A DNA stretch of 64,000 nt from Aestuariimicrobium kwangyangense DSM 21549 (GTDB taxonomy: Bacteria; Actinomycetota; Actinomycetes; Propionibacteriales; Propionibacteriaceae). The notes beneath the pieces are model-generated. The model ran no database searches and was not told the DNA's origin. It saw only the letters and a list, made by a program, of their open reading frames with translations. Positions 1-64,000 of this stretch are shown here, in pieces. The translations under genes and the position numbers were made by a program. The number at the start of each line of letters is the position of its first letter. The stretch's first letter is position 1. Location: the NCBI RefSeq assembly GCF_000421525.1, contig NZ_ATXE01000001.1:1302001-1366000 (forward strand), in the 5' to 3' direction.

Positions 1-89
1 GTCGGGGCGGCGGTGTCGGTGCCGCACGCGGCGAGACCGCACGCGGTACAGGTGGCTGCGGCGACCAGTCCGCGTCGTGTCAGTTCCAT
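1..89 (-). CDS. Secreted lipoprotein, N-terminus only (runs off the window)
   Basis: Only the first 29 codons lie inside the window. The start is ATG with GGAGG five bases upstream. The peptide begins MELTRRGLVAAA, a twin-arginine-like n-region followed by a hydrophobic stretch, and carries a lipobox ending in Cys22 (L19-A-A-C22). It therefore looks like a Tat- or Sec-exported lipoprotein anchored outside the membrane. Small Tat-exported Rieske-type lipoproteins occur near uvrC in other actinobacteria, so that family is possible, but no functional domain is visible here. A TAGCGT hexamer at 130-135 could be its -10 element. Confidence 0.6.
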   Translation of the reverse strand, partial: MELTRRGLVAAATCTACGLAACGTDTAAP

Positions 90-153
90 CCGAGCCTCCG
101 GGTTCGTGCGCTGCGGTGCGGGTGCCATCACGCTACACACCCGCCGAAACTGC

Positions 154-900
154 TCAGCCGCTGAACGCGGGAGGGAATCGGTGGTGGGTCCGTGAGACCT
201 GGTGCTCGAGTCCGGCGAGGTGGTCGATCCGGTTGATCCAGTCCACCTCGACCTGCTCGTCGCCGACGAGTTCGAGCAGGCTCACGGAGGTGTTGTCGAG
301 ACGGAACCAGAGGGGTAGGTGGGCGGCATCCGCGGCGGGATCCTGGGCCAACTCCCGCACGGGTTCGGGGTGCAACAGCGCACTCATCAGCACGGAGCCG
401 ATCGCGCCGTGGATCACGAGGGCCACGCATGACTCGTCCGTCGCGCGCAGCCAGTCGACGAGGGCCAGGGCGCGCTGGCAGACCTGCTGCGCCGACTCCA
501 CCTCGGCCCGGTACCACCCGTCCTCGTCCACTCCCGGCGGCAGCACGACCTCATGGGCGAGGCCGCTCAGCACCGACCCCGGTGACCCCGCGCCTGCCAC
601 CCTGTCGAGGTAGGCACCCTCGAAGACACCGCCACTCTCGAACAGGTCGCGATGGGGTTCCACGGGTACCCCCAAGGCATGCGCCAGCGGTGCCGCCGTC
701 TCGATGGTGCGCCTCATCAGAGACGTGTGGATGCGCTCGGGGTGCGGGCCGTGGTCGACGATCCACCTGCCGACGGCCTCCGCCTGTCGTCTGCCCAGGT
801 CGGTGAGAGCAGGGTCGGCCACGCGGCCGTCCTCCCCCAGAGAGGCCTCCATGGCGACATTGTTGGCGGACTGTCCGTGACGAATGATGAGGAGCTGCAC
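154..900 (-). CDS. Histidine phosphatase family protein (phosphoglycerate mutase-like)
   Basis: This 248-residue protein opens with LLIIRHGQSANN, the RHG signature of the histidine phosphatase superfamily. His8 is the predicted phospho-acceptor, an RR pair sits near residue 63, and a second catalytic His164 lies in the VIHG motif. Such enzymes remove phosphate from small metabolites or proteins by a phosphohistidine intermediate; the substrate here cannot be told from sequence. It is cytoplasmic, with no signal peptide. The GTG start has no Shine-Dalgarno sequence but lies six bases after a TAGGCT hexamer, which suggests a leaderless mRNA. It is transcribed away from uvrC, in the same direction as the ABM-domain gene behind it. 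Confidence 0.85.
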   Translation of the reverse strand: MQLLIIRHGQSANNVAMEASLGEDGRVADPALTDLGRRQAEAVGRWIVDHGPHPERIHTSLMRRTIETAAPLAHALGVPVEPHRDLFESGGVFEGAYLDRVAGAGSPGSVLSGLAHEVVLPPGVDEDGWYRAEVESAQQVCQRALALVDWLRATDESCVALVIHGAIGSVLMSALLHPEPVRELAQDPAADAAHLPLWFRLDNTSVSLLELVGDEQVEVDWINRIDHLAGLEHQVSRTHHRFPPAFSG

Positions 901-906
901 GAACCC

Positions 907-912
907 AGCCTA
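907..912 (-). promoter_or_regulatory. -10 element for leaderless histidine phosphatase mRNA
   Basis: TAGGCT on the minus strand ends exactly six bases before the GTG start at 900, so the start codon would coincide with the transcription start. No convincing -35 is visible. Confidence 0.55.
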
Positions 913-952
913 GGAGTTCACGGCCCTCGCTCGCCGCGCCGGGTCGGGCAGC

Positions 953-1273
953 TCAGTCCACCTGGAGCTCACCCATCGGGCCCCAACCCGAGCCCTCGAC
1001 CTGGCGGCTGATGATGCGGGGAGTGCTGGCGAGTGCCGGGCGCATGTCGTCCATGGCCTGCTTGAAGTGCTCGGAGTTGACGTGCGGAGCTGCGCCGTCG
1101 TCGGTGAATCCCTCCACCAACACGAACGTGTCCGGCTCCTCGGCGCTGCGACTCCACTCGAAGAACAGGTTGCCGGGCTCACGTCGGGTGGCCCGGGTGA
1201 ACGAGTCGACCCGGTCGAGCCAGTCATCGCTGTGCTCGGGCTTGACGGTGAACTTCACCACGATCAGATACAC
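953..1273 (-). CDS. Antibiotic biosynthesis monooxygenase (ABM) domain protein
   Basis: A 106-residue protein made of one ABM/dimeric alpha-beta barrel fold: the N-terminal strand YLIVVKFTVKPEH, a helix containing DDW, then the FFEWSRSAEEPDTFVLVEGF core and the H-[VN]-SEHF motif typical of YgiN/LsrG-like proteins. Members are homodimeric quinol monooxygenases or isomerases, or have unknown function. I chose the GTG at 1273 because AGGAG lies five bases upstream; an upstream extension to 1306 has no ribosome-binding site and adds unrelated residues. It sits between the phosphatase and the divergent uvrC and could be co-transcribed with the phosphatase. The substrate is unknown. Confidence 0.85.
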   Translation of the reverse strand: MYLIVVKFTVKPEHSDDWLDRVDSFTRATRREPGNLFFEWSRSAEEPDTFVLVEGFTDDGAAPHVNSEHFKQAMDDMRPALASTPRIISRQVEGSGWGPMGELQVD

Positions 1274-1328
1274 GACAGCTCCTGGTTCGTCCGGCAGGCA
1301 GGGCATCAGCCCTGTCAGAGGGTGCTTC

Positions 1329-1334
1329 TAGACT
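1329..1334 (+). promoter_or_regulatory. -10 element for leaderless uvrC mRNA
   Basis: TAGACT followed by six bases and the ATG at 1341. No Shine-Dalgarno sequence lies before the ATG, which fits leaderless initiation. Confidence 0.6.
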
Positions 1335-1340
1335 CCCATC

Positions 1341-3320
1341 ATGGCCGACCCCTCGACGTACCGCCCCGCACCGGGCAGCATCCCCACCGATCCAGGGGTC
1401 TATCGGTTCTCGGATGCGAACGGCATCGTCATCTATGTCGGCAAGGCCAAGAACCTTCGCCAGCGCCTGAACTCCTACTTTGCCGACCCGGCCGGGCTGC
1501 ACTTCCGCACCCAGACCATGGTTCGGACGGCGGCGAAGGTGGAGTGGACCGTCGTCCGCAACGAACTCGAGTCCCTGCAACTCGAGTACACGTGGATCAA
1601 GCAGTTCGACCCACGGTTCAACGTCAAGTACCGCGACGACAAGTCCTATCCCTGGCTGTGCATCACCTGGTCGGAGGAGTTCCCGCGCGTCTTCGTGGGA
1701 CGAGGCGCCAAGCGCCCCGGCTACCGGTACTTCGGTCCATTCGGACAGGCCTGGGCCATCCGCGACACCGTCGACTCCCTGTTGCGGGTGTTCCCGATGC
1801 GCTCCTGCTCGTCGGGCACCTTCAAGTCGGCCGCTGCCAGTGGACGACCCTGCCTGCTGGGGTACATCGGCAAGTGCTCGGCCCCCTGCGTGGGCAAGAT
1901 CTCGGCCGAGGACCATCGCGAGATCGTCGGCGACTTCGCTGCCTTCATGAACGGCCAGTCCGCGGCCCTGATCCGCAAGTTGGAGCGGGAGATGAGCCGG
2001 GCGGCCGAGCGACAGGAGTACGAGCATGCCGCCGTCGTCCGAGATTCGCTGACCGCGCTGCGCCTGGCGACCGAGAAGAACGCCATCGTGCTGTCGGACG
2101 GTGCCGACTGCGACGTGATCAACCTGGCCGTCGACCCGCTCGAGGTGGCCGCCCAGATCTTCCACGTGCGCGCCGGCCGCGTCCGCGGCGAGCGTGGCTG
2201 GGTGGCTGACCGACCTGACGACGGGGACCTCCCCGACCTGGTGGAGTCGCTGCTGCTGCAGCTCTACGCGGGGGCCAGTGATGCCTCGGACGACACCTCG
2301 TCCATCCCACGCGAGATCCTGGTGCCGCACCTGCCCACCTCCGGGTCGGCGATGGCCGAACTGCTCAGCGAGGTGCGGGGTGCCCGGGTGGCGGTACGGG
2401 TGCCCCAACGTGGTGACAAGGTCGCCCTGCTCGACACGGTCGGTCGCAATGCGGCCGAATCCCTGGCCCAGCACAAGATGAAACGCGCCTCCGACCTGTC
2501 CACCCGCAACCGGGCCCTGGAGGAGGTGCAGCGCGCCCTGATGCTGCCCGACCCACCGCTGCGGATCGAGTGCTACGACATCTCGCACACCCAGGGCTCC
2601 GAGGTGGTGGGCTCCATGGTTGTCTTCGAGGACGGTCTGCCCCGCAAGAGTGAGTACCGCAGGTTCGTGATCCGATCGTTCGAGGGATCCAACGACGTGG
2701 CGGCCATGCACGAGGTGCTGACCCGGCGGTTCCGTCGACTGCTCGAGGACAGGGAGGCGATCAGGGCCGCCAGTGGGGCCAGCGCGGGGGAGGAGGCAGC
2801 ACTGCTCATCGATCCCACCACCGGGGCGCCCCGCAAGTTCGCCTACGCACCGGCGCTGGTCGTGGTCGACGGTGGCGAGCCCCAGGTCAATGCCGCGCAA
2901 CAGGTCTTCGACGAGCTCGGCATCACCGACATCGCCCTGGTCGGCCTCGCCAAGCGACTCGAGGAGGTGTGGCTGCCCGGCGACGACATGCCCGTCATCC
3001 TGCCTCGCACCAGCGAGGGTCTGTACCTGCTGCAGCGGCTGCGCGACGAGGCGCACCGCTTCGCCATCACCCACCACCGGGGTCGCCGCAGTGCGGCCAT
3101 GGTCGACTCGGTCCTCGACCACGTCCCGGGGCTGGGCGAGACCCGCCGGAAGGCCCTGATCAAGCACTTCGGGTCGCTGAAGAAGCTGCGCACCGCCGAC
3201 GAGGAGCAGATCGCCCAGGTGCCGGGATTCGGCCCCACCCTGGCCGCTGCGGTCAAGCAGGCGCTGGTGGCCGACCAACCCGGCGAGGCGATCAACATGG
3301 CCACGGGGGAGGTGCTGTGA
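1341..3320 (+). CDS. uvrC: Excinuclease ABC subunit UvrC
   Basis: UvrC makes the 3' and 5' incisions during nucleotide excision repair, acting with UvrA and UvrB. At 659 residues it has the usual full-length architecture: GIY-YIG endonuclease domain near 17-95 (GVYRF ... IYVGKAK), UVR (UvrB-binding) motif near 213-236, an RNase H-like nuclease domain beginning around [10 protein letters not shown] at residue 410, and tandem helix-hairpin-helix DNA-binding motifs at about 593-645 ([17 protein letters not shown] ... VPGFGPTLA). The ATG is preceded by a -10 hexamer rather than a Shine-Dalgarno sequence. It heads the uvrC-rapZ-yvcK-whiA group common in Gram-positive bacteria, 43 bp before rapZ. 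Confidence 0.97.
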
Positions 3321-3351
3321 GCGCGGCTGCCGCCGTCGGGTCGCCGACTGG

Positions 3352-3357
3352 CAGGAT
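3352..3357 (+). promoter_or_regulatory. Possible -10 element for leaderless rapZ mRNA
   Basis: CAGGAT ends six bases before the GTG at 3364. It deviates at the first base from the TANNNT pattern but keeps the A and final T, and no ribosome-binding site is present. Confidence 0.4.
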
Positions 3358-3363
3358 GGGCCC

Positions 3364-4254
3364 GTGAGTCAGTCGCAGTCGCCAAGGTCGTCGTCCGCCA
3401 CGAAGTCGCGTGTGGTCGTGATCACTGGTCTGTCGGGGGCTGGTCGTCGCACCGCGGCACACGCGATGGAGGACCTCGGCTGGTACGTGGTCGACAACCT
3501 GCCGCCGTCGATGGTGCCCAGCCTGGTCGGCTTTGCCCGGCAGCAGGCCCTCACCAAGGTCTGTGTGGTGCTCGACGTGCGCTCGCCCCGACTGGTCGAG
3601 CAGTTGCCGCAGATGTTCGCGGCCCTGGCCGACGCCGGGATCGACCACGAAGTGTTGTTCCTGGAGGCCACCGACGACGTGATCGTCAAGCGGCAGGAGT
3701 CCTCCCGTCGGCCGTTGCCGCTGCAGGGTGACGGACGACTGCTGGACGCGATCGCCAGTGAACGCAGCATGCTGTCGGCGGTGCGGGCTAGCGCGGGCCT
3801 GGTCATCGACACCGGACGGCTCACGGTTCACCAGTTGGCCTCCCGGGTCGCGCACGCCTACGGCGGTGACTCCTCGGCCATGGTCCGCATCGCCGTGATG
3901 TCGTTCGGCTTCAAGAACGGCCTCCCCATCGACGCCGACCTCGTCTTCGACGTGCGGTTCCTCCCGAATCCCCACTGGGTGCCCGAACTGCGTCCGAAGA
4001 CCGGCCTCTCCCAGGAGGTGTCGAGTTATGTGCTCTCCCAGCCCGGAGCCGCGGAATTCCTCGACCAGACCGAGGCCCTGCTGGTCACGATGGCCCCCGG
4101 GTACGTGCGTGAGGGCAAGCGTCAGTGCACGATCGCAATCGGCTGCACGGGCGGCAAACACCGGTCGACGGCCATCTCTGAGGCCCTCGGTGCGCGGCTC
4201 ACCGCGCGCGGGTTCAGGGTCAACGTCACCCACCGAGACCTGGGGCTGGAATGA
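3364..4254 (+). CDS. rapZ: RNase adapter / nucleotide-binding protein RapZ (YvcJ family)
   Basis: A 296-residue RapZ/YvcJ family protein. In enterobacteria it guides RNase E to the GlmZ sRNA; in Gram-positives it is a nucleotide-binding regulator whose target is unclear. The N-terminal P-loop reads GLSGAGRRT (22-30), so the usual Walker A lysine is arginine, a change I associate with actinobacterial members. WYVVDNLPPSM follows, as in the family. The C-terminal domain carries the diagnostic GCTGGKHRS motif near residue 260. GTG is the start because it follows a -10-like hexamer by six bases. Its stop overlaps the yvcK start (ATGA), so the two are translationally coupled. Confidence 0.95.
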   Translation: MSQSQSPRSSSATKSRVVVITGLSGAGRRTAAHAMEDLGWYVVDNLPPSMVPSLVGFARQQALTKVCVVLDVRSPRLVEQLPQMFAALADAGIDHEVLFLEATDDVIVKRQESSRRPLPLQGDGRLLDAIASERSMLSAVRASAGLVIDTGRLTVHQLASRVAHAYGGDSSAMVRIAVMSFGFKNGLPIDADLVFDVRFLPNPHWVPELRPKTGLSQEVSSYVLSQPGAAEFLDQTEALLVTMAPGYVREGKRQCTIAIGCTGGKHRSTAISEALGARLTARGFRVNVTHRDLGLE

Positions 4255-5303
4255 CCATGGGCCGCTCACCCGGTCGCTCCCACGCCGCCGGGCCGACCCA
4301 CGGGACCGGCCCCCACGTGGCCGGGCTGAGGACGACCGCGGCGGCGCACGGCTCCGGGCTGCACAGCAGCGTTCCGGCGGTGACCGCCCTGGGTGGTGGC
4401 CACGGACTGTCTGCCACCCTGTCGGCGCTGAGGCGCGTGACCGATCGGGTCACGGCGGTCGTCACCGTTGCCGACGACGGGGGTTCGTCCGGGCGGCTGC
4501 GCGAGGAACTCGACTGCCTGCCGCCCGGTGACCTGAGGATGGCGCTCGCTGCCCTGTGTGGGGACTCGCACGATGGGCGCCTCTGGGCCGACGTGCTGCA
4601 GTCACGCTTCGGCGGTTCGGGTGCGCTCGCGGGTCACGCCATCGGCAACCTGCTGATCGCCGGCATCTGGCAACGCCTCGACGACCCGGTGTCGGGCCTC
4701 GACATGGTCGGGGAACTGCTCAACATCCGGGGGCGGGTCCTGCCGATGTCGCTGGTGCCGCTGTCGATCGAGGCCGATGTCATCGGGCTCGACCCCATGC
4801 GACCCGACGAGATGTGCACGCTGGCGGGCCAGGCGACCGTGGCCAAGACCCGTGCCGAGGTCCAGGCGGTCCGCCTGGTTCCGGAGAACCCCCCGGCCTG
4901 TCCCGAGGCGGTCGAGGCGGTGCTGGCCAGCGACCACGTGGTGCTCGGACCCGGGTCGTGGTTCACCTCCCTGATCCCGCACCTGCTGGTGCCCGACCTG
5001 GCCCGGGCCATCCAGGAGACCCGGGCCCAGAAGATCCTGGTCATGAACGTCACGTCCGCCGACGAGACCGACGGCTTCTCGGCCTCGCGTCACATCGAGT
5101 TGCTCGCCGAACACGCGCCCCAGCTGCGCTTCGACGTGGTGGTGGTGGACGAGACGTTCGGCAGCGCCGACGCCAACCTCGAGTCGTATGCGGCCTCACT
5201 GGGGGCCAGGGTCGAGATCGCCGACGTCGCCATGCGCGACGGCACCGCCCGTCACGACCCTTTGCGCCTGGCCTCGGTGATGAGCCAGCTGATGGGCGTC
5301 TGA
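4251..5303 (+). CDS. yvcK: Gluconeogenesis factor YvcK / CofD-like protein
   Basis: A 350-residue CofD/YvcK-fold protein. YvcK binds UDP-sugars and is needed for growth on gluconeogenic carbon and for cell shape in Gram-positives. The nucleotide-binding start VTALGGGHGLSATLSALR (about 43-60) and TVADDGGSSGRLREEL are clear family motifs, and NLLIAGIW and LGPGSWFTSLIPHLL follow in order. The first 42 residues are a Gly/His/Pro-rich extension of low conservation, so the true start could be slightly downstream; the overlapping ATGA with rapZ favours the ATG at 4251. Confidence 0.93.
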   Translation: MTMGRSPGRSHAAGPTHGTGPHVAGLRTTAAAHGSGLHSSVPAVTALGGGHGLSATLSALRRVTDRVTAVVTVADDGGSSGRLREELDCLPPGDLRMALAALCGDSHDGRLWADVLQSRFGGSGALAGHAIGNLLIAGIWQRLDDPVSGLDMVGELLNIRGRVLPMSLVPLSIEADVIGLDPMRPDEMCTLAGQATVAKTRAEVQAVRLVPENPPACPEAVEAVLASDHVVLGPGSWFTSLIPHLLVPDLARAIQETRAQKILVMNVTSADETDGFSASRHIELLAEHAPQLRFDVVVVDETFGSADANLESYAASLGARVEIADVAMRDGTARHDPLRLASVMSQLMGV

Positions 5304-5317
5304 GCACGCGGGTGTGC

Positions 5318-5323
5318 CAGACT
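5318..5323 (+). promoter_or_regulatory. Possible -10 element for whiA
   Basis: CAGACT lies seven bases before the whiA ATG, in the 27-bp gap after yvcK. No Shine-Dalgarno sequence is present, so a leaderless internal promoter is plausible in addition to read-through. Confidence 0.4.
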
Positions 5324-5330
5324 CGGCACC

Positions 5331-6311
5331 ATGGCAATGACCGCACAGCTGAAGTCCGAACTGGCGACGATTCCAGCGGCCAAGCCGTGCTGTCGTCGCG
5401 CAGAGGTGGCTTCCATGCTGCGCTTCGGGGGTGGTCTCCACCTGGTGGCGGGCAAGCTCGTGATCGAGTGCGAGTTCGACACCGGAGCCGCCGCCCGACG
5501 GCTGCGGACTGCCATCGCCGAGATCTTCGGCCTCACCAGCGAACTGTTGGTGATCAACGGTTCGGGCATCAGGCGGGGAACCCGCTACATGGTGCGCCTG
5601 GTGCAGGACGGGGAGGCACTCGCACGCCAGACCGGCATGATCGACGCCAAGCGTCGTCCCGTGCGAGGACTGCCTGCCTCGGTCGTCGGCTCCGGCATGT
5701 GCTGCCAGGTCGCGGTGTGGCGGGGCGCCTTCCTCGCCCACGGGTCGTTGACCGAGCCGGGACGATCGATGAGTCTCGAGATCACCTGCCCGGGCAGCGA
5801 GGCCGCGCTCGCGCTGGTCGGGGCCGCCCGACGGCTGGGCATCAGCGCCAAGGCCCGCGAGGTGCGCAACATCGATCGGGTCGTGATCCGCGACGGTGAC
5901 CAGATCGCCGCCCTGCTCGCGCGAATGGGCGCCCACGACACCCTGCTCACCTGGGAGGACCGCCGGGTGCGGCGCGAGGTGAGGGCCTCGGCCACCCGGC
6001 TCGCGAACTTCGACGACGCGAATCTCCGACGGTCCGTGCACGCTGCCGTCACCGCCAGCGCCCGGGTCGAGCGAGCCCTCGAGATCCTCGGCGACCAGGT
6101 GCCCGAACACCTGCTGATGGCGGGCCGGCTGAGGTTGGAGCACCGCAACGCGAGCTTGGAGGAGCTGGGTCAGGCGCATGAGCCGCCGCTCACCAAGGAC
6201 GCCATCGCCGGCCGGATCCGCCGACTGCTGTCGACCGCCGACAAGGTGGCCCAGGAACGGGGCGTCCCGGGCACCGAGGTGCACCTCTCGGCCGACCTGC
6301 TCGACGGCTGA
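5331..6311 (+). CDS. whiA: DNA-binding protein WhiA
   Basis: WhiA (326 residues) is a conserved Gram-positive regulator with a degenerate LAGLIDADG homing-endonuclease-like N-terminal domain and a C-terminal helix-turn-helix. In Streptomyces it controls sporulation-specific cell division; in non-sporulating bacteria it affects division and chromosome segregation. Recognisable segments are [10 protein letters not shown] at the start, [18 protein letters not shown], the [14 protein letters not shown] linker, and [30 protein letters not shown] near the HTH. It is last in the uvrC-rapZ-yvcK-whiA group. A strong hairpin follows 34 bases after its stop. Confidence 0.96.
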
Positions 6312-6345
6312 CCGGATCCAGGCCCGAGTTCCCCGAGCGTCTCGT

Positions 6346-6382
6346 GCCGCCCCCGCGGCGGGTTCCCGCCGGTGGGGGCGGC
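6346..6382 (+). terminator. Compound hairpin after whiA
   Basis: Outer stem GCCGCCCCC / GGGGGCGGC (nine pairs) enclosing an inner stem CGGCGGG-TT-CCCGCCG. There is no U-tract after it. Its position between whiA and gap suggests a terminator. Confidence 0.55.
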
Positions 6383-6436
6383 TGTCCACGATGCAGTCAA
6401 GCGAACCCCGCCCGGACAGGCTGCGGCGGCATTCGT

Positions 6437-6442
6437 TAGGCT
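6437..6442 (+). promoter_or_regulatory. Probable -10 of the gap promoter
   Basis: TAGGCT with CGGACA (6413-6418) 18 bases upstream as a weak -35. Transcription from about 6449 would give a leader of roughly 80 bases before the gap Shine-Dalgarno sequence GAAGGAG. Confidence 0.45.
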
Positions 6443-6506
6443 GTCAGGGTCGGAACAAGACACCGCAGCGGGCCGGGGTGCCTACCTCGATTCGTCGCCC
6501 GCCTGA

Positions 6507-7535
<1,029 letters not shown>

Positions 7536-7565
7536 GCCTGACCGGTTCACACCCGTCTTTCGGGG

Positions 7566-7603
7566 GAACGAGGGGGTGGGGGACTGCCCCCACCCCCTCG
7601 TTC
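7566..7603 (+). terminator. 17-bp perfect hairpin between gap and pgk
   Basis: GAACGAGGGGGTGGGGG, loop ACTG, then the exact reverse complement. All 17 pairs are Watson-Crick, nearly all of them G-C. TCGTTCC follows, not a T-run, so it may act as a terminator, an attenuator or an mRNA 3'-end stabiliser for gap. Confidence 0.7.
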
Positions 7604-7649
7604 TCGTTCCACCTCACACTCAGCCCACAACCACCGCGAGAGGAATCCC

Positions 7650-8857
<1,208 letters not shown>

Positions 8858-8858
<1 letters not shown>

Positions 8859-9640
8859 TGGCACGCAAGCCGATCCTGGCCGGCAACTGGAAGATGAACC
8901 TGAACCACGTCGAGGCGGTGGGCCTGGTGCAGAAGCTGGCCTGGACCCTGGCCGACAAGAAGTGGGAGGCCGATCAGTCAGAGGCCGTCGTGATCGTCCC
9001 GTTCACCGATCTGCGGACGGTGCAGACCCTCGTCGAGGGCGACCGGCTCCCGATCGTCTTCGGTGCGCAGGACGTCTCCGCCCATGACAAGGGCGCCTAC
9101 ACCGGCGAGGTCTCGGCCTCGATGCTGGCGAAGCTGGGGTGCACCTACGTGGTGATCGGGCACTCGGAGCGTCGCCAGTACCACGCCGAGAGCGATGAGC
9201 TGATCAACGCGAAGGCCAAGCAGGTGCTCGCCAACTCCATGACGCCGATCATCTGCGTCGGCGAGGGGCTCGACATCCGCAAGCAGGGCCAGCAGGTGCC
9301 CCACACCCTCGCCCAGGTGGACGGCGCGCTCAAGGACCTCTCGGCCGAGCAGGTCGCTGGCCTCGTGATCGCCTACGAGCCCGTGTGGGCCATCGGCACC
9401 GGCGAGGTGGCCACCCCCGAGGACGCCCAGGAGGTGTGCGGGGCGATCCGTGCCCGGGTGGCGGAACTGTACGACCAGCCCACGGCGGATGCCGTCCGCA
9501 TCCAGTACGGCGGTTCGGTGAAGGCCAGCAACGTCGTCGAGATCATGGCTCAGCCTGATGTCGACGGTGCTCTGGTGGGAGGCGCGAGCCTCGACCCCGA
9601 GGAGTTCGCCGGGATCGTCCGGTTCCAGCAGCTCGCCTGA
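8858..9640 (+). CDS. tpiA: Triosephosphate isomerase
   Basis: Interconverts dihydroxyacetone phosphate and glyceraldehyde 3-phosphate. This is a 260-residue TIM barrel with GNWKMNLNH at the start (catalytic Lys), the electrophile His102 in VIGHSERR, catalytic Glu174 in [11 protein letters not shown], and the phosphate-binding loop [11 protein letters not shown] and GALVGGASL. Its ATG overlaps the pgk stop. A canonical terminator follows 46 bases after the stop, ending the glycolytic unit. Confidence 0.98.
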
Positions 9641-9686
9641 GCCGACCTCGCGTCGACCACCGTCAGTCCCTCCGACCGACGAACAG

Positions 9687-9716
9687 ACGGCCCGTCCCAG
9701 CAATGGGGCGGGCCGT
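9687..9716 (+). terminator. Intrinsic terminator after tpiA
   Basis: ACGGCCCGTCCC, loop AGCAAT, GGGGCGGGCCGT: a 12-pair stem (one G-U) followed immediately by TTTT. This is the clearest Rho-independent terminator in the window. Confidence 0.88.
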
Positions 9717-9817
9717 TTTGGTGTGCCCGGTCGGGCCGTTGTGGGGCGCCGCTGAGCACGCCTGCGACCCCCGAGGTCCGGGGGCCTGCCGAATGTGGTT
9801 TTGGTGGAGGGGTGGGT

Positions 9818-9823
9818 TATCCT
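9818..9823 (+). promoter_or_regulatory. -10 element for leaderless secG mRNA
   Basis: TATCCT lies seven bases before the GTG at 9831, just downstream of the tpiA terminator, so secG probably has its own promoter. Confidence 0.55.
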
Positions 9824-9830
9824 GAGCGAC

Positions 9831-10091
9831 GTGATTGTCCCGCTCATGACCTGGCCTGTGATGACCCTTTCGATCATTCTGGTCGTGGTCAGCGTGATTC
9901 TTGCGCTGTCAGTCCTGCTGCACAAGGGGCGCGGTGGCGGCATGTCCGACCTGTTCGGTGGTGGCATGTCCACCTCGATGGGAGGGACCTCCGTCGCGGA
10001 ACGCAACCTTGACCGCATCACCATCGTGCTGGGGTTGGTCTGGCTGGCCTGCATCATCGGCCTGCTGGTGCTCTACAAGTACCAGTCCTGA
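9831..10091 (+). CDS. secG: Preprotein translocase subunit SecG
   Basis: SecG is the small two-helix partner of SecYE in the Sec export channel. The protein (86 residues from this GTG) has transmembrane segment one (about 9-29), the conserved cytosolic loop LLHKGRGGGMSDLFGGG, and transmembrane segment two (about 61-81) ending LLVLYKYQS. GTG 9831 was chosen because a -10 hexamer sits seven bases upstream; ATG 9846, five codons in, is an alternative and would still leave a complete protein. Its place between tpiA and rbpA is a common actinobacterial arrangement. Confidence 0.88.
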   Translation: MIVPLMTWPVMTLSIILVVVSVILALSVLLHKGRGGGMSDLFGGGMSTSMGGTSVAERNLDRITIVLGLVWLACIIGLLVLYKYQS

Positions 10092-10158
10092 CAGCAGCCC
10101 AATGCCCGCCGGGTGCGCGGGCCTCGGGGCGATCTCACCAAGATCTCCCGGGACATGC

Positions 10159-10175
10159 CCTCGCAGCACGCGAGG
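10159..10175 (+). terminator. Small hairpin between secG and rbpA
   Basis: CCTCGC-AGCAC-GCGAGG, six G-C rich pairs, no T-run. It may weakly terminate secG transcription or simply be structure in the rbpA leader. Confidence 0.3.
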
Positions 10176-10215
10176 CAGGCATCCGGATCACCGAACACAA
10201 CCAAGGAGTCACACA

Positions 10216-10572
10216 GTGGTGGGTGGCAGCGCCATCAGAGGCAGCCGGGTCGGCGCCGGACCGATGGGAGAGGCAGAGCGCGGGGATTCCGCACCGCGAC
10301 TGCACGTTTCATACTTCTGTGCCAACGGGCACGAGACGCGTCCGGCCTTCGCGGCCGACGCAGCCATCCCGGCTGAGTGGGACTGTCCGCGTTGCGGGCT
10401 GCCGGCGAACCTCGATTCCGAGAACCCGCCGCCACCGCCGAAGATCCAGCCGTACAAGACTCACCTCGCGTACGTGAAGGAGCGTCGCAGCGACGCGGAG
10501 GCGGCAGCCATCCTGGCCGAGGCCCTCGACCTGCTGCGCACCCGCCGCGCCAACGGCGAGATCATCTACTGA
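10216..10572 (+). CDS. rbpA: RNA polymerase-binding protein RbpA
   Basis: RbpA is an actinobacteria-specific transcription factor that binds the principal sigma factor and RNA polymerase and stabilises the open complex. The 118-residue protein contains the N-terminal tail NAIRG-like segment SAIRGSRVGAGPMGEAERG, the core domain with paired cysteines YFCANGHE ... WDCPRCGLP, and the sigma-interacting C-terminal region THLAYVKERRSDAEAAAILAEAL. AGGAG lies seven bases before the GTG at 10216, which fixes the start; the next codon is also GTG. Confidence 0.95.
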   Translation: MVGGSAIRGSRVGAGPMGEAERGDSAPRLHVSYFCANGHETRPAFAADAAIPAEWDCPRCGLPANLDSENPPPPPKIQPYKTHLAYVKERRSDAEAAAILAEALDLLRTRRANGEIIY

Positions 10573-10603
10573 CCCCCGTTCGATCCTGAGTCGTAATTCA
10601 GGT

Positions 10604-10629
10604 GCCTGCCCTGCTCGCGTGGGGCAGGC
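10604..10629 (+). terminator. Hairpin after rbpA
   Basis: GCCTGCCC, a ten-base loop, GGGCAGGC: eight perfect pairs, about 30 bases after the rbpA stop. There is no T-run. It overlaps the region just before the methyltransferase ribosome-binding site. Confidence 0.45.
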
Positions 10630-10642
10630 TGGGGGCGTGAAG

Positions 10643-11392
10643 ATGCCCCGACGAACCAGCAACGAGATCTGGAATCGTGCCGCCGCCCAGAGCTATGACA
10701 GCCCCGGCGAAGGCATGTTCGACGAGCAGGTGCTCGACCGGACGACGGCCCGACTGCAGGAACTCGCCGACGGCGGCCCCGCACTCGAGTTCGCCGTCGG
10801 CACCGGCCGGGTGGCCATCCCCCTGCAGCGACGTGGGGTGAGTGTCAGTGGTATCGAGTGGTCGCCCGACATGGTCGATCGACTGCGCGAGAAGGTGGAC
10901 GAGGCCACGCTGCCTGTCACCCTCGGCGACATGTCGACCACTCGCGTCGACGGTGCGGGCGAGTTCGGTCTGGTCTACCTCGTCTACAACACCATCGCCA
11001 ACCTGCTCACCCAGGAGGCCCAAATCGAGTGCTTCCGCAACGCGGCCCGGCACCTTCGTCCCGGTGGTCGATTCGTCATCGAACTGTGGGTACCCCGTCC
11101 GCAGTCCACGCACGGTGCGGTCGCCGCAGAAGTGTTCACCGTCGAGGACGGCTACCTGGGTGTCGACGTGATGGATCCGGTCACCCAGCAGTTGGTGAGT
11201 CACCACGTACGCTTCGACGATGACGGAACCGCCACGGTCGGCTTCAGCCCTCACCGGTACGTCTGGCCGAGCGAACTCGACCTGATGGCGCGGTTGGCCG
11301 GTCTCGAACTCGAGACCAGGCACGCGGACTGGGAGGGAACCCCGTTCTCGCACGACTCGCGCGGTCACGTCAGCGTCTACCGCAAGCCCTGA
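10643..11392 (+). CDS. Class I SAM-dependent methyltransferase
   Basis: A 249-residue protein with a Rossmann-type methyltransferase fold. Motif I is LEFAVGTGRVAIPL (the first glycine of the usual ExGxGxG is replaced), followed by the acidic residue in SGIEWSPDMVDRLR, motif II/III in FGLVYLVYNTIANL, and RHLRPGGRFVIELWVP. The substrate is unknown. ATG 10643 was chosen because a G-rich GGGGG run sits about eight bases upstream; GTG codons at 10619 and 10637 are in frame but less well placed. It runs toward pgl, and two small hairpins lie between the convergent stops. Confidence 0.85.
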   Translation: MPRRTSNEIWNRAAAQSYDSPGEGMFDEQVLDRTTARLQELADGGPALEFAVGTGRVAIPLQRRGVSVSGIEWSPDMVDRLREKVDEATLPVTLGDMSTTRVDGAGEFGLVYLVYNTIANLLTQEAQIECFRNAARHLRPGGRFVIELWVPRPQSTHGAVAAEVFTVEDGYLGVDVMDPVTQQLVSHHVRFDDDGTATVGFSPHRYVWPSELDLMARLAGLELETRHADWEGTPFSHDSRGHVSVYRKP

Positions 11393-11396
11393 CCAC

Positions 11397-11424
11397 GGCC
11401 CAGCGGGCCTTCGTCATCCGAAGG
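11397..11424. terminator. Paired hairpins between the convergent methyltransferase and pgl
   Basis: GGCCC-AGC-GGGCC overlaps CCTTCG-TCATC-CGAAGG. The 36-bp gap separates two converging genes, so either stem could work in both directions. Confidence 0.4.
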
Positions 11425-11428
11425 TCTG

Positions 11429-12157
11429 TCAGAGCAGGCAGTTGAAGCGGGGGAGCAGCGCCGCCGCCTCCGCATCGAGGAACAGCAGCGTCTCCTCGGT
11501 GCCGTGCACCCGGGCGGCGGGCAGGAACCAGTCGCCCGACAAGGCCTTGGCCACCGCGTCGGCCTTCTCCTCGCCGGTGACCACCATCCAGATCGCCTTC
11601 GACCGGTTGAGGGCATTGATGGTCAGAGAGATCCGCTCGGCCGGCGGCTTGGGGGCGTCGGTCACCCCGATCACCGTCGCGGTGGTCGGGTCGAAGCTGG
11701 GATGGTCGGGGAAGATCGAGGCCACGTGCCCGTCGGGTCCCATCCCCAGCAAGCAGATGTCGAACACCGTGTCGCCCAACTCCTGGGCGTAGGCGTAGGC
11801 GGCGTCGCCCGGATCGGCGCGTCCGTCCTTGCCCGGCATGGGATGGATCTGCGCCGCCGGCACGTGCAGTGTGCGCGCCAGGATCGACAGCGACTGCAGC
11901 GCGTTGCGGTCGGGGTCGGTCAGGCCGACGAACCGCTCGTCCCCCCACCACAGGTGCAGGGCCGTCGGGTCGATGCCCGAGTCCGCGAACTGGTCGGCGA
12001 GCGACTCGTACATGCGGTTGGCGACTCGACCGCCGGTCAGACACAGGTCGGCCCGGCCCTGGGTGTCCTGCAGGTCGCGAAGGCGTCCCAGCAAGGTACC
12101 CGCCGCCCCGTCCGCCAGTTCGTCGGGGGTGTGGTACCGGACGACCCGGGTGCTCAC
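11429..12157 (-). CDS. pgl: 6-phosphogluconolactonase (DevB/Pgl family)
   Basis: Hydrolyses 6-phosphogluconolactone to 6-phosphogluconate, the second step of the oxidative pentose phosphate pathway. The 242-residue protein has the family motifs LCLTGGRVANRMYESL, HLWWGDERFV, DICLLGMGPDGHVASIFPDHP and RISLTINALN. The GTG start overlaps the opcA stop, so it is translationally coupled as the last gene of tal-zwf-opcA-pgl. The window also holds a second, unrelated lactonase-type protein at 53.5-54.5 kb. Confidence 0.95.
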   Translation of the reverse strand: MSTRVVRYHTPDELADGAAGTLLGRLRDLQDTQGRADLCLTGGRVANRMYESLADQFADSGIDPTALHLWWGDERFVGLTDPDRNALQSLSILARTLHVPAAQIHPMPGKDGRADPGDAAYAYAQELGDTVFDICLLGMGPDGHVASIFPDHPSFDPTTATVIGVTDAPKPPAERISLTINALNRSKAIWMVVTGEEKADAVAKALSGDWFLPAARVHGTEETLLFLDAEAAALLPRFNCLL

Positions 12158-13089
12158 GCCCTCGCCTTCTTCGGCTTCGTCCGGTCAGGGTTGTCCCAGC
12201 GCTTCACCAAGGTGGCTGCCGCCGCCTCGAAGATGTCGTCGGCGTCCAGGCGGCGCAGTTCCTCCGAGATCAGTTCGGTGAGCGAACGTCGCTTGAGTGC
12301 CACCTTGCGACGCGGCTGGCCGGGCACCTCGTAGGTGGCCAGCAGCCCGTCCGTGCGGATGATGGCGATGTCACCCGCGGCCGTGGTCAGCCTCACCGCC
12401 GTGATGCCCGGCCCGTCGTTGGTGGTGCGGACGACCGGTACGTGCAGGCGACTCTCGAGCCACGACGCCAACAGTTCGGCCGGGGCGTTGTCGCGGTCGG
12501 CCTCGACCTTGGCCGACGAGATCCGTGCCGGGTACTGGTCCAGCGCTGCCGCCAGCAGGGCTCGCCAGACGGTCAGCCGGGTCCAGGTCAGGTCGGTGTC
12601 GCCGATGGCGTGGTGCTCGGCCCGCAGGCGCAGTGCCTGCAGCGAGTGGGTGACCCCGCTGGCGTCGGTGATGCGCCGCTTGGCGAGTCGGCCGATCGGG
12701 TCGTCGGCGGGGTCGACCGGCGACTCGTTCGGCCACCACGCCACGACAGGCGAGTCGGGCAGCAGCAGGGGCAGCACGACGGAGTCGGCGTGCTCGGCGA
12801 CCTCACCGCCCATCCGCAGCGTGATCACGTCCCCGGGGGCGTCCTCGCCGAAGTGGATGTCGGCGTCGAGCTTGCTCGTGCGTCCGGTTCCCTTCACCAC
12901 CAGGATGATGCGCGAGGGATGCTCCCGTCCGGCCTGCAGGGCGGCCTCGAGGGCCTCCTCGTAACGGCGGGCCGACACCATCACGACGAGGGTGAACACC
13001 AGCCCCGAGGCGGTGCCGCTGCTGCGCCGGGCCTTGCGGATGGTCGAACTGATGGCCCCGGCATTGGTGTGGTTCAGATGGATGATCAC
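12154..13089 (-). CDS. opcA: Glucose-6-phosphate dehydrogenase assembly protein OpcA
   Basis: OpcA binds and activates glucose-6-phosphate dehydrogenase and is found in cyanobacteria and actinobacteria. The 311-residue protein starts MIIHLNHTNAGAIS and contains LTLVVM-like strand FTLVVMVSARRYEEAL, the HFGEDAPGDVITLRMGGE segment and the VVAWWPNESP motif that I associate with the family. Shine-Dalgarno AAGGA precedes the GTG by seven bases. It lies 48 bp after zwf and overlaps pgl by four bases. Confidence 0.94.
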   Translation of the reverse strand: MIIHLNHTNAGAISSTIRKARRSSGTASGLVFTLVVMVSARRYEEALEAALQAGREHPSRIILVVKGTGRTSKLDADIHFGEDAPGDVITLRMGGEVAEHADSVVLPLLLPDSPVVAWWPNESPVDPADDPIGRLAKRRITDASGVTHSLQALRLRAEHHAIGDTDLTWTRLTVWRALLAAALDQYPARISSAKVEADRDNAPAELLASWLESRLHVPVVRTTNDGPGITAVRLTTAAGDIAIIRTDGLLATYEVPGQPRRKVALKRRSLTELISEELRRLDADDIFEAAAATLVKRWDNPDRTKPKKARA

Positions 13090-13137
13090 GGTGTCTTCCT
13101 TGAGTCTTGGTGGCGAGCGCTGCTGGAGGGCTGACCC

Positions 13138-14667
<1,530 letters not shown>

Positions 14668-14767
14668 GGGTGGTGCTCCCTCAGGTGGGTGAACAGGGGG
14701 TGGGATGAACAGGAGGTCTGTGGAACCGGAGTTCGGTGGGATGGGGGACCGGTTCCCACTGTCTGGT

Positions 14768-14786
14768 GGGCAGCGGACGGCTGCCC
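14768..14786 (-). terminator. Hairpin between tal and zwf
   Basis: GGGCAGC-GGACG-GCTGCCC, seven perfect pairs about 20 bases after the tal stop. No T-run on the minus strand; it may be a partial terminator or a processing stem within the operon. Confidence 0.4.
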
Positions 14787-14807
14787 GAGACGATGGGTGC
14801 GGGTGGG

Positions 14808-15917
14808 TCAGGCCTCGTCGAGGGTCTTCTGCACGGAGGCGACCAGTTCGTCCCAGGAAGCGCTGAACTTCTGCACACCCTCACGCTCGAGGGTCGCGAA
14901 GACGTCCTCCATGTCGAGACCCACGCCTGCTGCCCGGCGCAGGGTCTCCTCGGCCTCGCCGTAGTGGGGGACGACCGTGTCACCGGCGACTCGTCCGTGG
15001 TCGGCGAAGGCCTGCAGGGTCTTCTCGGGCATCGTGTTGACGACTCCGGAAGTGACCAGGTGGCTGACGTAGAAGGTGTCGTCGAGGTCGGGATTCTTCA
15101 CGCCTGTCGAGGCCCACAGGGGGCGCTGGACATGGGCTCCCTGGTCGGCGAGGGCATGCCATCTCTGCGAGGTGAACGCCTGGGCGTAGAGATGGTGCGC
15201 CACGCGGGTGTTGGCCACGGCCACCGTGCTGAGCAGGGCGGACGCCTCGTCGGTTCCCAGCGCCTTCAATCGCTTGTCGACCTCGGAGTCGATGCGGCTG
15301 ACGAACACCGACGCGACGGAGTGGATGGTCGACAGGTCGAGACCGGCCGCGGCCGCCTTCTCGAGGCCCGCCAGGTAGGCCTCGATGACCTGCTGGTAAC
15401 GCTCGGCGGAGAAGATCAGCGTGACATTGACGCTGATCCCGGCGGCGATGGTCTCGGTGATGGCAGGCAGGCCCTCGAGGGTTGCGGGAATCTTGATGAG
15501 GACGTTGTCGCGATTGACCAGGTCGTGCAGTTCCGCGGCCTGCTTGATGGTCCCTCCGGTGTCATGGGCCAGCCCGGGTTCCACCTCGATCGAGACCCGA
15601 CCGTCATACCCGTCGGTGCTGGTGTAGAGGTCGGCGAAAAGGTCACTCGCGGTGCGTACGTCAGTGGTGGTGAGCTCACGGATGGCGTGGGCGACGTCGG
15701 CGCCCTCCCGTCGGAGTTGGCCCACCTGCTCGGCGTAGGCCTCGCCGTCGGCCAGCGCGGCGGCGAAGATGGTCGGGTTGGTGGTCACACCCACCACGTT
15801 GCGCGTCGCGACCAGTTCGGCGAGGTTGCCCGACTGCAGCCGCTCCCGGGACAAGTCGTCCAGCCAGATGCTGACGCCCGCGTCAGACAGGGCTTGGGTG
15901 TTCGGATTCTGCGACAT
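14808..15917 (-). CDS. tal: Transaldolase
   Basis: Transfers a dihydroxyacetone unit between sugar phosphates in the non-oxidative pentose phosphate pathway. The 369-residue protein has [10 protein letters not shown] near the start, [11 protein letters not shown], and the Schiff-base Lys142 in [12 protein letters not shown], followed by [14 protein letters not shown] 15917 has AGGAG six bases upstream; a longer reading frame exists but lacks a ribosome-binding site. It is the first gene of the pentose phosphate operon here. The usual upstream partner, transketolase, is absent, and a divergent glutathione-transferase-like gene occupies the place. Confidence 0.97.
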
Positions 15918-15990
15918 CACATTCTCCTGGTGAATCACTGGTTGATACTTCAAGCAACTTCGCGGCGTGCTGTTCTGTTCCCTGCCTTTC

Positions 15991-16035
15991 ACTCTAGTCA
16001 GCGTGGCCGAATGCACGAGGACTGCTGACTAGATT
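15991..16035. promoter_or_regulatory. Divergent tal / GST promoter pair built on an inverted repeat
   Basis: ACTCTAGTCAGC (15991-16002) and GCTGACTAGATT (16024-16035) are inverted copies matching at 11 of 12 positions, 21 bases apart. Each arm contains a -10: TAGAGT (15992-15997, minus, toward tal) and TAGATT (16030-16035, plus, six bases before the ATG at 16042). The shared GCTGAC before each -10 suggests one regulator or a common extended promoter element. Confidence 0.55.
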
Positions 16036-16041
16036 GGCCCC

Positions 16042-17085
16042 ATGACTGAGTCCCGCGCGAAGGCAGAGACGTCGGGGTCGGGCTACGTGACCAAGGGTCA
16101 GGGCTACGACCGCGACACCACCTACATCACCGATCGGATCACCTCGTCGGGGGAAGGTGCCAACGAGTGGCCCGTGCAGCCCGGTCGTTACCGGCTGATC
16201 GCGGCCCGGGCGTGCCCGTGGGCCAACCGCGCCATCATCGTCCGCCGCCTGTTGGGGCTGGAGCCCGTGATCTCGCTGGGCATGCCCGGACCCACCCATG
16301 ACGCGCGGTCGTGGACCTTCGACCTCGACCCCGGCGGGGTCGACCCGGTGCTGGGCTACGAGCGACTGCAGCAGGCCTACTTCGCCCGGTTCCACGACTA
16401 CCCCCGCGGCATCACCGTGCCGGCCATGGTCGACGTCCCGACCGGAGCCGTCGTGACCAACGACTTCGCCCAGATGACCCTGGACTTCTCGACCGAGTGG
16501 AAGCAGTACCACCGCGAGGGTGCTCCCGACCTGTTTCCGGAACATCTGCGCGGTGAGATGGAGCCGGTGATGAAGCGGATCTACACCGAGATCAACAACG
16601 GCGTCTACCGGTGCGGGTTCGCGGGGTCGCAGGATGCCTACGACGCCGCCTACGAGCGGTTGTTCACCGCCCTTGACTGGGTGGACGAGCGGCTTCGCAC
16701 GCAGCGATACCTGATGGGTGACTCCATCACCGAGGCCGACGTGCGGCTGTTCACGACCCTCGTCCGCTTCGACCCGGTCTACCACGGGCACTTCAAGTGC
16801 AACCGGCAGAAGTTGTCGGAGTTCGGCGCCCTGTGGGGCTACGCCCGCGACCTGTTCCAGACCCCCGGGTTCGGCGACACGGTCGACTTCGTGCAGATCA
16901 AGCGGCACTACTACATCGTCCACGCCGACGTGAACCCCTCGCAGATCGTGCCCCAGGGCCCTGATCTGGCGAACTGGCTCTCCGAGCACCACCGCGAGGA
17001 ACTCGGTGGACGGCCGTTCGGCGCCGGGACGGCGCCGGGGCCGGTGGCAGCCGGTGACGAGGTTCCCCTCGGACACGGGGCCTGA
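16042..17085 (+). CDS. Xi-class glutathione S-transferase-like protein (glutathionyl-hydroquinone reductase family)
   Basis: A 347-residue member of the Xi-class GST family, which reductively removes thiol groups from thiolated hydroquinones. The active-site motif CPWANRA places the nucleophile at Cys58; the C-terminal all-helical domain includes YLMGDSITEADVRLFTTLVRFDPVYHGHFKCN, a strong family signature. Actinobacteria usually contain mycothiol rather than glutathione, so the physiological thiol is probably mycothiol (inference). Translation appears leaderless from a TAGATT hexamer. It sits divergently from tal and converges on ctaB. Confidence 0.9.
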   Translation: MTESRAKAETSGSGYVTKGQGYDRDTTYITDRITSSGEGANEWPVQPGRYRLIAARACPWANRAIIVRRLLGLEPVISLGMPGPTHDARSWTFDLDPGGVDPVLGYERLQQAYFARFHDYPRGITVPAMVDVPTGAVVTNDFAQMTLDFSTEWKQYHREGAPDLFPEHLRGEMEPVMKRIYTEINNGVYRCGFAGSQDAYDAAYERLFTALDWVDERLRTQRYLMGDSITEADVRLFTTLVRFDPVYHGHFKCNRQKLSEFGALWGYARDLFQTPGFGDTVDFVQIKRHYYIVHADVNPSQIVPQGPDLANWLSEHHREELGGRPFGAGTAPGPVAAGDEVPLGHGA

Positions 17086-17089
17086 CCGG

Positions 17090-17123
17090 GTCGGAGGCGA
17101 CCGTTCCGACGCCGTCGTGCGGC
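17090..17123. terminator. Tandem hairpins between the GST gene and ctaB
   Basis: GTCGGA-N9-TCCGAC directly followed by GCCG-TCGTG-CGGC in the 59-bp gap between convergent genes. No T-run; likely bidirectional. Confidence 0.4.
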
Positions 17124-17144
17124 GACTCCCCGGGACGGGAGGGT

Positions 17145-18086
17145 TCAGAACAGGAGCGGGTCGATCGCCGCGGCAATGAACACCAGCGCCAGATAGCTGT
17201 TCGACCAGTGGAACAGCCTCATCGGCTGCATCGCCACCTCGTCGAGCCCGGCCCGCGCTCGGCGGAGCAGTCCGACAGCCTGCCAGACCAGCACCACTCC
17301 GGTGGCCAGGGCGACCGCGGGGTACAGCCAGCCGGTGTGGGCCACGGGCCACAGCGTCAGGGAGACCAGCACGGTCACCACCGAGTAGGCGAGCATGCGA
17401 CGAGCCACGCCCACCCGATCCATGACCACCGGCAGCATCGGCACGCCCGCGGCGGCGTAGTCGTCCTTGTAGCGGAAGGCGAGAGCCCAGGTGTGCGGAG
17501 GAGTCCAGAAGAACACGATCGCGAACAGGATCAGGGGCGGCCAGTCAACCGAGCCCGTCACGGCGGTCCAGCCGATCAGGGGAGGGAAGCAGCCGGCGAT
17601 CCCACCCCAGACGATGTTCTGTGAGGTGCGGCGTTTGAGCCACATCGTGTAGACGAAGACGTAGAAGGCGTTCGCTCCCAGCGCCAGCAGGGCCGACAGC
17701 CAGTTCGCCCCCCAGCCCAGGACGAGGGTCGCGGCCACTCCCAGGAGTGCGCCGAACGTGATCGCGTGAGCGGGCGGCACCTGGTGCCGGGGCATCGGAC
17801 GGCGTCGCGTGCGCCTCATCACCTCGTCGATGTCGCGGTCGATCACACAGTTGAACGTGTTGGCGCTGGCGGCGGCGAACAGCCCGCCCAGCATCGTCCA
17901 ACCGGCGAGCGCGAGAGGTGGCAGACCGCCGGCGGCCAGGAACATGGCGGGAAGGGTGGTGACCAACAGCAGTTCGATGATCCGCGGCTTGGTGAGGGCC
18001 ACGTAGGCACGCGCCACGTCACGCCACGTGGCGCTCACGGCAGGATGCACGACGGACGCCGCGGGGCGCTGCTGGTGTGTGGTCAC
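17145..18086 (-). CDS. ctaB: Protoheme IX farnesyltransferase (heme O synthase)
   Basis: An integral membrane UbiA-family prenyltransferase that adds a farnesyl group to heme B to make heme O for cytochrome oxidase. The 313-residue protein has multiple transmembrane helices and the two Asp-rich motifs of the family: ANTFNCVIDRDIDEVMRRT and the later FRYKDDYAAAGVPMLPVV segment, plus YTMWLKRRTSQNIVWGG. GTG start with GGAAGGA four bases upstream. A TAGACT hexamer at 18135-18140 is a likely -10. The heme A synthase gene ctaA lies about 1.8 kb away on the same strand. Confidence 0.96.
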   Translation of the reverse strand: MTTHQQRPAASVVHPAVSATWRDVARAYVALTKPRIIELLLVTTLPAMFLAAGGLPPLALAGWTMLGGLFAAASANTFNCVIDRDIDEVMRRTRRRPMPRHQVPPAHAITFGALLGVAATLVLGWGANWLSALLALGANAFYVFVYTMWLKRRTSQNIVWGGIAGCFPPLIGWTAVTGSVDWPPLILFAIVFFWTPPHTWALAFRYKDDYAAAGVPMLPVVMDRVGVARRMLAYSVVTVLVSLTLWPVAHTGWLYPAVALATGVVLVWQAVGLLRRARAGLDEVAMQPMRLFHWSNSYLALVFIAAAIDPLLF

Positions 18087-18134
18087 GTGGTCCTTCCGAG
18101 TGCCTGGCGGTTGGCGACGGCACGACAGGTGCCG

Positions 18135-18140
18135 AGTCTA
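18135..18140 (-). promoter_or_regulatory. Probable -10 of the ctaB promoter
   Basis: TAGACT on the minus strand, placing a start near 18128 and a leader of about 40 bases that holds the ctaB ribosome-binding site. Confidence 0.4.
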
Positions 18141-18155
18141 CCGAGGCCTCCGAGG

Positions 18156-19865
18156 TCAGGCGAAAAGCCGATACCCGCCGAACCCGGTGCCGACGAGTCG
18201 AGCGGGGGAGAAGCTCACCCGCCCGGTCTGGTAGGCGTACAGGGTTCCGGAGGAGTTCCGTCCGACCAGGTCGGGCACCCCGTCACCACTCAGGTCACCA
18301 GGGGTAAACACTGCGGTCCAGCCCGACCAGCCGCGACCGACCTTCGCCGCCTGCACGATGATGCCGTTGCGCACGTAGTAGGCGATCAGGTCGCCCTGCC
18401 TCGACACCGCCACCAGGTCGTTCCAGCCATCGCGGTTGAAGTCGCCCAACCCGACGGTGAACGAGATGGCCTGCCAGTTGCGGCCGATCTTGTTGGTGCT
18501 CGTGAACCCGCTCCGGGTCAGGGTGTAGCGCACCAGGTCGCCGGATGAGGAGATGGCGACCACCTCGGGAGTGGAGTCGTGGGTCATGTCACCGATGACG
18601 GTGATGTTGCGCACCGTGTTCCAGCCGCGCCCCACTTGACGTCCCGACGCGTATCCACCCATGCCCGAGCCCAGGTAGAGCCACATGCTCCCGTCGGAGC
18701 GGACGGCCAGCAGTTCGTCGGTGCGATTGCCGTCGAGGTCTGGCACGTGGCCCACCCAGATGGTGGTTCCCCATCCCGGCCCGATGGGCCAGCGGGCGCC
18801 GAAGCCCGCGCCGGACTGCCCCTTGATCATCTGCAGGGTGCCGGCTGTGTCGACGGCCAGCAGGTCGGCGACACCGTCGCCGGTCTGGTCCCCGTTGCCG
18901 CGGGCCGTGGCGGCGGTGGTGAACGAGATGGCCGCATCGAGGTTCTGGCTCGCCCCTTGGTCGGTGACGGCCGTTCCGCGGACCCGGCCGGAGTAGATGG
19001 CTCCCGGCACCAGCGGACGGGTGGGGACCACCAGGACGAGGCCGTCGACGCCGGTGAAGCCCGCGTCCGAGACGACGCAGGTCTCGATCGGCTGGCCGTC
19101 CTCGGTCAGGGTGGCCTGCGCCCCGAGGACCTGGTGGATGCGGGTGTCATCCAGCTGCACCGAGATGGGGTACCCCCACTGCACCGGGTTCTGGCTGCAC
19201 TGGCTCGTGTAGTACGAGGCTCCCGACGAGGTCCAGGCCAGTCCGCGGTGGCTGGCCTTGGCGGGGAACACCTTCGGCCACGAGGTAGAGACCGCCGAGG
19301 TGGCGACGGGGAGACCTATGACCGTGAAGGTGGCGGTGTGGGCGAACGCCGCCGACGTGGCCCTGGGGTTGAGCAGGAGCGTGCTGCGGGCCCACGGATC
19401 GGTCATGGCGACGTCGAGGGCGATCGCATGGGTGCTCGCCTCGGCAACCGTGACGGTGAAGGGCGCGATGGCGTCCCCCTCCGCCGAGTAGCCCGGCTTG
19501 CCCAATTGCTCGTCGTTGGGGTTGAGGTTGGCGTCGTCCTTGTTCAGTTCGAGGTAGACGGCGTGTGCGCTGACGGCCGACTGGGTTGCGCTGGTGACCG
19601 CCAAGGAGGACGAACCGACACGCGAGCGCAGTTCGTTGAGCGAGCTCAGGGCCGGATCAACGGCTGCCTGGGTGGTCACCGTCTGCGGGGCCAGGCCCTG
19701 GCTGCCCGAGGACTGGGGCGACACGGTGCTGCTGCCAGCGCTGAGGATGCGGGGGCGCGACTGCGGGGTGGGTTCGGCGTGTGCCGAAGGGGCCGTGCCC
19801 GCCAAGGTCACGACGACCAGGGAACTGGCGACGGCAACCGTGAGCGCGCGAAGTCGGATCGACAT
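18156..19865 (-). CDS. Secreted protein with CAP-like N-terminus and five FG-GAP/VCBS-type repeats
   Basis: A 569-residue exported protein. Residues 1-30 form a signal peptide with an AHA cleavage site. After a Ser/Gln/Thr-rich linker, LNELRSRVGSSSLAV and following SAVSAHAVYLELN resemble the start of a degenerate CAP/SCP domain, but its catalytic residues are not evident. From about residue 335 there are five repeats with calcium-binding-like cores (DQTGDGVADLLAV, VPDLDGNRTDELLAV, LGDFNRDGWNDLVAV, PGDLSGDGVPDLV), as in beta-propeller FG-GAP domains. Start ATG 19865 has AGGAG seven bases upstream. It may be a cell-surface or secreted binding protein; the function is unknown. It splits ctaB from ctaA. 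Confidence 0.8.
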   Translation of the reverse strand: MSIRLRALTVAVASSLVVVTLAGTAPSAHAEPTPQSRPRILSAGSSTVSPQSSGSQGLAPQTVTTQAAVDPALSSLNELRSRVGSSSLAVTSATQSAVSAHAVYLELNKDDANLNPNDEQLGKPGYSAEGDAIAPFTVTVAEASTHAIALDVAMTDPWARSTLLLNPRATSAAFAHTATFTVIGLPVATSAVSTSWPKVFPAKASHRGLAWTSSGASYYTSQCSQNPVQWGYPISVQLDDTRIHQVLGAQATLTEDGQPIETCVVSDAGFTGVDGLVLVVPTRPLVPGAIYSGRVRGTAVTDQGASQNLDAAISFTTAATARGNGDQTGDGVADLLAVDTAGTLQMIKGQSGAGFGARWPIGPGWGTTIWVGHVPDLDGNRTDELLAVRSDGSMWLYLGSGMGGYASGRQVGRGWNTVRNITVIGDMTHDSTPEVVAISSSGDLVRYTLTRSGFTSTNKIGRNWQAISFTVGLGDFNRDGWNDLVAVSRQGDLIAYYVRNGIIVQAAKVGRGWSGWTAVFTPGDLSGDGVPDLVGRNSSGTLYAYQTGRVSFSPARLVGTGFGGYRLFA

Positions 19866-19907
19866 GGACAATCTCCTGGCATCACCGGTGGGGAAGTGGG
19901 CGCCAGT

Positions 19908-20816
19908 CTAGGCAGCGGCCCTCGTCAGTCGGGAGTCGTGCCTCGAGCTGTACATGACACTTGCGGCGGCGGCGGCGGCCAACCCGGCACCCAGCAGGTG
20001 CAGCAGCACGACACCTGCCGGCAGCCCCGTGAAGAACTGCAGGTAGCCGATACCCGCCTGCACCAGTTCGACGCCCACCAAGGCGGTGGCCCAGCGGCGT
20101 ACCACCCGGTGACCTGCACGCCAGGCCCTCACCAGGACCGTCACGGTGAGCAGGACGGTGAGCCACACGGTGGCCGAGTGGATGCGCGCGACCACCTCGA
20201 TGTCGAAGCCGGTGCGGGCGGCACCGCCGTCCCCGGCGTGCGGTCCCGATCCGGTGACGACGGTGCCCAGCCAGCACGCCACCATCATCAGGGCGAAGGT
20301 GGCCACCCCGAGGGTTCGGTCGAGTCGCCCGACGGTGTCGGGCACCACTGCGGTGACCGCGAACAGGAGCCGCACGATCAGCACGACAAGTACCAGTGAC
20401 AGCAGCAGGTGCAGGGCGACCACGAAGGGGTTGAGCCCGCTCAACACGGTGACCCCGCCGATCACACCCTGGAACGGGATGCCGAGGGCCACCAGCAGGG
20501 TCAGGCGTCGGACCAGCCGACCACGGGGATCGTCCACGGTGACGCGTCGAGCCGTGATCCAGCAGGCCACCGCGATGATGATCAGCACGAACGTGAGCAG
20601 CCGGTTGCCGAACTCGATCAGGGAGTGGTGACTGATGGCGCCATGGGGCACGTACGCGGCGTCGTTGCACTGGGGCCACGTGGAACAGCCCAGGCCCGAA
20701 GCGGTCAACCGGACGATGGCTCCGGTGACGATGATGCCGATGTTGGCGACCAGCGAGGCCCATGACCAACGGCGCAGCGCGACCTCGGTGCCGAGCAGGC
20801 GGTTCAGGAAGTCCAT
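19908..20816 (-). CDS. ctaA: Heme A synthase (COX15/CtaA family)
   Basis: Oxidises the C8 methyl of heme O to a formyl group, giving heme A for aa3 oxidase. The 302-residue protein has about eight transmembrane segments in two four-helix halves and the family motifs IVTGAIVRLTASGLGCSTWP, HHSLIEFGNRLLT (heme-ligand His and Glu region), VALHLLLSL, RIHSATVWL and LLHLLGAG. ATG 20816 follows AAGG by seven bases and overlaps the end of the upstream ABC permease gene by 13 bases, so it is translationally linked with the exporter. Confidence 0.95.
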   Translation of the reverse strand: MDFLNRLLGTEVALRRWSWASLVANIGIIVTGAIVRLTASGLGCSTWPQCNDAAYVPHGAISHHSLIEFGNRLLTFVLIIIAVACWITARRVTVDDPRGRLVRRLTLLVALGIPFQGVIGGVTVLSGLNPFVVALHLLLSLVLVVLIVRLLFAVTAVVPDTVGRLDRTLGVATFALMMVACWLGTVVTGSGPHAGDGGAARTGFDIEVVARIHSATVWLTVLLTVTVLVRAWRAGHRVVRRWATALVGVELVQAGIGYLQFFTGLPAGVVLLHLLGAGLAAAAAASVMYSSRHDSRLTRAAA

Positions 20817-21574
20817 CTCATGACCTTTCGGGCGAGCAGGACGGCGGCCACCGCCCAGACGAGGGCGACGACCAGGGGTACCCACCAGCCTCCGCTGGCG
20901 GGGGCATCGGCCAGTCCCTGCCGCAGTCCCTCACCGAGGGCAGCCGTGGGCAGACAGCGCACCGCCGGTTCCAGGAAGCCATAGCTCCCCGCAGGCACCA
21001 CCAGGGCCCCGCCCGCGGCGAGCGCCAGATAGACGAGATTGGCCAGGGCGAGGGTGATCTCTGCCCGGAGCAGGCTGGCCATCACCAGGGCAGCCGCGAC
21101 GAAGGAGGCCTGCGCCGCCAGCATCGTCGGCACGGCCAGCAGCAGGCCCAGCGCGTCGAGCCGGGGTCTCCACCCCAGCGCCAGCGACAGGGATACCAGC
21201 AGGACGACCTGGGCGAGTGAGACCACCACGCTGGCGGACGCCTTGCCGATCACCATCCCGGTACGACCCAACGGCGTGGAGGCGAGCCGCTCCAGCACCC
21301 CGTAGCGGCGGTCGAACCCGGTCCCGATGGCCACGGAGGTGAATCCCGTCGAGAAGAGGGCCAGTCCGAGGACCGAGGGCACCAGCAGGGTGAAGTCGAC
21401 GCCGAGCCTGCTCGGGAACCAGCGGCCCACGAGCAGGACAGCGGCGGGGATGACCAGCGCCAACAACAGCTGCTCGCCGTTGCGGACCAGCATCAGTGTC
21501 TCCAAGGTGGCGTGGCGCACGATCCGCTGCCGGGTCGGCGCGGCCCCGGGGGCGGGCGCGAAGTCGAGGCTCAT
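20804..21574 (-). CDS. ABC-2 type transporter permease
   Basis: A 256-residue membrane protein with six predicted helices in the ABC-2/DrrB-like arrangement, including RYGVLERLASTPLGRTGMVIGK, the cytosolic loop typical of drug and heme-type exporters of this class. It starts at ATG 21574, overlapping the stop of the ATPase gene (TGATG), and overlaps ctaA at its other end. The two-gene exporter plus ctaA therefore forms a coupled unit. Its location between heme A synthesis and suf suggests a role linked to respiratory cofactor supply, but no substrate can be read from the sequence. Confidence 0.9.
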   Translation of the reverse strand: MSLDFAPAPGAAPTRQRIVRHATLETLMLVRNGEQLLLALVIPAAVLLVGRWFPSRLGVDFTLLVPSVLGLALFSTGFTSVAIGTGFDRRYGVLERLASTPLGRTGMVIGKASASVVVSLAQVVLLVSLSLALGWRPRLDALGLLLAVPTMLAAQASFVAAALVMASLLRAEITLALANLVYLALAAGGALVVPAGSYGFLEPAVRCLPTAALGEGLRQGLADAPASGGWWVPLVVALVWAVAAVLLARKVMRWTS

Positions 21575-22293
21575 CAGACTCCCTCGTCGGTGTGGCTCAG
21601 GAACAGTTCCTCCAGTGAGGTCGTGCGGGTCAGCTCCGGCACCGCCCCGGACATCACCGCCCGTCCGTGGTCGATCAGCACGACTTCGTCCGCCAACTGC
21701 TCGGCCTCCACCATGTCGTGGGTGGTGAGCAGCACCGAGACGCCGGCAGCCCGCAGGTCGCGGACGAGGGCCCAGGTGCGGCGGCGGGCGTGCGGGTCCA
21801 TACCGGCGGTGGGTTCGTCCAGGAAGACCAGCTCGGGCCGCCCCACGATCGCTCCCGCAAGGTTGACCGCCTGCTTCTGCCCCCCGGAGAGACGTCGGTA
21901 GGTGGTGCGGGCGAAGGCGTCGATGCCCAGGTGGGTGATCAGGGTGTCGGGGTCGAGTGGGGTGGCGTAGAGACCGGCCAGGAAGTGCACGAGCTCGCCG
22001 GCCCTGACTCCCGACCACGCGCCGGTGCTCTGCGGCATCACCCCGAGCCGGGCCCCGAGGTCGGGGGACCCGGGGGCCTGCCCGAGCACCCTGACCGTTC
22101 CCGACCGTGGGCCCACGAGCCCCGTGCAGGTGCGCAGCAGGGTGGTCTTGCCGGCGCCATTGGGACCGAGCAGCGCCGTCACGTGCCCCCGCAACGCCCG
22201 AAGGCTCAGCGAGTCGAGGGCGGTCACGGCTCCGAAGGTCACCACCAGATCGGCGATGTCGAGCACGGGCTCGGAGGGGGTGGGCGTGGGCAC
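21574..22293 (-). CDS. ABC transporter ATP-binding protein
   Basis: A 239-residue ATPase of the ABC-2 exporter class. Walker A LLGPNGAGKTTLLR, Q-loop MPQSTGAW, signature LSGGQKQAVNLAGA, Walker B ELVFLDEPTAGMD and H-loop TTHDMVEAEQLAD are all intact. GTG start at 22293, six bases after a TACGAT hexamer, so it may be leaderless. It is followed with overlap by the permease. It is divergent from sufR, and the 109-bp intergenic region holds both promoters and a palindrome. Confidence 0.93.
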   Translation of the reverse strand: MPTPTPSEPVLDIADLVVTFGAVTALDSLSLRALRGHVTALLGPNGAGKTTLLRTCTGLVGPRSGTVRVLGQAPGSPDLGARLGVMPQSTGAWSGVRAGELVHFLAGLYATPLDPDTLITHLGIDAFARTTYRRLSGGQKQAVNLAGAIVGRPELVFLDEPTAGMDPHARRRTWALVRDLRAAGVSVLLTTHDMVEAEQLADEVVLIDHGRAVMSGAVPELTRTTSLEELFLSHTDEGV

Positions 22294-22299
22294 CCGCCC

Positions 22300-22305
22300 A
22301 TCGTA
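22300..22305 (-). promoter_or_regulatory. -10 element for leaderless ABC ATPase mRNA
   Basis: TACGAT on the minus strand, six bases before the GTG at 22293. Confidence 0.45.
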
Positions 22306-22349
22306 GGGGCGAGCCGAAGAGGTCCGACCGCGGGGTTCGGCTGCGAGCG

Positions 22350-22369
22350 AAGCAAGGGCAGCCTTACTT
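22350..22369. promoter_or_regulatory. Imperfect palindrome (iron-box-like operator) upstream of sufR
   Basis: AAGCAAGG-GCAG-CCTTACTT: two 8-base arms matching at seven of eight positions. It resembles DtxR/IdeR-type iron boxes (core AAGGCTGCCCTT on the minus strand) and overlaps the -35 of the sufR promoter, so it is a good candidate operator for an iron regulator or for SufR itself. Confidence 0.5.
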
Positions 22370-22396
22370 GTGTGGGCGCGGGAATAAGGAAAGTAT
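22368..22396 (+). promoter_or_regulatory. sufR promoter
   Basis: TTGTGT (22368-22373), 17-base spacer, AAGTAT (22391-22396), then six bases to the GTG at 22403. This would make sufR leaderless. Confidence 0.5.
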
Positions 22397-22402
22397 GGTG
22401 TC

Positions 22403-23113
22403 GTGAAAAAGGTGGCGGAGAACGCAGTGCAGGAGGGTCATGACGATGATGCCTCCACGCGTCAGCGCGTCGCCCAGTCGATCCTGGAGCAGGGACCGTC
22501 GACCGCTGCCGAGCTCGCCGAACGCCTGGGGCTCACGCCTGCGGCGATCCGTCGACACCTGACCGCACTGGTCGAACGCAACCAGGTCAGTTCACGAGAG
22601 AAGAAGATCTACGGACAGCGTGGCCGCGGTCGCCCCTCGAAGGTCTTCCTGTTGACCGACGAGGGACGCGCCACCTTCTACCAGGCCTACGACGACCTGG
22701 CCATCCAAGCGCTGAAGGCGTTGGCGTCCGTGGGCGGCTCTGCCGCGGTGACGAGGGTGGCCGAGGAACGTTTCGGTCAGGTGGAGCGGCGCTACCTCGC
22801 CCTCCGCGAGGCCGACCCCGATCGTTCCCCGGTCGACCTGTTGGCCGAGGCGCTCACCGCCGATGGGTACGTGGCCTCACTGAAGCCTGCCCGTTTCGGT
22901 GAGCAGCTGTGCCAGCACCACTGCCCGGTGGCACACGTCGCGACCGAGTTCCCGGAGCTGTGTGAGGCCGAGACCCAACTGTTCAGCCGGCTGCTGGGTT
23001 CGCACGTGCAACGGCTGGCGACCATCGCCCACGGCGACGGGGTGTGCACGACGCACATTCCGCTGGCCTCGATGGTGCAGCGGTTCAGACCGCCCCTTCC
23101 CAGCCACACCTGA
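22403..23113 (+). CDS. sufR: Fe-S-sensing transcriptional regulator SufR
   Basis: SufR is a winged-helix repressor of the suf operon that senses Fe-S cluster status. The 236-residue protein has an ArsR/DeoR-like HTH at about 20-65 ([19 protein letters not shown]) and a wing with [10 protein letters not shown]. Four cysteines at 170, 174, 187 and 215 ([12 protein letters not shown] ... LCEAE ... GVCTTH) are arranged for cluster binding. It is the first gene of the suf cluster, 65 bp before sufB, so autoregulation through the palindrome upstream is likely. Confidence 0.93.
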
Positions 23114-23178
23114 CCCAGCCCGATCCACACCATCCCCGAACCACCCAGCCACGACACTCGACACGTTTGGAGCAGATC

Positions 23179-24630
23179 ATGACCCAGGTCGACAACCCCC
23201 GCCCGGCAGCACCGGGACTTGGGGCCACCCAGGACGAACACATCGAGGCCCTGTCGAAGTACCAGTGGGGGTGGCATGACGCCGACTCCGCCGGTGCCAT
23301 CGCCCAGCGCGGCCTCAGTGAGGCCGTCGTCGCCAACATCTCGGCACTGAAGGACGAGCCGCAGTGGATGCTCGACCTGCGCATGAAGGGCCTGAAGCTC
23401 TTCCGCCGCAAGCCGATGCCCAGCTGGGGTGCCGACCTGTCGGACATCGACTTCGAGAACATCAAGTACTTCGTGCGCTCCACCGAGAAGCAGGCCCAGA
23501 CCTGGGAGGACCTGCCCGAGGAGATCAAGAACACCTATGACCGGCTCGGCATCCCCGAGGCCGAGAAGGCGCGTCTCGTCTCGGGTGTCGCAGCCCAGTA
23601 CGAGTCCGAGGTGGTCTACCACAAGATCAACGAGGAGCTCGAGAAGCAGGGTGTCATCTTCCTCGACACCGACACCGCTCTCAGGGAGCACCCGGAGATC
23701 TTCCAGGAGTACTTCGGCACCGTCATCCCGGTGGGCGACAACAAGTTCGCCTCGCTGAACACGGCCGTCTGGTCGGGTGGCTCGTTCATCTACGTGCCGA
23801 AGGGTGTGCACGTCTCGATCCCGCTGCAGGCCTACTTCCGCATCAACACCGAGAACATGGGCCAGTTCGAACGCACCCTGATCATCGCCGACGAGGGCTC
23901 CTACGTGCACTACGTCGAGGGCTGCACGGCGCCGATCTACTCGTCGGACTCGCTGCACTCGGCCGTGGTCGAGATCGTGGTCAAGAAGAACGCCCGTGTT
24001 CGCTACACGACCATCCAGAACTGGTCGAACAACGTCTACAACCTCGTGACCAAGCGCGCCACCTGCGACGAGGGCGCCACCATGGAGTGGATCGACGGCA
24101 ACATCGGGTCCAAGGTCACCATGAAGTACCCGGCCGTCTACATGATGGGTGAGCACGCCCGCGGCGAGACCCTGTCGATCGCCTTCGCGGGTGAGGGGCA
24201 GCACCAGGACGCCGGCTCCAAGATGGTGCACTGCGCACCGCACACCTCGAGCTCGATCATCTCGAAGTCGGTGGCCCGCGGTGGCGGTCGTTCGTCCTAC
24301 CGCGGCCTGGTCGAGGTGCAGGAGGGCGCCCACCACTCCGCCAGCTCGGTGAAGTGTGACGCGCTGCTGGTCGACACCATCTCGCGTTCGGACACCTACC
24401 CCTACGTGGACGTGCGTGAGGACGACGTCTCGATGGCACACGAGGCCACCGTGTCGAAGGTCTCCGACGACCAGCTGTTCTACCTGATGTCTCGTGGCAT
24501 GGAGGAGGACGAGGCCATGGCGATGATCGTGCGCGGCTTCGTCGAGCCGATCGCCCGTGAGTTGCCGATGGAGTACGCGCTGGAACTCAACCGCCTGATC
24601 GAGCTGCAGATGGAGGGTGCGGTCGGCTGA
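23179..24630 (+). CDS. sufB: Fe-S cluster assembly protein SufB
   Basis: SufB is the scaffold of the SufBCD complex on which Fe-S clusters are built. The 483-residue protein matches the usual length and ends with the SufB/D beta-helix core: [57 protein letters not shown] and [24 protein letters not shown] 23179 follows GGAG; a longer frame runs back into sufR but has no ribosome-binding site. It is followed by sufD after 44 bases. Confidence 0.97.
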
Positions 24631-24674
24631 CCAGCACTCCCGGCATCCCATCGACCCCCCTGAAGGAGACACCC

Positions 24675-25820
24675 TTGTCCGTCGACACCCTGTCGGCCGC
24701 GATCGAGACCGTCGAATCGCACCTGCACCCCACACCCTCCTGGAACGTGGACGACCACCCCATGCCCACCGGCCGCGAGGAGATCTGGCGGTTCAGCCCC
24801 GTCAAGCGCTTCCGCGCGCTGCTGTCACCGTCCGACGACCTCGGCACCCTGGACTGGTCCGGACAGTTCAGTGCGCCGGTCACGGTCACCTCGTTGACCG
24901 CGGACGAGGCCCGAGCCCTGGCCGTGGAGGCGCCCGTCGACAGGGTGTCGTCCCTGGCCGCCGAGCAGACGGTGCACCGCACCCACATCTCGATCCCGGC
25001 CAACGCCGAGCTCAGCGAACCCGTCGTGTTCACCGCCACCGGTGTCGACGGCCGGGCCAGCGACCACTACGTGCTCTCGGTGGGCAACTTCGCCCGTGCC
25101 ACGGTGGTGGTGAAGTTCGAGGGTCGCGCGACCTACTCCGAGAAGCTCGACGTCATCGTGGGTGACGGCGCCAGCCTGAACCTGATCACGGTGCAGGACT
25201 GGGCCGACGGTTCGGTGCACGGGGGCCAGCGCTCCATCAGGGTGGGTCGCGACGCGCAGGTCAAGGCCATCACGGTCTCGATCGGTGGCGACATCCGACT
25301 GCAGGAGAACGCCCGTTTCGCCGGCCCGGGAGGGTCGCTGCAGCAGTTCGGTCTCTACCTGGTCGATGCCGGCCAGCACATCGAGCACCGTCTGTTCGTC
25401 GACCACAATGAGCCCCACACGAGCTCGAACGTCGACTACCGCGGAGCCCTGCAGGGCAGGGGTGCGCACTCGGTGTGGATCGGCGACGTGCTGATCCGCA
25501 AGGTCGCCGAGGGGATCGAGACCTATGAGTCGAACAAGAACCTGGTGCTGACCGACGGTTGCCAGGCCGACTCGGTGCCGAACCTCGAGATCGAGACCGG
25601 CGAGATCGCCGGTGCCGGCCACTCCTCGACCACCGGACGCTTCGACGACGAGCAGTTGTTCTACCTGCGCAGCCGGGGCATCTCCGAGGCCGAGGCCCGA
25701 CGGTTGGTCGTCCACGGCTTCTTCAATGACATCATCCGTCGCATCGGCGTTCCCGACATCGAGGACCACCTGCGCGAGATCGTCGAGAACGAACTGGCCA
25801 TCGTGGGGGACGGACGGTGA
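24675..25820 (+). CDS. sufD: Fe-S cluster assembly protein SufD
   Basis: SufD pairs with SufB in the SufBC2D scaffold complex and helps iron acquisition. The 381-residue protein has a variable N-terminal helical region, the central beta-helix (YVLSVGNFARATVVVKFEG, DHNEPHTSSNVDYRGALQG) and the C-terminal helical core with YLRSRGISEAEARRLVVHGFFND. The start is TTG, with AAGGAG about six bases upstream. The Rieske ferredoxin gene overlaps its stop by four bases. Confidence 0.96.
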   Translation: MSVDTLSAAIETVESHLHPTPSWNVDDHPMPTGREEIWRFSPVKRFRALLSPSDDLGTLDWSGQFSAPVTVTSLTADEARALAVEAPVDRVSSLAAEQTVHRTHISIPANAELSEPVVFTATGVDGRASDHYVLSVGNFARATVVVKFEGRATYSEKLDVIVGDGASLNLITVQDWADGSVHGGQRSIRVGRDAQVKAITVSIGGDIRLQENARFAGPGGSLQQFGLYLVDAGQHIEHRLFVDHNEPHTSSNVDYRGALQGRGAHSVWIGDVLIRKVAEGIETYESNKNLVLTDGCQADSVPNLEIETGEIAGAGHSSTTGRFDDEQLFYLRSRGISEAEARRLVVHGFFNDIIRRIGVPDIEDHLREIVENELAIVGDGR

Positions 25821-26176
25821 GCGGCACCCCCGACTGGCAGAAGGTCGCCACCCTCGACGAGTTCGAGGACGACCGGCCGATCGGCTGCGCCGCGACGCTG
25901 CCCTCGGGCGAGGACCTCGAGGTGGCCATCGTGCGCCACCAGGGCGAGTGGTTCGCCATCCGGGACGAGTGCTCCCACGCCAAGGTGCCGTTGTCGGACG
26001 GTGACGTCGTCGACTGCACGATCGAGTGCTATCTGCACGGATCGGTGTTCAGCCTGCGCACCGGTGAGCCGCTCAACCTGCCGGCCACCCAACCGGTGCC
26101 GGTCTTCCCGGTCCGGATCGACGGGAACGACATCCTCGTCGACATCGCCAACCCCAGCTTTGATGCCGACTGGTGA
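25817..26176 (+). CDS. Rieske [2Fe-2S] ferredoxin (non-heme oxygenase ferredoxin-type)
   Basis: A 119-residue soluble Rieske protein. The cluster ligands are Cys52-Ser-His54 and Cys71-x2-His74, matching the C-x-H ... C-x2-H motif, so a [2Fe-2S] cluster is expected. In actinobacterial suf operons such a ferredoxin often sits between sufD and sufC and is thought to supply electrons or a cluster to assembly. The GTG start overlaps the sufD stop (GTGA), so it is coupled to it. No partner oxygenase is nearby. Confidence 0.92.
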   Translation: MSGTPDWQKVATLDEFEDDRPIGCAATLPSGEDLEVAIVRHQGEWFAIRDECSHAKVPLSDGDVVDCTIECYLHGSVFSLRTGEPLNLPATQPVPVFPVRIDGNDILVDIANPSFDADW

Positions 26177-26221
26177 CCCAGCCGGTCACCCACCAGTCAT
26201 CCACCCAGAGAAGAGATCACC

Positions 26222-26989
<768 letters not shown>

Positions 26990-27021
26990 GAGCCGATCCA
27001 TCCCCGAGAGGAGGGGCACTC

Positions 27022-28320
27022 ATGACCTACGACGTCGAGGCGATCCGTCGCGACTTCCCGATCTTCGAGCGGACGGTGGGGGAGTACCCCCTCGTCTACC
27101 TCGATTCGGCCAACACCTCGCAGAAGCCCCGTCAGGTGGTCGAGCGCATGTCGGCGCACTACCTGCAGCACAACGCCAACGTGGCGCGAGCGATGCACCT
27201 GCTGGGCGCGGAGTCCACCGAGGCCTACGAGTTCGCCCGGGCCACCGTGGCGCGCTTCGTCGGTGCCCGCTCGACCCGCGAGGTGGTGTTCACCAAGAAC
27301 GCCTCCGAGGCGCTCAACCTGGCCGCCCACACCCTCGCCTCGCGGCTCGAGCCCGGTGACGAGGTCGTGGTCTCGGTGATGGAGCACCACTCCAACATCG
27401 TGCCGTGGCAGATCGCCTGCCAGCGCACCGGTGCGACCTTGCGGTGGTTCGACGTCACCGAGGACGGCCACTTGGACCTGGAGAAGGCCGAGCGTGAGGG
27501 GCTCGTGAACGAGCGGACGAAGGTGGTCTCGCTGACCTGGGTCTCGAACGTGCTCGGTACGGTCAACCCCATCGCCGAGATCGCCGCCCAGGCCCACGCG
27601 GTCGGGGCCCTGATGGTGGTCGACGGTGCCCAGGGGGTGCCGCAGCGGGTCACCCGTGTCTCCGACCTGGGTGCCGACCTGCTCGTGTTCACGGGTCACA
27701 AGCTGTGCGGACCCACCGGGATCGGCGTGCTGTGGGGTCGGCTCGACCTGCTCGAGGAACTGCCGCCCTTCATGGGCGGCGGGGAGATGATCGAGATCGT
27801 CCATATGGAGGGCTCCACCTATGCGCCGCCTCCCGCGCGCTTCGAGGCCGGCACGCCCCCGATCGCACAGGCCATCGGGTTGGCCGCGGCCATGGACTAC
27901 GTCAGTGCCGTGGGCATGGACGCCGTCGCTGCGCACGAGCGCGAACTGACCGCACACATGCTCGCGCAACTCGATCGCGTCACCGGCATCCGCATCCTCG
28001 GCCCCCGCGATGCCGATCGTGGGGGAGCCGTCGCCTTCACCCTCGACGGGGTGCACCCCCACGACGTGATGCAGATGCTCGATTCGCGAGGGGTCGCCGT
28101 GCGAGGGGGACACCACTGCGCTCGTCCCCTGCACGAACGCTTCGGGGTGCAGAGTTCCACCCGCGCCTCGAGCTACCTCTACACCACCACCGCCGAGGTG
28201 GACGCCCTGGCCGAGGCCCTGGACTACACCCGCGACTTCTTCGCCGGGAAGTTCTCGTCGGGTGGGTCACGGGCCCGCCGTGAACGTCGCCGCCAGTTGG
28301 CGGGGGAGGACATCCGATGA
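27022..28320 (+). CDS. sufS: Cysteine desulfurase SufS
   Basis: A PLP enzyme that takes sulfur from cysteine as a persulfide for cluster assembly. The 432-residue group II desulfurase has the PLP Lys227 in FTGHKLCGPTGIGVLWG and the catalytic Cys366 in RGGHHCARPLHE. VMEHHSNIVPWQ and NVLGTVNP are other family motifs. The stop overlaps the sufU start (ATGA), so the desulfurase and its sulfur acceptor are made together. Confidence 0.97.
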   Translation: MTYDVEAIRRDFPIFERTVGEYPLVYLDSANTSQKPRQVVERMSAHYLQHNANVARAMHLLGAESTEAYEFARATVARFVGARSTREVVFTKNASEALNLAAHTLASRLEPGDEVVVSVMEHHSNIVPWQIACQRTGATLRWFDVTEDGHLDLEKAEREGLVNERTKVVSLTWVSNVLGTVNPIAEIAAQAHAVGALMVVDGAQGVPQRVTRVSDLGADLLVFTGHKLCGPTGIGVLWGRLDLLEELPPFMGGGEMIEIVHMEGSTYAPPPARFEAGTPPIAQAIGLAAAMDYVSAVGMDAVAAHERELTAHMLAQLDRVTGIRILGPRDADRGGAVAFTLDGVHPHDVMQMLDSRGVAVRGGHHCARPLHERFGVQSSTRASSYLYTTTAEVDALAEALDYTRDFFAGKFSSGGSRARRERRRQLAGEDIR

Positions 28321-28787
28321 GCCAACCCCACCTGCACAGCATGGAATCGCTGTACCAGGAGATCATCCTCGACCACTACCGCGAGAAGCACCACAGTGGA
28401 CTGCGCGAGCCCTTCGAGGCGCAGGTGCACCACGTGAATCCCAGTTGCGGTGACGAGCTCACCCTGCGGGTGCTGCTCGACGGCGACACGGTCTCCGACA
28501 TCAGCTACGAGGGAGTGGGATGTTCGATCTCGCAGGCCTCGACCTCGGTGATGAGCGACCTGGTCATCGGCCGCTCGATCGAGGACTCCATGAAGCTCTA
28601 CGACGAGTTCCGTGAACTGATGGACTCACGCGGCCTCGCCGAACCCGACGAGGACCGCTTCGAGGACGCCATCGCCTTCGTCGGCGTGGCCCAGTTCCCT
28701 GCCCGAATCAAGTGCGCGCTGCTGGCCTGGGCAGCGATGCGCGATGCCACCAGCCAGGCCGTCGCAGCCCGCGAGGAGACCCCATGA
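28317..28787 (+). CDS. sufU: SUF system sulfur-transfer protein SufU
   Basis: SufU is a zinc-containing sulfurtransferase that accepts persulfide from SufS in Gram-positives. The 156-residue protein has the IscU-like ligands Cys44 and Asp46 (PSCGDE), Cys69 (GVGCSISQAS) and Cys133 (RIKCALLAW), and the insertion between them that distinguishes SufU from IscU. It overlaps sufS upstream and the next gene downstream. Confidence 0.96.
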   Translation: MSQPHLHSMESLYQEIILDHYREKHHSGLREPFEAQVHHVNPSCGDELTLRVLLDGDTVSDISYEGVGCSISQASTSVMSDLVIGRSIEDSMKLYDEFRELMDSRGLAEPDEDRFEDAIAFVGVAQFPARIKCALLAWAAMRDATSQAVAAREETP

Positions 28788-29173
28788 GCAACCCCACCAC
28801 CGAACCCCGTCCCTCAGACCTGGTCAGGGACGAACTGCCCGACGTCACCGCCGTGGCCTCCGCCCGTCCCACCGAGGACGACGTGCTCGAGGCGATGAAG
28901 GATGTCGTCGACCCCGAGTTGATGGTCAACGTCGTCGACCTCGGTCTGGTGTACGGGGTGCACGTCGACGAGCAGAACAACGCCACCCTCGACATGACGC
29001 TGACCAGCCCCACCTGCCCGCTGACCGACCGGATCGAGTACGACACCCAGTCGGTGCTGGACGGTCTGGTCAACTCCGTGGCGATCAACTGGGTCTGGCT
29101 GCCGCCGTGGAGCCTCGACAAGATCACCGAGGACGGCCGCGAGCAATTGCGGGCGATCGGGTACAACGTCTGA
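28784..29173 (+). CDS. sufT: SufT-like metal-sulfur cluster assembly factor (DUF59/MIP18)
   Basis: A 129-residue MIP18/DUF59 protein. Such proteins help mature Fe-S proteins, and SufT is the version found in suf operons. The core reads LEAMKDVVDPELMVNVVDLGLVYGV followed by DMTLTSPTCPLTD, which carries the conserved cysteine. ATG 28784 overlaps the sufU stop (ATGA), so it is the coupled last gene of the suf operon. A palindromic stem spans its stop codon. Confidence 0.92.
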   Translation: MSNPTTEPRPSDLVRDELPDVTAVASARPTEDDVLEAMKDVVDPELMVNVVDLGLVYGVHVDEQNNATLDMTLTSPTCPLTDRIEYDTQSVLDGLVNSVAINWVWLPPWSLDKITEDGREQLRAIGYNV

Positions 29174-29200
29174 GCCGACCGGCCATCCGGCCCCTCGGCT
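29173..29200. terminator. Hairpin at the end of the suf operon
   Basis: AGCCGA-CCGG-CCAT-CCGG-CCCC-TCGGCT lies between the convergent sufT and membrane-protein genes and begins at the last base of sufT. It is symmetrical enough to work in both directions. Confidence 0.5.
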
Positions 29201-29206
29201 GAACGG

Positions 29207-30766
29207 TCAGGGCTGCTGGACCAGTCGAACGCTGTCCGGCAGGTCGTAGTAGGCGCGGATCATCGGTGCGTAACGGTCGAGCCGGAACGCGTAGTAGTAG
29301 ATCAACTCGGGGTGCGGGTACTGCCGGGGGAAGACGACCTCGTCCACCTGACCAGCCCGCGCCCGCTCGATCTGGGCGAGCACCGGCCCGTACGCTGCGG
29401 CGTTGTCGCGCAACCCGGTCCAGGTACGCCACCACCACAGCGGCACCGCCCAGGACGACAGTCCGAGGACGAGGACCAGCGCCCCCGCTGCGAGTCGGCG
29501 TTCGACCGCTCGTGACGTCTGCACCGCCCACCCGCCCAGCACGGCGAAGGCCAGCGCCAGCAGCCACAGCGTCAGGGGCAGCAACGCCCGGGTCGCGGTG
29601 ATGCCCGCCAACAGCGGGGGCATGAACGAACCGGCTGCACCCGCCAGGGCCACCACCGGGAGCGGCCCGAGGTGATCGACCAGCGACCCCGCCATCACCA
29701 GCGCCGCGAGGGACGCCACCACCACCGACCCGAGGAACACCGTCGCCCAGCCCAGTTGTTCGGCCGTCATGGCGAACCCGTAGCTGGTGAGCGAGGGCCA
29801 CCTGGACCACTGCCGGCAGGCCAGGACCGCCGTCCCCATCCCGAGGACGTGCACCACCGCGAAGGCCGTGAGCCGCGAACGCCAGCCACGGCCAACCACG
29901 GCAGCGACGGTGAGCAGTCCGCTCACGACCAGCACGACGGCTCCCGCTGTCGCCCCGACCTGCCAACACGTGTTGGCCGCCCGCAGCAGGAGCAGTCGGG
30001 GCCCCGCCTCAGCCGGCTGGGTTCCGGTGACGGCTCCCAGACGCTTCCACATCCCCGGCGCCGTCGCCTGCACCACAGCGCTGACCGTGGCGACGATCAG
30101 CAGGGTTCGCACCCGGGGCTGGGTCGTCCGGGCCCTAGCGCGTTGCACCACCACCAGCACCACCACGCTCGCGAGCGTGGCCAACGACCCCGTCTCGTGG
30201 AGCAGGGGTGCCACCACGGCCAGCAGCGTCACCCCGAGGGTGCGTGGCCAGGACCAGCGCTCGTCCGACTCGGTGCCGAGCACCAGCGATCCGACCAGCA
30301 CCAGGCACAACACAGGTGAGACCACGTAGTCGAAGCTCGCCTGGGCCCACACCAGGGCAGCCCCGTGCAGTCCGGGATCACGCCAGCCCAGAATGGGGAC
30401 TGCGCACACCGCTGCCAACGCGAAGGCCCAGCGCACCGGCGGAGGGGTCGACGTGCTGCGGCTCCACAGCAGCAGCACCGCCGCCACGCCGACCTGCTGG
30501 GCGGTCATCGCCCACCGGACGACCTCCGGCCCTCCTCGGAGGACGATGCGGAACAGGCTCCCGGACTGACGTCCGGTGGCTTGCCAGTAGTCGCGCCACG
30601 AGTCGTTGGCCCACGCCTGGAACGTGAAGTGCCCGCCGCGTGCCCCGCCGATGGTGGCCGACATGAAGTCGTCGCCCTGCATCATCCAGAACCGGAAGAC
30701 CAGCCACCAGGCCAATCCCCCCAGCGCCAGGATGACGAGGACACCCCGGCGGGAGACGGCAGACAT
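29207..30766 (-). CDS. Polytopic membrane protein, DUF6056-like
   Basis: A 519-residue membrane protein with roughly eleven hydrophobic segments. Near the N-terminus an acidic DDFMSATIGG motif follows the first helix, and later APGMWKRLGAV resembles the APGNxxR motif of DUF6056 proteins, which are predicted GT-C-type glycosyltransferases of the cell envelope. The C-terminal soluble tail ends with HPELIYYYAFRLDRYAP. A role in transferring a lipid-linked sugar is therefore possible but unproven. ATG 30766 lies six bases after TAGCAT, suggesting a leaderless mRNA. It converges on sufT and is divergent from the ABC-F gene. Confidence 0.75.
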   Translation of the reverse strand: MSAVSRRGVLVILALGGLAWWLVFRFWMMQGDDFMSATIGGARGGHFTFQAWANDSWRDYWQATGRQSGSLFRIVLRGGPEVVRWAMTAQQVGVAAVLLLWSRSTSTPPPVRWAFALAAVCAVPILGWRDPGLHGAALVWAQASFDYVVSPVLCLVLVGSLVLGTESDERWSWPRTLGVTLLAVVAPLLHETGSLATLASVVVLVVVQRARARTTQPRVRTLLIVATVSAVVQATAPGMWKRLGAVTGTQPAEAGPRLLLLRAANTCWQVGATAGAVVLVVSGLLTVAAVVGRGWRSRLTAFAVVHVLGMGTAVLACRQWSRWPSLTSYGFAMTAEQLGWATVFLGSVVVASLAALVMAGSLVDHLGPLPVVALAGAAGSFMPPLLAGITATRALLPLTLWLLALAFAVLGGWAVQTSRAVERRLAAGALVLVLGLSSWAVPLWWWRTWTGLRDNAAAYGPVLAQIERARAGQVDEVVFPRQYPHPELIYYYAFRLDRYAPMIRAYYDLPDSVRLVQQP

Positions 30767-30772
30767 GGCGTC

Positions 30773-30778
30773 ATGCTA
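30773..30778 (-). promoter_or_regulatory. -10 element for leaderless membrane-protein mRNA
   Basis: TAGCAT on the minus strand, six bases before the ATG at 30766. Confidence 0.5.
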
Positions 30779-30868
30779 GTCACAGCGGTCGGGCGGATTC
30801 CGACGTGCTCGTGGGCCGGGGTGGACCGTTCCGGTCAGGCTTGATCCGTTCGGTGAGGGTGAATCGGT

Positions 30869-30897
30869 TTGGTCGAGGGCGGACCGGCTGGAAGAAT
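30869..30897 (+). promoter_or_regulatory. ABC-F gene promoter
   Basis: TTGGTC, 17-base spacer, AAGAAT, then six bases to the GTG at 30904. Both hexamers and the spacer fit a vegetative promoter with a leaderless start. Confidence 0.6.
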
Positions 30898-30903
30898 GGG
30901 CCG

Positions 30904-32502
30904 GTGCTTCAGGTTCGCGATCTCGAGGTGCGGGCGGGCGCCCGCCTGCTCGTCGAACCCATTTCCTTCCAGGTGATCGCCGGTGACAAGGTGGGCCTGG
31001 TCGGCCGCAATGGTGCCGGCAAGACCACCCTCACCAGGATCCTCGCCGGGGAGGCCCAGCCCGCGGGTGGCACCGTCACCCGAACCGGGCACCTGGGTTA
31101 TCTTCCGCAGGACCCGCGCGACCCTGACCTCGAGGTGCTGGCCCACAACCGCATCCTGTCGGCCCGTGGCCTCGACGAGGTGCTGGTACGCCTGCGTCGC
31201 TACGAACTCGAGATGGCCGAGGCCGACGGGGACCGTCGTGACGCCGCCATGAGGTCCTACGAGCGCGCCGAGGCCGAGCACGTGGCGGCCGGCGGCTACG
31301 CGGCGGAGTCGGAGGCCGCCAGGATCGCGGCCAACCTCGGTCTTCCCGACCGCGTGCTCGGTCAGCCGTTGAAGGAACTCTCCGGTGGTCAGCGCAGGCG
31401 GGTCGAACTCGCCCGCATCCTGTTCTCCGGCGCCGACACCCTGCTGCTGGACGAACCCACGAACCACCTGGACGCCGACTCCATCATCTGGCTGCGGTCC
31501 TGGTTGCAGGGCTACTCGGGCGGCCTGATCATGATCAGCCACGACGCGAGCCTGCTCGACGCCACGATCAACAAGGTCTTCCACCTCGACGCGAACCGCT
31601 CGATGATCGACGTCTACTCCATGAACTGGAAGCTGTACCTGCAACAGCGCGAGTCGGACGAGAAGCGACGCAAGCGTGAACTCGCCAACGCCCAGAAGAA
31701 GGCCGACGCCCTCAACGCCCAGGCCGAGAAGATGCGCGCCAAGGCCACCAAGGCGACCGCCGCCCAGAACATGATGAAGCGCGCCGAAAGACTGCTGGCC
31801 GGGGTCGAGGGTGAGCGCGAGGTCGACCGGGTCGCACGGATCGCGTTCCCGACCCCCGCCCCATGCGGGAAGACTCCCCTGATGGCCGAGGACCTGTCGA
31901 AGTCGTACGGTTCCCTCGAGGTCTTCACCGGTGTCGACCTGGCCATCGACCGTGGCTCGAAGGTGGTCATCCTGGGGCTGAACGGTGCCGGCAAGACGAC
32001 CATGCTGCGCATCCTGGCGGGCGTGGAGGAGTCAGACACCGGTGGCCTGCTTCCTGGTCACGGCCTCAAGTTGGGCTACTTCGCCCAGGAGCACGACCTC
32101 CTCGACCTCAAGGCGACGGTGCTCGACAACATGCAGGCTGCAGCCACCGACATGAATGCCACGGAGTGCCGCAAGGTGCTCGGCTCATTCCTGTTCAGCG
32201 GTGACGACGTGGACAAGCCTGCTGGTGTGCTGTCCGGAGGCGAGAAGACCCGTCTCGCGCTCGCCATGCTGGTGGTCTCGGCCGCCAACGTGCTGTTGCT
32301 CGACGAACCCACCAACAACCTCGACCCCGCCTCGCGCCGTGAGGTGCTGGACGCCATTCGTACCTATCGGGGGGCGATGGTGCTGGTCACCCACGACGAG
32401 GGTGCCGTCGCCGCCCTCGAACCCGACCGGGTGCTGTTGCTGCCCGACGGCGTCGAGGACCTGTGGAACGCTGAGTACGCCGAACTGGTGTCGCTGGCCT
32501 GA
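30904..32502 (+). CDS. ABC-F family ATP-binding cassette protein
   Basis: ABC-F proteins are soluble tandem ABC ATPases that act on the ribosome, some relieving antibiotic or sequence-dependent stalling. The 532-residue protein has two cassettes: Walker A GLVGRNGAGKTT near 32-43 with LSGGQRRRVELARIL, and GLNGAGKTTMLRIL near 358-370 with LSGGEKTRLALAML. Between them is a highly charged helical linker of about 80 residues (KRRKRELANAQKKADALNAQ). There are no membrane segments. GTG 30904 follows a full promoter; an upstream frame start at 30805 has none. The target cannot be assigned. Confidence 0.92.
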   Translation: MLQVRDLEVRAGARLLVEPISFQVIAGDKVGLVGRNGAGKTTLTRILAGEAQPAGGTVTRTGHLGYLPQDPRDPDLEVLAHNRILSARGLDEVLVRLRRYELEMAEADGDRRDAAMRSYERAEAEHVAAGGYAAESEAARIAANLGLPDRVLGQPLKELSGGQRRRVELARILFSGADTLLLDEPTNHLDADSIIWLRSWLQGYSGGLIMISHDASLLDATINKVFHLDANRSMIDVYSMNWKLYLQQRESDEKRRKRELANAQKKADALNAQAEKMRAKATKATAAQNMMKRAERLLAGVEGEREVDRVARIAFPTPAPCGKTPLMAEDLSKSYGSLEVFTGVDLAIDRGSKVVILGLNGAGKTTMLRILAGVEESDTGGLLPGHGLKLGYFAQEHDLLDLKATVLDNMQAAATDMNATECRKVLGSFLFSGDDVDKPAGVLSGGEKTRLALAMLVVSAANVLLLDEPTNNLDPASRREVLDAIRTYRGAMVLVTHDEGAVAALEPDRVLLLPDGVEDLWNAEYAELVSLA

Positions 32503-32539
32503 GCAGGGTCACCGACCAGGTCGCAGGAGGGGACAGCCG

Positions 32540-33205
32540 ATGGAGCTCACGCCACACGCCCGGATAGCGGGGGATGACAGGCGTTCCCTGACCAGTCTCG
32601 TGGTCGAACGACACCGCCAGGGCGCGAGCCTGAGGGCGATCGCCGCCGAACTCGGACGAAGCTACGGCTTCGTCCATCGGCTGCTGGACGAGGCCGGGGT
32701 GCAGCCACGCGACCGTGGTGGGGACACCCGCAGTCCCCAGGCCCGTGAGCGCCGGGCGTCATCGACCGGGGCTCAGGTGGCCGCCACTGAGCACATCACC
32801 TCAACACCGGAGGGCGGGACCACGGACAAGGATGCGGCCACCAGCACCGATCCACCCGAGCGGGCTTCCGGGCAGCCGCCCACGAAGGCCAAGAGGAAGG
32901 CCGGGAAGAAGGCCCGGAGGAAGGCAGAGGCGTCCGGGAAGGCCGATGTCGCGGACGGCACATCCGTGAGCGCGAAGGGCGCGGGGGAGCGGGCGAAGAG
33001 CCAGAAGGCCAAGGTCGGGACGGGCCGCGACGAGGCCAGCACGAAGGCGGCCAGCAAGAAGGCGGCCAGCAAGAAGACAGGCAACAAGAAGACAGGCAAC
33101 AAGAAGGCGAGCAAGCGCACGCTGGACAAGGTCACGTCGGACACCTCGGACAAGCCGGGCAAGTCGGGCAGGTCGGGCAAGGCCAAGAAGGCGAAGCAGT
33201 CGTGA
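32540..33205 (+). CDS. Helix-turn-helix protein with a histone H1-like lysine-rich tail
   Basis: A 221-residue protein in two parts. Residues about 18-60 form a helix-turn-helix (RHRQGASLRAIAAELGRSYGF, then VHRLLDEAG), as in small actinobacterial HTH proteins. The remainder is low-complexity: a Ser/Thr/Glu linker and, from about residue 110, a Lys/Ala/Ser/Gly-rich tail that includes two AASKK-type and two TGNKK repeats, reminiscent of the tails of HupB and histone H1-like proteins. It probably binds DNA sequence-specifically with a non-specific tail (inference). AGGAGG lies nine bases before the ATG. It overlaps the ABC exporter start by four bases. Confidence 0.8.
   Translation: MELTPHARIAGDDRRSLTSLVVERHRQGASLRAIAAELGRSYGFVHRLLDEAGVQPRDRGGDTRSPQARERRASSTGAQVAATEHITSTPEGGTTDKDAATSTDPPERASGQPPTKAKRKAGKKARRKAEASGKADVADGTSVSAKGAGERAKSQKAKVGTGRDEASTKAASKKAASKKTGNKKTGNKKASKRTLDKVTSDTSDKPGKSGRSGKAKKAKQS
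33046..33105 (+). repeat. Four 15-bp coding tandem repeats in the lysine-rich tail
   Basis: GGCGGCCAGCAAGAA twice (33046-33075), then GACAGGCAACAAGAA twice (33076-33105). They keep the reading frame, encode five-residue Lys-Lys units, and the identical adjacent copies suggest expansion by slippage. Confidence 0.85.
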
Positions 33206-35118
33206 GCGTGGGCATGGGCCCGAACGGCGGCATGATCATGCGCCAGTTCAGCAAGGGTGACGCCATCAAGGGGGCGGAACTTCGTCCGGGCACGTGGCGC
33301 CGGGTGCTGGGCTACGCCACCCCGTACCGAGGACTGCTCACCGTCTTCCTGATCGGTGTGGTCATCGACGCCACCCTGGGCGTCGTCCCGCCGCTGTTGC
33401 TCCAACGTCTCGTCGACCACGGGGTGCTGGCCGGCAACTCACGTCTGGTGGTGCAGTTGGCGGTCGTGGTCGCTGCCATCGCGCTGGTCGACGCCGTGCT
33501 CGGGACCTTCACCACCTGGTGTTCGGCCACCATTGGTGAGGGCCTCATCCGTGACCTGCGCATCCAAGTGTTCGACCACGTCTCGGCGATGCCGCTGGCC
33601 TTCTTCAGCCGAACCCAGACCGGGCAACTGGTCTCGCGTCTGCAGTCCGATGTGATCGGGGCCCAGCAGGCCTTCACCTCGACCCTGTCGCGAGTGATCT
33701 CGAACGTGCTGTCGGTCGTGCTCGTGCTGCTGGCGATGCTCACCCTCGACTGGCGTCTGGCCATCGCCTCGGTGCTGCTGTTCCCGTTGGCCCTCGTGCC
33801 GACGCGCCTTGTGGGCCGTCGGGTGGCAGCACTGCAGCGGCGGTCGATGCAGGTCAACGGCGACCTGTCGGGCCTGATGACCGAGCGTTTCTCGGTCTCG
33901 GGTGCCCTGCTGGCCAAGCTGTTCGGGTCGCCCGCGCGGGAGCACGAGACATTCGCCGATCCCGCGAACCAGCGGCTCGAGATCGGTGTGCGCATCGCCA
34001 TGATCGGCCGTGTCTTCGCGGCCACGCTGGTCCTGGTCGCCGCCCTCGCCACCGCCATGGTCTACGGGGTGGGCGGCCTGATGACCGTCCGCGGCGCCCT
34101 GACCGTCGGCACCCTGACCGCCTTCGCCGGACTCCTCGGGCGCCTCTACGGCCCCATGCAGGCCCTCACCACCGTACGCGTCGACATCATGAGCGCCCTG
34201 GTCAGCTTCGAGCGGGTCTTCGAGGTGCTCGACCTGCCCATCCTGATCACGGATGCACCCGACGCCCGACCGGTCACCGGACCCGCGTCGATCGAGTTCG
34301 ACCACGTCAGCTTCGCCTACCCCGACCCTGCGTCGTACTCCCTGCGATCCCTCGAACCGGCGGGCAGCGCCGAGGCTCCCTCCGATGAGGGGCCGGGGCG
34401 GGCGGTGCTGCGTGATGTCTCGTTCCGGGTGGAACCCGGCCAGACGGTCGCACTGGTGGGCGCCTCCGGGGCAGGCAAGACCACGATCACCCACCTGCTG
34501 GCGCGGCTCTACGACGTCGAGGCAGGCAGCGTGCGACTGGGCGGTGTCGACGTGCGCCAGATCAGTCAGGAGTCGCTGCGTCGGCTGGTCGGCTACGTGA
34601 CCCAGGACGCCCACATGTTCCACGACACGCTCCGCGCCAACCTCACCTACGCCAATCCCGCGGCGACGGAGGAGCAGATGCGCAGCGCCCTCGCCCAGGC
34701 GCAGGTGCTCGACCTCGTCGACCGCCTGCCCCAGGGTCTCGACACCACCGTGGGGGAACGCGGGTACCGCCTCTCCGGTGGGGAGCGGCAACGGCTCGCC
34801 ATTGCCCGGTTGCTGCTGGTTCAGTCGCCGATCGTGGTGCTGGACGAGGCCACCGCCCATCTCGACTCCCGCTCCGAACACCTGGTCCAGCGGGCCCTCG
34901 ACACGGCCATGGAGCAACGGACCTGTGTGGTGATCGCCCACCGCCTGGCGACGGTGCGCACGGCCGACCAGATCCTGGTCGTGCGCGACGGTCGCATCAT
35001 CGAACGTGGCACCCATGTGGAACTGCTGGCGGCCTCGGGGCCGTACGCCACCTTGTACGCCACGCAGTTCGTCGACGATCCAGCCGTGCCGGACGACCAG
35101 ATCGCCGTCGGTGACTAG
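33202..35118 (+). CDS. ABC exporter, membrane-ATPase fusion
   Basis: A 638-residue half-transporter of the MsbA/LmrA-like exporter family: six transmembrane helices (about 40-330) followed by the nucleotide-binding domain. Walker A is VGASGAGKTTITHLL near 418-432, the signature LSGGERQRLAIARLLL begins near 524, and Walker B is IVVLDEATAHLD. A roughly 30-residue Ser/Pro/Glu-rich insert lies between the first strand and Walker A (SYSLRSLEPAGSAEAPSDEG). The GTG start overlaps the HTH gene's stop (GTGA). The substrate is unknown. Its TAG overlaps the TAG of the convergent SDR gene. Confidence 0.92.
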   Translation: MSVGMGPNGGMIMRQFSKGDAIKGAELRPGTWRRVLGYATPYRGLLTVFLIGVVIDATLGVVPPLLLQRLVDHGVLAGNSRLVVQLAVVVAAIALVDAVLGTFTTWCSATIGEGLIRDLRIQVFDHVSAMPLAFFSRTQTGQLVSRLQSDVIGAQQAFTSTLSRVISNVLSVVLVLLAMLTLDWRLAIASVLLFPLALVPTRLVGRRVAALQRRSMQVNGDLSGLMTERFSVSGALLAKLFGSPAREHETFADPANQRLEIGVRIAMIGRVFAATLVLVAALATAMVYGVGGLMTVRGALTVGTLTAFAGLLGRLYGPMQALTTVRVDIMSALVSFERVFEVLDLPILITDAPDARPVTGPASIEFDHVSFAYPDPASYSLRSLEPAGSAEAPSDEGPGRAVLRDVSFRVEPGQTVALVGASGAGKTTITHLLARLYDVEAGSVRLGGVDVRQISQESLRRLVGYVTQDAHMFHDTLRANLTYANPAATEEQMRSALAQAQVLDLVDRLPQGLDTTVGERGYRLSGGERQRLAIARLLLVQSPIVVLDEATAHLDSRSEHLVQRALDTAMEQRTCVVIAHRLATVRTADQILVVRDGRIIERGTHVELLAASGPYATLYATQFVDDPAVPDDQIAVGD

Positions 35119-35885
35119 AGCGCCCGCATGGCCCCACCGTCGACCGGCACCAGGCAGCCCGTGACGTAACTGGCGGCGTCGGAGAGCAGGAAGGCTGCCA
35201 CTCGCCCGAACTCCGCCGGTTCACCCAGCCGGCGCAACGGGATGGCCGCTGCTGCCTGCTCACGCGCGGCCTGGGGGTCGGGGGTGCCGCTCCACAGGTG
35301 CTGCAGGCGTTCCGTCGCGACCGACCCGGGCAGCAGGCCCACGGCTCGTCCTCCCCGGGGGCCGAGTTCATCGGCCAACTGCTTGACGAGCATCGCGAGA
35401 CCGGGACGGAGCCCGTTCGAGATCGCCATCTGTGCCAGCGGCACCTTCGCCGAGGTCGACAGCACGAAGGCCATCCGGGGGGCCGGCTGGGCCGACGTCA
35501 CCGCTCGGGCCGTCCGCAGCGCGGGCAGGAAGACCGAGGAGAAGGCGGAACTCCACTCCTCGTCGGTGTTGTCGAGCACCCCGCCGCGGGGCGGTCCGCC
35601 CACACTGACCAGGGCGCCGTCGACCCGACCGAAGGTTCGCAGGGCCAGGTCCACGGCCCGTTGGGGTACCTGCGGGTCGGCGAGGTCCGCCGCCAAGCTG
35701 TTGGCACGATCGGGCGCATCGTCCCCGCCGTTGAGTTCCACGCAGGCCTCGGCGAGTGCCTCGGCGCGGCGTGCCACGAGCACCACCCTGGCGCCCTCGG
35801 CCACGAGCGCATGGGCCGTGGCGAGCCCCAGTCCGGAACTCGCGGCCGTCACCACGAAGACCTTGTCAGACAGTCCCAGCTGCAT
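35115..35885 (-). CDS. Short-chain dehydrogenase/reductase lacking the YxxxK motif
   Basis: A 256-residue SDR-fold protein. The dinucleotide-binding loop TAASSGLGLATAHAL and the C-terminal FLLSDAASYVTGCLVPVDGG are typical of FabG-like members, but in the catalytic region the expected YxxxK is replaced by AISNGLRPG after VLSTSAKVPL. SDRs with SNxLR at this place are known as divergent members, so catalysis by the usual Ser-Tyr-Lys triad is doubtful. Its substrate is unknown. The ATG is preceded by GGAG and overlaps the 3' end of surf1 by 20 bases. Confidence 0.82.
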   Translation of the reverse strand: MQLGLSDKVFVVTAASSGLGLATAHALVAEGARVVLVARRAEALAEACVELNGGDDAPDRANSLAADLADPQVPQRAVDLALRTFGRVDGALVSVGGPPRGGVLDNTDEEWSSAFSSVFLPALRTARAVTSAQPAPRMAFVLSTSAKVPLAQMAISNGLRPGLAMLVKQLADELGPRGGRAVGLLPGSVATERLQHLWSGTPDPQAAREQAAAAIPLRRLGEPAEFGRVAAFLLSDAASYVTGCLVPVDGGAMRAL

Positions 35886-36618
35886 CCCTGCTCCGTTCGC
35901 GACGTTTCCGGCGGTCCTTCAGGTCTCCCCGGATCAACAATGCAGCACCGCCCACGGCGATGGCGGTGAACACGAACCACTGGATGGCGTAGGAGAAGTG
36001 GGGGCCCTCGTCCAGGGTGGGTGTCGGCACCGGGGACAGCACCTTGTCGTCGGACGGGGTCGAACTGATCTGCTGGATGTAGCCGTCCTCGAGGCGCAGC
36101 CCCAAGGTCTCGGCGATCATCGGGGCGTTGATCAGCCGGACGTTGCCCTCCACGGGCCTGGTTGCCGTGGTCTTGCCGTTCTCGCTGCGGCGCACCCAGC
36201 CCACGACGGTCACGGTGCCGACCGGTGCCTTCGGCACGTCGGCCTCGGGACGGTCCTCGGGCTTCGGGATGAAGCCCCGGTCGATCAGCATGGTGCGCCC
36301 TGACGCCGTCACCAGCGGTGTGACCACCTCCATGCCGGCCTGGTCGCCCGAGTTGCGGTACCGCACGCGCAGGGAGTGCTGCTGCTCGTAGGTGCCCGTG
36401 ATGGTCACCCGCTGCCACTGCTGGTCGTCGGCGATCGGCCCGGTGAACACCTGCGTCCAGTCGCGGACGGGCTCCTTCTGGTGGGCCACGATGCGGGCGT
36501 TGGTCTCGCGGCGGTGGTCGAGGCGGTGCAGTTGCCACTCACCGAGCCGCACGAAGACCCCACCGAGCACGGCCACGAAGACGACCAGAACGATCCATCT
36601 GACCCACATCCTCTGCAC
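35866..36618 (-). CDS. SURF1 family cytochrome oxidase assembly protein
   Basis: SURF1 is a membrane factor for cytochrome c oxidase assembly, affecting heme A insertion. The 250-residue protein has one helix near the N-terminus (about 6-26), then WQLHRLDHRRETNARI, the large extracytoplasmic domain with RNSGDQAGMEVVTPL, and a C-terminal helix following HFSYAIQWFVFTAIAVGG, the diagnostic SURF1 ending. The GTG start at 36618 follows TAGGCT by six bases. With ctaA and ctaB in this window it supports an aa3-type oxidase in the organism. Confidence 0.92.
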   Translation of the reverse strand: MQRMWVRWIVLVVFVAVLGGVFVRLGEWQLHRLDHRRETNARIVAHQKEPVRDWTQVFTGPIADDQQWQRVTITGTYEQQHSLRVRYRNSGDQAGMEVVTPLVTASGRTMLIDRGFIPKPEDRPEADVPKAPVGTVTVVGWVRRSENGKTTATRPVEGNVRLINAPMIAETLGLRLEDGYIQQISSTPSDDKVLSPVPTPTLDEGPHFSYAIQWFVFTAIAVGGAALLIRGDLKDRRKRRERSRDAAGTV

Positions 36619-36624
36619 TGGGCG

Positions 36625-36630
36625 AGCCTA
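36625..36630 (-). promoter_or_regulatory. -10 element for leaderless surf1 mRNA
   Basis: TAGGCT on the minus strand, six bases before the GTG at 36618. Confidence 0.55.
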
Positions 36631-36637
36631 CCCGTCC

Positions 36638-36709
36638 CCAGTCGCCGTCAGATTCCCAGTCCCCGCCCCGTTGTCAGTCCCCGCCCCGTTGCCAGTCCTC
36701 GGAGAGTTT
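36638..36709. repeat. 18-bp tandem repeats between surf1 and the DUF3099 gene
   Basis: Four 18-base units starting CCAGTC or TCAGTC at 36638, 36656, 36674 and 36692. The middle two differ only at the first base (CCAGTCCCCGCCCCGTTG and TCAGTCCCCGCCCCGTTG); the outer two are degenerate. The array fills most of the gap upstream of surf1 and touches the DUF3099 stop codon. Confidence 0.8.
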
Positions 36710-37056
36710 CAGTCATCGACGACTTCGCCCCGGATCACCTCGCCGGTACCCAGTTGGTGCCCGGTGAGGTCGGCGTCCTCGTCCCCGGGGGCGGTGGGGA
36801 CCGTGTAGGGCTTGGACGACACATTGGCGAGCATGACCGCGAAGGCCGGGATGATCGCGGCCCCGACCGCGAAGGCCCATCGCCACGGGCCCGGCGTGAC
36901 CACCAGTCCCAGGAAGCACAGCACCCGGATGCTCATCGAGATCAGGTAGTTGCGCTGGCGTTTGTGACGGTCGACGCTGCGTCCCGGTTGCGCGTCGGTG
37001 ACGGGCGCCCAGGTCAGGCCTGGGCGGCCGGCGCCGGGCTCACGGGGGTCTGTCAC
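36709..37056 (-). CDS. DUF3099 domain membrane protein
   Basis: A 115-residue protein with the actinobacterial DUF3099 core: VDRHKRQRNYLISMSIRVL leads into the first of two transmembrane segments (about 40-56 and 60-77), separated by a short loop with TPGPWRW. The function is unknown. Both ends are hydrophilic; the C-terminal tail is acidic. GTG 37056 lies six bases after TAGGCT. It is divergent from fabG and upstream of surf1 on the same strand. Confidence 0.85.
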   Translation of the reverse strand: MTDPREPGAGRPGLTWAPVTDAQPGRSVDRHKRQRNYLISMSIRVLCFLGLVVTPGPWRWAFAVGAAIIPAFAVMLANVSSKPYTVPTAPGDEDADLTGHQLGTGEVIRGEVVDD

Positions 37057-37062
37057 CGCGCC

Positions 37063-37068
37063 AGCCTA
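37063..37068 (-). promoter_or_regulatory. -10 element for leaderless DUF3099 mRNA
   Basis: TAGGCT on the minus strand, six bases before the GTG at 37056. Confidence 0.55.
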
Positions 37069-37145
37069 CGTCGGGGTCGGTGGCGCCCGGCCCGACCGAT
37101 CGCGGGTTGCTCGGGCAACCAGACCCGGGACAGGACGAACGCGGA

Positions 37146-37174
37146 CTGACACGGCGGGTCCGGCCCGATAGGTT
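37146..37174 (+). promoter_or_regulatory. fabG-fabI promoter
   Basis: CTGACA (37146-37151), 17-base spacer, TAGGTT (37169-37174), seven bases to the GTG at 37182. This is the best-matching complete promoter in the window. Confidence 0.7.
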
Positions 37175-37181
37175 GCAGGTC

Positions 37182-37898
37182 GTGAATGCAACAGCGTCCC
37201 GCAGTGTCCTGGTCACCGGCGTCAGCAAGGGGATCGGGCGAGCCATCGCGGCTGATCTGGTGGCCGCCGGTCACAAGGTCGCCGGTACCCATCGCTCGGG
37301 TGACGTGCCCGAGGGGGTGCTGGGCCTGGTCTGCGATGTCACCGATCCCGAGCAGGTCGAGGCCGCCTTCCTCGCCGCCGAGCAGGCACACGGTCCCGTG
37401 GAGATCCTGGTCGCCAACGCCGGCATCACGAAGGACGCCCTGCTGATGCGCATGAGCGAGCAGGACTTCGCGTCGGTCATCGACACCAACCTCACCGGTA
37501 CCTGGCGCGTCGTGAAGCGGGCCGTGCGACCCATGATGAAGGCCCGACACGGCAGGATCGTGCTGATCAGTTCGGTGGTGGGGCTGCTGGGTTCAGCCGG
37601 GCAGGTGAACTACGCGGCCTCGAAGTCGGCACTGGTGGGGCTCGCGCGCAGCCTGAGCCGCGAGGTGGGGAGCCGGGGCATCACCTGCAACGTGGTCGCT
37701 CCCGGGTTCATCGAGACGGACATGACCGCCGTCCTGTCCGACGAGGTGATCGCCGGCTACAAGGAGCGCATCCCCGCGGCCCGGCTGGGCTCGGTCGACG
37801 ACGTCACCTCGGCCGTCCGGTTCCTGACCAGTGACGCCGCCGGTTACATCACCGGTGCCGTCATCCCCGTTGACGGTGGCCTGGGCATGGGCCACTGA
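37182..37898 (+). CDS. fabG: 3-oxoacyl-[acyl-carrier-protein] reductase FabG
   Basis: Reduces 3-oxoacyl-ACP with NADPH in type II fatty acid synthesis. The 238-residue SDR has the cofactor loop VTGVSKGIGRAI, NAGITKD, the catalytic Ser131 (LISSVVG), Tyr144 and Lys148 (NYAASKSAL) and the GYITGAVIPVDGGLGMGH ending. GTG 37182 was chosen because a full promoter ends seven bases upstream; a longer frame exists but lies upstream of that promoter. It is 59 bp before fabI. Confidence 0.94.
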   Translation: MNATASRSVLVTGVSKGIGRAIAADLVAAGHKVAGTHRSGDVPEGVLGLVCDVTDPEQVEAAFLAAEQAHGPVEILVANAGITKDALLMRMSEQDFASVIDTNLTGTWRVVKRAVRPMMKARHGRIVLISSVVGLLGSAGQVNYAASKSALVGLARSLSREVGSRGITCNVVAPGFIETDMTAVLSDEVIAGYKERIPAARLGSVDDVTSAVRFLTSDAAGYITGAVIPVDGGLGMGH

Positions 37899-37957
37899 GC
37901 CCGGCGAGAACCCATCCACGACCACTCATCCCTCTCCCCGACTGAATAGGAACCGCA

Positions 37958-38731
37958 ATGGGAATCCTCGAAGGCAAGTCCATCCTGGTGGCGGGAGTCA
38001 CCCTCAACACCTCGATCGGTTTCGAGGTGGCGCGCCAGGCCCAGCTCGAAGGTGCCACCGTCGTGGTCTCCAACTTCGGACGAGCGCTCTCGCTCACCCG
38101 CAGGGTCGTGCAGAAGCTCGACCCCGTTCCGCCCGTCCTCGACCTCGACGTGACCAATGAGGAGCAGCTGGCGGGTCTGGTGGACGCCCTGCGCGCCGAG
38201 GGCATCGAGCGGCTCGACGGGGTCGTGCACTCGATTGCGTTCGCCAACCCTGAGCGTGCCCTCGGAGGCGCCTTCCTGAGCACCGAGTGGGACGACGTCG
38301 CCACCTCGATGCGCGTGTCCGCCTACTCCTACGCAGCCCTGGCGATGGCCTGCAAGCCGCTGTTCGGCGAGAAGGCCTCGGTGGTCGGGCTCACCTTCGA
38401 CGCGACCGTCTCGTGGCCCGCCTATGACTGGATGGGCGTGTCGAAGTCCGCCCTGGAGTCGACCAGCCGTTACCTGGCCCGCTACCTCGGCAAGGAGGGG
38501 GTGCGTTCGAACCTGGTCGCGGCCGGCCCCCTGCAGACCATCGCCAAGAAGGCCATCCCCGGAGCCTCCACCTTCGATGACGTCTGGTCCGAACGGGCAC
38601 CCCTGGGGTGGGACCCCACCGACCTCACCCCGACGGCCCGGGCGGTCGTGGCACTGCTCAGCGACTTCTTCCCCGCCACCACGGGCGAGATGATCCACGT
38701 CGACGGTGGCGTCCACGCGATGGGCGCCTGA
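37958..38731 (+). CDS. fabI: Enoyl-[acyl-carrier-protein] reductase FabI
   Basis: Catalyses the last step of each elongation cycle, reducing trans-2-enoyl-ACP with NADH. This 257-residue protein is a FabI/InhA-type SDR: GILEGKSILVAGVTLNTSIG holds the cofactor site, and the catalytic Tyr-x6-Lys is YDWMGVSK. SIAFANPERALGG and GEMIHVDGGVHAMG are other family motifs. AGGA precedes the ATG. The CphA-like Mur ligase gene begins five bases after its stop, so the three genes fabG, fabI and Mur ligase are probably co-transcribed. Confidence 0.94.
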   Translation: MGILEGKSILVAGVTLNTSIGFEVARQAQLEGATVVVSNFGRALSLTRRVVQKLDPVPPVLDLDVTNEEQLAGLVDALRAEGIERLDGVVHSIAFANPERALGGAFLSTEWDDVATSMRVSAYSYAALAMACKPLFGEKASVVGLTFDATVSWPAYDWMGVSKSALESTSRYLARYLGKEGVRSNLVAAGPLQTIAKKAIPGASTFDDVWSERAPLGWDPTDLTPTARAVVALLSDFFPATTGEMIHVDGGVHAMGA

Positions 38732-38736
38732 GCGAC

Positions 38737-40434
38737 ATGGGGCAGGCGGGGGCGCTGCTCGAGCACCGGCTGCTGGAGGGAGCCAACCTCTACTTCCCAC
38801 GGCCAGCGGTGAAGCTGACGTTCGACGTGTCAGGACTCGCCGAGTTGCCCGAGGGGAGCGCCCTCAGCCTCGCCCGCGCCGTCGGCATGCGTACCGCGGC
38901 GGTCGGCGCCCCGAACTCGGAACTGCGTTGGTTCACCCTGTCGAGGCTGGTCAGCGCGCTCACCCGCCAGGTGGCCCGGCGCGGGGGAGTCGTCCGGCTC
39001 GCCGTGCGATCCAGGCGCGGTACCCACCCCAACGAGGTGGTCGTCGCCGTGCCGTGGCGCCACACCGGCAAGGTCGACGCCCTGGCCGAGGGCATCTCTG
39101 AGGTGCTGGATGCCGCAGGCTCCCGTCGGCGGACCATTGACGCGGCCCTCGTGCGCGCGGGTGAGCGGTTGCGCGCCGCCGACGAAGGGGGCGAGCCACG
39201 CCTGATCGAGCCGAGCGTGCCGGTGGTCGGGATCACCGGCACCAATGGCAAGACCACCACCAGCCGGATGATTGCCCACGTCGCGATGACGGCCGGGCGA
39301 CACGTAGCCTGGTCGAGCACCGAAGGGGTGCACCACGACGGTCGACTGGTGGTCGACGGTGACTACTCCGGCCCTGGTGGCGCCCGCGAGGTCTTCAAGT
39401 GTTCACCCCTCGACCTGGCGGTCACGGAGACCGCCCGAGGGGGCATCCTCCGGCGCGGGATCGGGGTGCGGCGATTCGACGTCAGCGTGGTCACGAACGT
39501 CACAGCCGACCATCTGGGACTGGAGGGCATCGACACCCTCGACCAGCTCGCCGAGGTCAAGTCGGTGGTGCCCCGCATCACCAAGCCGAAGGGCTGGGCC
39601 GTGCTCAACGGCGACGACCCGCGGGTCTTCGCCATGCGTCATCTCACCGCCGCTCGTCCGTGGATCTTCTCACCCGACCCGAACTCCCCATCGCTGCGCA
39701 CCGCGCTGGACGAGGGGGGCCGGGCCACCACCGTGCTGGACGGTGCGGTCGTCGTCGTCACCCACGGCCGGGTCATGCCGGTGGTCGACCTCGTCGACGT
39801 GCCCATGACGTTGTGCGGTCTGTCGCGAGCCAACGTCGAGAACGCACTGGGGGTGACCAGCGCAGCGATGGCCCTGGGTTTCACTGCTCCCCAGATCGCG
39901 GAAGGACTCACCTCCTTCCTGCCCGAGCAGAACAACCCCGGACGGATGGCCATCTGGCTGTACCGCGACAGGATCTTCGTGATCGACGTGGCGCACAACG
40001 AGGCCGGGTTGCAGGCGCTGCTCGACATCTGCCACGGCCTGCGTGGCCCCGGTGCCGCTCTGGTGGTGAGCCTGTCGATGGCCGGCGACCGGCAACCCGA
40101 TGCCTTCCGCAAACTCGGTGAGATGGCAGGACTGGCCGCCCAGCAGGTGGTCTACACCCGCACCTCCCACTATCTGCGCGGTGCAGACCCCAACCAGTTG
40201 GCCGAATGGGTCGCCGAAGGGCTCGAGCCGACGGGCACCTCGCTGTCGGCACGATTCGACAGCGAGCTCGAGACCCTCGAGTGGGTCATGGGGCACACGG
40301 CCCCCGGTGACGTGATCGGATTCATGTCCCACCAGCAGCGTGACGAGGTGAAGGCGCGCATGGGGGCCGACGGGGGCCATGCGGCCAGCGTCGACGAGAT
40401 CCGCTCCCTCGTCCTCGGTGACGGGTCGTCGTGA
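38737..40434 (+). CDS. Cyanophycin synthetase-like Mur ligase lacking ATP-grasp domain
   Basis: A 565-residue protein with two parts. The N-terminal about 145 residues (LLEGANLYFPRPAVKLTFDV) resemble the N-terminal domain of CphA, and residues from about 150 form a complete Mur ligase: Walker-type GITGTNGKTTTSRMIAH near 164-180, ETARGGILRRGIG, NVTADHLGLEGIDT, and a C-terminal ligase domain with IDVAHNEAGLQALL. The central ATP-grasp domain of cyanophycin synthetase is missing, so it should catalyse only one ligation type. The substrate is unknown. It sits in the fatty acid gene group five bases after fabI, and ends four bases from the stop of the convergent hydrolase gene. Confidence 0.85.
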   Translation: MGQAGALLEHRLLEGANLYFPRPAVKLTFDVSGLAELPEGSALSLARAVGMRTAAVGAPNSELRWFTLSRLVSALTRQVARRGGVVRLAVRSRRGTHPNEVVVAVPWRHTGKVDALAEGISEVLDAAGSRRRTIDAALVRAGERLRAADEGGEPRLIEPSVPVVGITGTNGKTTTSRMIAHVAMTAGRHVAWSSTEGVHHDGRLVVDGDYSGPGGAREVFKCSPLDLAVTETARGGILRRGIGVRRFDVSVVTNVTADHLGLEGIDTLDQLAEVKSVVPRITKPKGWAVLNGDDPRVFAMRHLTAARPWIFSPDPNSPSLRTALDEGGRATTVLDGAVVVVTHGRVMPVVDLVDVPMTLCGLSRANVENALGVTSAAMALGFTAPQIAEGLTSFLPEQNNPGRMAIWLYRDRIFVIDVAHNEAGLQALLDICHGLRGPGAALVVSLSMAGDRQPDAFRKLGEMAGLAAQQVVYTRTSHYLRGADPNQLAEWVAEGLEPTGTSLSARFDSELETLEWVMGHTAPGDVIGFMSHQQRDEVKARMGADGGHAASVDEIRSLVLGDGSS

Positions 40435-40438
40435 CCGG

Positions 40439-41413
40439 TCACCGATCGGTGGCGAGGTCATGGAGCCGAACCGCCTCCGCGATGGCGTCGCTGGTGACCT
40501 GCGAGCAGCTGCGCCCGTCACCCACGATGCGGGCCCCCGAGAGGTAGGACCCTCGCCGGACGTGCTTGAACGGCCCGATCACGACCTGGCGGAGTCGTCC
40601 GTCCTCGGCCGCGCGTCGCCAGGACGACCGTCGCGAGATGCCGCGTCGTCCGGGGAAGACGACCAGGGGCAACCAGCGCGCCTGCCAGTCACGGCTGCCG
40701 ACCAGATGGGTGAGACTGGCGACTCGGTCGATACCGGGGTCGGCGTTGAGCACGCCTCCCAGCGAGATGAGGTGCACCCTCGCCCCGGCCGCGGCCAGGT
40801 ACCACGCGGCTCCTGCGGCGATCTGGGCGCCCCCGCTCCAGCCCAGCAGCACCACCGACGAACCCTCACCGGGACGATGCCCGGCCTCCCGCAGTTGCCT
40901 CCAGATGGTCGTCGCCACGCCGGCCGAGAAGACGGGGCCGTACCGCTCGTCGGCCGAGACCAGCACCTGGAAGACGTTGCGCAGGTTGATCACCAGCGAC
41001 AGCAGCGACACGAGACCCCGTCGGCCCTGCAGTCGGACGAGGAACCGCCAGACGACCGAACTGCGCCGGTCGTCGGTCAGCCCCCGGTTGTCGACGGAGT
41101 AGGGGTAGATGGATGAGACCACGCGCAGGTCGCCGAAGGTCTGCTCGAGACGCTCGAGGATGGGACGTTCTGCCCGGGGCACCAGCCCGTCGTCGTAGCG
41201 GGCTACGCCCGACAGGTAGACCACGTAGCAGCGGGTGCGCGCCCTCGCGGTGGATGGCCGACGGGGCTCGGACAGGGCTGCCGCGACCTCGAGACGCGCC
41301 TGCTGGGTCGCGGTTCGTCCCCGTCTGGACCACCAGACCAGCGACTCCAACGGCGAGACCAACCAGGCGAGCACCGCGAGCGCCGTGATCGCGGCCAGCA
41401 CCTGCCCGATCAC
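40439..41413 (-). CDS. Membrane-anchored alpha/beta hydrolase-like protein
   Basis: A 324-residue protein with an N-terminal transmembrane segment (about 3-28) and a soluble domain containing the nucleophile elbow GWSGG at Ser193 inside VVLLGWSGGAQIAAGAAWYL, typical of alpha/beta hydrolases and lipases. The domain ends with SDAIAEAVRLHDL. No known substrate motif is visible. The GTG start overlaps the stop of the preceding membrane-protein gene (GTGA), so it is the last gene of a coupled three-gene unit with cphA. Confidence 0.7.
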   Translation of the reverse strand: MIGQVLAAITALAVLAWLVSPLESLVWWSRRGRTATQQARLEVAAALSEPRRPSTARARTRCYVVYLSGVARYDDGLVPRAERPILERLEQTFGDLRVVSSIYPYSVDNRGLTDDRRSSVVWRFLVRLQGRRGLVSLLSLVINLRNVFQVLVSADERYGPVFSAGVATTIWRQLREAGHRPGEGSSVVLLGWSGGAQIAAGAAWYLAAAGARVHLISLGGVLNADPGIDRVASLTHLVGSRDWQARWLPLVVFPGRRGISRRSSWRRAAEDGRLRQVVIGPFKHVRRGSYLSGARIVGDGRSCSQVTSDAIAEAVRLHDLATDR

Positions 41414-42135
41414 GGCTGGGTACCCTTCCCCGGCTTCGCCCGAGGGCCATGGGCAAGGGCGAGTTCCTCCGCCGCTGCGGGTGCGGACAGTTCGGCGAAG
41501 ACCTGTTGGGCGCTGAGCAGGCGCCTCGTGCCGGTCAGCCGCCACCAGACCGCCTCCCGGACGACCGCCAGCGGGACGCGGACCACCGCCACCAGCACCT
41601 GACGGGCCAGCCAGGCGACGGTGACCAGCGCCAGTGACCACCACGGGAGTCCCGTGAGATCTGAGACGAGCGACCACATCACCAGGAACTGCCACACGTG
41701 CAGCACCCGCTCGAGCAGGGGACCGATGAACGGTGCGATGGCCACCCAGCTGAACCACAGCGGCGCCAGCGAGACCAGCACCACCTGCACCACCACCGTC
41801 AACGGCGGGGTCCGCACCGGCGAGACCAGCACCATCGCCCACAGCAGCAGACCCTGCACGGCGTGCGTCAGGATGGTCTGTACCCCCGACAGCAGGCCGG
41901 CCACGACCACACCGACGCCGCGGATGTTGTTGATCACCACGAGCCCGATGTCGCCGACCATTCCGGCGAGGGCCGCGACCAGGGGGATGGTGACGACCAC
42001 TGACCAGGCCAGGGCGCCCGGGTTGCTGTCGAGCACCCCCGGTACCGTCAGCGAAGGGGAGCCGATCGGGTCGAGGCCGACCAAGTCTGCCCACGTGTGC
42101 AGGAGCAGCCGCCCCCACTGACCGAGGATGCTCAC
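41410..42135 (-). CDS. Integral membrane protein in the cphA operon
   Basis: A 241-residue protein with about five hydrophobic segments: SVVVTIPLVAALAGMV, then VVVAGLLSGVQTILT, LLLWAMVLV, VVQVVLVSLAPLWFSWVAI and LVTVAWLARQVLVAVV. The C-terminal 40 residues are hydrophilic and charged. I do not recognise the family. It starts with a GTG overlapping the cphA stop (GTGA) and overlaps the hydrolase gene at its other end, so all three are translationally coupled and probably work together, perhaps at the cell membrane (inference). Confidence 0.65.
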   Translation of the reverse strand: MSILGQWGRLLLHTWADLVGLDPIGSPSLTVPGVLDSNPGALAWSVVVTIPLVAALAGMVGDIGLVVINNIRGVGVVVAGLLSGVQTILTHAVQGLLLWAMVLVSPVRTPPLTVVVQVVLVSLAPLWFSWVAIAPFIGPLLERVLHVWQFLVMWSLVSDLTGLPWWSLALVTVAWLARQVLVAVVRVPLAVVREAVWWRLTGTRRLLSAQQVFAELSAPAAAEELALAHGPRAKPGKGTQP

Positions 42136-44873
42136 CCGTGGGGCGACTCGTGGTCGCTGGGGGTGGCCCGGTGTCCTTGGTTCTCGAGTTCCGCCATCAC
42201 CCGGGCATGGGAGTCGGAGCAGATGACGACCAGGTCGCCCGGGGAGCTGAGGGACATCACGTGGCGGGTGGCCTCGAGTTCGTCGAGCACGACCTCCACC
42301 CGCTGACAGCGGGCACCCTTGGCCATGGCCTCTTCCACCCCCTCGACCGTCAGACGGGCGGTCTCACCCACCTGCCGGCCCCGGGTGCGGGCATCCTCGC
42401 GGACGACGACGTGGTCGAAGTGCCGGGCAGCCACTCGTCCCAGTTCGGCGATGTCGTCGTCGCGTCGGTCGCCTGCTGTGGCGATCACCCCGATGCGGTG
42501 CATGGGTCGTCCGGTCGTCTGTTCCGACTCCGCGGCAGTGCGGTCGACGAAGTCGCCCAGCATCACCATGCCCGGTGCGTTGTGGCAGTAGTCGATGATG
42601 ACGGTCCGACCGTCCACGGTCACCTCGTTGAGCCGACCGGGGGCCAGGTAGTAGCTGGTCGAGAACGTGCGCAGCCCTTGGCGGATGTCGTGCAGGGAGG
42701 CCCCCGACGAGTACGCGGCGGCGGCCGCGGCCATGGCGTTCTGCACGTTCATCACGGCTCGCCCCCCGAAGGTCGAGGGCATCAGGTGGGTCCAGGCGAT
42801 CTGCATCGAGCGGCGCCCGTCGCGCAGCATGATCCGGTCTCCCATCTCGGAGGAGTCGAGGACGACCGCCCGCCCGCCCCGACGGCAGTGGTCCTCGACC
42901 ATGTCTCGCGAGGCCTCGCCCGGCTGGCGCATGCTGAACCAGACGACCCGTCCCGAACAGGCACGCCGCATGCCGGCCACGTTCGGGTCGTCGGCGTTGA
43001 GCACGGCGTAGCCGTGTCGGGGCACGGCCTCGACCACCACCTGCTTGACCGCCGCCAACTGCGCCAGGGTGTTGATCCCCCGGATGCCCAGGTGGTCGGG
43101 AGTGACGTTGAGCACAACGGCGACGTCGTTGTAGTCGTAGCCCAGCCCCTCACGCAGGATGCCCCCGCGCGCGACCTCGAGCACGGCGAAGTCGACCCGC
43201 GGGTTCTGCAGCACCATCCGGGCCGAGCGTGGTCCGGAGGCGTCGGCCCTGATCACCAGGCGTTCGTCGATGACCACACCATCGGTCGAGGTCATGCCGA
43301 CCTTGCGACCGATCCCCTTGAAGATGTGGGCGATCATGCGGCTGGTGGTGGTCTTGCCGTTGGTGCCGGTGACCGCGACGATCGGGATCCGGCTCGGAGT
43401 GCCCGCCGGGAACAGCATGTCGATCACGGGCTTGGCGATGTACTGAGGGTCACCGATGGTCGGGTGCGTGTGCATCCGGAACCCCGGCGCGGCGTTGACC
43501 TCGCAGATGCCACCCCCGGTCTCACGCACGGGCTGGGTGATGTCGGGGCAGATGAAGTCGATGCCGGCGATGTCCAGGCCGATGATGCGGGCGGCTTCCT
43601 CGGCGATCTCGATGTTCTCGGGGTGTGCCTCGAAGGTGCGGTCGATGGAGATCCCACCGGTCGACATGTTGCCGGTCAGGGTCAGTTGCACCACCCGGCC
43701 GGGCTCGGGTACGTCATCCATGCCCATGCCCTGACCAGCAACCAGGTCGACGGCATCCTGGTCGATCCGGATGCGGGTGAGCACCTTCTCATGGCCCACA
43801 CCTCGCCTTGGATCGGCGTTGGTCTGCTCGACCAGTTCGGTGATCGTGTGTCGTCCGTCGCCGACCACGTGGGCGGGAACACGCTCGGCGATGGCGGCGA
43901 TCTGGCCGCCGATCACCAGACAGCGGTAGTCGCGGCCCGTGATGAAGCTCTCGACGATCATCACCCCACGCTTCGACTCGGCCCGTGATGCCTCCCAGAC
44001 GTCGGCGATCGCCTGTTCGTCGGCGAGGTTGAGCTTCACCCCTCGTCCGTGGTTGCCGTCGAGGGGTTTGATGACCACGGGGTAGCCGATGCGGCGGGCC
44101 TCCCGCTGGGCCTCGGCCAGGGTGCGCACGGACGCGGATCGGGGCACGGGCAGACCGGCGTTGCCCAGCAGTTCGAGGGTGAGGTTCTTGTTGGAGGCGA
44201 TGTCGACGGCGATGTTCGAGGTGCGCGAGGTCATGGTGGCGCGGATGCGCTGCTGGTGCACTCCCTGGCCCAACTGGATGAGGCTGGCGGAGTTCAGCCG
44301 CTGCCAGGGGATGTCACGGCTGACGGCCTCGTCGACGATGGCCTGGGTCGAGGGGCCCAGGGCGTACCGCTCGGCGGTGCGGGCCAGGGAATCGATCTCG
44401 GTGCCGAGATCGAAGCCGGGTTCGGCGCTGACCAGGTGGTTGACGAGTCGGACTGCGAGTTCGCCGGCGGCCAGGCCCACGAACTCGTCCTGGTAGGCGT
44501 AGATCACGTTGTACTTGCCCGGTTCCCCCTTCACCGACCGGGTCTTGCCGCGGCGCGCGTCATGCCCGACCTGGGTCTGCAGTTCGATGGCCACGTGCTC
44601 GGTCACGTGCCCCAGCCAGGTGCCCTCGTGCAGGCGCTCCACGAATCCGCCCTTGCGGCCGCGTGAACAGTGGTGGTTCCACAGGCCCGGCAGCATCGCG
44701 TACAGGGTGTCTGCGAAACCGGGAAGGGTGTCGGTGGGGAACTGCTCCAGCACCCCGAGGTCGACGACCAGTTGAACCACCTTGCGGTAGTGCCAGACGT
44801 TGGGTCCCCGGAAGACTCGGGACGACTCGATCCGCAACTCCGGTGCCGGCACGGTGGTGGTGGTCTCGCTCAT
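42132..44873 (-). CDS. cphA: Cyanophycin synthetase
   Basis: Polymerises aspartate and arginine into cyanophycin, a nitrogen and carbon reserve, using ATP. The 913-residue protein has the CphA N-terminal domain (RVFRGPNVWHYRKVVQLVVDLG), the ATP-grasp domain (about 215-475, with GYPVVIKPLDGNHGRGVKLNL and EVNAAPGFRMHTHP) and the Mur ligase-like C-terminal part (VTGTNGKTTTSRMIAH near 500, NVTPDHLGIRGINT, IDYCHNAPGMVML). Both catalytic halves are intact. The start could be ATG 44882 or 44873; I prefer 44873, nine bases after GGAAAG. cphB is 55 bases upstream, and two coupled genes follow. Confidence 0.93.
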   Translation of the reverse strand: MSETTTTVPAPELRIESSRVFRGPNVWHYRKVVQLVVDLGVLEQFPTDTLPGFADTLYAMLPGLWNHHCSRGRKGGFVERLHEGTWLGHVTEHVAIELQTQVGHDARRGKTRSVKGEPGKYNVIYAYQDEFVGLAAGELAVRLVNHLVSAEPGFDLGTEIDSLARTAERYALGPSTQAIVDEAVSRDIPWQRLNSASLIQLGQGVHQQRIRATMTSRTSNIAVDIASNKNLTLELLGNAGLPVPRSASVRTLAEAQREARRIGYPVVIKPLDGNHGRGVKLNLADEQAIADVWEASRAESKRGVMIVESFITGRDYRCLVIGGQIAAIAERVPAHVVGDGRHTITELVEQTNADPRRGVGHEKVLTRIRIDQDAVDLVAGQGMGMDDVPEPGRVVQLTLTGNMSTGGISIDRTFEAHPENIEIAEEAARIIGLDIAGIDFICPDITQPVRETGGGICEVNAAPGFRMHTHPTIGDPQYIAKPVIDMLFPAGTPSRIPIVAVTGTNGKTTTSRMIAHIFKGIGRKVGMTSTDGVVIDERLVIRADASGPRSARMVLQNPRVDFAVLEVARGGILREGLGYDYNDVAVVLNVTPDHLGIRGINTLAQLAAVKQVVVEAVPRHGYAVLNADDPNVAGMRRACSGRVVWFSMRQPGEASRDMVEDHCRRGGRAVVLDSSEMGDRIMLRDGRRSMQIAWTHLMPSTFGGRAVMNVQNAMAAAAAAYSSGASLHDIRQGLRTFSTSYYLAPGRLNEVTVDGRTVIIDYCHNAPGMVMLGDFVDRTAAESEQTTGRPMHRIGVIATAGDRRDDDIAELGRVAARHFDHVVVREDARTRGRQVGETARLTVEGVEEAMAKGARCQRVEVVLDELEATRHVMSLSSPGDLVVICSDSHARVMAELENQGHRATPSDHESPHG

Positions 44874-44928
44874 GGGCTGCATCTTTCCACGACTGTTCCC
44901 GGCGGGGGCGCGCTGGTGGTCGGCGCCC

Positions 44929-45870
44929 TCAGCTCGCCTCGGCGCTGGGACGACGGCGCGACTTGCGCTTCTCGTAACCGAAGGTGTCAGCCCCCTCGGA
45001 CGCGATGTCGCGGGCCAGTTGGCGCAATGACTCGGCTGCGGCGGTGATCTCGCGCTTCTCGCTCAGGGGCACCTTGGGGATGTGGGGACGGTAGGTGCGC
45101 GAGGCCATGTGGAACTGTTGACCGGCGGGGAGCACGTGCATGGTGACTCCCGAGACCAACAGCGGTTGGGTCTGCTGCGCTGTGGGGGCGTCCGAGATGG
45201 CATGGGACCCGTCGACGATGGTCACCGCGCCGCGGCCGACGACGGTCATCAGGCCGTCGTCGGTGAACACCGCGGCCGTGTCCTCATCGACCCCCAGGCC
45301 GAGCAGCGAGGGTGACTGGGCCACGAGGGCCAGCAGGCGCCCGTAACGATTGCGCTGGGCGAAGTGCTGGTCGAGGATCACTCCGGGCACGAGTCCCAGT
45401 CCGCCGGCCATCTGGCCCATGCGTTGCTTCGGGGTGGGTCCGGCCGCTCCGAAGGCGATCATGTGTTCCGCCAGGATCGAGCACCCGGCCGAGGTGCCAC
45501 CGACGACTGCGCCTCGTTCGTGGGCTCTCAGGATGGCTTGGCCGACGGGGGTACCGGTGATCACGGCCGTGAGCTTCAGTTGGTTGCCCCCGGTCATGAA
45601 CACGCCGGTGGCGCGGTCGATGCGTTCCACGAGGGCCGGGTCATCCGACTCGAGGCGGGTCTGTGGCCTGACCTCGAGCACTTCCTGTGCCCCCAGTGAG
45701 GTGAAGGCCGCGTCGTAGACGTCCATCACCTCGGGGCCGAGGGAGGAGGCGGTGGGGATGACGACGATCCGCGCGTTGGCACCCCCGGCAGCCTTCAGGA
45801 ACGCTCGCAGCACGGTGCGGCGACTGAGTTTGGCCTCGGCGCCGCCGATGGCGAAGATCGGTCCCGACAT
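44929..45870 (-). CDS. cphB: Cyanophycinase
   Basis: A serine-type exopeptidase of the peptidase S51 family that degrades cyanophycin to beta-Asp-Arg dipeptides. The 313-residue protein has the nucleophile Ser127 in GGTSAGCSILAE, preceded by GVFMTGGNQLKL and followed by LGLVPGVILDQHFAQRNRYGRLL with the catalytic His region. ATG 45870 is seven bases after TAGGGT and overlaps a possible AGGGTGGA ribosome-binding site. It precedes cphA in the same direction, the classic cphB-cphA pair. Confidence 0.93.
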   Translation of the reverse strand: MSGPIFAIGGAEAKLSRRTVLRAFLKAAGGANARIVVIPTASSLGPEVMDVYDAAFTSLGAQEVLEVRPQTRLESDDPALVERIDRATGVFMTGGNQLKLTAVITGTPVGQAILRAHERGAVVGGTSAGCSILAEHMIAFGAAGPTPKQRMGQMAGGLGLVPGVILDQHFAQRNRYGRLLALVAQSPSLLGLGVDEDTAAVFTDDGLMTVVGRGAVTIVDGSHAISDAPTAQQTQPLLVSGVTMHVLPAGQQFHMASRTYRPHIPKVPLSEKREITAAAESLRQLARDIASEGADTFGYEKRKSRRRPSAEAS

Positions 45871-45877
45871 GCGTTCC

Positions 45878-45883
45878 ACCCTA
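45878..45883 (-). promoter_or_regulatory. -10 element of the cphB-cphA operon
   Basis: TAGGGT on the minus strand, seven bases before the ATG at 45870. It would drive the whole cphB-cphA-membrane protein-hydrolase unit. AGGGTGGA could alternatively be a Shine-Dalgarno sequence. Confidence 0.45.
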
Positions 45884-46065
45884 ACGGGTGGGCGATGGTG
45901 CGGCGGTGTGGCGCATGGGCGCAGTGGCAACTTCATCCCGTGGCGCTTCCGACCACCGTCGGCCATTGCTGGCGATCCGAAACCGTGCGAGCGCCCCCGA
46001 TGTTGCTCGCGCCAGGCAAGTTCTCCAGCCCTGCAACGGTTGTGGATCGCTGATCGGGAGGCTCC
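45884..46065. other. Gap upstream of cphB without an identified gene
   Basis: This non-coding stretch between cphB and the next gene on the same strand holds a GCGAGC / GCTCGC inverted pair near 45988-46011 that could form a 12-base-loop stem. I found no tRNA, riboswitch or other recognised element. Confidence 0.3.
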
Positions 46066-46869
46066 TCAGCGCATGGCGTGGGTGGGCCAGCTCACGCAGG
46101 CCTGCACGACGTCGTGGCAGACGTCGACCAAGGAGCCGAGTTCGCGCTCCCGGGTGAGCACCCCGTGGGAGTGCAGCACCTCGTCCGGGCTGGACAGGGC
46201 GGCGCGACAGGCGTCGAGCACCACCAGGGCGCGATCAAGCAGCACCTGCGACGAGTCGGGATAGGCCGGGCCGAGCCGCACGGTGCTGGTCGAGGAGGGT
46301 CTGGTGCCCCCGCTCACCCCGAGGGACTGCAGTCGCTCGGCGGCCGCCATCAACGCCGTGGTGAGGGAGCGGGAGGCCTCCGAGGGCGTCAGTTCGACGA
46401 GCGGACGATCCGCCCGCCACAGCCGCCACTGCACCGCTTCGGTCTCGGGGAAGCCCAGCAGGTGCGGGAGCCAGGCCGCGCCTCCTGCGTGGGGCACCAC
46501 CACCGCCGCCGTCAGGTCGTCGTCCCCCGTTGCTGCCAGGAGGGCGGCCTCGGTCAGCGGCCGCGGGCCCCTCAGGCCGCCGGATCGTCCGTGGCGGGGG
46601 AGGGCCACCGCCCAACTGGCACCCTCACCGGCCTCACGCACGGCTCTGGTGAGCGCCACCCGCACGGTGCTGGCGGGTTCGCCGAGACCCAGCACGTCGT
46701 CGGGGTCGGTGACGTGCATGACCAGCCCGTTGCGGAGCAGCGCGTGCTCGACCTCGGGCACGTTCGCCACCTGCGCTGACGCCGAGTTGAGCCCCGCCGC
46801 CAGTCGCAGCGCCTCGATCAACAAGGCTCCTCCATCGCCATGGCCGCAAGGGTAGTGCGTGGTCGTCAT
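46066..46869 (-). CDS. Conserved-looking protein of unknown function
   Basis: A 267-residue protein I do not recognise. It begins MTTTHYPCGHGDGGALLIEAL. It is mostly alpha/beta in character, with HVTDPDDVLGLGEPAS, VVVPHAGGAAWLPHLLGFPETEAV, then WRLWRADRP, and a helical C-terminal half. It has no signal peptide or membrane segment. The N-terminal Cys-Gly-His-Gly-Asp cluster might bind a metal or substrate, but that is speculation. It is divergent from the ABC ATPase gene with 31 bases between starts, and an ACCCG-CGCT-CGGGT palindrome lies there. Confidence 0.65.
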   Translation of the reverse strand: MTTTHYPCGHGDGGALLIEALRLAAGLNSASAQVANVPEVEHALLRNGLVMHVTDPDDVLGLGEPASTVRVALTRAVREAGEGASWAVALPRHGRSGGLRGPRPLTEAALLAATGDDDLTAAVVVPHAGGAAWLPHLLGFPETEAVQWRLWRADRPLVELTPSEASRSLTTALMAAAERLQSLGVSGGTRPSSTSTVRLGPAYPDSSQVLLDRALVVLDACRAALSSPDEVLHSHGVLTRERELGSLVDVCHDVVQACVSWPTHAMR

Positions 46870-46887
46870 GGGGCACCCGCGCTCGGG

Positions 46888-46893
46888 TAGGTT
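46888..46893 (+). promoter_or_regulatory. -10 element for leaderless ABC ATPase-nfeD mRNA
   Basis: TAGGTT, seven bases before the ATG at 46901. The intervening GGAGG is too close to the ATG to act as a Shine-Dalgarno sequence. Confidence 0.55.
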
Positions 46894-46900
46894 GGAGGGT

Positions 46901-47704
46901 ATGAGCGTGGTCGTGGAACTGGACGGTGTCGGTGTCGTGCGTGGCAGGGCGACCTTGCTCGACGACATCAACTGGACGGTCCGCGAGGGTGAGCGCTGGG
47001 TCATCATCGGCCCCAACGGGGCCGGCAAGACCACGCTGTTGCAGATCCTCGCAGCGCAGATGTTCCCCTCCCGGGGGTTGGTGGGGCTGCTGGGAGAGGT
47101 GATGGGCACCGTCGACGTCTTCGAGGTGCGTCCCCGCATCGGCATGACCTCCGCTGCGCTGGCCGACCGCGTGCCCCGCGGCGAGGCCGTCGACAATGTC
47201 GTGATGAGCGCCTCCTATGCGGTGCTCGGTCGCTGGGTCGAGGAGTACGACCCGCTCGATGTCGAGCGCGCCGGTGACCTGATGAGGCAGATGCGGGTCG
47301 ACCACCTCGTCGACCGCACCTTCGGCACCTTGTCGGAGGGCGAGCGCAAGCGCGTGCTGTTGGCGCGCGCCCTGATGACCGATCCCGAATTGCTGCTTCT
47401 GGACGAGCCTGCCGCGGGTCTCGACGTCGCCGGCCGCGAGTCGCTGGTCGGCACCCTGTCGGAGATCTGCACCGATCCCTACGCTCCTGCGACGGTGTTG
47501 GTGACCCATCACGTCGAGGAGATTCCCGAGGGGATCAGTCACGCGCTGCTGCTCAAGCAGGGACGGGTGGTGGCGGCCGGTCCGATCGACGAGGTGCTGA
47601 CCTCCGAGACGATGACCCAGACCTTCGACCTTCCCCTCACGGTGGCCGTCGACCATGGGCGCTGGACGGCCCGCGCGGTGCGCCAGGGTCAGCGGGTTGG
47701 GTGA
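46901..47704 (+). CDS. ABC-type ATP-binding protein without a permease partner
   Basis: A 267-residue single-cassette ATPase: Walker A IIGPNGAGKTTLLQIL, Q-loop region SAALADRVPRGEAVDN, signature LSEGERKRVLLARALM (with SEGE in place of SGGQ), Walker B LLLLDEPAAGLDV and VTHHVEEIPEG. No transmembrane partner lies next to it. It resembles ModF/YhaQ-like soluble ATPases. It is followed, after three bases, by nfeD and then an SPFH gene, so a membrane-linked role is possible. Confidence 0.88.
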   Translation: MSVVVELDGVGVVRGRATLLDDINWTVREGERWVIIGPNGAGKTTLLQILAAQMFPSRGLVGLLGEVMGTVDVFEVRPRIGMTSAALADRVPRGEAVDNVVMSASYAVLGRWVEEYDPLDVERAGDLMRQMRVDHLVDRTFGTLSEGERKRVLLARALMTDPELLLLDEPAAGLDVAGRESLVGTLSEICTDPYAPATVLVTHHVEEIPEGISHALLLKQGRVVAAGPIDEVLTSETMTQTFDLPLTVAVDHGRWTARAVRQGQRVG

Positions 47705-47707
47705 GCC

Positions 47708-48166
47708 ATGGGTGAGTGGTTCCGCGAACATGCCTGGGCCGCCTGGTTGATGGTGGGCCTGGTGCTCGCGGGCGCCGAGATGCTGACGCTCGACCTCACC
47801 CTGCTCATGCTCTCGGGAGGGGCGTTCGCAGCTGCGGGCGTCGCCGTGTTCTTCCCGCATGCCTGGCTGGCCCAAGTGATCGTGGGGGTGGTGGTGGCCC
47901 TGGCCATGCTGCTGGGTCTTCGTCCGACCCTGCTGGCCCGGATGCGTCGGGCGCCCGGGTACCGCAACTCCATCAGCAAGCTGGTGGGCTCGACTGCTCT
48001 CACCACCCGGGCGATCTCGCACTCCGACGGCGAGGTCAAGGTGAACGGCGACACCTGGACCGCGCGCAGTTACGACCCCAAGGTCACCATCGAGGTGGGC
48101 GAACGCGTCGAGGTGTACGAGGTGGACGGCACCACCCTCGTGGTCTACCCGGCCGATCGCCCATGA
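47708..48166 (+). CDS. NfeD-like membrane protein
   Basis: A 152-residue NfeD family protein. It has membrane segments near 13-33 and 37-69 (VGLVLAGAEMLTLDLTLLMLSGG, AWLAQVIVGVVVALAMLL) and a C-terminal OB-fold (VGSTALTTRAI ... VKVNGDTWTARSYDP) ending VEVYEVDGTTLVVYP. NfeD proteins pair with SPFH-domain proteins, and an SPFH gene follows here. The gene begins three bases after the ABC ATPase stop. Its 3' end lies in the first unit of a tandem repeat array. Confidence 0.9.
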   Translation: MGEWFREHAWAAWLMVGLVLAGAEMLTLDLTLLMLSGGAFAAAGVAVFFPHAWLAQVIVGVVVALAMLLGLRPTLLARMRRAPGYRNSISKLVGSTALTTRAISHSDGEVKVNGDTWTARSYDPKVTIEVGERVEVYEVDGTTLVVYPADRP

Positions 48167-48220
48167 CGACCGATCGCCAGTGAAGACCGAGTGCCGGTGA
48201 AGCCCGATTGCCAGTGAACA
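48153..48220 (+). repeat. Four 17-bp tandem repeats across the nfeD stop codon
   Basis: Units at 48153, 48170, 48187 and 48204: CCGATCGCCCATGACGA, CCGATCGCCAGTGAAGA, CCGAGTGCCGGTGAAGC and CCGATTGCCAGTGAACA. Consensus CCGATCGCCAGTGAAGA; the first unit contains the nfeD stop. The array ends 26 bases before the SPFH gene and covers its leader. Confidence 0.85.
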
Positions 48221-48245
48221 GGTTCGACGAGGAACGAGGAACTCC

Positions 48246-49652
48246 ATGGAATACGTGATCGCCATCGTGCTGATCGGCGTGCTGCTGATCGTGCTGGCGC
48301 AGTCGTTGAAGATCGTGGGGCAGCAGCGCGTTGCCCTGGTGGAACGCATGGGCAAGTTCCGGGCAGCCCTCGAGCCGGGGCCGCACCTGATCGTGCCGAT
48401 CATCGACCGAGCCAAGTACACCCTCGACATGCGTGAGCAGGTGCAACCCTTCCCGCCGCAGGGGGTGATCACCGAGGACAACCTGATGGTCTCGATCGAC
48501 TCGGTCATCTACTTCCAGATCGTCGACCCGGTGCGCGCGGCCTACGAGGCGCAGAGCTACCACGTTGCCATCGAGCAGCTCACCATGACCACGCTGCGCA
48601 ACATCATCGGCGGCATGGACCTGGAGGCGGCCCTGACCAGCCGTGAGGAGATCAACCAGCGTCTGCGTGCCGTCCTGGACGAGGCCACCGGCAAGTGGGG
48701 CATCAAGGTCAACCGGGTGGAGCTTCGGGCCATCGAGCCGCCGGCAACGATCCGGGACGCCATGGAGAAGGGCGCCCGGGCCGAACGCGACAAGCGCGCC
48801 CAGATCCTGATCGCCGAGGGCCAGCGGCAGTCGCAGATCCTCTCCGCCGGGGGTGACCGCGAGTCGGCCATCCTGCGAGCCCAGGGTGAGCGGGAGGCGC
48901 AGGTGCTGCGTGCCCAGGCCGATCGACAGGCCCAGATGCTGCGGGCCGAGGGTGAGGCACAGGCCATCACCACCGTCTTCAACGCCATCCACGCCGGCCA
49001 GCCCGACCAGGGCCTACTGGCCTACCAGTACCTGCAGATGCTGCCGACCCTGGCCCGAGGCGACTCCAACAAGATGTGGATCGTGCCGTCGGAACTCAAC
49101 GACGCCCTCAAGGGTCTCGGTCAGGTGATGGGTGGCGGTTCGTCCGGGGAGACCCCGGCCGTGGGCGGGGTGCCGGCCGCGGCTCCGGTGAAGGCGTCGG
49201 GACCGTTCACCGCACCGGAGAAGATCGACGTCTTCGCCGAGATCGAGCAGCAGAAGGCCGATGAGAAGCAGCGCTCCGACGAAGCGGTGCAGAAGGCCAT
49301 CCGCGAGGCTGCGGAGTTGGAGAACCCGAACGCGATCCGTCGGGGTGTGCAGCGCCGTCAGCCGGCGGCGGTCCAGTCGTCGCAGTCACCCGAACAGCTC
49401 ACCCAGTCGAGCGAGCCTGCCGACCAGAGCCTGGTGCAGCACGACATGGGACATGTCGATCCCGATCCCTTCTCGAGCCACGGGCCCCAGTTCCAGGAGC
49501 AGTCCTCCGACTACCAGGGGCGGCAGGCCTACCAGTCGAGCCCGCAGAATCCGTGGGCCCAGCCCGGGGCACAGATCAGCGAGCAGCAGCCGGGTCAGCC
49601 GATCCCGCCCCGTCAGGACGAGCCGCGTCAGGACGAGCCGGGTCAGGGCTGA
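48246..49652 (+). CDS. SPFH/Band 7 (stomatin-type) membrane protein
   Basis: A 468-residue SPFH protein. It has an N-terminal membrane segment (about 4-20), the SPFH domain to about 200 (QQRVALVERMGKFRAALEPG, DSVIYFQIVDPVRAAYEA, GIKVNRVELRAIEPPATIRDAM), then a coiled-coil of Ala/Glu/Arg/Gln repeats (EREAQVLRAQADRQAQMLR), and a long Gln/Pro-rich tail of about 150 residues. Stomatin-like proteins scaffold membrane microdomains and protease complexes with NfeD. AGGAA precedes the ATG. Its 3' end overlaps the convergent symporter gene by 77 bases. Confidence 0.9.
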   Translation: MEYVIAIVLIGVLLIVLAQSLKIVGQQRVALVERMGKFRAALEPGPHLIVPIIDRAKYTLDMREQVQPFPPQGVITEDNLMVSIDSVIYFQIVDPVRAAYEAQSYHVAIEQLTMTTLRNIIGGMDLEAALTSREEINQRLRAVLDEATGKWGIKVNRVELRAIEPPATIRDAMEKGARAERDKRAQILIAEGQRQSQILSAGGDRESAILRAQGEREAQVLRAQADRQAQMLRAEGEAQAITTVFNAIHAGQPDQGLLAYQYLQMLPTLARGDSNKMWIVPSELNDALKGLGQVMGGGSSGETPAVGGVPAAAPVKASGPFTAPEKIDVFAEIEQQKADEKQRSDEAVQKAIREAAELENPNAIRRGVQRRQPAAVQSSQSPEQLTQSSEPADQSLVQHDMGHVDPDPFSSHGPQFQEQSSDYQGRQAYQSSPQNPWAQPGAQISEQQPGQPIPPRQDEPRQDEPGQG

Positions 49653-50634
49653 CCGTTCCAGCGGCGACGTGTGCCCTGGCCAGTCGTCCGGCGATGGCTC
49701 CACAGGCCATCAGCTGGGCCTGGTGGAAGACCATCAGGGGCAGCACGATCAGGCTGGCCGGCGTCTGCGTGCCCGCGAACAGCACGGTCGCCATGGGCAG
49801 CCCGGAGGCCAGTGACTTCTTCGTGCCGCACATCATGATGGCGATCCGGTCGGGGCGGCTGAACTTCATCCAGCCCGAGCTGTACCAGGTGAGCGACAGC
49901 ATGCCCGCCAGCACGACCAGACTGACGAACAGCACCGCCAGCAGGTCGACCACCGAGACCTGCGACCAGATGTGCTCGCGCCGACCAGCCGAGAAGGCGT
50001 TGTAGACCACCAGCACGATGACGCCTTGGTCAACGAACTTCAGTGCCTTCTTGTTGCGGTCGACGAACCCTGCCGTCCAGCGACGGGAGAGTTGCCCCAC
50101 CACGAACGGCACCAGGATCTGCAGCACGATGTCGAGGATCGAGGAGGGGTCGATGTGAAGGCCGCCCGCCCCCATCAGCAGCAGGACCAACGCGGGGGTG
50201 AGCACCACGCCGATCAGGTTGGATGCCGAGGCCGCGACGACGGCACCCGCGACGTTGCCGCCCGCGACCGAGGTGAAGTTGATGGACGACTGGACCGTCG
50301 ACGGCACCAGCGTCAGGTAGAGCAGCCCCATGGCCAGGGCAGGGGTGGTGAACGTCGGCGCGATCGCATGGATCGCCAGACCCAGCAGCGGGAACAACAC
50401 GAAGGTGAATCCGAGGATCACCGAGTGGAGCCGCCAGTGCTTGAGCCCGGCGATGGCCTGCTCGGGGTGCAATCGGGCGCCGTAGAGGAAGAACAGCAGG
50501 GCGATCAGCGCTGTGGTGCCGTGGTCGAACAGGGGCACGGCCACCCCCCGAGCGGGAAGCAGGGTGGCGATCACCGCCGAGGTCACGATGGCGAGCAGGA
50601 AGGTGTCGAGCCGGAGGCGCTTGAGCAGGTTCAT
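49576..50634 (-). CDS. Bile acid:sodium symporter family protein (SBF-like)
   Basis: A 352-residue membrane transporter with ten predicted helices of the SBF/YfeH type: TALIALLFFLYGARLHPEQAI, then VPSTVQSSINFTSVAGGNVAGAVVA, the signature VLTPALVLLLMG, and CGTKKSLASGLPMATVLFAG. It probably transports an organic anion with sodium; the substrate is unknown. The C-terminal 25 residues ([15 protein letters not shown] ...) are low-complexity and are read from the strand opposite the SPFH tail. TAGGCT lies nine bases before the ATG. The shared 77-base tail may be a reading-frame extension. Confidence 0.87.
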   Translation of the reverse strand: MNLLKRLRLDTFLLAIVTSAVIATLLPARGVAVPLFDHGTTALIALLFFLYGARLHPEQAIAGLKHWRLHSVILGFTFVLFPLLGLAIHAIAPTFTTPALAMGLLYLTLVPSTVQSSINFTSVAGGNVAGAVVAASASNLIGVVLTPALVLLLMGAGGLHIDPSSILDIVLQILVPFVVGQLSRRWTAGFVDRNKKALKFVDQGVIVLVVYNAFSAGRREHIWSQVSVVDLLAVLFVSLVVLAGMLSLTWYSSGWMKFSRPDRIAIMMCGTKKSLASGLPMATVLFAGTQTPASLIVLPLMVFHQAQLMACGAIAGRLARAHVAAGTVSPDPARPDAARPDGAGSADPAAAR

Positions 50635-50643
50635 CGTCGACCG

Positions 50644-50649
50644 AGCCTA
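50644..50649 (-). promoter_or_regulatory. -10 element of the symporter gene
   Basis: TAGGCT on the minus strand, nine bases before the ATG at 50634, giving a leader of only two or three bases. Confidence 0.45.
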
Positions 50650-50684
50650 CGCCCCGCCGCGGTGGCTGGCCCAGCCCGAGTCGA

Positions 50685-50690
50685 TAGCCT
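50685..50690 (+). promoter_or_regulatory. -10 element for leaderless SPOUT methyltransferase mRNA
   Basis: TAGCCT, seven bases before the GTG at 50698. It is back to back with the symporter promoter on the other strand. Confidence 0.5.
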
Positions 50691-50697
50691 CGTCCGG

Positions 50698-51522
50698 GTG
50701 GCGACCTATCAGGAACTGACCGACCCCGACGATCCCCGTCTGGCTGACTACGTGAGTCTGCGCGACACCCAACTGCGCAAGAGCGTCGAGGCCGCGAACG
50801 GCTTCTACATCGCCGAGGGGCACAAGATCATCCGGCGGGCGATCGAGTCGGGTCACCATCCACGTTCGGTGGTGCTGGCGCCGCGCTGGATCGAGGGTCT
50901 GCGCGATGTGCTCGACCCGATCGATGTACCCGTGCACGTGGTGACCGAAGCCCTGGCCGAGCAGGTGACCGGATTCCACGTGCACCGTGGGGCCCTGGCC
51001 GCGATCGAGCGGCCCACCGGACACGACGACCTGGCGGCCCTGCTGCACCAGGTGCAGTGGGGTGCCGGCCCTCGCTCCCGGATCGCCGTGCTCGAAGACC
51101 TCGTCGACCACTCCAACGTGGGGGCGGCCTTCCGCAGTGCGGTGGCGCTGGGGGTGGATGCCTTGGTGGTCACCCCACGCTGCGCCGACCCGTGGTACCG
51201 CCGCTCGATCAAGGTCTCGATGGGTGCGGTCTTCCAGGTGCCGTGGGTGCGCGCCGATCCGTGGCCGTCGGGCATCACGCAACTGAAGGAGGCGGGCTAC
51301 TTCGTGGCGGGCATGTCGCTGGGGGAGGGCTCGATCAGTCTGGACGAACTGGTGGCCCAGGACCACTCGCGGCTCGTGATGATCTTCGGCAACGAGGGGC
51401 ACGGTTTGACCCCGGCCACCGACGCCCTCATCGATGCGCGGGTGACGATCCCGATGATGGGTGGGATCGACTCCCTCAACGTCGCGGCCTCATCGGCCGT
51501 CGCGTTCTACGCGACCAGGTAG
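50698..51522 (+). CDS. TrmH-family RNA 2'-O-methyltransferase (SPOUT)
   Basis: A 274-residue SpoU/TrmH protein that would methylate a ribose in rRNA or tRNA. An N-terminal substrate-binding domain (FYIAEGHKIIRRAI) is followed by motif 1 LEDLVDHSNVGAAFRSAVALG, motif 2 VMIFGNEGHGLTP and motif 3 TIPMMGGIDSLNVAASSAVAFY of the knotted SAM-binding fold. The target nucleotide cannot be predicted. GTG 50698 is seven bases after a TAGCCT hexamer. It converges on peptide deformylase, with 29 bases between stops. Confidence 0.92.
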   Translation: MATYQELTDPDDPRLADYVSLRDTQLRKSVEAANGFYIAEGHKIIRRAIESGHHPRSVVLAPRWIEGLRDVLDPIDVPVHVVTEALAEQVTGFHVHRGALAAIERPTGHDDLAALLHQVQWGAGPRSRIAVLEDLVDHSNVGAAFRSAVALGVDALVVTPRCADPWYRRSIKVSMGAVFQVPWVRADPWPSGITQLKEAGYFVAGMSLGEGSISLDELVAQDHSRLVMIFGNEGHGLTPATDALIDARVTIPMMGGIDSLNVAASSAVAFYATR

Positions 51523-51551
51523 ATGCCCCCAGGTGGCGGCGCCACCATCCC

Positions 51552-52190
51552 TCAGACGGTGTCGTGCACCTCGTGCGGGGCGAGTTTCGGGCTCACGGGC
51601 CAGTCGTCGGGGTAGCGGTCGGCGAGGTCGTCCTTCTGCTGGTCGAGAAGTCGCCGCGAGCGAGCCGACAGGCGGTCACCGAAGACCGTGCCGAAGCAGT
51701 GGTCCGACTCGTGCTGCAGACAGCGCGCGAACAGTCCCGTGCCGACCAGCGTGACGTCCTCACCGAAGGCGTCCTGGCCGGTGCAGGTCGCCCGATCCGG
51801 ACGAGCCAGCGGCTGGTAGGCGCCCGGCCAGGACAAGCATCCCTCCTCGGTCGACTCCAGCTTGCGGTCGCGTCCCTCGGGGAGGGTGACCGAGGGGTTG
51901 CACACGACACCGACGTGGCGGACGCCGTCATCGTCGGGGCAGTCGTAGACGAAGACGGCCAGGTCGACGCCCACCTGGGTGGCGGCCAGACCGACACCTT
52001 CAGCGGCTTCCATGGTGGCGAACATGTCACGGAGCAGGGCGTGCAGGTCGTCGTCGAACTCGGTGACCGGACGAGTCCTGGCGTGCAGCACGGGCTCCCC
52101 CCACCGGGTGATCCGCCGGACGGACCCTCCGGTGAGGAGGTCCTCCAGGGTGCGCGCTGTCGCTGAGTTGGGGACGGGTTCGGTGCTCAT
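51552..52190 (-). CDS. def: Peptide deformylase
   Basis: Removes the formyl group from nascent proteins in the cytoplasm. The 212-residue protein has the three metal motifs: GVGLAATQ (65-72), EGCLS (116-120, Cys118) and QHESDH (159-164, His160, Glu161 and His164). It begins at ATG 52190, overlapping the stop of the amidohydrolase gene (ATGA). The N-terminal 25 residues before LLTGGSVRRITRWGEPVL are variable, as in actinobacterial members. A ribosome-associated enzyme coupled to an amidohydrolase is an odd pairing. Confidence 0.95.
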   Translation of the reverse strand: MSTEPVPNSATARTLEDLLTGGSVRRITRWGEPVLHARTRPVTEFDDDLHALLRDMFATMEAAEGVGLAATQVGVDLAVFVYDCPDDDGVRHVGVVCNPSVTLPEGRDRKLESTEEGCLSWPGAYQPLARPDRATCTGQDAFGEDVTLVGTGLFARCLQHESDHCFGTVFGDRLSARSRRLLDQQKDDLADRYPDDWPVSPKLAPHEVHDTV

Positions 52191-53431
52191 CGGCGTCCTC
52201 GCTGCGGGGGCTTCACGGTGCTGCCCAAGGTCGAATAGGGGTCGAGGGTGACGCCCTCGGCGGTCTCGTCGTCCCAGGTGTAGACCTGCCGGCCGTCGAC
52301 CCACACGGTCTCGACCCGGCTGTAGATGTCGAGCGGGTCACCGCTCCACAGCGCCAGGTCGGCATCCTTGCCGGTCTCGATCGAGCCGACCCTGTCGTCC
52401 AGCCCGAGGATGCGGGCCGGGTTGATGGTGACCGACTCGATGCCGGTGCGCCGGTCGAGGCCCTCCTTGACGGCGAGGATCACCTGGTAGATGAGGAAGT
52501 TGATGGGGATGACGGGCGCGTCGGTGGTGATCGCGATCTGCACCCCGGCCCGGGCGAGATGGCCCGGGTTGGCCAGGGAGCGCTGGTTGACCTCCCACTT
52601 CGAGCGCGACGTCATCAGCGGTCCGATGACCACGGGAAGGTTCCGCTCGGCGATCAGGTCGGCGAGCAGGTGGGCTTCGGTGCCGTGGTTGATGACGAGT
52701 TTGTAGCCGAACTCGTCCGCCAGCCGGATGGCGGTGGCGATGTCGTCGACCCGGTGCGTGTGCTGGCACCAGGGCAGACCGTTCTCGAGCACCTGCACCA
52801 AGGTCTCGAAGGTGAGGTCGCGGTCGAAGGGCTTGCCCTCGGACTCCGCATGCTTCTTGCGAGCCGAGTAGTCCTGGGCCTTGGTGAAGGCCTCGCGCAG
52901 CACGGCCGCGACACCCTGACGGGTGGTGGGCAGCACCTTGCGCTCCTGGCCGTGGAAACGCTTGGGGTTCTCGCCCAGGGCCGACTTCACCGAGACGGGC
53001 TGCTTGAACACCATCTCGTCGACCATTCGCCCCCAGCACTTGATCGCAACCGTCTGGCCACCGATCGGGTTGGCCGAGCCCGGCTTGACCACCATCGAGG
53101 TGACCCCACCCGACAAGGCGTCCCGGAACCCCTCATCCGAGGGATGGATGGCATCGAGGGCGCGGAACCGCGCTCCGTTCACCTCGGTGCCCTCGTTGGT
53201 GTCATTGCCGGACCAGCCGATGCCCTCCTCGTGGATGCCGACGTGGCCGTGGGCCTCGACCAACCCGGGCAGCAACCACCGACCCCCGGCGTCCACCACC
53301 TCGGCGCCCTCGGGCACCTGCACGTCAGTACCTGAGGCGGAGATCTTGCCGTTCTCGACGATCACAGTGCCGTCGAAGGGTTCCCCCACGACAGGCACCA
53401 CATGGGCATTGGTGATGGAGATGACACTCAT
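52187..53431 (-). CDS. Metal-dependent amidohydrolase (imidazolonepropionase-like)
   Basis: A 414-residue amidohydrolase superfamily enzyme with a TIM-barrel active site. The metal ligands appear as EAHGHVGIHEEG, WCQHTHRVDD, INHGTEAHLLADL and the Asp in ITTDAPVIP; TINPARILGLDDRVGSIETGKDADLALW at the C-terminus marks the small domain. The substrate is unknown; related proteins act on cyclic amides or peptides. ATG 53431 lies six bases after TAGGTT. It overlaps def by four bases, so both are produced from one mRNA. Confidence 0.9.
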   Translation of the reverse strand: MSVISITNAHVVPVVGEPFDGTVIVENGKISASGTDVQVPEGAEVVDAGGRWLLPGLVEAHGHVGIHEEGIGWSGNDTNEGTEVNGARFRALDAIHPSDEGFRDALSGGVTSMVVKPGSANPIGGQTVAIKCWGRMVDEMVFKQPVSVKSALGENPKRFHGQERKVLPTTRQGVAAVLREAFTKAQDYSARKKHAESEGKPFDRDLTFETLVQVLENGLPWCQHTHRVDDIATAIRLADEFGYKLVINHGTEAHLLADLIAERNLPVVIGPLMTSRSKWEVNQRSLANPGHLARAGVQIAITTDAPVIPINFLIYQVILAVKEGLDRRTGIESVTINPARILGLDDRVGSIETGKDADLALWSGDPLDIYSRVETVWVDGRQVYTWDDETAEGVTLDPYSTLGSTVKPPQRGRR

Positions 53432-53437
53432 GGGACC

Positions 53438-53443
53438 AACCTA
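53438..53443 (-). promoter_or_regulatory. -10 element for leaderless amidohydrolase-def mRNA
   Basis: TAGGTT on the minus strand, six bases before the ATG at 53431. Confidence 0.6.
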
Positions 53444-53449
53444 GCCAAG

Positions 53450-54484
53450 TCAGCGGAACAGCAGCGCGCCCGGAGCCTCCACGGACGTCCGCGAGGCGAG
53501 GCGCCAACTGCAGGTCTCGGAGTCCAGCCCTCGCCGGGTGAAGCAGCACACGTCACCCGTGCCCTGATTGGCCACCCAGATGTCTCCTTCGTGGACGACG
53601 ACGTCGCGTGGGTGGTCACCCCCGCAGTCGAACTCGTCGGCCAGCACCAGTTGTCCCGACTCGTGCCACTCGAGCACGCCGAGGGTGTTGATGCGACGGT
53701 TCGCGACCACCAGGGTCTGCTCGTCGAGCAGGCGCAGGGCGGATGGTTGGGCCTCCCCGACCAAGGTGCCCTGCACCTGTGAGACGCGCTCCCAACCCGT
53801 CGTCCAGTCCGGGGAGCCGCCAGTACCGTCGTGATGCCGATAGGAGGCGACGTTGCCATCCAGTTCGCCGCCGACGGCCACCTGGGTCTGTGCGCCATGC
53901 GGGCCGTTCACGCGTCGGACGACCAGGTGCCGCGGCCCGAAGCCGGGAGTCGTGGTGATCTTGCCCACCTGCCTGAGGTGACCGTCGAGCCAGCTCACCA
54001 CCCGGACGGCGTCGGCGCCGAGGTCGCACACCAACAGGTGTTCCTCGTCCAGCCAGACGGCCTGATGGGCATGCGGGGCCTCCTGCCGGTCGGGGACCAC
54101 ACCTGACTGGCCGCCGAAGCGCACGACGGTCGCGTCCCCCCAACCGCCCTCGACCAGGGGGACGACGGCGAGCGACCCCGAGCTGTAGTGGGCGATGGCG
54201 ACCGCGGAGCCGTCGGGGGACAGGGAGGCATGGCAACCGTCCAGTCCCGAGGTGTCGCGACGTGATCCCACGGTGATGCCGTCGGCGTCGACGTCGAGTC
54301 GCACCAAGGGCGAACCCTGGGTGTGAGAGGCGGCCACCACATGGTCCCCGGCCTCGACCAGCCAGGTCGGGGAGGGCACCGCGGCCTGCGCGATCGGGGT
54401 GAGCTGGTGCCCGTCCACCCCGAACAACTGCAGGCCGCCGACCCCGGACTCGTCCGTGAAACAACCCACCAACAGCGTGCTCAT
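53450..54484 (-). CDS. Lactonase family protein (seven-bladed beta-propeller, YbhE-type)
   Basis: A 344-residue beta-propeller protein of the lactonase/YbhE family, some of which hydrolyse 6-phosphogluconolactone. Its family features include LVGCFTDESGVGGLQLF at the start, CHASLSPDGSAVAIAHYSSGSL, APHAHQAVWLDEEHLLVCDLGAD, GFGPRHLVV, and CGGDHPRDVVVHEGDIWVANQGTG. It is predicted cytoplasmic. It is not related in sequence to Pgl at 11.4 kb. ATG 54484 follows TAGGTT by six bases. It is divergent from xerC. Confidence 0.9.
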   Translation of the reverse strand: MSTLLVGCFTDESGVGGLQLFGVDGHQLTPIAQAAVPSPTWLVEAGDHVVAASHTQGSPLVRLDVDADGITVGSRRDTSGLDGCHASLSPDGSAVAIAHYSSGSLAVVPLVEGGWGDATVVRFGGQSGVVPDRQEAPHAHQAVWLDEEHLLVCDLGADAVRVVSWLDGHLRQVGKITTTPGFGPRHLVVRRVNGPHGAQTQVAVGGELDGNVASYRHHDGTGGSPDWTTGWERVSQVQGTLVGEAQPSALRLLDEQTLVVANRRINTLGVLEWHESGQLVLADEFDCGGDHPRDVVVHEGDIWVANQGTGDVCCFTRRGLDSETCSWRLASRTSVEAPGALLFR

Positions 54485-54490
54485 GCGCCC

Positions 54491-54496
54491 AACCTA
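54491..54496 (-). promoter_or_regulatory. -10 element for leaderless lactonase mRNA
   Basis: TAGGTT on the minus strand, six bases before the ATG at 54484. Confidence 0.6.
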
Positions 54497-54519
54497 GCCC
54501 GATTGGGCACACTGGACCG

Positions 54520-55437
54520 GTGACTGTGCCCGCTTCGCTCGCCGACGGTCTGGCCGAGTTCGACACCTGGCTGCGGATGGACCGTCAGCGCAGCGACCAC
54601 ACCCGCCGCGCCTATGGGGGAGACCTGGCTGCGCTGGCGCTGTGGCTGCACGAACGCGAGCTCAGCGACTGGTCGGCGGTCCAACTGCGGGACCTGCGTG
54701 CCTGGCTCGCCGACCAGGTCGCGGACGGGGCCGCGGCAGCCACCCTGCAGCGACGGTCAGCGGCCGTCCGGGTGTACTTCCGGTGGCTGCACGCCGAGGG
54801 CATCGTGGCCCTCGACGTGGCCGCCGGACTGAAGTCACCCAAGGTGCCCCGACGGCTTCCCCCGGACGTGAGCATCACCGAGCTCAGCCAGTTGTTCGAG
54901 GCGGCCATCACACACGCCGGTGAGGAACCGGGACCAGGGACGGCTCGCGACCTCGCCCTGCTCGAGGTGCTCTACGGCTCGGGGATCCGGGTCGGTGAGC
55001 TCTGCGGGCTCGACGTGGACGACCTGGATTCCGATCGCGGAACCCTGCGAGTGCTCGGCAAGGGGAACAAGGAGCGCACGGTGCCGCTGGGTGAGCGGGC
55101 CGGGCGCGCGGTGCGCGCATGGCTGGCGGTGAGGGGCGAGTGGGCCGTCGCTGCCTCGGGCCCGGCCCTGTTCCTCGGTCGGCGCGGCGCCCGGCTCGAC
55201 CCTCGCGTGGCCCGACGTGTCGTCCATCGCGCGTTCGAGGCCATCCCTGACTCGCCCAACCTCGGCCCGCACGGTCTGCGTCACGCCATGGCCACGCACC
55301 TGCTCGAGGGAGGAGCGGACCTGCGCAGCGTGCAGGAGATGCTGGGTCACGCATCCTTGGCCACCACGCAGCTCTACACCCATGTCACCTCGGAACGGTT
55401 GAGGGCTGCCTTCCGGCAGGCGCACCCGCGCGCCTGA
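54520..55437 (+). CDS. xerC: Tyrosine recombinase XerC
   Basis: XerC resolves chromosome dimers at dif with XerD. The 305-residue protein has the N-terminal SAM-like core-binding domain (about 5-90) and the catalytic set Arg157 (YGSGIRVGEL), Lys181 (LGKGNKER), His251-x2-Arg254 (HGLRHAMATHLL), His277 (LGHASLATTQ) and Tyr286 (LYTHV). Location just upstream of the M23 peptidase and rpsB matches actinobacterial xerC rather than a phage integrase. GTG start, with a weak CACACT six bases upstream. Confidence 0.93.
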   Translation: MTVPASLADGLAEFDTWLRMDRQRSDHTRRAYGGDLAALALWLHERELSDWSAVQLRDLRAWLADQVADGAAAATLQRRSAAVRVYFRWLHAEGIVALDVAAGLKSPKVPRRLPPDVSITELSQLFEAAITHAGEEPGPGTARDLALLEVLYGSGIRVGELCGLDVDDLDSDRGTLRVLGKGNKERTVPLGERAGRAVRAWLAVRGEWAVAASGPALFLGRRGARLDPRVARRVVHRAFEAIPDSPNLGPHGLRHAMATHLLEGGADLRSVQEMLGHASLATTQLYTHVTSERLRAAFRQAHPRA

Positions 55438-55467
55438 GCGCACCCACCTCCGCTGCGGTGCCGGGCG

Positions 55468-56454
55468 TCACTGTGGGGTCACCAGCCAACTGGGATCGAC
55501 CAAGGTCTGCTCCCGCCAGGCCATGACGTGCAGGTGGCAGCCCGTCGACCAGCCGGTCGTCCCGACCAGTCCGACCTGCTGCCCCGCCTCGACCCGCTGG
55601 CCGACGGCGACGTTGACCGCGGCCAGATGCGCGTAGCCCGTGCGGGTGCCCCCATGGTCGACGATCACCCGATTGCCGTAGGCCACGTGACGTTCGGCCA
55701 CCAGCACGGTGCCGGCCAGCGCAGAGCGCGCCGGCGCCCCGCAGGGGGCGCCGATGTCGACCCCGTCGTGCAGCTTCCACACGTGCAGCACGGGGTGCAG
55801 GCGCATGCCGAAGCCCGAGGTCACCGGACCATCCGCCGGGCGGGTGCTGCCCCTGGCCAGCCACGGCAGGCCGACCGGCACGGGTGTCACCACCGCCTCC
55901 TCCGCCCACGCCGCCCCGTCCGTCTCCACCGGGCGAGGTGTCGCGCCCGCGGGCAACAGACGGACCTGATTCGGCCGCACCGGGGCGGGGGCGCCCCGAC
56001 TGTGGGACAGGGGGTCGAGGTAGGTCTCACCTTCGATGAGTCCCCAGTGCAGACCGTCGTGGCGGTCGACCACAGCTTGCACGCGACCGATCACCTGGCC
56101 TCGGCGGACGCGCTGACCCGCGCTCACCACGGCCTCCACCGGCTCGTAGGTGGTGCGCAGCCTGGTGGCGGGCTGATGGGTGATGGCGACGACGCCTCGG
56201 CCGGCGATCGTCCCTCGGAAGGAGACCACCCCATCGGCTGAGGCACGCACGGGTTCGCCCGCTGCGGCTGACAGGTCGACCCCCCGGTGCCCCGCGCCCC
56301 AGCGCTCACCGGGTGGGGCGAACCCTCGAGTGACCCGCCCCCCGACAGGGTGGTCCAGGTCGATCGCCGGTGCGGCAACCGCAGCGGAGCCGCCGGCGGC
56401 CCCCAGAAGGATGGCGGAGAGCAGGACGAGCACGATTCGATGACGGATTCCCAC
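55468..56454 (-). CDS. Secreted peptidase with two M23 (LytM) domains
   Basis: A 328-residue exported protein: signal peptide (about 1-27) followed by two M23 domains. The first has His56 and Asp60 ([17 protein letters not shown]) but LHWGL at residue 136 in place of HxH, so it may be inactive; this LHWG type is common beside actinobacterial rpsB. The second (about 215-325) has HDGVDIGAP (His229, Asp233), YAHL and the intact HLH at 307-309, so it is a likely zinc endopeptidase acting on peptidoglycan. GTG 56454 was chosen because the hydrophobic signal starts directly after it. The start site is less certain. Confidence 0.87.
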
Positions 56455-56764
56455 GCCCCAGTTGTGCCCATCGAGAGGCCAGACGTCCCGGTGGGACGAC
56501 CCGCCTGTGGACAACGCCCGGGGCTCGATCTGGGCTGTGGACAACCCCTCCTCGCCCGATTGGCGCACCCGACGGCCACGACCTAGAATGGCCGAGGCGA
56601 TCGGTGCCTCGGCACCGCTCGACTTCACGTGCAGACCACCAGTCCTGGCCGAGGTCCCCGCTCGCGGGGTGGCCGTTGCTGCTGCACCAGGCAGTGTCGA
56701 ACAGTTCGACACGGTGAAACCGAACCGGGCGCAGTCACCGCTGTGCCCACAGAAAGGACCGGCC
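56455..56764 (+). promoter_or_regulatory. rpsB promoter and long leader
   Basis: This 310-base gene-free region holds the rpsB promoter: TTGGCG (56560-56565), an 18-base spacer and TAGAAT (56584-56589). Transcription from about 56596 gives a leader of about 170 bases before the rpsB ATG, with AAGGA near its end. A leader this long may have regulatory structure, but I found no known RNA motif. The minus-strand peptidase promoter should also lie here; I could not place it. Confidence 0.55.
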
Positions 56765-57724
56765 ATGGCCGTCGTCACCACCCGCCAGCTGCTCGAGAGC
56801 GGCGTTCACTTCGGGCACCAGACCCGTCGTTGGAACCCGAAGATGAAGCGCTTCATCTTCACCGAGCGCAACGGCATCTACATCATCGACCTGCAGCAGT
56901 CGCTCACCTACATCGACAAGGCCTACGCCTTCGTGCGTGAGACCGTCGCCCGCGGCGGCCAGGTGCTGTTCATCGGCACCAAGAAGCAGGCCCAGGAGGC
57001 CATCGCCGAACAGGCGACCCGTGTGGGCATGCCCTACATCAACCAGCGTTGGCTGGGTGGCATGCTGACCAACTACCAGACCGTGATCAAGCGCGTGCAG
57101 CGCCTCAAGGAGCTCGAGGGCATGGACCTCGACACCCAGACCTCGGGTGGACTCACCAAGAAGGAGAACCTGGGCCTGAAGCGCGAGCGCGACAAGCTCT
57201 CGAAGACCCTCGGTGGCATCCGCGACATGGCCCGCACTCCTCAGGCGGTGTGGATCGTCGACACCAAGAAGGAACACCTGGCCGTCGACGAGGCTCGCAA
57301 GCTGCACATCCCCGTGATCGGCATCCTCGACACCAACTGTGACCCTGACGAGGTCGACTTCCCGATCCCCGGCAACGACGACGCGATCCGCTCGGTTGCG
57401 CTGCTCACCCGCATCATCGCCGACGCCGCCGCCGACGGCCTGATGGCGCGTTCGGGCCAGGGCGCCTCCGGTGAAGAGGCCGAGCCCATGCCCGACTGGG
57501 AGCGCGACCTGCTCGCCGGCGAGACCAACCGCGAGAGCTCGGTCGAGTCGCCCGCGCAGGCCGAGGTCGCGGACCCGCAGGCCGGTCAGCTGAACGCCGA
57601 CGTGGCCGAGGCTGCACCCGCTGAGGAGGCTTCCGCCGCAGACGAGGCTGCCGCCGCCGACGAGGCTCCTGCCGAGGAGACCCCCGCCGACGAGGCCGCC
57701 ACCGACGCTCCCGCCGAGGCCTGA
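56765..57724 (+). CDS. rpsB: 30S ribosomal protein S2
   Basis: S2 is a small-subunit ribosomal protein binding near S1. The 319-residue protein has [53 protein letters not shown] and the IDTN-type segment [24 protein letters not shown]. After about residue 230 it has an 85-residue acidic Ala/Glu-rich tail ([17 protein letters not shown]) of the kind seen in some actinobacteria. AAGGA precedes the ATG. tsf follows after 48 bases; an ACCGGT-TC-ACCGGT repeat lies in the gap. Confidence 0.97.
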
Positions 57725-57772
57725 TCACACCGGTTCACCGGTACACCCACAACAGATAGGGACACATCGCAC

Positions 57773-58585
57773 ATGGCTATCACTGCCGCTGATGTCAAGA
57801 AGCTCCGCGACGCCACCGGCGCGGGCATGATGGACGCCAAGAAGGCCCTCACCGAGGCGGACGGCGATTTCGACAAGGCCATCGAGATCCTGCGTGTCTC
57901 GGGACAGGCGAAGGCTGCCAAGCGTTCCGACCGCGATGCCTCGAACGGGCTCGTTGCCGCCACCGGCACCACCCTCATCCAGCTCGCCTCCGAGACCGAC
58001 TTCGTGGCGAAGAACGAGGAGTTCGTCGCCCTGGCGAACCAGATCGTCGCCGCCGTCGACGCCGCCAAGGTGAACGGCAAGGAGGCGGCCGGTCAGGTCA
58101 AGCTGCCTTCCGGCCAGACCGTGGACGAGGCCGTGCAGGCCCTGGCCATCACCATCGGCGAGAAGCTCGAGTTGGCCGAGGCCGTGCACTTCGAGGGTGA
58201 CTCGCACATCTACCTGCACCGTCGTGCGGCCGACCTGCCCCCGCAGGTCGGGGTGATCGTGGAGTACACCGGCGATGAGGCCATCGCCCATGGTGTCGCC
58301 CTGCACATCGCCGCCATGAGCCCGGTCTACGTCACGCGTGACGAGGTGCCCGCCGAGACGGTCGAGAACGAGCGCCGTATCGCCGAGGCCACCGCTCGCG
58401 AGGAGGGCAAGCCCGAGGGCGCCCTGCCCAAGATCGTCGAGGGTCGCGTCAACGGCTACTTCAAGGACGTCGTCCTGGTCGATCAGGAGGCCACCGTGAC
58501 CGAGGACAAGAAGTCCATCGGCAACTACCTGCAGGAGAACGGCACGGGCGTCTCACGCTTCCGCCGTCTGGCTGCGGGCGCCTGA
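57773..58585 (+). CDS. tsf: Elongation factor Ts
   Basis: EF-Ts is the nucleotide-exchange factor of EF-Tu. The 270-residue protein has the N-terminal UBA-like domain (AADVKKLRDATGAGMMDAKKAL), the GTTLIQLASETDFVAKNEEF core with the TDFVAKN motif that contacts EF-Tu, and HIAAMSPVYVTRDEVP. The ATG is preceded by AGGGA. It follows rpsB and is ended by a strong hairpin, which matches the usual rpsB-tsf unit. Confidence 0.97.
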   Translation: MAITAADVKKLRDATGAGMMDAKKALTEADGDFDKAIEILRVSGQAKAAKRSDRDASNGLVAATGTTLIQLASETDFVAKNEEFVALANQIVAAVDAAKVNGKEAAGQVKLPSGQTVDEAVQALAITIGEKLELAEAVHFEGDSHIYLHRRAADLPPQVGVIVEYTGDEAIAHGVALHIAAMSPVYVTRDEVPAETVENERRIAEATAREEGKPEGALPKIVEGRVNGYFKDVVLVDQEATVTEDKKSIGNYLQENGTGVSRFRRLAAGA

Positions 58586-58604
58586 TCGTCCGCAGTTCCC
58601 GGTC

Positions 58605-58636
58605 CTGCCCCGCCCCCGCCCAGGGGAGCGGGGCAG
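58605..58636 (+). terminator. Terminator after tsf
   Basis: CTGCCCCGC-CCCC-GCCCA-GGGG-A-GCGGGGCAG: nine outer and four inner pairs, followed by CTCCGTTT. It separates rpsB-tsf from pyrH. Confidence 0.65.
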
Positions 58637-58667
58637 CTCCGTTTCTGCCGCGGCAGGCCACTCGCGC

Positions 58668-58673
58668 TAGGCT
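58668..58673 (+). promoter_or_regulatory. Probable -10 of the pyrH promoter
   Basis: TAGGCT about 54 bases before the pyrH ATG, after the tsf terminator. The leader contains AGGAG before pyrH. Confidence 0.45.
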
Positions 58674-58726
58674 GGTCGCCGCCTGCCGGACTGCATCCAC
58701 CTCTCCCGAGGTCAGCTAGGAGAACC

Positions 58727-59440
58727 ATGACCAACCCGTACAAGCGCGTGCTGCTGAAGCTCTCCGGAGAGGTCTTCGGCGGTGGCCAGTTGGGGGTCGA
58801 CCCACGGGTCGTCGCGTCCACGGCGCAGCAGATCGCCGAGGTGGTCAAGTCCGGCGTCCAGGTCGCGATCGTGGTCGGGGGCGGCAACTTCTTCCGCGGC
58901 GCCGAACTGCAGCAGCTGGGTATGGAGCGCGACCGCGCCGACTACATGGGCATGCTCGGCACCGTGATGAACTGCCTCGCACTGCAGGACTACTGCGAGA
59001 AGGCCGGCATCGACACCCGCGTGCAGACCGCGATCACCATGGGTCAGGTGGCCGAGCCCTACATCCCTCGCCGCGCCGAACGCCATCTCGAGAAGGGTCG
59101 CGTGGTCATCTTCGGTGCGGGTTCCGGTATGCCCTACTTCTCCACCGACACGGTGGCCGCCCAGCGCGCCCTCGAGATCGGGGCCGACGTCCTGCTGATG
59201 GGCAAGCAGGGCGTCGACGGTGTCTACGACTCCGACCCGAAGACCAACCCCGATGCGGTCCGGTTCACTGACCTGAGCTTCGACGACTACCTCAGTCGAA
59301 ACCTGAAGGTGGCCGACGCCACGGCCATCAGCCTCGCCCGCGACAACGGCCTCGAGATGATCTTCTTCAACCTCGACGTGCCCGGGAACATCGCCCGCGC
59401 CGTTGCCGGCGAGAACATCGGCACCGTCGTCCACCGCTGA
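58727..59440 (+). CDS. pyrH: UMP kinase
   Basis: Phosphorylates UMP to UDP in pyrimidine synthesis. The 237-residue amino-acid-kinase-fold protein has [47 protein letters not shown] and [21 protein letters not shown], all typical of bacterial hexameric PyrH. Shine-Dalgarno AGGAG precedes the ATG by six bases. frr follows after 47 bases on the same strand. Confidence 0.97.
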
Positions 59441-59487
59441 CCGAATCGGCCTTTCAACCTCTAGCCACCGCAACGAAGGAAGCTGAC

Positions 59488-60045
59488 GTGATCGCTGACA
59501 TCCACAAGGACGCCGAGCAGAAGATGGACTCGGCCATCGAGTTCGCTCGTGACGAGTTCGGTGCCATCCGCACCGGGCGCGCCCACCCGTCCATGTTCAA
59601 CAAGCTGATGGCCGACTACTACGGCGCCCCCACCCCTCTGCAGCAGCTGGCCACCTTCCAGGTGCCCGAGGCGCGGGTGGTGCTGATCACTCCCTACGAT
59701 CGCTCCGCCATGAACGCCATCGAGCGGGCCATCCGCGACTCCGACCTGGGCGCCAACCCCTCGAACGACGGCAACATGATCCGCCTCGTGCTGCCCTCCC
59801 TGACCGAGGAGCGACGCAAGGAATACATCAAGATGGCGCGCAACAAGGCCGAGGAGGCCCGGGTCTCGGTGCGCAACGTGCGTCGCAGCGCCATGGACCA
59901 GGTGAAGAAGTTGGTCAAGGACAAGGAGATCGGCGAGGACGAGGCCAGCCGGGCCGAGAAGGCCCTCGACGAGGTCACCAAGAAGCACACCGACCAGATC
60001 GACGACCTGCTCAAGAGCAAGGAAGCCGAGCTGCTCGAGGTCTGA
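59488..60045 (+). CDS. frr: Ribosome recycling factor
   Basis: RRF, with EF-G, splits post-termination ribosomes. The 185-residue protein has the family motifs [32 protein letters not shown] and [34 protein letters not shown], and a C-terminal helix that ends with [12 protein letters not shown]. The GTG start is preceded by GAAGGA. A small hairpin follows. Confidence 0.97.
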
Positions 60046-60046
60046 G

Positions 60047-60065
60047 CCGAGCCCTGTGCTCGGTT
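60047..60065 (+). terminator. Weak hairpin after frr
   Basis: CCGAGC-CCTGT-GCTCGG-TT, six pairs one base after the frr stop. Likely a partial terminator before cdsA. Confidence 0.4.
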
Positions 60066-60090
60066 CGGCCCGTCAGCGACCCGGTTACCC

Positions 60091-60972
60091 ATGACTCACG
60101 TGACGCCGACGTCAGCGGCAACCCCCACACCCCACAGTCGGGCTGGCCGCAACCTGCCCTCAGCCATCGGCGTGGGCGTTGCCCTGTCGGGCGCCGCCCT
60201 GATCACCCTGCGTTGGTTCCACTGGGGGTTCGTGGGCATCACGGCCCTCGCGCTCGCGCTGGGTGCGGTCGAGGTGAACCGGGCGATGTCGCGGATCGGG
60301 ATGACGGCTGCGGTCAAGCCGATCGTCGCGGCCGCCTTCCTGATCCCGCTGGGCAGCTACTGGGCCGCCAGGCACCCGGAGAGCGGCTTGAGTTCCAATG
60401 CGCTGTTGTTGGCGATGCTGGCCCTGACGGTGCTGGTGGCCCTGGTGTGGAGACTGCCGGGTGGGCCGCAGGGCTTCGTCAAGGACGCCGCCGCTTCGGT
60501 CTTCATCATCGGCTACCTGCCGCTGCTCGGCTCGGCCGTGGCGCTGATGCTGGCCGGTGACCTGGGTGCCCAGCGCATCGTTGCCTTCCTGTTCTGCGTG
60601 ATCGCGAACGACACGGGCGGCTACCTGTTCGGGGTGCTCTTCGGACGCACCCCGATGGCGCCCACCATCAGCCCCAAGAAGACCTGGGAGGGGTTCGCGG
60701 GGTCGGTGATCTCCGGCGTGGCGGTGGGCGTGCTGATGGCGACGTGGTTGCTGCACGTCGACTGGTGGGTGGGGGTGGTGCTCGGGGTGACGATGGTGGC
60801 CTTCGGTACGGCCGGCGACCTGATCGAGTCGATGATCAAGCGCGACGTGGGCATCAAGGACATGTCGAGCTTCCTCCCCGGCCATGGTGGCATCATGGAC
60901 CGTCTCGATTCCTTGTTGGTCGCCGCCCCGGTGGCCTGGCTCGTGATGTACCTGTTCGTGCCGGGAGGCTGA
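60091..60972 (+). CDS. cdsA: Phosphatidate cytidylyltransferase
   Basis: Makes CDP-diacylglycerol from phosphatidic acid and CTP at the membrane, the branch point of phospholipid synthesis. The 293-residue protein has about seven hydrophobic segments and the CDS signature [20 protein letters not shown], continuing GIMDRLDS, near residue 250-277; [14 protein letters not shown] is another family motif. I used ATG 60091; GTG 60100 is an alternative start. rlmN begins two bases after its stop. Confidence 0.94.
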
Positions 60973-60973
60973 C

Positions 60974-62218
60974 GTGACCGATCTCGACCGTGATGTGGAC
61001 GCCGTCGTGCCCGACGAACGCAACCGGGCTCGTCCGGGTCGCAACCATGCCGCCCCGCCTCTGCCCGCGGAACCCCTGGCGGAACCGGGCAAGGCGCTTC
61101 CGCTGGTCTTCACCGCCCCGAAGAGGAACAAGCCGGCCCGGCACTGGATCGACCTGACCGCCGACGAGCGCACCCAGGCTGTGGTGGACCGAGGGCACAA
61201 GCCGTTCCGCGCCAAGCAGCTCAATCACCAGCTGTTCGAGAAGCACAACACCGACCCGGCCGCCTGGACCGAGATCCCCGCCGCCGCGCGGGACCAACTC
61301 GCTGCCGACCTGTTCCCCTCACTCCTGACCGAGGTCAGCACCCAGACCGCCGACCAGGGCGCCACCGTCAAGACCCTGTGGCGCCTCCACGACGGGTCGT
61401 TGGTCGAGTCGGTGCTGATGCGCTACGCCGCCACCGACACCTCGTCCGGTCGCTCCACCCTGTGCGTGTCCTCGCAGGCCGGTTGTGGCATGGCCTGCCC
61501 GTTCTGCGCCACCGGTCAGGGTGGGTTGCAGCGCAACATGTCGAGCGGCGAGATCGTGGCCCAGGTGATCGACGCCGCCGGGCGCCTCGGCCGCGGAGAG
61601 GTGACCGGCGGGCCAGGGCGACTCAACAACGCCGTGTTCATGGGCATGGGGGAGCCGCTGGCCAACTACAAGGCCGTGATGGGGGCCGTCCGCACCATGA
61701 CCACCCCCGGTCCCGATGGCCTGGGCATGAGTGCCCGCGGGGTGACCGTCTCGACGGTCGGCCTCGTGCCCCGCATCCACCAGCTCGGCGACGAGGGCAT
61801 CCCCGTGACCCTGGCCCTGTCGCTCCACGCACCCGACGACGAGCTCCGCGACGAACTGGTGCCGATCAACACGCGCTGGAAGGTCGACGAGGTGGTGGAC
61901 GCCGCGTGGGACTACGCCCGACGCACCAAGCGCCGCGTCAGCATCGAGTACATCCTGATCAAGGACATCAACGACCAGGCCAGCCGGGCCGACCTGCTCG
62001 CCCAGGTGCTGAAGAAGCGGGGCGACTGGTCGTGGGCGCACGTGAACCTGATCCCGCTCAACCCGACTCCCGGGTCGAAGTGGACCGCCAGCCGCAAGTC
62101 GGACGAGCGCGAGTTCGTCCGCCGGTTGGAGGCGCGAGGGGTGCCCGTGACGGTGCGTGACACCCGGGGCCGCGAGATCGACGGCGCCTGCGGGCAGCTG
62201 GCGGCCAGTCAGCGCTGA
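60974..62218 (+). CDS. rlmN: 23S rRNA/tRNA adenine C2-methyltransferase RlmN
   Basis: A radical SAM enzyme that methylates C2 of A2503 in 23S rRNA and A37 in some tRNAs. The 414-residue protein has the cluster motif [14 protein letters not shown] with the C-x3-C-x2-C pattern, [14 protein letters not shown], and the catalytic C-terminal Cys in the GACGQL ending. The first about 50 residues are a variable extension. GGAGG lies before the GTG at 60974. It converges on the NUDIX gene. Confidence 0.95.
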
Positions 62219-62236
62219 GCCTGCGGCGGCCCGTCA

Positions 62237-62785
62237 TCAGGTGAGGGAGGCGCGGGCGCGCTCCACCAGCCGGGCCAGGTGGCGGACTTCGTCTGCCGCG
62301 TCGTCCAGGTGGAACCAGGCGACGTCGGTGGATTCCTCCGAGACGGTTGGCACGGCATCCCCCGGCACCAGCGTGGCGTAGCGCACGTCCAGGTGCTCCT
62401 GGCAGACGCCGAACGAGCCCACCAACAGGTGCGCGTCGAGTTCAACGGGCACCAGCGGCCTCTCGAGCACGAGCCCTGACTCCTCCGACCCCTCCCGGCG
62501 GGCGGCGGCCTCCAGTGAGGGATCCTCCTCCTCGAGGTGGCCGCCGAACTGCAGCCACTGGCGGGCCCGCCGGTGGTGGGTGAGCAGCACCTTCTCGAGG
62601 GTGTCGTCGAGCACCAGCACCGAAGCGGTCAGGTGGGCGGGCAGGACGCCCTTGACGAGGGCTCGCTGCCCTTCACTCGCCAGCAGGGCGAGGTAGCGGG
62701 TGCGCAGCTGTTCCTGCTCCAGGTCGCCCCTCGGCCAGTCCTCCAGCGCTCGCACCACGTCTGTGGTCACCGTCGCCCAGCTCAT
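62237..62785 (-). CDS. NUDIX hydrolase
   Basis: A 182-residue NUDIX enzyme that cleaves a nucleoside-diphosphate-linked substrate. The NUDIX box reads FGGHLEEEDPSLEAAARREG then SEESGL, keeping the REGSEES core with Glu metal ligands. An N-terminal helical region (about 1-45) precedes VLVLDDTLEKVLLTHHRR. The substrate is unknown. ATG 62785 overlaps the LOG-family gene's stop (ATGA), so they are coupled. Confidence 0.9.
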   Translation of the reverse strand: MSWATVTTDVVRALEDWPRGDLEQEQLRTRYLALLASEGQRALVKGVLPAHLTASVLVLDDTLEKVLLTHHRRARQWLQFGGHLEEEDPSLEAAARREGSEESGLVLERPLVPVELDAHLLVGSFGVCQEHLDVRYATLVPGDAVPTVSEESTDVAWFHLDDAADEVRHLARLVERARASLT

Positions 62786-63924
62786 CCGTGATCCTTTCCC
62801 AGCAGCACCTCGGCCGCCTCCTCGATGGTGTCGACCAGATGGATGTGGCCCCCCATGGCCCGACCGTCCCCCAGCGACTGGAGCAGGGGCCACGCCGGCA
62901 GGGTCCTGGTCCAGTGTTCGACGCCGACGAGAACCATTGGTGAGGGCCGGGTCTCGTCGGCCGCGTAGTAGTTCCCGGTGGCGGCCTGGAAGATCTCCTG
63001 CACGGTGCCCGCTGCACCCTCGAGGTAGATGAGACCGCGCCGGCAGTGGGCGAGCAGCGTGTCCTCGCGCAGGGCGTTGGAGAAGAACTTCGCGATGTGG
63101 CTGGCGAAGGGGTTGGGCGGCTCGTGTCCGTAGAACCAGGTGGGCACGCCGATGCTCGTGCCGGTCGCGTCGAACCGCTCCCGCACCTCGAATGCCGCGC
63201 GCGCCCACGCGGTGATGCCCTGCCCGCCTTCGGCACGGGGGCGGAAACTGGGCACCCTTCCCAGGTCGTCCACGGCCGCGTCGATCCGGTCGTGCGGGAC
63301 GGGGTCACCGTTGGTGATCAGCGAGGCACCCAGGTTGGCGGCCTCCATCGCGCCGGGTCCACCGCCGGTGAGCACCGTCAGACCCGCCCGGGTGAGTTCG
63401 GCCGCCAGATGGGCTGCCGCACGATAGGACCCGGACCCGCGTTCGGAGGCGTGCCCACCCATGATCCCCAGAGTGTTGGCGGGGGAGAGGGTCGCCTCGA
63501 GTTCGTTCAGTGCGTCAGAGATCGCGTGGTCGTGCAGCGACATCGCCAGCGTGTTCGCCAGCGCTTCAGCGGCGGGACGCTGCTGCCACGCGTACACGAG
63601 GGCATCGGGGGTACGTGAGTAGTGCTCCTGCAGCCCGGAGTAGAGCTCCTCGGGGGTGTACAGGGCCCCCCGATAGGGGCGAAACGGCAGCCGGGGCAGC
63701 TCGGGGAAGACCAGCGCGCCCCTGGCCCGCAGGTCGGCGTCGGCCTCGGGGGTGAGCTGGCAACCGAGGAACACGGCGTGGTTGACGGGGCGCTCCGACA
63801 GCTGCTGGGTTCGCTCGCGCAGGTCGATGCCCTGCAGGGCGACGCGGCTCAGGCCTCGGGGAGGCGTGGCCGCAAGCCAGCTGTCGAAGTCGTCCACGGA
63901 CTGCAGTTCCACCAGATGGGGCAT
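62782..63924 (-). CDS. LOG family protein (lysine decarboxylase-like Rossmann fold)
   Basis: A 380-residue LOG-type protein. LOG enzymes release cytokinin bases from riboside monophosphates and many bacterial members are nucleotide phosphoribohydrolases. The phosphate-binding TGGGPGAMEAANLGA and GAAGTVQEIFQAA (counterpart of the PGGxGTxxE motif, with EGAAGTVQE) are clear. The first about 150 residues are a longer N-terminal domain beyond the usual LOG length. ATG 63924 lies six bases after TAGGGT. It is coupled to the NUDIX gene downstream. Confidence 0.88.
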   Translation of the reverse strand: MPHLVELQSVDDFDSWLAATPPRGLSRVALQGIDLRERTQQLSERPVNHAVFLGCQLTPEADADLRARGALVFPELPRLPFRPYRGALYTPEELYSGLQEHYSRTPDALVYAWQQRPAAEALANTLAMSLHDHAISDALNELEATLSPANTLGIMGGHASERGSGSYRAAAHLAAELTRAGLTVLTGGGPGAMEAANLGASLITNGDPVPHDRIDAAVDDLGRVPSFRPRAEGGQGITAWARAAFEVRERFDATGTSIGVPTWFYGHEPPNPFASHIAKFFSNALREDTLLAHCRRGLIYLEGAAGTVQEIFQAATGNYYAADETRPSPMVLVGVEHWTRTLPAWPLLQSLGDGRAMGGHIHLVDTIEEAAEVLLGKDHG

Positions 63925-63930
63925 GGCGCC

Positions 63931-63936
63931 ACCCTA
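63931..63936 (-). promoter_or_regulatory. -10 element for leaderless LOG-NUDIX mRNA
   Basis: TAGGGT on the minus strand, six bases before the ATG at 63924. Confidence 0.6.
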
Positions 63937-64000
63937 GTCAGCCGGTCGGGCGGTCACCCCGGGACCGCTCGAGCGGACGGCAACCCGGCCCCGGGGCATG

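Follow-up and report, generated by a model that had tools for sequence, protein, structure and literature searches.

MurX, a Mur ligase that resembles cyanophycin synthetase (CphA) and lacks an ATP-grasp domain, is a constant partner of CphA in the Actinomycetota examined. Here, we describe this protein from a 64,000-nucleotide stretch of the genome of Aestuariimicrobium kwangyangense DSM 21549 (contig NZ_ATXE01000001.1, positions 1,302,001 to 1,366,000; hereafter the window), together with its relatives in other genomes. MurX is the name given here to CphA-companion Mur ligases without an ATP-grasp domain, recognised by a CphA-like N part, a YLRG motif and a CphA in the same genome or record, all of which were found for the window protein. 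Its best reading would be an isopeptide-type ligase with a different substrate; at roughly even odds (a probability of about 0.5), it may be an active Mur-type ligase that attaches a non-basic amino acid to cyanophycin or a precursor. Coordinates of all features are in Table 1.

Table 1. Features of the MurX-CphA locus, in positions of the window.
Feature	Coordinates	Strand	Basis or remark
fabG and fabI, upstream neighbours of MurX	37080..38731	+	present without MurX in relatives lacking CphA
MurX, 565-aa CphA-like Mur ligase without ATP-grasp domain	38737..40434	+	ORF, Pfam, NCBIfam, model
CphA-like N domain lacking HxxEH, a zinc-peptidase motif of CphA1 (about aa 1-130)	38737..39126	+	hhalign, structure
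Mur ligase core with P-loop and Mg-binding residues, about aa 160-396	39214..39924	+	Pfam, structure, conservation
P-loop TGTNGKTT, aa 167-174	39235..39258	+	residues conserved in MurX and CphA
Mur ligase lid / C-terminal domain, about aa 397-548	39925..40380	+	Pfam, structure
MurX signature YLRG, aa 479-482	40171..40182	+	each residue in at least 94% of 37 MurX
324-aa uncharacterised ORF between cphA and MurX, GWSGG motif	40439..41413	-	no Pfam match
241-aa uncharacterised ORF, start overlapping cphA end	41410..42135	-	no Pfam match
CphA (cyanophycin synthetase 1, Cx19HxxEH), companion, convergent with MurX	42132..44873	-	TIGR02068
CphB, cyanophycinase (peptidase S51)	44929..45966	-	TIGR02069, 243.3 bits (cut-off 126.6)

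Domain make-up and predicted structure of MurX

The MurX reading frame has no internal stop, and Pfam finds in its translation only Mur_ligase_M (residues 166-374; PF08245, 56.7 bits against a gathering threshold of 24) and Mur_ligase_C (residues 402-530; PF02875, 38.4 against 28.4), as in the Mur ligase superfamily. No ATP-grasp family was found in MurX by Pfam, NCBIfam or structure comparison. The cyanophycin synthetase model TIGR02068 matches MurX with 325.7 bits over model positions 477-851 only, below its whole-protein cut-off of 850, and among solved structures the closest in sequence are those of CphA1 (E 6.2e-58, residues 160-499). PF18921 gives no match to the N-terminal 130 or so residues; hhalign of MurX N parts against CphA N domains yields E 9.6e-6 and a probability of 82.7, with the N part of alphaproteobacterial MurX aligning poorly past its first motif. 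The N parts differ in mean net charge, +6.6 in MurX vs -3.5 in 36 CphA, and HxxEH, part of the Cx19HxxEH zinc site of CphA1, is found in 0 of 37 MurX N domains. The full motif is present in 83% of CphA1 (PMC9262961) and in 30 of 31 CphA from these loci, among them that of the window; the remaining one is truncated there.

The MurX structure was predicted with an alignment of 29 sequences as input (mean pLDDT 91.3, pTM 0.90). With VIA-align, CphA1 chains took the top ranks, led by 7wae_A (Z 52.9, rmsd 3.2, 521 residues), on whose chain residues 1-877 model residues 5-546 align; CphA1 chains with less protein resolved gave Z 29.9-37.1, and the best non-CphA1 chain, a MurC, gave Z 33.0. Foldseek also placed CphA1 first (E 2.6e-36). 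By this superposition the modelled MurX contains counterparts of the CphA N and M domains, placed relative to each other as in CphA, and no ATP-grasp domain. The initial annotation had described a CphA-type N domain joined to a full Mur ligase half without ATP-grasp, and Pfam, NCBIfam and structure agree with it; the HMM and structure comparisons with CphA and MurE that it proposed place CphA1 nearest and MurE far below cut-off. Two findings that it named as evidence against itself did not appear. A cryptic ATP-grasp domain was sought by Pfam, NCBIfam and structure and not found, and the spacer of about 30 residues between the N and M domains is too short for one. Orthology with a characterised Mur ligase was rejected for MurE (TIGR01085, 72 bits against a cut-off of 257.3), MurF, MurT, FolC and the pseudomurein ligases, all scoring far below their NCBIfam cut-offs, and no such model came near its cut-off. 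MurX of family f9 can bear a C-terminal extension of about 170 aa (L040:1468-3666, L041:928-3156), which in L041 matches TPR_5.

Co-occurrence, gene order and ancestry of MurX and CphA

Of 57 genomes (that of the window and 56 relatives), 14 carry a full-length MurX, at 48-54% identity in all but the window's own, and exactly these 14 also have a CphA-type M-domain match. Across 396 Actinomycetota genomes, MurX matches (E 1e-35 or better) occur in 24, the window's own included, and TIGR02068, used on the same genomes as an independent query, exceeds its cut-off in 22, all with MurX, some as fragments on short contigs. Two further genomes have MurX together with a CphA fragment under the cut-off (G194) or with a CphA end piece on one contig (G289), giving 24 genomes with both (two with CphA fragments) and none with one alone (Fisher p 6e-39, a value that ignores relatedness). 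Other CphA-model hits at E 1e-40 were ATP-grasp-only or Mur-only stretches below cut-off, among the matches listed. At the level of the order, 116 of 391 genomes give a match, with at least two in 115 of them; among the matches listed, the second is CphA-like. The order, phylum and 57-genome samples overlap. One genome of the order, G466, has a CphA at 72% identity and no MurX match. Its contig ends about 2 kb beyond cphA, and a fabI query that matched eight same-genus stretches at 64-66% identity found nothing in this assembly; the lack of MurX is likely an assembly gap.

Two other kinds of match were seen in these genomes. Many of the 396 encode proteins that match only the ATP-grasp part of TIGR02068 (about positions 150-475; 161-223 bits) in frames of 387-1279 aa. 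A second MurX-like N-terminal piece (G352:C88:3350-4159; 48% identity, residues 3-265) lies in a genome where a different contig carries a full MurX, and is either contamination or a second copy. A scan of genome contigs with patterns from the divergent window copy found two relatives only, perhaps owing to that divergence, and no phage-borne MurX was confirmed in a scan of viral contigs.

In the window, CphA scores 1163.4 bits against the TIGR02068 cut-off of 850, has all domains and stands tail-to-tail with MurX, the two ends 1.7 kb apart, which bears out the earlier claim of a true CphA nearby that faces the ligase. The cphB gene lies upstream of cphA on the same strand. Neither of the two ORFs between cphA and MurX, the 324-aa one taken in its longer reading, has a tblastn match in 16 related stretches (L022-L037); the GWSGG of the 324-aa product presumably resembles hydrolase nucleophile motifs. 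Despite the presence of CphA and cyanophycinase, isoaspartyl aminopeptidase (PF01112) and isoaspartyl dipeptidase (TIGR01975) have no match in the whole genome of the window, and all 35 CphA1-bearing Actinomycetota genomes counted in PMC10206079 had one or the other.

MurX and cphA were called as ORFs in 28 of the 35 stretches analysed and are convergent in all 28, with gaps of -22 to 7033 bases; many of these come from close relatives, yet eight families are represented. The other seven, in which MurX or cphA was not a separate ORF, were left out, and two of them (G117, G248) are also convergent by match coordinates. Outside Actinomycetota, the survey covered plasmid records, with regions viewed in 8 of the 23 matching records and in a Legionella record. 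On a Shinella zoogloeoides plasmid, cyanophycinase and cphA are followed by the Mur ligase, with MurX directly behind cphA on the same strand, and a plasmid of Ruegeria sp. AD91A has the same order and orientation; two further plasmid records hold MurX-like matches with 54.8% and 93.7% identity to the Shinella protein. These plasmid homologues are annotated only as "Mur ligase family protein". The viewed Rhizobium, Sphingobium and Pelagibacterium plasmid stretches, laid out as cphA, isoaspartyl peptidase and cyanophycinase, have no MurX, and Deinococcus KNUC1210 combines that layout with a degraded CphA-like ORF. Deinococcus plasmids also carry CphA-like genes with a degenerate ATP-grasp part or split into two annotated ORFs (L085:5023-7197, L092:7966-10465), beside or apart from an intact cphA. 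A contig titled Spirochaetaceae MAG CAN_BIN15 (L022) has the layout fabG-fabI-MurX-cphA-cphB; its neighbours cluster with the serB, glgC and glgA of family f9, and the label or bin may be wrong.

Upstream of MurX in the window, the fabI stop ends at 38731 and the MurX ATG follows 5 bases later, at 38737, as the initial annotation had stated. A fabI gene is near MurX in 14 of 14 related stretches that have upstream sequence and in 3 of 3 from family f9 (about 2 kb off in L068), and in 0 of 15 MurX stretches from other classes, some of which have only a few kb upstream. A fabI search in six genomes matched five, the window's own included, and not G034. Four relatives that lack both CphA and MurX, one of them of the same genus, have fabG-fabI without MurX. 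The comparison of fabG-fabI loci with and without MurX led us to reject a place for MurX in a fatty-acid operon, and a functional link with fatty acid synthesis is not supported. In three of these four relatives, fabI is followed within a few kb by the ABC-ATPase gene found past cphB in the window, and NfeD and SPFH genes are also there in two of them. The cyanophycin genes therefore appear to have been acquired or lost here as a single unit.

The phylogeny of homologues that had been proposed was built from 75 M domains as a quick, unrooted tree with SH-aLRT support only and no outgroup. MurX forms its own group apart from CphA: one branch (SH-aLRT 99) separates 35 MurX from genome searches and two alphaproteobacterial MurX from 36 CphA and two ATP-grasp-poor CphA relatives. 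The window's MurX is fast-evolving, with an end branch of 1.14 and a distance from its nearest sisters about 1.8 times that among the sisters. MurX and CphA distances agree over 30 pairs (r 0.947, reached by 0 of 2000 shuffles), as expected from co-inheritance, with a contribution from shared species history. Horizontal shuffling of MurX apart from CphA is not supported by these matching distances, which species history gives too.

Active site and possible function

The residues T167, G168, N170, G171, K172, T173 and T174 are common to MurX and CphA, at 94% or more in each group. The ATP/Mg residues K499, T500, T522, E558, R731 and H748 of TeCphA1 (PMC9427784, from which its domain limits were also taken) have K172, T173, T195, E231, R403 and H420 as their MurX counterparts, and all six are conserved at 94% or more in both groups. 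The YLRG signature, kept by both alphaproteobacterial MurX, occupies the loop that reads D-x-x-x-R-G-R in CphA and DNPR in MurE, and R481 of MurX is the conserved arginine of the latter.

Asp-406 and Glu-460 of S. aureus MurE bind the side chain of lysine (PMC3829189), and the arginine pocket of the CphA M domain was placed from this enzyme, with a gapped alignment of the MurE loop and the pocket judged from sequence. CphA has D827 and D887 in or near the matching loops and D807 close by, each in 36 of 36 CphA; MurX is acidic at position 807 in 2 of 37 (both alphaproteobacterial MurX are acidic here), at 827 in 12 and at 887 in 1. The presumed arginine-pocket acids thus appear mostly gone from MurX. 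The presumed pocket loop also contains R535 in 35 of 37 MurX, and R483 is absent from the window's MurX. A further charge change, from E575 in CphA to R240 in MurX, is valid against this CphA set only, cyanobacterial CphA1 having A or S at the E575 position; they also have E in place of D at position 887.

CphA is the likely functional partner of MurX, and several kinds of partnership can be weighed on these data. An initiation enzyme that joins the first building blocks as a starter for CphA is unlikely: primer supply is given as a limiting step for CphA (PMC9262961), and MurX keeps the N and M domains and accompanies CphA, but Cx19HxxEH, nearly always complete in the CphA of these loci (30 of 31), is linked to primer independence, and the acids expected for Arg addition are mostly absent from MurX. 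We consider it quite unlikely that MurX provides a second Arg/Lys-adding M domain, redundant with that of CphA or stimulating it. Its fold and ATP/Mg residues are as in CphA, and the acidic position 827 in 12 of 37 MurX would fit such a role, but 35 of 37 have lost the acid at 807 and 36 that at 887, and redundancy alone would not predict that MurX is kept beside an intact CphA in at least eight families. A regulatory or structural partner in a mixed complex with CphA, with its own catalysis secondary, would suit the close co-occurrence, the matching distances and the CphA-like placement of the N and M domains in the model; it is just as improbable, with all six compared ATP/Mg residues conserved, unlike in a pseudoenzyme, and with MurX lacking the ATP-grasp (G) domain; in the CphA1 tetramer the M domains make contact with the core of that domain (PMC9427784). 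An isopeptide ligase serving fatty acid synthesis or the cell wall has very little probability. In its favour, MurX directly follows fabI in the window and has it nearby in the 14 related and three f9 stretches; against it, fabG-fabI occur without MurX in four CphA-less relatives, fabI is in none of the 15 other-class stretches, and MurX was not seen without CphA in the 396 phylum genomes.

For the preferred reading, a ligase that adds a non-basic amino acid to cyanophycin or a precursor, we infer catalytic activity, a cyanophycin-type acceptor and a non-basic nucleophile: MurX would be catalytically competent, would add an amino acid other than Arg or Lys, and would act on an acceptor with more negative charge than the finished polymer. 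Dedicated to the cyanophycin pathway and with the architecture of the CphA N and M domains, it would use ATP at its Mur ligase site to activate a carboxylate as acyl-phosphate and would couple an amino acid to it. The acceptor would most likely be an aspartate with a free carboxylate, at the growing cyanophycin end or on a precursor. With most of the presumed arginine-holding acids lost and an arginine present in that loop, a neutral or acidic incoming amino acid is probable, and the product would then be cyanophycin bearing a cap or an alternative side chain. Points against this reading are that the convergent MurX is not on one transcript with cphA in Actinomycetota, that 12 of 37 MurX are acidic at 827 and both alphaproteobacterial ones at 807, that the N part of the latter aligns poorly, that the window's own copy evolves fast and lacks R483, and that G466 has CphA without a MurX match. 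We suggest only tentatively that actinobacterial cyanophycin differs from the cyanobacterial polymer of two amino acids, that MurX adds a third, non-basic and perhaps acidic amino acid as a cap or side chains, and that such a modified polymer is made across Actinomycetota and some Alphaproteobacteria.

If a second ligase is regular in actinobacterial cyanophycin, the single-enzyme view of its synthesis is incomplete for the phylum, and the composition of the polymer becomes a directly testable question. MurX also bears on host engineering for altered cyanophycin and on cyanophycin recovery from wastewater, for which the Tetrasphaera cphA cluster is given as cphB, cphA, glgA, glgC and serB (PMC10687191). 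The same genes are found in L067, with MurX on the other side of cphA, and L068 and L069 share glgA and glgC of that cluster.

Comparison with known systems

No description of the MurX family was found in the cyanophycin literature searched, mostly open-access, and a prior mention is possible; "Mur ligase" is absent from the main texts of a survey of cyanophycin genes (PMC10206079) and of PMC10687191. A Legionella adelaidensis plasmid protein, annotated as a Mur ligase family protein (L093:5848-7716), is like MurX in having N and M domains and no ATP-grasp domain, but keeps HxxEH and a CphA-like RHDRDCRGR loop. In the tree it lies with the CphA sequences, its branch very long and its placement unsure, and because of this position, its HxxEH and its loop it is probably a separate, independent loss of the G domain. 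Its gene adjoins cyanophycinase and isoaspartyl peptidase, with no cphA in the 13.5 kb viewed.

MurE, the UDP-MurNAc-dipeptide ligase, shares with MurX the Mur ligase M and C domains and the DNPR arginine (R481), but MurX has a CphA-like N domain in place of MurE's own and scores 72 bits against the 257.3 of the MurE cut-off. CphA1 (TIGR02068; PDB 7wae, 7lg5) is like MurX in its N/M arrangement, ATP/Mg residues and gene neighbourhood, whereas MurX lacks HxxEH and the G domain, which adds Asp in CphA, has mostly lost the presumed Arg-pocket acids and forms a separate tree group. CphA2 of cyanobacteria is likewise a CphA relative with a single ligase site, and uses its G domain to repolymerise beta-Asp-Arg. 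This repolymerisation is described in PMC10206079, and the CphA2 N domain is also without HxxEH (PMC9262961). With the M domain kept and the G domain of CphA2 absent, MurX is the opposite truncation to CphA2.
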